Positions 1 to 32,218 of a DNA stretch of 32,218 nt are shown here, piece after piece. The stretch is from Mycolicibacterium sp. (GTDB taxonomy: Bacteria; Actinomycetota; Actinomycetes; Mycobacteriales; Mycobacteriaceae). Location: NCBI GenBank assembly GCA_030666145.1, contig DAOUYK010000007.1, positions 1-32,218 of the forward strand, in the 5' to 3' direction. The notes beneath the pieces were generated by a model. The model was not told the DNA's origin. It saw only the letters and a program-made list of their open reading frames with translations, and did not search any database. The stretch's first letter is position 1. Each line of letters opens with the position of its first letter. Made by a program: the position numbers and the translations under genes.

Positions 1-509
1 CCGGTGGCCAATGCCCGCTGAATCGTCACCGCTCTTGCCGAGTCACTGCACGCGACGACGGTTGCGGCGGGCTGCTCGGCCGCGATCTCGCTAGCCAGGT
101 TCGGTCCGGTAAGCACCGCAACCTGCGACGGATCGACACCGGTGACCTGCACAATGACTTGGCTCATCCGCATCAGCGTGTCCAGCTCAATGCCCTTGGC
201 CAGGCTCACCAGGCTTGCGCCGGCCTCGATTGAGTCCTTCCACTGAGTGAGATTGGCGCGCAGGGTCTGCGACGGCACTGTCAGCAGCACCGTGCAAGCG
301 CCGTCCAGGGCAGCGGTGTAGTCGCTGGTAGCGCGGATGGAATCGGGAAGCGGCACGTCGAGATACGCCGCGTTTCGATGGGTGCGGTTGATCTCGTCGG
401 CCAATTCGGGCCGGCGAGCCCACAGCCGGACGCTGTTGCCGGCATCTGCCAGCACTTTGGCCATCGCCGTCCCCCACGCCCCGGCACCCATCACCGCCGC
501 CTCAACCAC
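1..509 (-). CDS. gpsA: NAD(P)-dependent glycerol-3-phosphate dehydrogenase, N-terminal part (runs off the left edge)
   Basis: Minus-strand frame absent from the ORF track because it has no stop in the window: [50 protein letters not shown]...[65 protein letters not shown] Rossmann motif and [15 protein letters not shown] motifs of GpsA. GTG start at 507-509 is tentative. Confidence 0.9.
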
Positions 510-522
510 GGCTTCAGCGTAG

Positions 523-1269
<747 letters not shown>

Positions 1270-1347
1270 TGTAGGAAAATGTGACAGGCCGATCCGTTGA
1301 CGCGACTCGGTGGCAGGAGCACCCACCGATAGGGAATCATCACAGAG

Positions 1348-3534
1348 ATGACCGAAGCCCCGACCCGACCCAACAGCTCGGAAACTTCGGAAACGGCGAC
1401 CGCCGCGCCGGTGCTCACAGGTCCTGACGATTCGGAACCCGAAGCGCCGCCGGCAGCGACTTCACCAACCGTCGATAACCCATTGCCTGATGACCGATAC
1501 CTCAATCGCGAGCTGAGCTGGCTCGACTTCAACGCCCGCGTGCTCGCGCTTTCGGCTGATCCGTCGCTGCCTCTGCTGGAACGCGCGAAATTCCTGGCGA
1601 TATTCGCCTCCAACCTCGACGAGTTCTACATGGTGCGCGTCGCTGGCCTCAAGCGGCGCGACGAGATGGGGTTATCGGTCCGGTCTGCTGACGGGCTATC
1701 GCCACGCGAGCAACTACGCCGGATCAGCGAACGTACCCAGCAGATCGCCAGCCGCCATGCGCACGTGTTCCTCGACTCGGTTAGGCCCGCGCTGGCCGAC
1801 CAGGGCGTCAGCATAGTGACGTGGGCCGAACTCGACGAGGCTGAACGGCAGCGGTTGTCGACGTATTTCCATGAGCAGGTATTCCCGGTTCTGACACCGT
1901 TGGCTGTCGACCCGGCACACCCGTTCCCGTTTGTCAGCGGGCTGGCCCTGAATCTGGCCATCACCGTCAAGCACCCCGACGACGGCGGCCAGCATTTCGC
2001 CCGAATCAAGGTGCCCGACAACGTCGACCGGTTCGTCGAGCTGTTCAGCCGCGAGGACTCGCCGAATCTTGTGCGCTTCCTTCCGATGGAGGAGTTGATC
2101 GCCGCGTTCCTGCCGGTGCTGTTCCCCGGTCTGGAGGTAGTCGAGCACCACGCGTTCCGGATCACCCGTAATGCTGACTTCGAGGTCGAGGAGGACCGCG
2201 ACGAGGACCTGCTGCAGGCACTCGAACGCGAATTGGCCCGTCGGCGCTTCGGTTCCCCGGTCAGGTTGGAGGTCTCCGGCGACATGACCGAAGGGATGCT
2301 CGAGCTGCTGTTGCGCGAGCTGGACGTCGCGCCGGGCGACGTCGTCGAAGTCCCTGGGTTGTTGGACCTCTCGGCGCTATGGCAGGTCTACGGTGTCGAT
2401 CGGCCGGCGCTGAAGGACCCACCATTCGTGCCTGCCACTCCGCCCGCATTCGGTGAACGTGAAACACCCAAGAGCATCTTCTCGACACTTCGCGACGGTG
2501 ATGTGCTGGTCCACCATCCGTACGACTCGTTCTCCACCACGGTGCAGCGCTTCATCGAGCAGGCTGCCGCTGATCCCAACGTGCTTGCAATCAAACAGAC
2601 TCTGTACCGCACCTCGGGTGACTCGCCGATCGTCGACGCGCTCATCGATGCTGCCGAAGCCGGCAAGCAAGTCGTTGCGCTCGTGGAAATCAAGGCCAGA
2701 TTCGACGAGCACGCCAACATCAAGTGGGCGCGCGCACTGGAACAGGCCGGCGTGCACGTGGTCTACGGACTGGTCGGGTTGAAGACACACTGCAAGACAT
2801 GTCTGGTGGTACGTCGAGAGGGTTCGATGATCCGTCGGTACTGCCATATCGGAACTGGCAACTACAACCCCAAGACAGCGCGATTGTACGAAGACATCGG
2901 CTTGCTGACGGCTGCCCCTGAAATCGGCGCCGACTTGACCGACCTCTTCAACTCGTTGACTGGATACTCCCGCAAGGAGTCCTACCGCAACCTCCTAGTC
3001 GCTCCGTATGGCGTGCGCAGGGGCATAGTCGAACGGATCGAACGAGAGATCGCTGCTACCCGCGACGGCGCCGAGGGCCGGATTCGGATGAAAGCCAACG
3101 CGTTGGTCGACGAGCAGGTCATCGATTCGCTTTACCGGGCATCGCAGGCGGGCGTGCATGTGGACGTGGTGGTGCGGGGAATCTGTGCGTTGCGCCCCGG
3201 CGCACCCGGCTTTTCGGAGAACATCAAGGTGCGCTCGATTCTGGGCCGATTCCTGGAGCATTCCCGGATTATCAGTTTCCGCGCCATCGACGAGTACTGG
3301 ATCGGCAGCGCCGACATGATGCATCGCAATCTCGACCGGCGTGTGGAGGTGATGGCACAGGTTGCTGATCCGCGACTGGCCGCACAATTGAATGCCGTGT
3401 TCGAATCGGCTACCGACCAGAAGACCCGTTGCTGGGAGCTCGGTGCCGACGGTCACTGGACGGCAGCGCCTCATGAGGGTCAAACCGTTCGCGACCACCA
3501 GATGTCGTTGATGGACGGCCATCGCCATCGGTAG
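1348..3534 (+). CDS. ppk: Polyphosphate kinase 1
   Basis: 728 aa; [80 protein letters not shown] motifs of PPK1. Confidence 0.97.
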
Positions 3535-3575
3535 ACGGGGCGCCTCCCTGGCCGCGATGATCGGTAGGAGTTGAG

Positions 3576-4505
3576 GTGCCGACACAGAACCCACCGGATC
3601 GGGCCCCGGTTAAGCAGCCGACGCCGGCCGCCGGTGCTGTGCTGTGGCGGCCTAGCGACCTCACGGGCACGCCGGAGATCGCCGTCATCCACCGTCCCCG
3701 CTATGACGACTGGTCATTACCCAAGGGCAAAGTCGATCCCGGTGAGACCGAACCGGTAACCGCCGTCCGTGAGGTCGAGGAGGAAACCGGCTTTCATACA
3801 CATCTTGGTCGCCGCCTGACGACGGTGAGTTACCCCGTCCATCAGGGCATCAAGACGGTGCGTTACTGGGCGGCTCGTTGTGTCAGTGGGCAGTTCAGCG
3901 CCAATGACGAGGTCGATGAGCTCCAATGGCTTCCTCCGGCCCAGGCAATCAGGGCGCTCACCTATCCGCACGACCGCAAAGTGCTGCGCCGGTTCTTGAA
4001 ATCACCTGCCAACACCCAGACGGTGATGATCGTGCGTCATGCCAGGGCGGGAAGCAAAGCCAGGTACAAAAGGGACGATCGAATGCGTCCCCTCGATAGT
4101 CACGGTCGGGCGCAGGCCGAGTCGCTTGTCGGGCAGCTTCTCTCATTCGGGGCGGGCGAACTGTATGCAGCTGACAGGACTCGGTGCCGGCAGACGTTAG
4201 ATCCGCTGGCCGAGGAGCTGGACAGGGTGATCCGAAATGAGCCTGAACTCACCGAGGAAGCGTACGCAGACAACCGTAAGGCCGCCCGCCAACGCATTCT
4301 CGAGATCGCAGCGACATCGGTGAACCCGGTGATCTGCACTCAGGGAAAGGTGATTCCCGACCTCATCGCATGGTGGTGTGAGCGCGACGGTGTCCGGCCC
4401 GACAAATCGCGCAACCGCAAGGGCAGCACGTGGGTCATGTCGCTTTCCGAGGGGCGGCTCATCGCCGCTGACCACATCGGCAGCCCGCTGGCCCCGAAGA
4501 AGTGA
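3576..4505 (+). CDS. mutT1: Nudix hydrolase fused to histidine-phosphatase domain (MutT1 type)
   Basis: Nudix box [23 protein letters not shown], then phosphoglycerate-mutase-like motif [11 protein letters not shown] in the same ORF. Confidence 0.93.
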
Positions 4506-4532
4506 TACCGCAATTAAATTCAAACTTCACGC

Positions 4533-4574
4533 ATAAACACGCCGCGGATCGTTTTCGATCCGCGGCGTGTTTAT
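4533..4574. terminator. Bidirectional intrinsic terminator between convergent mutT1 and hupB
   Basis: Perfect 19-bp inverted repeat ATAAACACGCCGCGGATCG-TTTT-CGATCCGCGGCGTGTTTAT between two convergent genes. Confidence 0.85.
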
Positions 4575-4582
4575 CGCGTTGA

Positions 4583-5356
4583 TTACTTGCGACCGCGTTT
4601 GGCCGGAGCCTTCTTGGCGGCCTTCTTAACCGCAGCCTTCTTGGCTACAGACTTCTTCACCGCAGCCTTCTTGGCGGCCTTCTTAACCGCAGCCTTCTTG
4701 GCTACAGTCTTCTTCGCCGCAGTCTTCTTGGCTACAGACTTCTTCACCGCAGCCTTCTTGACGGCAGTCTTCTTGGCTACAGACTTCTTCACTGCAGCCT
4801 TCTTGGCGGCCTTCTTGACTACAGCCTTCTTCGCCGCAGTCTTCTTCGCCGCAGTCTTCTTCGCCGCAGTCTTCTTCACCGCAGCCTTCTTGGCGGCCTT
4901 CTTGACTACAGCCTTCTTCATCGCAGTCTTCTTCGCCGCAGTCTTCTTCGCCGCGGCCTTCTTCGCCGCGGCCTTCTTCGCCGCGGCCTTCTTGACTGCA
5001 CTCTTCTTGGCGGCCTTACGACCGGTAACACCGGCCGTCATGCCGCGTTTCACAGCCGGACCATCGGATGGGAGTCGCTGTGCGCCAGAGACAACAGCCT
5101 TGAACTGAGCGCCTGGGCGAAACGCTGGCACGGAGGTCGGCTTGACCTTCACCGTCTCGCCGGTGCGCGGGTTGCGCGCCACTCGAGCGGCGCGACGACG
5201 CTGTTCAAAGACGCCGAAGCCGGTGATCGTGACACTCTCCCCCCGGTGAACCGCGCGTACGATGGTGTCAACGACATTCTCAACCGCCTCAGTCGCTTGC
5301 CGGCGATCCGAGCCCAATTTCTCCGTGAGTACGTCGATGAGCTCCGCTTTATTCAT
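4583..5356 (-). CDS. hupB: HU-family DNA-binding protein with long Lys/Ala-rich C-terminal tail
   Basis: [91 protein letters not shown] followed by AAKK/AVKK repeats; start chosen by HU homology inside ORF 4583..5446. Confidence 0.97.
4605..5015 (-). repeat. Degenerate minisatellite-like coding repeats (KKAA/KKTA/KKSV units) in hupB
   Basis: Recurrent ttcttggcggccttcttaaccgcagcc / ttcttcgccgcagtc / ttcttggctacagac modules visible across the interval. Confidence 0.9.
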
Positions 5357-5558
5357 GCAAAACCTCCGAATACCAGTGGTCCTCTTTGAACCGACTAAAC
5401 CACACGGTAAACCCATTGGCTGCTGATTTCCAAGAGCCACGTGCAATTTCAGGCCAAGCTAGCCAAATATTTTCAATCCGCTTGCCGCCCTTGACGTCCT
5501 ACCGGGCGTCGCAAAAACCAGATCGGAGAGGGGCAATTTCAGCCGTTGACAAAGTTTT

Positions 5559-6155
5559 TCAGGCGGGCAAAGTACGCGGTTTCCAGTCCTGCCGGCGGCT
5601 CTCATACTCCTCGATCTGACCGAGTTTCCGCAGCGTAAGGCCTATATCGTCAAGCCCCTCAAGCAGCCGCCACGCAGTGTAGTCGTCAATGTTGAACGGC
5701 ACCACGACCGTTCCCGCGGAGACAGTCCGATCCTGAAGTTTCACAGCGATTTCCAGACCGGGCTGCTGCTCGATAAGTTTCCACAGCAGTTCCACGTCGT
5801 CCTGTGCCACTTCTGCCGCCAGCAGCCCCGCCTTACCGGAGTTGCCGCGGAAGATGTCGCCGAACCGGGAGGAGATCACCACTCGGAATCCGAAGTCCAT
5901 GAGCGCCCAGACCGCGTGTTCGCGCGAAGACCCGGTGCCGAAGTCAGGCCCGGCCACCAACACGGAGCCGTGGTCAAACGGCGCCTGATTGAGAACGAAC
6001 GATGGGTCGGTACACCATTGGGCGAACAAGCCGTCCTCGAAGCCCGTTCGGGTCACGCGCTTCAGATAGACCGCGGGAATGATCTGGTCGGTATCGACAT
6101 TGGAGCGGCGCAGCGGCACGCCGACTCCGGTGTGGGTGCAAAACGCTTCCATCAC
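5559..6155 (-). CDS. leuD: 3-isopropylmalate dehydratase small subunit
   Basis: 198 aa; [71 protein letters not shown]. Confidence 0.97.
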
Positions 6156-6171
6156 GGTCTCCTGTTGGGTA

Positions 6172-7629
6172 TCAGTGCTTGTTTCGGGTGGTCGTCACCA
6201 CTGGCAGGTCGGCTGGGGAGGCGAGCGTGCCGCGGACCGCGGTCGCGGCAGCAACCGCTGGCGACACCAGGTGCGTGCGTCCACCTTTGCCTTGCCTGCC
6301 CTCGAAATTTCGGTTGGACGTCGAGGCGCAGCGCTGGCCGGGCGAGAGCTGGTCGGGGTTCATGCCTAGGCACATCGAACAGCCGGCCAGCCGCCACTGT
6401 GCACCCGCCGCCGTGAAAATTTCGCCCAACCCCTCGGATTCCGCCTGAGCGCGCACCCGCATCGAGCCGGGCACGATCAGCATTCGGACGTCGGCGGACA
6501 CCTTGCGGCCACGCAGAACATCGGCGACTACCCGCAGGTCCTCGATTCGGCCGTTAGTGCAGGACCCGACGAATACGGTGTCAACCGATATCTCGCGCAT
6601 CGCGGTGCCGGCACTAAGGTCCATGTAGGCCAACGCTTTTTCGGCAGTCTGGCGCTCAGCATCATCGAACATCAAATCAGGGTCGGGGACCGAATCAGCC
6701 AATCGGACACCTTGACTCGGGTTGGTCCCCCACGTCACGAACGGGCTCAGCGCCGATGCGTCAATGTAGACCTCGGTGTCGAACTCGGCACCTTCGTCAC
6801 TACGCAGCAGGCTCCAGGCGGCGACGGCTGCATCCCAGCCTGCCCCCGTAGGGGCATGGGGCCGGCCACGAAGGAACTCCAACGTCGTCTCGTCGGGCGC
6901 GATCATTCCCGCGCGGGCGCCCGCTTCGATACTCATGTTGCAGATCGTCATGCGGCCCTCCATCGAGAGTGATTCGATGGCGCTGCCGCGGTATTCGATC
7001 ACATGCCCCTGGCCTCCGCCAGTACCGATCTTGGCGATTACGGCCAGTATGAGGTCTTTGGCAGTGACCCCCGCGGGAAGAACACCGTCGACATTCACGG
7101 CCATCGTCTTGAAGGGCCTCAAAGACAGTGTCTGGGTCGCCAGCACGTGTTCGACCTCTGAGGTGCCGATACCCATCGCGAGCGCACCGAATGCCCCGTG
7201 GGTAGAGGTGTGGCTGTCACCGCATACGACGGTCATGCCTGGTTGGGTTAACCCCAGCTGCGGGCCGATGATGTGCACTATGCCCTGCTCGATATCGCCC
7301 ATCGGGTGCAACCTGATGCCGAATTCTTCGCAGTTGCGGCGAAGCGTCTCTACCTGTGTTCGCGAGATCACATCAGCGATCGGCTTGTCGATGTCTGTCG
7401 TCGGCACGTTGTGATCTTCAGTGGCGATCGTGAGGTCTGGCCGATGGACGGGCCGGCCGGCCAGCCGCAATCCTTCGAACGCCTGCGGACTGGTTACCTC
7501 GTGGACGAGGTGCAAGTCGATGTAGATCAGATCCGGCTCACGCGAAGCCCCCTCGCCGGCCCCGGCGGCAACGACGTGCTCATTCCATACCTTCTCAGCA
7601 AGTGTGCGGGGATGGTTCGCGATAGCCAT
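6172..7629 (-). CDS. leuC: 3-isopropylmalate dehydratase large subunit
   Basis: 485 aa; [101 protein letters not shown] motifs. Confidence 0.98.
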
Positions 7630-7635
7630 TTATCA

Positions 7636-7671
7636 TCTCACATTCTGGGACGCTAGTATCTCCTTGTGAGA
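7636..7671. promoter_or_regulatory. Divergent leuC/iclR promoter region with candidate IclR-family operator
   Basis: Inverted repeat TCTCACA (7636-7642) / TGTGAGA (7665-7671) in the 36-bp divergent intergenic region; TAGTAT (7654-7659) fits a -10 box for a leaderless iclR transcript starting at GTG 7666. Confidence 0.5.
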
Positions 7672-8367
7672 CAGGATAGCGGTATCGGCGTACTGGACAA
7701 AGCCGTGGGAGTGCTGCACGCTGTGGCCCAGTCCCCGTGCCGCCTGGCGGATCTGTGCGAACGCACCGGCCTGCCGCGGGCCACCGCCCACCGGCTGGCC
7801 GTCGGGCTGGAGGTCCATCGGCTACTGGCCCGTGACAGCGACGGGCAATGGCGCCTCGGCCCTGCCGTCACCGAAATCGCCGGACGCATCCAAGATCCAC
7901 TACTTTCTTCCGGTGCCGCGGTGCTGCCGCGATTGCGGGAGCTCACCGGGGAGAGCGTCCAGCTGTACCGGCGCGAGGGCACCGCACGAATTTGCATCGC
8001 TGCCCTGGAACCGCCTGCCGGACTTCGCGATACGGTTCCCGTCGGAGCACGGCTACCGATGCACGCCGGGTCCGGGGCAAAAGTGCTGCTTGCCTACGCT
8101 GACACGGCAACCCAGCAGGCGGTGTTGCCGTCCGCGACGTTTACCGAAAGAACGCTGGCCGAAACACGTAAACGGGGTTGGGCGCAGAGCGCGGCCGAAC
8201 GTGAACCGGGCGTCGCCAGCGTGTCTGCACCGGTACGCGACGAGCGCGGCGCGGTAGTTGCGGCCGTGTCGGTCTCGGGCCCCATCGACCGGATGGGTCG
8301 GCGCCCAGGTGCGCGGTGGGCCGCAGATCTCGTAGCCGCCGCCGAGGCGCTGACCCGCCGGCTCTGA
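7666..8367 (+). CDS. IclR-family transcriptional regulator (NdgR/LtbR-like by context)
   Basis: GIGVLDKAVGVLHAVAQSPCRLADLCERTGLPRATAHRLAVGLEVHRLL winged-helix plus IclR effector domain; divergent from leuCD. Confidence 0.92.
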   Translation: MRQDSGIGVLDKAVGVLHAVAQSPCRLADLCERTGLPRATAHRLAVGLEVHRLLARDSDGQWRLGPAVTEIAGRIQDPLLSSGAAVLPRLRELTGESVQLYRREGTARICIAALEPPAGLRDTVPVGARLPMHAGSGAKVLLAYADTATQQAVLPSATFTERTLAETRKRGWAQSAAEREPGVASVSAPVRDERGAVVAAVSVSGPIDRMGRRPGARWAADLVAAAEALTRRL

Positions 8368-8417
8368 GGGCTGGGTGAGCCGGGTTGGATGCCAGATTTG
8401 ATCTTGCGACCGGGTGG

Positions 8418-8490
8418 TACCCCCGATGGGATTCGAACCCACGCTACCGCCGTGAGAGGGCGGCGTCCTAGGCCGCTAGACGACGGGGGC
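8418..8490 (-). tRNA. tRNA-Glu (anticodon CTC)
   Basis: Reverse complement GCCCCCGTCGTCTAGCGGCCTAGGACGCCGCCCTCTCACGGCGGTAGCGTGGGTTCGAATCCCATCGGGGGTA folds as a cloverleaf; anticodon loop CCCTCTCAC; GGTTCGAATCC T-arm. Confidence 0.93.
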
Positions 8491-8554
8491 CAGAACTATT
8501 TCCGGGTGGCCAGCATAACTCAGGCAAGAATGCTGACCTAATCACCGGCGTTGG

Positions 8555-8626
8555 CTGGGGTACCAGGACTCGAACCTAGAATGGCGGTACCAGAAACCGC
8601 TGTGTTGCCAATTACACCATACCCCA
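8555..8626 (-). tRNA. tRNA-Gln (anticodon CTG)
   Basis: Reverse complement TGGGGTATGGTGTAATTGGCAACACAGCGGTTTCTGGTACCGCCATTCTAGGTTCGAGTCCTGGTACCCCAG; anticodon loop TTCTGGT. Confidence 0.93.
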
Positions 8627-8744
8627 TTGGCCGCTGTAACCGCTGTTCACAAGCCATTTATCGACCCGACGGAGCGCGGCTGGGCCGCACCGTTGCTTCT
8701 GATGGGCCGACGTGCACAGTATCAAAGTTTTGACGCTGTTTCTC

Positions 8745-10226
8745 TCACGCCTCCGTGGCTGTGGCCGCCGCACGCTCGCGGCCGACCCGAAGCCGGTCCA
8801 GGCTTCGGTCGCGACCGAGCAGTTCCAATGACTCGAAAAGCGGCGGACTCACCGACGAGCCCGTAGCAGCTACTCGGACAGGACCGAATGCCTTGCGGGG
8901 TTTGAGCTCGAGTCCGTCCACCAGTGCGGCTTTGAGCGCCTCTTCGATCGCCCCCGTCGTCCAGTGTTCGACCCCTTCGAGCGCGGTCACTGCAGCGCTG
9001 AGCACAGGCGCGGCTTCGGGGCGCAGCTCCTTGGCCACTGCCCTCTCGTCGAGCACGAATGCCGGATCGTCGAGGAAATTAAGCAGACTCCAAGCGTCGG
9101 CGAGCACCACGATTCGGGTTTGCACCAGCCTCGCCGCCTCGGCGAACTGTTCGTCGTCCAGACCGGTGTCATATCCGCGAGCGGCGAAGAACGTCTCCAG
9201 CCGCGAGACGAAATCGTCGCCGGTGAGCCGACGAATGTGCTCGGCGTTGATTGCATCGGCCTTCTTCTGATCAAAGCGCGCTGGATTCGAATTGACGTCT
9301 ACCACATCGAAGGCGGCGACCATCTCATCGAGGGTGAATACGTCGTGATCGTCGGCGATGCCCCAACCCAGCAGCGCCAGGTAGTTCAGCAGACCCTCGG
9401 GAATGAAGCCGCGGTCACGATGCAGGAACAAGTTTGACTGCACATCACGTTTGGAGAGCTTTTTGTTGCCGTCGCCGAGAACGCTTGGCAAGTGAGCGAA
9501 TTGGGGCACCTGTTCGGCCACCCCAATTCGGATGAGGGCCTGGTACAGCGCGATCTGGCGCGGGGTCGACGGCATGATGTCCTCACCGCGCAGTACATGG
9601 GTGATCTTCATCAGTGTGTCGTCGACCGGATTAACCAAGGTGTACAACGGATCTCCGCTGCTGCGGGTCAAGGCGCAGTCCGGCACCGAGCCCGCGGGAT
9701 AGGTCGTCTCACCGCGAACCAAGTCCAGCCAGGACAGATCGGCGTCCGGCATCCGGAGGCGCAGCAACGGTTTTCGACCCTCGCTCTGAAAAACAGCTCG
9801 CTGCTGCTGAGTCAGATCGCGGTCGAAGTTGTCATAACCGAGTTTCGGGTCGCGGCCCGCGGCGAGGTGCCGGGCCTGAACCTCTTCGGCGGTTGAGTAC
9901 GCCTCGTAGGCCTCGCCCGCCGCGACAAGCTGGTCGAGCACTTCACGATAGATCGGAGACCGCTGCGACTGCCGATAGGGCTCATGCGGTCCGCCGACCT
10001 CGGGGCCTTCATCCCAATCCAACCCCAACCAGCGCAGCGCTTCAAGGATCGCGGCATAGCTATCTGCGCTATCGCGCTGGGCATCGGTGTCTTCGATGCG
10101 AAAGACGAACGTGCCACCGGTGTGCCGGGCATAGGCCCAGTTGAACAGCGCGGTACGCACCATACCGACGTGCGGTGTGCCGGTCGGAGAAGGACAGAAC
10201 CTGACGCGTACATTTCGGTTGGTCAC
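8745..10226 (-). CDS. gltX: Glutamyl-tRNA synthetase
   Basis: 493 aa; [29 protein letters not shown] class-I HIGH-like region, [45 protein letters not shown]. Confidence 0.98.
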
Positions 10227-11002
10227 GGCTTTCCCTTACGCACAACTGGATTGGACAGCGTGCCAATGCCGGAGATGGTGACGCTGACGATATCTCCGTC
10301 CTCGATCGGGCCTACCCCTTCGGGTGTGCCCGTGAGGATCAAATCGCCCGGAAGCAGGGTCATCACCGCCGAGACCCACTCGATGATCGCGCCGATATCA
10401 TGAATCATCAACGCCGTGTTGGAATGCTGGCGTGTCTGACCGTTCACTTCGGTGCGGAGGTCCAGATCGCTGGGGTCCAGATCGGTGACAATCCACGGCC
10501 CTACCGGGCAGAAGGTGTCGTGCCCTTTGGCGCGCATCCATTGGCCGTCTTTACGCTGCTGATCGCGCGCCGAGACGTCGTTGGCGATGGTGTAGCCGAG
10601 GATGTTCTCAGCGGCCCGAGATGCGGGCACGTCTTTGCAGGGCCGGCCGATCACCGCGGCGAGCTCACCCTCATGGTGCACCGGCTGAGCGTCGGCTGGC
10701 AGCTGAATGGGCGTGTCGGGCCCGATGATCGCGGTATTCGGCTTGAGGAAGATCACCGGGTCCTCGGGCGCGAGCCCCCCCATTTCCGCGGCGTGTGCCG
10801 CGTAGTTCTTGCCCATACAGACCACTTTGCTGGCAAGAATGGGAGCCAACAGACGGACGTCGGCCAGCGGCCAGGTCCGGCTGGTGAACGTCGGATTGCC
10901 GAAGGGATGCTCGGCGATCTCCTTGCAGATGGCTTCGCTCGAGTCGCCTTCGATGGAGACGAAGGCGACTCCGTCGGGACTAGCGATTCGGCCGAGACGC
11001 AT
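10223..11002 (-). CDS. Fumarylacetoacetate hydrolase family protein
   Basis: [20 protein letters not shown]...[14 protein letters not shown]...[17 protein letters not shown]...[19 protein letters not shown]...[14 protein letters not shown]...[17 protein letters not shown]; start chosen at MRLG inside ORF 10223..11074; 4-bp overlap with gltX. Confidence 0.93.
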
Positions 11003-11098
11003 TGCCTCAGCGTAGTACCCGACCCATACCGACCGACCGACCGGGACAGCGTACGGGCATCTTAGACGTCTCATTATTTGGGAAGGTAATTCAGCATT

Positions 11099-12349
11099 AT
11101 GGGATACCTATGCGACGATGACGCCGTGCCCACCTCTCCGATAAGCCACGTCAGGCGCTGGTCGATGCTGGTGATCGCACTGTCGGTGACGCTGTGTGCG
11201 AACGTGTTCATCAACGGAGTGGCGTTCCTGATTCCCTCCCTGAATAGCGAGCGTGGACTCGACCTCGCCCACGCCGGCCTGATAACAGCCATGCCCAGCC
11301 TGGGCATGGTGGTGACGCTGATCGCTTGGGGATATGTCGTCGACCGCGTGGGTGAGCGGATCGTATTGGCGCTGGGCTCGGCACTCACCGCCGCGGCCGC
11401 ATTCGCCGCCGCGTCCGCACAGTCGCTCGTCGCCATCAGCGCGTTTCTGTTTCTTGGCGGCATGGCTGCCGCGAGCAGCAATAGCGCCAGCGGGCGACTG
11501 GTCGTCGGCTGGTTCGCAGCCGAGCAGCGCGGACTGGTGATGGGCGTCCGGCAGACGGCCCAACCGCTGGGCGTGGGCGTCGGCGCTCTCGTCATTCCTC
11601 GCGTGGCCGACCACCACGGAGTCTCAGCGGCGTTGCTGTTTCCTGCGATCGTGTGTCTGGCCTCAGCAGTGATATCTGCGGCTGCGGTGATCGATCCACC
11701 GAGACCCGCACGCGAAAGGACAGCAGAAAAGGATCTGGCCAACCCCTATCGCGATTCGCGGCTGTTGTTTCGCATCCACCTCGCCTCGGTTCTGCTCGTG
11801 GTGCCGCAGGCTCTGGTGTGGACTTTCTCCCTGGTGTGGCTGATCAGCGAGCGCGGATGGTCACCAGAATCGGCGGGGCTACTGGTGATGTTCGCGCAGA
11901 TCCTCGGAGCGGGCGGCCGGATCGCCGCGGGACGATGGTCGGACTTCATCCTCAGCCGTTCCGGCAATGCCCTCGCCGCGCGCCTGAGACCGATCCGGAC
12001 CATCGCGCGGGCCGCCGCAGTGTTGATGGCATTGCTGGCATTCAGTGATTGGTTCGATTCACCGGTGAGCGTCGCGTTGATGGTGCTGGCATCGGTGGCC
12101 ACAGTGTCCGACAACGGGTTGGCCTTCACCGCGATTGCCGAGATCGCCGGACCGTTCTGGAGCGGCCGGGCACTGGGCACCCAGAACACCAGCCAGTTGT
12201 TCACCGCCGGTGTCGTGCCGCCGTTGTTCGGCGGCCTCATCGGCGTCGCCGGCTATCCGGCCGCTTTCGCGGTATGCGCCCTGTTCCCGCTCATGGCGAT
12301 TCCTTCGGTGCCGCGCGCAATCTCATCGACGACCCGGCCCAGCGACTAA
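11099..12349 (+). CDS. Major facilitator superfamily transporter
   Basis: About 12 hydrophobic segments; WGYVVDRVGERIVLALGSALTAAAAF and ARLRPIR loop typical of MFS. GTG at 11126 is an alternative start. Confidence 0.9.
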   Translation: MGYLCDDDAVPTSPISHVRRWSMLVIALSVTLCANVFINGVAFLIPSLNSERGLDLAHAGLITAMPSLGMVVTLIAWGYVVDRVGERIVLALGSALTAAAAFAAASAQSLVAISAFLFLGGMAAASSNSASGRLVVGWFAAEQRGLVMGVRQTAQPLGVGVGALVIPRVADHHGVSAALLFPAIVCLASAVISAAAVIDPPRPARERTAEKDLANPYRDSRLLFRIHLASVLLVVPQALVWTFSLVWLISERGWSPESAGLLVMFAQILGAGGRIAAGRWSDFILSRSGNALAARLRPIRTIARAAAVLMALLAFSDWFDSPVSVALMVLASVATVSDNGLAFTAIAEIAGPFWSGRALGTQNTSQLFTAGVVPPLFGGLIGVAGYPAAFAVCALFPLMAIPSVPRAISSTTRPSD

Positions 12350-12358
12350 GCCAGCTGC

Positions 12359-13369
12359 CTAGAGCTTGCCCAGAATCCGTTGGCCCACCTCGGAAGTCGA
12401 CAACACCTCGTCGCCCCGAGTCGCCAGATGTTGCTCAACTACCCTATCGATCCGCGCCGCGGCTTCGATCTCCGCCATGTGCGTCAGCAGCAGCGCCACC
12501 GACATTATGGCCGCCGTCGGATCCGCGACCCCCTGACCCGCGATGTCGGGCGCGCTTCCGTGTACCGGTTCGAACATCGACGGATTCGTGTGCGTGCCAT
12601 CGATGTTTCCGCTGGCTGCCAGGCCGATTCCGCCGCACACCGCGGCGGCCAGATCGGTGATGATGTCGCCGAAGAGGTTGTCGGTAACGATGACGTCGAA
12701 TCGACCTGGGTCGGTGACCAGGTGAATCGTCGCGGCATCGACATGCAGGTAGTCCACATCGACGTCGGGATACTGAGGTGCCACCTTCTGCAAGGTTCGC
12801 CACCACAGCGACCCGGCGTAGGTGAGCACGTTGCTCTTGTGCACCAGGGTCAGATGCTTGCGTCGCTGTTGGGCTCGCACGAACGCGTCTTGCACTACCC
12901 GGCGCACCCCGTAAGCGGTGTTGACGCTCACCTCGGTCGCGATCTCGTGCGGCGTATCGACGCGGATCGCGCCCCCGTTTCCGGTGTAGGGCCCCTCGGT
13001 ACCCTCCCGGACCACCACGAAATCGATGTCCGGGTTTCCAGCCAGCGGACTCTGCACCCCCGGGTACAGCCGACCAGGTCGCAGATTGATGTGGTGGTCC
13101 AGCTCGAACCGGATACGCAACAACAGACCGCGTTCAAGCACGCCACTGGGCACCGAAGGATCGCCGATCGCGCCGAGCAGAATGGCGTCGTGTCCCCTGA
13201 GCTCGGCGAGCACAGAATCGGGCAGTACCTCGCCGGTGGCATGGTACTGCCGGGCGCCTAGTTCGTACTCGTTCTTGTCCACGCCTGGCAGCACAGCATC
13301 GAGCACCGTGAGCGCTTCGCCGATGACTTCCGGACCAATGCCATCGCCGGCGATCACCGCCAATTTCAT
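12359..13369 (-). CDS. leuB: 3-isopropylmalate dehydrogenase
   Basis: [92 protein letters not shown]. Confidence 0.98.
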
Positions 13370-14961
13370 GAAAGATCAACCACTTCCAGCCTGGAAGCGC
13401 TGACGTCGCGACCAATGGCCGCCAGAACGTCGGCGGACACCTCACGGTCCAGCCGCAGCATGATCGTCGCGCCGTCGCCGTCAGCGTCCTGACTGAGTTG
13501 CGCGGCAAGGATATTGACCGCCGCGGCCCCGAGCAGCGTGCCAATCTTGCCCAGGGCATTGGGCTGGTCGTCGTAGTTGATGATCAGGTTGACGCCCTCG
13601 GCACGCAGTTCGAGGTTACGGCCGTTGATCTGGACGATCTTCTCGGTGAGCTGAGGTCCGGTCAGCGTGCCCGCCACGTTCACCGTGGATCCGTCCGCTG
13701 CTACCGCGCGCAAGTCGACCATGCTGCGGTGGTTCGGGCTCTCCGATGCGGTGGTGATCGACGCCTCCACCCCCCGCTCGGCTGCCAGCGCGGGCGCGTT
13801 GACGAAGGTGACCTTTTCCTCGATGACCGCCGAGAACAGGCCGCGCAGGGCGGAGAGTTGCAAGACCGAGACTTCACTGGGTCCACCCGCGGCCAGCTCG
13901 CCCTCAACCTGAACCGACAGCGACACGGGCGGCTCGCTCGACAGCACGCCGACCAGTAGGCCGAGCTTGCGAACCAGGTCCAGCCACGGGGCGACCTCTT
14001 CGCCGACGACGCCGCCGCCCACGTTGACCGCATCTGGTACGAAATCCCCTGCCAGCGCGAGCTTCACGCTGGCAGCGACATCGGTGCCCGCGCGGTCCTG
14101 CGCCTCAGCGGTGGAAGCGCCCAGATGCGGCGTGACCACCACCTGCGGCAACTCGAACAGCGGACTGTCGGTGCATGGCTCGGTGGAGAACACGTCCAGG
14201 CCTGCTCCACGCACGTGACCGCTGACGATGGCTTCGGCGAGCGCAGCCTCATCTATCAACCCACCGCGAGCTGCGTTGACAATGATGACGCCGGGCTTGG
14301 TCTTAGCCAGCGCCTCCCTGCCGATCAGCCCGGCAGTTTCTTTGGTCTTGGGTAGATGGACAGAGATAAAGTCCGCACGGGCGAGTAGTTCGTCGAGTGT
14401 CAGCAGCTCGATGCCCAGCTGCGCGGCGCGCGCGTGCGAGACATACGGGTCGTAGGCCGTCACGACTGCGCCGAACGCGGCGAGTCGCGCGGCCACCAGC
14501 TGCCCGATGCGACCGAGGCCGACCACCCCGACCGTCTTTCCGAAAATCTCGGCGCCGGAGAACGACGACCGCTTCCAGGTGCGGTCGCGCAGTGTGGCGT
14601 CTGCGGCAGGTATCTGGCGCGCGGTGGACAGCAGCAGCGCCACCGCATGCTCGGCAGCGCTGTGGATATTCGACGTCGGTGCGTTAACCACGAGGACGCC
14701 GCGCGCCGTCGCAGCGTCGACATCGACGTTGTCCAGGCCGACGCCGGCGCGAGCGACGATCTTCAGCTTCGGCGCCGCGGCAATGACCTCGGCGTCGACG
14801 GTTGTGGCCGACCGCACCAGCAGCGCATCGGCGTCGCCGACCGCAGCCAGCAGTTTCTCGCGATCCGGACCGTCAACCCAACGGACTTCGACCTGGTCGC
14901 CGAGGGCTTCCACGGTCGATTCGGACAGCTTATCGGCGATCAATACAACGGGCAGACTCAC
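13366..14961 (-). CDS. serA: D-3-phosphoglycerate dehydrogenase
   Basis: 531 aa; [70 protein letters not shown]-terminal ACT domain. Confidence 0.97.
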
Positions 14962-15010
14962 CAGGCCAGACTAGTGGGCGGTATTTTGAGGCCAGAGGGC
15001 AGGAGCGAAT

Positions 15011-16441
15011 GTGGACGTCACAGTGGTCGGCAGCGGGCCCAACGGGTTGGCAGCTGCAGTCATCTGTGCCAGGGCGGGTCTATCAGTGCGCGTCATCGAG
15101 GCGCAGTCCACAGTGGGCGGCGGCGCCCGAACCCTGCCCGACCCCGAGTTCAGCGAAGTGTCGCACGACATCTGCTCCGCGGTGCACCCGCTGGCGGTGG
15201 CATCGCCGTTCTTCGCCGGGTTCGATCTGCCCGCGCGCGGGGTGAAGCTGGCCGTGCCCGAGGTGTCCTACGGTAACCCGCTGCCGAACCGCCCGGCGGC
15301 GATCGGTTACCGCGACATCGAGCGCACCTGCGCTGAACTCGACGACGGTGCCTCTTGGCGCCGGCTATTGGGTCCGTTGTCTGCGGATTGCCAGGGTGTG
15401 GTCGGGCTGTTGCTCGGCGACAAGCGTTCCCTCCCGCCGAGTATCCCCGCGGCACTGCGAGTCGCGCCGCGGCTGCTCGCCCAAGGCAGCCGGGCATGGG
15501 GCACCCTCTCCGGCGAGGACGCCCGAGCCTTGTTCACTGGTGTTGCGGCACACACGATCTCGTGCATGCCCTCGCTAGTATCCGCGGGCGCTGGCCTGAT
15601 GCTGGCGACGCTGGGCCATGCGGTGGGTTGGCCGATACCCGTCGGCGGCTCGCAGGCCATCCCCGAGGCTCTGCTTGCCGATTTGCGATCCCACGGAGGG
15701 GAATTGGTGCTCGGCGAAGAGGTCACCGGCCCGCCTCACGGCGTTGTGCTCTACGACACCGCACCTACGGCATTGCTACCCATCTACGGCGACCAGCTGC
15801 CGTCGCGCTATGCCGCGGCCCTGAGCCGCTATCGGTACGGGCCGGGTGTGGCCAAGATCGACTTCGTGCTGGCCGGGGAAATCCCTTGGCGGGATTCACG
15901 TTTAGCCCACGTCCCCACCCTGCACCTGGGTGGCGACCGGGCCCAGATGGCATGGGCCGAACGGGAGGTCGCGCAGGGCCGTCATCCTGAGTGGCCGATG
16001 GTGCTTGGCGCGCTCCCCCACCTGGTTGACCCCGGGCGGATCGACTCGCGGGGCCGCCGCCCGCTGTGGACCTACGCCCACGTTCCACAGGGCTCACCAG
16101 TGGACATGGCAGGAACGGTCACCGGCATCATCGAACGGTTCGCACCCGGGTTCGGGGACCTGGTGGTCGGCGTGCGCAGCGTGCCGGCCGCGAGCCTCGT
16201 CGAGCACAACGCCAACCTGGTCGGCGGGGACATCGGTGTTGGCGGCAACAATATGTTCAGCGCACTCACCGGCCCAGCGCTGCGCTGGAATCCATGGTCA
16301 ACCCCGGTCCCGAAGGCATACCTCTGCTCCTCGGCGACCCCGCCGGGCGGGGGGGTGCATGGCATGGCCGGCTTCTATGCGGCACGTACCGTGCTGCGGC
16401 GAGAGTTCGGCATCAAGGAGATGCCGAACCTCTCACCATGA
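15011..16441 (+). CDS. FAD-dependent oxidoreductase, phytoene-desaturase-like
   Basis: GTG start; MDVTVVGSGPNGLAAAVICARAGLSVRVIEAQSTVGGGARTLPDPEFSEVSHDICSAVHPLA dinucleotide-binding motif; C-terminal GVHGMAGFYAAR. Confidence 0.9.
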   Translation: MDVTVVGSGPNGLAAAVICARAGLSVRVIEAQSTVGGGARTLPDPEFSEVSHDICSAVHPLAVASPFFAGFDLPARGVKLAVPEVSYGNPLPNRPAAIGYRDIERTCAELDDGASWRRLLGPLSADCQGVVGLLLGDKRSLPPSIPAALRVAPRLLAQGSRAWGTLSGEDARALFTGVAAHTISCMPSLVSAGAGLMLATLGHAVGWPIPVGGSQAIPEALLADLRSHGGELVLGEEVTGPPHGVVLYDTAPTALLPIYGDQLPSRYAAALSRYRYGPGVAKIDFVLAGEIPWRDSRLAHVPTLHLGGDRAQMAWAEREVAQGRHPEWPMVLGALPHLVDPGRIDSRGRRPLWTYAHVPQGSPVDMAGTVTGIIERFAPGFGDLVVGVRSVPAASLVEHNANLVGGDIGVGGNNMFSALTGPALRWNPWSTPVPKAYLCSSATPPGGGVHGMAGFYAARTVLRREFGIKEMPNLSP

Positions 16442-16445
16442 GCAC

Positions 16446-18014
<1,569 letters not shown>

Positions 18015-18018
<4 letters not shown>

Positions 18019-19871
18019 GCGTGTCCTTCTTCCGGATCGCCGAACAGTGGTCGGATTCCGCGTGCCGCCTGGATCTCATCGTTGCCGGTACCGGCAGCAA
18101 CCATCGGCCACACCTGGGCGTCCGCGCCGACGATGAAGTCGATCACCACAGGCCGATCATTGATCGCTCTAGCCTGGGCGATAACCTCGGCAACGTCCTC
18201 TTCACGTTCACACCGCAGCCCGACGCACCCCAAAGCCTCCGCCAGCTTGACGAAGTCTGGGACACGATGCGAGTGCGTGGCCAGATCCGTTTGGCTATAC
18301 CGCTCTCCGTAGAAGAGAGTCTGCCACTGCCGAACCATGCCCAGGTTGCCGTTGTTGATCACCGCGACCTTGATCGGCACGCCCTCGACCGCGCAGGTGG
18401 CCAACTCCTGATTGGTCATCTGGAAACAGCCGTCGCCGTCGATGGCCCAAACCTCGGCTTCTGGACGTCCCATCTTGGCGCCCATTGCGGCGGGAACCGC
18501 AAAACCCATCGTACCCAGCCCGCCTGAGTTGATCCACGTCTTGGGGTTCTCGTAGGAGATGAACTGGGCGGCCCACATCTGGTGCTGGCCCACACCGGCG
18601 ACGTAGACCGCGTCGGACCCGGCGATCTTGCCCAGTGACTCGATCACAAACTCCGGTGACAGGCTGCCGTCACTCTGCGGCCCATAGCTCAGCGGATACG
18701 TGGACTCCACACCCCGCAGGTACTCCCACCAGTTGTCGATCTCGATCGAGCCAAGCGCACCATCGCGGCGCAGCGCCTCGATCAACTCCGTGATCACGGC
18801 CTTGACGTCACCCACGATGGGGACGTCGGCGTGCCGGTTCTTGCCGATCTCGGCGGGGTCGATGTCGGCGTGGATGACTTTCGCGTCGGGGGCGAACGAG
18901 TCCAGCTTGCCGGTCACCCGGTCGTCAAAGCGGGTGCCCAGCGCTATCAGCAGGTCGCTGCGCTGCAGCCCTGCGACCGCTGCCACCGTCCCGTGCATGC
19001 CGGGCATGCCCAGATTCTGCGGGTGGCTGTCGGGGAATGCTCCCCTAGCCATCAGCGTGGTGACGACCGGGATGCCGGTCAGCTCTGCCAGGTCCAGCAG
19101 TTGGCTGGTGGCCTCGCCGCGGATGACGCCGCCGCCGACGTAGAGAACCGGCTTGCGCGCCCCGGCGATGAGCTTGCCGGCCTCGCGGATCTGCCGATTG
19201 TGCGGTTTGGTGTTGGGCTTGTAGCCGGGCAGCTCGAACTGCGGCGGCCAACTGAACGTGCACTGGGCCTGCAGTACATCCTTTGGGATGTCGACGAGCA
19301 CCGGTCCGGGCCGCCCGCTTGCCGCGATATGGAACGCCTCGGTGATCACGCGCCCGATGTCGTCACCGTCGCGGACCAGGAAGTTGTGCTTGGTGATCGG
19401 CATTGTGATGCCGGAGATGTCGGCCTCCTGGAACGCGTCCGTGCCGATCAGTGCCCGCCCGACCTGGCCGGTGATCGCGACCATCGGGATCGAGTCCATG
19501 TAGGCATCGGCCAGCGGTGTCACGAGGTTCGTGGCGCCCGGGCCCGAGGTCGCCATGCACACACCCACCCGGCCGGTGGCATGTGCGTACCCACTGGCAG
19601 CGTGTCCGCCACCCTGTTCGTGGCGGACCAGGACGTGCCGAAGTTTCTGGGAGTCGAACAGCGGATCGTATACCGGCAGGACCGCCCCACCCGGGATGCC
19701 AAAGAGGATGTCGACGTCAAGTTCCTCGAGCGACCGAATCACTGCCTGCGCCCCGGTGATACTATGGGGTGCAACTCTTTTCGGCTGCGCGGGAGCCGTT
19801 CTTTCTGCAGTATGACAACCGTTGTCCGGTGTCGCCGACTGCTCGGGGGGTCGCGCGGTGGGTGCGCTCAC
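18015..19871 (-). CDS. ilvB: Acetolactate synthase large subunit
   Basis: [90 protein letters not shown] motif [39 protein letters not shown] start (VSAPTARPP) preferred because the longer ORF start lies beside the leader terminator. Confidence 0.97.
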
Positions 19872-19926
19872 TGTGTTCCTCTGGTTCCGTCCGGTCTTTT
19901 CGGATCTCAACTCGGTGTTGGGCAAG

Positions 19927-19964
19927 AAAAAACCCCCGACAGCTCAGCGGCTGTACGAGGGTTG
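19927..19964 (-). terminator. Intrinsic terminator in the ilvB leader (attenuator)
   Basis: Minus strand AACCCTCG-T-ACAGC-CGCTGA-GCTGT-CGGGGGTT then TTTTCTT: about 13-bp stem with one bulged T and G:T wobble, followed by a T-tract. Confidence 0.8.
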
Positions 19965-20024
19965 CGCGTCGATGCGGTTGTGCTATGCCCGGCTGGGGGC
20001 TAGCGCGGCATCAACGCGCAACCC
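19959..20024 (-). promoter_or_regulatory. Alternative (antiterminator) hairpin of the ilvB leader
   Basis: Minus strand GGGTTGCGCGTTGATGC (20024-20008) pairs with GCATCGACGCGCAACCC (19975-19959): 17 positions with one G:T wobble; the 3' arm overlaps the 5' arm of the terminator. Confidence 0.75.
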
Positions 20025-20054
20025 AATTACTACTCGCAATCCCGGGATCTGCAT
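19983..20054 (-). CDS. ilvB leader peptide, MQIPGLRVVIGLRVDAALAPSRA
   Basis: ATG CAG ATC CCG GGA TTG CGA GTA GTA ATT GGG TTG CGC GTT GAT GCC GCG CTA GCC CCC AGC CGG GCA TAG; 8 of 23 residues are Ile/Leu/Val; lies just upstream of the attenuator hairpins. Confidence 0.8.
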   Translation of the reverse strand: MQIPGLRVVIGLRVDAALAPSRA

Positions 20055-20062
20055 AGCAGCCG

Positions 20063-20092
20063 ACGGTAGCCGCCGAACTGGCCAGAGGTCAA
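20063..20092 (-). promoter_or_regulatory. Candidate ilvB promoter
   Basis: Minus strand TTGACC (20092-20087), 18-nt spacer, TACCGT (20068-20063), 8 nt to the leader-peptide ATG; suggests a leaderless or near-leaderless leader ORF. Confidence 0.5.
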
Positions 20093-20119
20093 ATTCGCCC
20101 TCGATGCGATGATGGCGGC

Positions 20120-20515
20120 ATGGCTTCCCCTTCAGCGTCCGCCCCGGCCCCGGTCGTCGTCAGGATTTCACCGATGGCGCATCTGGCCGTCAGCCTCCTG
20201 ACTTTAGGACTGCTCTCGCTGGTGTTTGCCGGGCCCAGTTGGTTCGTGCTGTTGCTCTTTATCCCTGTGCCGTTGTCGCTGGCAATCATCCGGTACCGGA
20301 CAACAGCAGACCAAGAAAACGTGACCGTGCGAACCCTGCTGGGCAGCGAGACTGTCCCTTGGGACGACATCGACGGACTGCGGTTCACCAAGAGGTCGTG
20401 GGCACGCGCCCGGCGACACGATGGGAGTGAGCTGTTACTTCCAGCAGTCACATTTTCGACACTGCCGCTGCTGACGGCAGCCAGCCGGGGACGCGTTCCC
20501 AACCCCTATCGCTAA
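20120..20515 (+). CDS. cfp6: PH-domain membrane-associated protein (Cfp6-like)
   Basis: MAHLAVSLLTLGLLSLVF...IIRYRTTADQENVTVRTLLGSETVPWDDIDGLRFTKRSWARA...LPAVTFSTLPLLTAASRGRVPNPYR; alternative start at 20174. Confidence 0.82.
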   Translation: MASPSASAPAPVVVRISPMAHLAVSLLTLGLLSLVFAGPSWFVLLLFIPVPLSLAIIRYRTTADQENVTVRTLLGSETVPWDDIDGLRFTKRSWARARRHDGSELLLPAVTFSTLPLLTAASRGRVPNPYR

Positions 20516-20530
20516 CAACGCTCGGGGGAC

Positions 20531-21367
20531 TCAGCCCAGGGGGTTGACGCCGTTGAGTAGGACCCAGATCGCGACACCGGCGCCCACACCCAGGACAAGC
20601 GCAGCGGTCGATCCGATAAAGGGCCGACGAGCCCATCCCCGACCGGCGTCCAGGCCGTAACGCCCCGGGCCGATCAGCACGATGGCCGCCACCACGCACA
20701 GCAGCACCAGCCCGTTCTGATGTCCATCGGTCAGAAAGGCCGACAGCCGGGCGTCGTTGCGAGCATCCACCACTTGGGCCAGAATCGCCGGGACCAAATA
20801 TGCCAAAGTGCCCGCGGCCGCGATGGGCGTAAACAGACCGAGCATCAGCAGCACCCCGGCAGCGATCAAACCGCCGGCACCGACATAGCTCAGGACGTCG
20901 GCGTTGCGGAAGCCCACGTCGGTCAGGTACTCCCGGAAGCCGCTGAGTCCTTCGCCACCCCACCAGCCGAACATTTTCTGCAGGCCGTTGCTGATGAGCA
21001 GGGCGCCGACGGCGACCCGCAGCAACAACAAGCCGAGGTCCTGGGTGCCCCTGCGGTCCAGGTCGCCGAAGTGGTCGCGATCGCTGACCGGAACCTCGGA
21101 CGGAGCCGCCGGAGAGCCGTACGCGCCTGCCGCCAGACCTGTGCCGGCCTGCACGTATGGAAGCGGCTCAGGATCATTCAACAGTCCGAACGACTGCTCG
21201 CTCACCGGCTTGTCCGAGTCGTGCCGTGGGATAGCGGTGGTCTCGAAATCAGCGCCGTAGTTTGCTGACGGGACATCGTCTTCAGGGTCCACCAGGCTCG
21301 CCGAGGCAGGCCGGCCACCCGAATCGTCGGGCCGCTGCCAGGATTGTGGGTCTTGGGGACTCGTCAC
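20531..21367 (-). CDS. DoxX-family membrane protein
   Basis: LGLLLLRVAVGALLISNGLQKMFGWWGGEGLSGFREYLTDVGFRNADVLSYVGAGGLIAAGVLLMLGLFTPIAAAG DoxX signature with a disordered N-terminus. Confidence 0.88.
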   Translation of the reverse strand: MTSPQDPQSWQRPDDSGGRPASASLVDPEDDVPSANYGADFETTAIPRHDSDKPVSEQSFGLLNDPEPLPYVQAGTGLAAGAYGSPAAPSEVPVSDRDHFGDLDRRGTQDLGLLLLRVAVGALLISNGLQKMFGWWGGEGLSGFREYLTDVGFRNADVLSYVGAGGLIAAGVLLMLGLFTPIAAAGTLAYLVPAILAQVVDARNDARLSAFLTDGHQNGLVLLCVVAAIVLIGPGRYGLDAGRGWARRPFIGSTAALVLGVGAGVAIWVLLNGVNPLG

Positions 21368-21502
21368 GAGTGCCAGGGTAAGTGCTAGCGAGCCCCGAAT
21401 GGGGAATTAGCGCGGCGCGTTGAGCTGGTTGTAGTGGGCTCCGGCGGCATGCCCTGGGGAGCGCGTGGCGCGCAGCGCCCAGCAATCCGTAACCTGGCCT
21501 GC

Positions 21503-22624
21503 ATGAGTCAGCGTCGGCCGCTAGAGCCAGTTGTGGTGCTGCTGTGCGTGGCATTGCTTGCTGGTGCCGGCTGCGCCCGATTCGATTCGGCGCAGTCACA
21601 ACCGTTCACCACCCAACCCAAGCTTGCGGCGGGGCCGACGTCGACGCCGCCCCCGCCGCCTCCGCTGCCCGCGAAACCGTTCCCCAAGGAGTGTCCAGCT
21701 CCCGGCGTTATGCAAGGCTGCCTGGAAAGCACCAGCGGCCTGGTCATGCTGCCCGACAGCAAGTCCGCGTTGGTGGCCGAGCGAACCACTGGCGCGGTCA
21801 AGCAGGTGTCGGTCCGCGCCGAGCCTTTCGTCAATACGGTGATTCCGGTCGACCCCAGCGGCGACGGCGGACTGATGGACATCATCCTGTCCCCGACCTA
21901 CCCCCAGGACCGGCTGATGTACGCCTACGTCAGCACGCCGACCGACAACCGCGTCATCCGGATCGCCGACGGCGATGTTCCCAAGCCGATCCTGACCGGC
22001 ATCCCGAAAGGCGCCAACGGCAACACCGGAGCGCTGATCTTCACCAGCCCGACAACGTTGGTGGTGCAGACCGGCGACGCCGGCGATCCCGGACTGGCAT
22101 CGGACCCCGCTTCGCTGGCCGGCAAGCTGCTGCGCATCGAGCAGCCGACCACGGTAGACCAGGCCCCCACGACGACGGCGCTGTCAGGTATGGGCACTGC
22201 CGGCGGCATGTGTATCGACCCTTCCGATGATGCGCTCTACATCGCCGACCGGACCCCGAGCGGCGATCGGTTACAGCGCATCAGCGAGGACTCGACGGTG
22301 TCGACGGTGTGGACCTGGCCCGATCGTCCCGGCGTCGCGGGCTGCGCCGCACTGGACGGCACGGTCTTGGTGAACCTCATCAACACCAAGCAGACCGTAG
22401 CCGTGCAAATAGACACCGATACCGGCGCGGTGACCGGAGACCCGGAGGTGGTCCGCGAGGACCGGCGCGGTCACGCCTGGGCGCTGGAGGTGTCCCCCGA
22501 TGGAAACATCTGGGGTGCGACCGTCAACAGAACGGCCGGGGACGCCGAGAAACTTGACGACGTGGTGTTCCCACTGTTCCCGAATGGTGGCGGTTTCCCG
22601 CGCGCCAACGATGACAAGACGTGA
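21503..22624 (+). CDS. lppZ: Lipoprotein with sorbosone-dehydrogenase / beta-propeller domain (LppZ-like)
   Basis: MSQRRPLEPVVVLLCVALLAGAGCARFDS lipobox (LAGAGC), then GLVMLPDSKSALVAERTTGAVKQVS propeller; start moved to 21503 within ORF 21434..22624. Confidence 0.88.
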   Translation: MSQRRPLEPVVVLLCVALLAGAGCARFDSAQSQPFTTQPKLAAGPTSTPPPPPPLPAKPFPKECPAPGVMQGCLESTSGLVMLPDSKSALVAERTTGAVKQVSVRAEPFVNTVIPVDPSGDGGLMDIILSPTYPQDRLMYAYVSTPTDNRVIRIADGDVPKPILTGIPKGANGNTGALIFTSPTTLVVQTGDAGDPGLASDPASLAGKLLRIEQPTTVDQAPTTTALSGMGTAGGMCIDPSDDALYIADRTPSGDRLQRISEDSTVSTVWTWPDRPGVAGCAALDGTVLVNLINTKQTVAVQIDTDTGAVTGDPEVVREDRRGHAWALEVSPDGNIWGATVNRTAGDAEKLDDVVFPLFPNGGGFPRANDDKT

Positions 22625-23980
22625 TCACGAACCCCGCAGGCGCAGCATCAGCCGGGTGCCCCCCAGGGGACTGACTTCAAGCGCAGCTACACCGCCGTGG
22701 ATCTCTGCCTGCTGAGCGACCAGGGCCAGGCCCAGGCCCGACCCTAACCTCGACGCGGTGGTGCCGCGGTGGAAGCGCTCGAACACCGCGACACGTTCGT
22801 CCTCAGGCACCCCGGATCCGTTGTCGTCGACTGCGATCTCGACTCCCTCTGACGAACTGACAACACTGAGCCGAACCTGTGTCGCCCCGCCATGTTTGAC
22901 GGCGTTGGCTATGGCGTTGTCGATGACGAGCCGCAGCCCCGCGGGCATCCCGAGCATCAGAACACTCGTCGATGACGCTAGCGACACATCCAGTCCGGGG
23001 TAGTTGTGCGTCGCGTCGTGGGCCGCGCGATCGAGCAGTTCAGCGACGTCGACGGGGACGAAGTCGTCCACAGTGGTCAACTCCCCCTGCGCCAGCCGCT
23101 CCAACGCAGTCAGCGTCGCCTCGATCCGGGTCTGCGTACGCATCACGTCGCTGATCACCTCTTTGCGCTGCTCGACGCCCAGGTCGAGAGTCGACAGCAC
23201 CTCAAGGTTGGTGCGCATGGCCGTTAGGGGCATGCGCAGCTCATGGGATGCCACGGCCGCGAAGTCGCGCGCCGATTCGAGCGCCTCCCGGGTGCGCTGT
23301 TGCTCGTCACCGACCCGAGCGAGCATGCCCTCCACCGCTTCGGAGATCTCTACCGCCTCCCATACCCCGCGCACCTGCAGTTCATCGGGATTGGACTGCG
23401 CGTTGATGGCACGTGCCTGTTGAGCGAGCAGCCGGAAAGGGTTGACCATGATCAGCCCGATCAACCAACCGATGAGCAGGGTCCCCACGATCACCCCGGC
23501 ACAAATCCAGAACACCCGCCAGTGCAGTGAATCGATGCGGGCCTGCGTTTCGGCGAGCGGCGCTCCGAGCGCGATGGACGCGCTGCCGGTGGTAATTGTG
23601 CGGACGCGGTACTCGACGCCGTCGATCGAGGTATCGGCGTACCCGGCGGCAAGCTCGGGCAACACGACATCAGCTGGGATCGAGACCGTCGTGCCACCGA
23701 ACCGGGCGGTTCGCACCAAGCCGCCCTCAGTGGGCTCGGGGCCGATTCCGTCCCGCGCGCTGCGCAGCAGGGTGTTGACGTCACCAAGGCTCGACAGCGA
23801 GTCGAGTCGCTGGTCGAGCCGATCGTACTGGTCGGTGGTGACGCCCACCCACACCCACACACCGAGGATGAGCACCAGGACGATCACGCCCAGCTGAGCG
23901 AGGGTGACGAGCGACCGCAACGACAGCAGCCGAAGCGGATGCTGCAAGATTCGGAATACGAGGTCCTGGAGTCGCGTCAT
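22625..23980 (-). CDS. Sensor histidine kinase, PrrB-like (orphan here)
   Basis: TM segments, HAMP, VASHELRMPLTAMRTNLEVLSTLDLGVEQRKEVISDVMRTQTRIEATLTALERLAQGELTTVDDFVPVDVAELLDRAAHDA, N-box DNAIANAVKHGG, G-boxes DNGSGVPEDER and GSGLGLALVAQQA; strong resemblance to mycobacterial PrrB as recalled. Confidence 0.93.
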   Translation of the reverse strand: MTRLQDLVFRILQHPLRLLSLRSLVTLAQLGVIVLVLILGVWVWVGVTTDQYDRLDQRLDSLSSLGDVNTLLRSARDGIGPEPTEGGLVRTARFGGTTVSIPADVVLPELAAGYADTSIDGVEYRVRTITTGSASIALGAPLAETQARIDSLHWRVFWICAGVIVGTLLIGWLIGLIMVNPFRLLAQQARAINAQSNPDELQVRGVWEAVEISEAVEGMLARVGDEQQRTREALESARDFAAVASHELRMPLTAMRTNLEVLSTLDLGVEQRKEVISDVMRTQTRIEATLTALERLAQGELTTVDDFVPVDVAELLDRAAHDATHNYPGLDVSLASSTSVLMLGMPAGLRLVIDNAIANAVKHGGATQVRLSVVSSSEGVEIAVDDNGSGVPEDERVAVFERFHRGTTASRLGSGLGLALVAQQAEIHGGVAALEVSPLGGTRLMLRLRGS

Positions 23981-24021
23981 CGGTTCTGCGCCCGCTTATC
24001 TTCGAGAATGCTGCTCATCTT

Positions 24022-25527
24022 TCAGCTACAGGCGGCCATGATGAGTTCGCGCACGCGCGCGGCGTCGGCCTGGCCCTTGGTCGCTTTCATCACGGCTCCG
24101 ACGATCGCGCCGGCAGCCTGGACCTTGCCGCCGCGAATCTTCTCGGCGATGTCGGGGTTGGCCGCCAGCGCGTCGTCGACGGCGGCCTGAATCAACGAAT
24201 CGTCGCGCACCACGGCCAATCCGCGGTCGGTCATCACCTGCTCGGGGTCGCCCTCACCGGCGAGCACACCCTCGACTACCTGGCGGGCAAGTTTGTTGGA
24301 CAACTTGCCGTCGTCAACGAGCCTGACCACCGCGGCGACCTGGGCCGGGGTGATCGCCAAATCGGGCACCGCAACCCCGATCTCATTGGCTTTTTGTGCC
24401 AGGAAGTTTCCCCACCAGGCCTTCGCTTTGTCGCTCGACGCACCGTGGTCGACGGTCTCTGCGATCAGTTCGATCGCACCTATATTGACGAGGTCGCGCA
24501 TAACCTCGTCAGATATGCCCCAGTCCTGCTGAATTCGCTTGCGTGACAACCACGGAAGTTCAGGGATGGTCTGACGGAGCTCCTCGACGTACTCAGCACC
24601 GGGGGCTACCGGTTCCAGATCCGGCTCCGGGAAGTACCGGTAGTCCTGCGCAGTCTCCTTGCTGCGTCCGGCTGAGGTGTAACCGTCCTCGTGGAAATGC
24701 CGAGTCTCCTGCAGAATGGAACCGCCAGAGGTCAGCACCGCGGCCTGCCGCCGCATCTCATAGCGCACCGCCACCTCCACGCTCTTGAGCGAGTTGACGT
24801 TCTTGGTCTCTGTGCGGGTGCCGAACTCCGCCTGTCCGATCGGCTTGAGGGAGACGTTCGAATCGCATCTCATCGAACCCTGATCCATCCGTACATCGGA
24901 TACACCTAAGCCGCGCAACAGATCTCGCAGCGCCGTCACGTAGGCACGCGCGATCTCCGGGGCCCGATCAGCCGTACCCTCGATGGGCTTGGTGACGATC
25001 TCGATGAGCGGCACCCCTGCCCGGTTGTAATCGATCAGCGAGGTCGTTGCCCCCGCGATACGCCCGGTCTCACTGCCCAGGTGGGTCAGCTTTCCGGTGT
25101 CCTCCTCCATGTGTGCCCGCTCGATCTCGACCCGCCACGTCGTGCCGTCGTCCAGTGGTACCTCGAGGTGACCGTTGATCGCGATGGGTTCATCGTACTG
25201 CGAAATCTGGTAGTTCTTGGGCATGTCCGGATAGAAGTAGTTCTTTCTGGCGAACCGGCACCACCCCACGATGTCGCAGTTCAGCGCCAGGCCGATTCTG
25301 ATGGCCGACTCAACGGCGACCTGGTTGAGCACCGGCAGCGAGCCGGGCAAACCCAGACAGACCGCGCACACCAAGGTGTTGGGGTCGGCGCCGAACCTGT
25401 TGGCACACCCGCAGAACATCTTGGTCTGTGTCGAGAGTTCGACGTGGACCTCCAACCCCAGCACCGGGTCGTACTTCGCGAGGACTTCCTCGTAGTCGAG
25501 CAGGTCAGCAGTTGTTGCAACACTCAT
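24022..25527 (-). CDS. gatB: Asp-tRNA(Asn)/Glu-tRNA(Gln) amidotransferase subunit B
   Basis: 501 aa; [64 protein letters not shown]. Confidence 0.98.
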
Positions 25528-25535
25528 GATTCGAA

Positions 25536-25673
25536 TCCTATTAGCATTACCGGTGGATGTGACTCGGCGGCGCTGTGCCGCCCGTCGATGGAATAGATAG
25601 CAGCGTGCAACGCGGTGTCATGGCCGAAAGTCATTTCCGTGCAGTCGATGTCGTTGCCGATTGTCTTAGCCAC
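25536..25673 (-). pseudogene. pfkA: Internal remnant of 6-phosphofructokinase (pfkA) between gatA and gatB
   Basis: Minus strand GTG GCT AAG ACA ATC GGC AAC GAC ATC GAC TGC... gives [46 protein letters not shown], matching the PFK internal region PKTIDNDID-CT-TFGHDTA...AID-HS-AESH-VML; both ends of pfkA are missing. Confidence 0.88.
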
Positions 25674-25676
25674 CGG

Positions 25677-27158
25677 CTACAGCGCAGCCGGCAGAGGACC
25701 ACGTGCGGCCTCGTAGGCCGCGCCCACCCGATAAAGCCGGTCATCGGTCAGCGCCGGCGCCATGATCTGCAACCCAACCGGCAGGCTGTCGTCCTCCGAA
25801 AGGCCCGCCGGCACCGACAGTCCGCAGTGGCCCGCCAAGTTCAGCGGCAACGTACACAGGTCGAACAGATACATCGACAAGGGGTCGTCGACCTTCTCGC
25901 CCAGCCGAAACGCCGTCGTCGGCGTCGTCGGCGATACCAGAACGTCCACGCTGCGGTAGGCCTCGTCGAGGTCGCGCGCGATCAAGGTGCGCACCTTCTG
26001 GGCCTGGTTGTAGTAGGCGTCGTAATAGCCGGCTGACAACGCGTAAGCGCCGATCATGATTCGACGCTTGACCTCGGCACCGAAACCGGCAGCGCGGGTC
26101 AGCGCCATCACCTCTTCGACGCTGTGGGTGCCGTCGTCCCCAACCCGAATGCCGTAGCGCATCCCGTCGAACTTCGCCAGGTTCGACGACACCTCCGACG
26201 GCAAGATCAGGTAGTACGCGGGCAGCGAGTAATCAATGTGCGGGCAATTGACCTCGCGGACCTCTGCACCGAGCGCGGTCAGCTGATCAACCGCGGCATT
26301 GAAGGATTCCAGCACCCCCGACTGGTAACCCTCGCCGCTGCGCAGCTGCTTGATCACCCCGACCTTCACACCGGCCAGATCACCCGTCGCGCCCGCCCTC
26401 GCTGCGCCGACGATGTCGGGCACGGCTGCGCCGACTGATGTCGAATCGCATGGGTCGTGCCCAGCGATGACCGCGTGCAGCAGCGCGGTATCTAGCACCG
26501 TGCGCGCGCACGGCCCGCCCTGATCCAGCGATGAAGCGCAGGCGATCAGACCGTACCGGGACACCGTGCCGTAAGTGGGTTTCACGCCGACGGTTGCGGT
26601 CAGTGCGGCCGGCTGACGAATAGACCCACCGGTGTCGGAACCAATGGCCAACGGGGCTTGGAAAGCGGCCAGCGCGGCCGCGCTACCGCCGCCCGACCCG
26701 CCGGGCACGCGGTCGAGGTTCCAGGGGTTGCGGGTGGGCCCAAACGCGGAGTTCTCGGTTGACGACCCCATCGCGAACTCGTCCATGTTGGTCTTGCCGA
26801 GGATTGGGATGCCTGCCGCGCGCAGCCGTGCAGTCACGGTGGCGTCGTAGGGCGACATCCAGCCCTCGAGGATTTTCGAACCGCATGTGGTGGGCATGTC
26901 GGTGGTGGCGAACACATCCTTGAGTGCCAGCGGGACGCCGGCCAGCGGCGATGGTAGCGGCTCACTGGCGGCGACGGCGTCGTCGACAGCAGCCGCTGCC
27001 GCCAGCGCCTGATCCGCACCAACATGTAGGAAGGCATGGTATTCGCCGTCGGTGGCCGCGATCTGGTCTAGACAGGCCTGCGTCACCTCAGTCGAGGACA
27101 CTTCCCCAGCAGCGATCTTGGCACTCAGCGTGGCCGCGTCCAGCCTGGTCAGGTTCAT
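25677..27158 (-). CDS. gatA: Asp-tRNA(Asn)/Glu-tRNA(Gln) amidotransferase subunit A
   Basis: 493 aa; amidase signature [65 protein letters not shown]. Confidence 0.98.
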
Positions 27159-27454
27159 TCGGCTTCTCCCAGGATCCGTGGGACCGCGAACCGCTCATCT
27201 GCGGACTTCGGCGCTGCTGCCAGCGCCTGCTCCTGAGTCAGCGACGGCCGGGGTACGTCCGGCCGGAAGACGTTGACGTCTTTGAGCGGATTGTCCGTGG
27301 CCTCGACCCCGGTAACGTCGACCGCTTGGATCCGACTGACATGGCCAAGGATCGCGTCTAGCTGTCCGACGAAGCCGTCCAGCTCGCTGTCGGTGAGGGC
27401 AAGCCGGGCGAGGCGTGCCAAGTGAGCAACCTCGTCTCGAGAGATTTGTGACAC
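27155..27454 (-). CDS. gatC: Asp-tRNA(Asn)/Glu-tRNA(Gln) amidotransferase subunit C
   Basis: [85 protein letters not shown] start at 27454; 4-bp overlap with gatA. Confidence 0.95.
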
Positions 27455-27468
27455 GGCCACAAAGACTA

Positions 27469-27500
27469 GTTCAACCCCACCGTCGTTCAACCCCACCGTC
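27469..27500. repeat. Perfect 16-bp tandem duplication in the gatC / ACT-gene divergent region
   Basis: gttcaaccccaccgtc at 27469-27484 and again at 27485-27500. Confidence 0.95.
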
Positions 27501-27543
27501 GCACTCGCACCCGAGCCACCTGCCGGCCGCGCTCCGTGAAACA

Positions 27544-28212
27544 GTGTTGCCTGTGCCTTCGTATCTGCTACGGGTCAAGCTAGAGGACAGACCGGGCAGC
27601 CTCGGCGCATTGGCTGTGGCACTGGGCTCCGTGGGAGCCGACATCCTGTCCCTCGATGTGGTTGATCGGGCTGTGGGGCTCGCGGTCGACGACCTGGTGG
27701 TCGATCTGCCCCCCGGCGCCATGCCCGACACGCTCATCACCGCTGCCGAGAGGTTCAACGGTGTCTACGTCGACAGCATTCGACCACACACCGGGCTGCT
27801 CGAAGCCCACCGGGAACTGGAGTTGATCGACCACGTCGCCGCAGCGGAGGGCACCCTCCAGCGGCTCCAGGTGCTCGTCAACGAAGCCCCTAGAGTGCTG
27901 CGTGTCAGTTGGTGCACCGTCACCGAGCTCGCCGATTCCCGGCCACGGCGCGTGGTCGGCAGCTCGGGAGCGCCCGAAACTCATGCCGCCGATATGCCGT
28001 GGCTGCCGATCGATAGCGCGGAGGCGCTCGATGCCACCGCGAAGTGGGTACCGCAGGTGTGGCGCGACATGGACACGACGCTGGCCGCCGCGCCCCTGGG
28101 CGATATGCACACCGCTGTTGTGCTGGGACGCCCGGGCGGTCCTGAATTCCGGCCCAGCGAGGTGGCACGCCTGGGCTACCTGGCCGGGATCATCGCAACA
28201 ATCCTGCGCTGA
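27544..28212 (+). CDS. ACT-domain-containing protein (Rv3013-like)
   Basis: [65 protein letters not shown] start at 27544 or 27553 inside ORF 27415..28212. Confidence 0.88.
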
Positions 28213-28263
28213 TTGCGCGACCTCGCGCCACATGCGCGCATCGTATCGCGTTGGGGGCCAAGA

Positions 28264-28836
28264 TCACCGGCCCATGATGGCTAACCCCCAACCGAGATGG
28301 CCGTGCCAAACGCTAGCGATACGCCCACCTTGCACTGCGGGTTTCGGATCTGAGATTGGGCCGCCGAGCGCGCGAATCGTGGCGACAGTCCCATCTAGGT
28401 CGCGCGACCACAGTGCAAGCCCGATCAGCGCCGGACGCTCGCCGGCGGAAACGACCTCGATGAAAGCCTTGCCCACCCGGAAAAAAGCCATCTCCGGCCC
28501 CTTCGGTCCGCGCGGATGAAAGCGTCGACGCGGCTCAATACCCAGGACCGCGGTGAGAGCCACGACGGCTGCGTCCAAGTCGTGCACCGTATAAACAATG
28601 TGATCGACGTGGGTCACTTCGTTTGGGTGCACTGCGCTGCCGGCCGCCGCGCGGCACACGGTATCCACCCCTAGAATTGCAGGTTCAGAACAGATTTCGT
28701 CGAAACCCCAGCCCCGCTCACCCAGGAGCTGGCAGCTCACCTGACCAATCTGAACGACGAAATCATCAACGGCAAATCCGAGCGCCGACCAGGCATGCTC
28801 GTCGCCGGGGACGCCAAGCCAGGTAAGAGTAGCCAT
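28264..28836 (-). CDS. VOC (glyoxalase/bleomycin-resistance-like) superfamily protein
   Basis: VTHVDHIVYTVHDLDAAVVALTAVLGIEPRRRFHPRGPKGPEMAFFRVGKAFIEVVSAGERP. Confidence 0.85.
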   Translation of the reverse strand: MATLTWLGVPGDEHAWSALGFAVDDFVVQIGQVSCQLLGERGWGFDEICSEPAILGVDTVCRAAAGSAVHPNEVTHVDHIVYTVHDLDAAVVALTAVLGIEPRRRFHPRGPKGPEMAFFRVGKAFIEVVSAGERPALIGLALWSRDLDGTVATIRALGGPISDPKPAVQGGRIASVWHGHLGWGLAIMGR

Positions 28837-28889
28837 GACGACTCAACCCTAGCCGAACCACCGAACCCCAACAGTGAGCCTGCGCGGAA

Positions 28890-29375
28890 TCAGCCGGCGG
28901 CGCACCCGGAGATGAACAGCGCACCGGGGATGGTTGCATCGCCGGGGGCGGTAGTTGATGTGGGCATCGTTCCGCACACTTTTGCCTTGTCTTGCAGGAC
29001 CCAGAACTGGCCCTCCTGTTCAAAGACGAAAGAGGTGGGCGCACCCACGCCTGGGTCGCGCGAGTTGGCGAGGATGCCGGCGGTGACCGCCCATCCGTCG
29101 GCACAGAGGAGATCATCGATGGTGTAGACGTTCTCCGGGCCCAAGGCCTGCGCTGCTCCCGTCGCCGCCTCGGCAAGCTCGGCCTTGGTGCAGCTGGTCA
29201 TGCCACCAACAGTCGCGCGGTTCGAGGAGGTAATCGGTGAGGGAGGTGATGCTTCAGTGGATTCACCCGCCGGAGCGGGCGCATTGGGGCTGGAGGCGCA
29301 GGCGGCCGCCAGTCCCACTAGGGCGACAGCGAAGCTCATACCGATGGCGCGGGTCATGGATTTGGTGCGGGTCAT
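28890..29375 (-). CDS. Putative secreted protein / lipoprotein
   Basis: MTRTKSMTRAIGMSFAVALVGLAAACASSPNAPAPAGES: signal peptide, candidate lipobox AAAC, low-complexity linker, then a Cys-containing domain. Confidence 0.75.
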   Translation of the reverse strand: MTRTKSMTRAIGMSFAVALVGLAAACASSPNAPAPAGESTEASPPSPITSSNRATVGGMTSCTKAELAEAATGAAQALGPENVYTIDDLLCADGWAVTAGILANSRDPGVGAPTSFVFEQEGQFWVLQDKAKVCGTMPTSTTAPGDATIPGALFISGCAAG

Positions 29376-29400
29376 GGATTCTTCCTGTCGGGCGCGATTC

Positions 29401-30186
29401 TCACTGGCCAGCTCGGTCGTCGAAGATGGCTACCGCCCGGGTCCAACCAGCTGATGCGGCATGCACCTTAACCGGGAAGCAGGCAACATCGAAACCTTGG
29501 GCAGGAAGCGATTCCAGATTATGCAGCTTCTCGATGTGCGAATAGCCGATGTCGCGTCCAGCCCGATGGCCCTCCCAGATAATGGACGCGTCATGGTTCC
29601 GCGCGTACCGCCGTGCGGTATGAGAGAACGGTGCATCCCAGCTCCAGGCGTCGGTGCCGGTCAGGCGTATGCCTTGCTCAAGCAGGTACAAGGTGGCCTC
29701 GCGGCCCATGCCGCAGCCCTTCGCGACATAGTCGTCGTGCCCGTAGCGGGAGCCGGCACTCGTGTTGACAACAACAATCTCCAGCGGCGCCAAGGTGTGA
29801 CCGATGCGCTTCAGTTCTTGTTCGACATCACTGGCTGTCGCGACGTATCCGTCTGGGAAGTCCCGGAAATCCAGTTTGACCGCGGGTTGCAGACACCATT
29901 CGAGCGGGATCTCGTCGATGGTGATCGCGCGCTGGCCGCCATCCATCGTCGAGGCGTAGTGATAGGGAGCGTCGACGTGGGTGCCGCTGTGTGTGGTGAT
30001 CCGGACGCGCTCGATCGCCCAGCCTTCCCGGTCCGGTAAGTCCTCAACTGTCGCCCCGGGGAAGAATGACACCACCTCCGCCGCGGTCTGCTGATGGTCG
30101 TAGTAGTCGATCTCGGGCAGGTAACTGGGCGGATCTGAAGCAATTCCGGCCCGCAACGGGACCGAGATATCGACGAACCTACGCAT
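29401..30186 (-). CDS. Cyclase family protein (kynurenine-formamidase-like, PF04199 type)
   Basis: ITTHSGTHVDAPYHY matches the HxGTHxDxPxH metal-binding signature; DISVPLRAGIASDPPSYLPEIDYYDH N-terminus. Confidence 0.9.
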   Translation of the reverse strand: MRRFVDISVPLRAGIASDPPSYLPEIDYYDHQQTAAEVVSFFPGATVEDLPDREGWAIERVRITTHSGTHVDAPYHYASTMDGGQRAITIDEIPLEWCLQPAVKLDFRDFPDGYVATASDVEQELKRIGHTLAPLEIVVVNTSAGSRYGHDDYVAKGCGMGREATLYLLEQGIRLTGTDAWSWDAPFSHTARRYARNHDASIIWEGHRAGRDIGYSHIEKLHNLESLPAQGFDVACFPVKVHAASAGWTRAVAIFDDRAGQ

Positions 30187-30227
30187 CCGAGCTCCTCGTG
30201 TATTGGACGGATTTCGTCGGAATTGAC

Positions 30228-30265
30228 CGATGACTCAGCTTCTTCCCGATGACCCAGTTTCTTCG
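30228..30265. repeat. 19-nt imperfect tandem repeat upstream of the cyclase gene
   Basis: cgatgactcagcttcttcc / cgatgacccagtttcttcg, 16 of 19 identical. Confidence 0.8.
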
Positions 30266-30326
30266 ACCTCAACCCCGTCCATCTTGCCGAACGGACCCGG
30301 TTTTCGGGCAGTCCTGTGAGAGCCGG

Positions 30327-32217
<1,891 letters not shown>

Positions 32218-32218
32218 T

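Follow-up and report, generated by a model that had tools for sequence, protein, structure and literature searches.

The ilvBNC locus and its upstream region

The window, i.e. the whole stretch of 32,218 nt that was analysed, belongs to a 3.2-Mb draft Mycobacterium assembly and contains ilvB, ilvN and ilvC, which were called with curated NCBIfam cut-offs. The closest named relatives found for its IlvB are from Mycobacterium sp. NAZ190054 (90%) and M. vaccae (88%). Upstream of ilvB we found a promoter, a short leader ORF, an antiterminator hairpin and an intrinsic terminator (Table 1). A sequence-only reading of this stretch had described a TTGACC-18-TACCGT promoter, a 23-codon leader ORF with eight Ile/Leu/Val residues, a near-perfect repeat of 17 positions and a terminator with a T-tract, and all of these were recovered at the positions given in Table 1. 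The upstream neighbour of the leader is divergent and begins about 52 nt from the -10 element of ilvB. Thus, the two divergent promoters have a short region in common, and the terminator does not terminate an upstream operon. By its position, we take this ORF to resemble the Cfp6/PH-domain neighbour of ilvB1.

Table 1. Features of the ilvBNC leader and neighbouring genes (positions in the window)
Feature	Position	Strand	Remarks
ilvC, ketol-acid reductoisomerase	16446..17459	-	TIGR00465 above cut-off
ilvN, acetolactate synthase small subunit	17500..18018	-	TIGR00119 above cut-off
ilvB, acetolactate synthase large subunit	18015..19871	-	GTG start; NF005860 / TIGR00118 above cut-off
T-tract TTTTTTCTT	19924..19932	-	directly behind terminator stem
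Intrinsic terminator hairpin	19931..19963	-	13 pairs, one bulge; between leader ORF and ilvB
Antiterminator 3' arm	19959..19975	-	covariation at several pairs; 19959-19963 common with terminator
Leader ORF MQIPGLRVVIGLRVDAALAPSRA-stop	19983..20054	-	ATG 20054, TAG 19985-19983, 23 codons
Antiterminator 5' arm	20008..20024	-	inside leader ORF, codons G-L-R-V-D-A
Regulatory codons GTA-GTA	20028..20033	-	conserved in 134/135 mycobacterial species; first GTA 20033-20031
-10 element TACCGT	20063..20068	-	18-nt spacer from -35
-35 element TTGACC	20087..20092	-	read from sequence; TTGAC in 127/135 mycobacterial leaders
Divergent small membrane-protein ORF	20120-20515	+	upstream neighbour of leader

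We gathered the ilvB upstream regions of 137 mycobacterial loci, including that of the window itself. Two were lost at contig ends, and 135 had readable upstream sequence. TTGAC was found upstream of the -10 element in 127 of the 135 leaders, at a distance of 18 nt (n = 125) or 17 nt (n = 2); the remaining eight had no match, and for some of them the extracted sequence was too short. The -10 element is TACCGT in 121/135 species, and its distance to the start codon is 8 nt in 128/135. The leader ATG lies at the predicted transcription start or within about 2-3 nt of it, i.e. the leader is near-leaderless, and we infer that transcription starts at or just before ATG 20054. A generic scan of the sequence for sigma-70 promoters and terminators detected neither element. 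This is because TACCGT, a TANNNT-type -10 element, has no TATAAT core and the terminator stem is bulged; the result is not counted against the feature.

Leader peptide and control codons

A homologous leader ORF is present in all 135 readable mycobacterial loci. Ile, Leu and Val account for 8 of the 23 residues of the peptide of the window. Among the Val codons, GTA is the rarest (4.8%, counted over nine ORFs of the window), and one tRNA-Val with the anticodon UAC was found among the tRNA loci examined in this draft genome, whose tRNA set is incomplete. The codon after GTA-GTA is variable across mycobacteria (Ile, Leu, Val, Ala, Pro or Thr). Selective charging of tRNA isoacceptors has been reported to explain why leaders favour certain synonymous codons (PMC1183508), and GUA had already been listed among the control codons of M. 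tuberculosis (PMC13236596) and of Corynebacterium (PMC11857589).

Several leaders have diverged. The sole true departure from GTA-GTA is GTA-GTG-ACT (MLVVT) in L203, a single-contig genome of 3.27 Mb, which is the size of that of M. leprae; regulation by this leader may be relaxed. In one mycobacterial clade (L158, L159, L164-L167, L169 and L191), the leader has been rewritten to MDNGMLVVA(H/P)CALVVA; it contains two Val-Val pairs, and Ala replaces Ile behind GTA-GTA. The leader peptides of L143 and L145 carry an insertion of about 10 codons ahead of the VVI core (MLDGGA.APT..VVI), and the spacing between GTA and the hairpin is unchanged despite this insertion.

Two hairpins with common bases

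The antiterminator stem consists of 17 bp, 16 Watson-Crick pairs and one T-G pair, and encloses a loop of 32 nt. Its segment folds with -45.9 kcal/mol (z = -6.4), and none of 200 shuffled sequences was as good; the terminator folds with -19.8 kcal/mol (z = -2.7), and 4/200 shuffled sequences were as good. The claim of the sequence-only reading that positions 19959-19963 belong to both hairpins was borne out by sequence and folding. None of 25 first-order Markov simulations of the window produced a stem of at least 17 pairs whose loop was 60 nt or shorter. Elsewhere in the real window there are two stems of 18-19 bp with G-U pairs and one perfect 19-bp palindrome, and thus the stem length alone is not unique. 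The palindrome (4533-4574, ATAAACACGCCGCGGATCG...CGATCCGCGGCGTGTTTAT, 4-nt loop) lies between two convergent genes, which were named by eye as a NUDIX/phosphohistidine-phosphatase-like ORF (3576-4505, plus strand) and a HupB-like ORF (4583-5446, minus strand), and it looks like a bidirectional terminator. The strongest evidence against chance comes from sequence comparison: the entire arrangement recurs upstream of ilvB in 135/135 readable loci.

An Rfam search of the whole window returned only two tRNAs at the gathering threshold. At the leader, between 19800 and 20150, no Rfam family such as a riboswitch or a T-box was matched up to E = 5.

Conservation and covariation

Covariation across mycobacteria had been suggested as a check, and the antiterminator does covary in an alignment of 58 diverse leaders. 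In this alignment, 84% of the cells were paired at the antiterminator, compared with 26-49% for slid partners. Five pairs had changes on both sides, and at one pair G-C, A-U and G-U were found in 28, 21 and 7 species, respectively. We took the support from the slid controls and the pattern of changes at the pairs, because shuffle statistics are inflated by relatedness. The outer antiterminator pairs GGGTT/AACCC are lineage-specific; they are matched in the window and its near relatives, and partly matched or unmatched in other mycobacteria. A further hairpin, GCGCG-7-CGCGC (20019-20003), was seen in folds of the nascent RNA as a candidate anti-antiterminator. It was dropped after the covariation check: 67% of the cells were paired, without covariation, which is no better than one slid control.

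At the terminator, 93% of the cells were paired and 10 of the 13 pairs never varied across the 58 species. Being nearly invariant, the terminator taken alone shows no covariation, as would be expected of a constitutive terminator, or of chance hairpins beside a short ORF, without any amino acid control. This reading is very improbable, since it does not account for a universal leader peptide with the rare GTA-GTA and a covarying antiterminator, for the attenuation experiments in two genera described below, or for a terminator whose upstream gene is divergent and which thus ends no upstream operon.

The antiterminator 5' arm lies inside the leader ORF in every mycobacterial homologue examined, and the antiterminator of C. 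glutamicum also overlaps its leader ORF. Therefore, the embedded arm, which the sequence-only reading had regarded as a special layout, is the common one. The position of the stop codon differs among mycobacteria. In 67 mycobacteria it lies 24-36 nt past the first GTA, so that a ribosome finishing there is on or beside the antiterminator 5' arm, and in 68, including the window (48 nt), it lies at least 45 nt past the first GTA.

We also searched 73 further ilvB upstream regions from outside Mycobacterium, which were mostly actinobacterial with a few from other phyla. Thirty-one of them contained GTA (usually CTC-GTA), a GCGCG-type hairpin and then a terminator. The search pattern demanded a GTA 8-17 nt before a GCGCG-type hairpin, and thus 31/73 is a minimum estimate for the hairpin, and the frequency of GTA is not an independent test. 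The hairpin starts 11 nt past the first base of GTA in 26/31 of these leaders. In all 135 mycobacteria the terminator follows the hairpin after a gap of 0 or 1 nt, and in the 31 other leaders after a gap of 0-2 nt. Neither the 11-nt peak nor this gap was imposed by the search pattern. Two details go beyond the cited literature: in much of Actinomycetota a single rare GTA precedes the hairpin by 11 nt, and the hairpin abuts the terminator (0-2 nt).

Folding with a stalled ribosome

RNA is usually unwound at the entry of the ribosome up to about 11 nt from the first base of the P site. A ribosome whose A site holds the first GTA would thus free the RNA from 20024 onward. In equilibrium folding under this constraint, the outer antiterminator pairs reached 0.91 and the lower terminator stem 0.13. 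When the A site was placed on the second GTA, the values changed to 0.15 and 0.88; on the Ile codon, the terminator won outright. Mutual exclusion of the two hairpins through their shared bases, as had been proposed, is thus predicted for a stall at the first GTA and is lost when the ribosome stalls one or two codons further on. The pairs in question adjoin the T-tract, where a working terminator requires pairing.

A ribosome at the TAG had been thought to mask the repeat. By its predicted footprint, it occupies the 32-nt antiterminator loop and extends only to the first bases of the 3' arm. The RNA downstream of it folds by itself into the terminator at equilibrium. A comparison of two folded states had also been suggested. 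At equilibrium, folding agreed with the proposed switch for a stall at the first GTA but not for one at the second GTA or the Ile codon, and the terminator was free to fold with the ribosome at the stop. In the complete RNA without a ribosome, the antiterminator was favoured as well. This predicts read-through without translation. In C. glutamicum, however, destruction of the leader start codon lowers expression by 80% (PMC11857589). An anti-antiterminator or a pausing step may therefore be missing from the model.

We folded the leaders of all 135 species in the same way. For a stall with the A site on the first GTA, the antiterminator won at equilibrium in 6/135 species and the terminator in 129/135; at later stalls, the antiterminator won in none of the 135. 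In 42/135 mycobacteria, the CCC at the base of the terminator stays entirely outside the antiterminator, even at the widest exposure. According to these predictions, equilibrium exclusion would be strong in the window but would hold in only 6/135 species, a point that also goes beyond the cited literature. This suggests that equilibrium exclusion through shared bases is not the whole mechanism in most species, and in those that lack it the switch is probably kinetic or steric. The terminator wins in most species, and the switch of M. tuberculosis works nevertheless. Either the order of co-transcriptional folding decides, or abutment hinders the terminator without any sharing of bases.

It is conceivable, although we consider it rather unlikely, that the terminator is blocked by steric or kinetic hindrance from the conserved first hairpin abutting it, and that base sharing is a lineage-specific reinforcement that is strong in the window. 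The gap of 0-2 nt in the mycobacterial and the other leaders, the unused CCC and the predicted win of the terminator in most species are consistent with this, as is the induction that is nonetheless observed in M. tuberculosis (PMC13236596). On the other hand, equilibrium folding ignores the order of transcription, an overlap of 3 nt with the terminator base suffices in the fast-attenuator model of C. glutamicum (PMC11857589), and direct evidence for steric exclusion was not found. In the broader form of this idea, which we regard as equally doubtful, a ribosome stalled on a rare GTA, a hairpin 11 nt on and a terminator 0-2 nt on would act mainly by abutment in much of Actinomycetota; base sharing would be lineage-specific, and the clade of the window would be unusual in also winning thermodynamically.

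A different antiterminator has been proposed for the Corynebacterium ilvB-II motif on the basis of in-line probing in C. ulcerans, namely pairing of the hairpin loop with the 3' side of the terminator (PMC10272879). The hairpin in the leader ORF and the terminator would then form together in the OFF state. The loop of the window has a run of C (GCCCCC) that could pair with GGGGG. By eye, however, several short mycobacterial loops have no such run (e.g., L176 and L006). We rejected pairing of the C-run with the terminator 3' side as a candidate, as it is not conserved in the genus, and there is little chance that this is the true antiterminator.

Probable ribosome-mediated attenuation of ilvBNC

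We conclude, with a probability of about 90%, that the leader is a ribosome-mediated transcription attenuator of ilvBNC that senses valine. The attenuator interpretation of the sequence-only reading is supported by the anatomy, the covariation, the ilvBNC genes downstream and direct experiments with the orthologous leader of M. tuberculosis (PMC13236596). The present analysis provides the elements, the evidence of conservation and covariation, and the folding predictions for the different ribosome states; by analogy, this species would switch as M. tuberculosis does, and in the folding model the first GTA is the probable stall codon. A result that counts against attenuation is that in S. coelicolor the proposed regulatory codons were changed and ilvB regulation was not affected (reported in PMC1262725).

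The proposed switch would work as follows. Transcription would begin at or just before the ATG, and translation of the leader peptide would be near-leaderless. Under valine shortage, the ribosome would pause with its A site on the first GTA. This would leave the RNA free from 20024 onward, and the 17-bp antiterminator could form once its 3' arm is transcribed. It would capture the AACCC that would otherwise close the base of the terminator beside the T-tract, and the polymerase would continue into ilvB. If there is enough charged Val-tRNA, the ribosome would advance to the TAG, fill the antiterminator loop and contact the 3' arm. The antiterminator would be blocked from closing, the terminator would form, and transcription would end near 19924.

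Both the response to branched-chain amino acid inhibitors and how fit rifampicin-resistant M. tuberculosis is are influenced by attenuation of the ilvB operon (PMC13236596). The locus provides a clear, strongly predicted example of this recently proven mycobacterial regulator in a new species. The 135 mycobacterial and 31 other leaders yield precise, testable constraints: the identity of GTA, the 11-nt spacing and the abutting hairpins. In addition, the locus helps to frame the question of whether base sharing, folding order or abutment is responsible.

Comparison with known systems

The locus is a well-preserved member of a switch that has already been demonstrated in M. tuberculosis and Corynebacterium. 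The sequence-only reading had noted that attenuation of actinobacterial ilvB was proposed before. In 2005, leader peptides with runs of I/V/L that overlap terminators were predicted upstream of ilvB in Mycobacterium, Corynebacterium and Streptomyces (PMC1262725). That study left the mode of ilvB regulation open, and the layout of the window is of the same kind.

In M. tuberculosis, the ilvB1NC leader gives an abundant terminated short RNA of ~120 nt, and its uORF shows ribosome occupancy in ribosome profiling (PMC13236596, 2026). Replacement of LVVI by AAAA abolishes induction, the response to chlorflavonin needs an intact LVVI, and removal of the terminator relieves the defect (PMC13236596). 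Branched-chain amino acid uORFs are reported to be conserved across mycobacterial species (PMC13236596). The window has the same operon, a branched-chain amino acid uORF, LVVI-type codons including GUA, an antiterminator and a terminator. The leader length is also comparable: the U-tract ends at +126 in M. tuberculosis and at about +131 in the window, if transcription starts at the ATG. Unlike in M. tuberculosis, the core is L-R-V-V-I and the stop TAG lies 48 nt past the first GTA. The antiterminator of the window has the full 17 bp with five shared nt; the M. tuberculosis leader is known here from the description in PMC13236596.

In C. glutamicum, the transcription start and the leader start codon are 1 nt apart, the valine response is lost upon Val-to-Ala changes, and terminator mutations raise expression 7-8 fold (PMC11857589). 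The window resembles ilvBNC of C. glutamicum and other Corynebacterium (the ilvB-II motif) in its near-leaderless peptide and its Leu/Val(GUA) control codons (PMC11857589, PMC10272879). As in Corynebacterium, the antiterminator abuts and slightly overlaps the terminator, and a U-tract follows the terminator. The two differ in the sequence and length of the peptide and in the overlap, which is 3 nt in Corynebacterium and 5 nt in the window.

The window also resembles the trp, his, leu and ilv attenuators of enterobacteria, in which the choice between antiterminator and terminator is made by ribosomes that stall at regulatory codons. Their regulatory codons are biased, and in leu rare, as they are here (PMC1183508). 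Unlike those attenuators, the leader of the window is initiated near-leaderlessly, and its two hairpins share few nucleotides.
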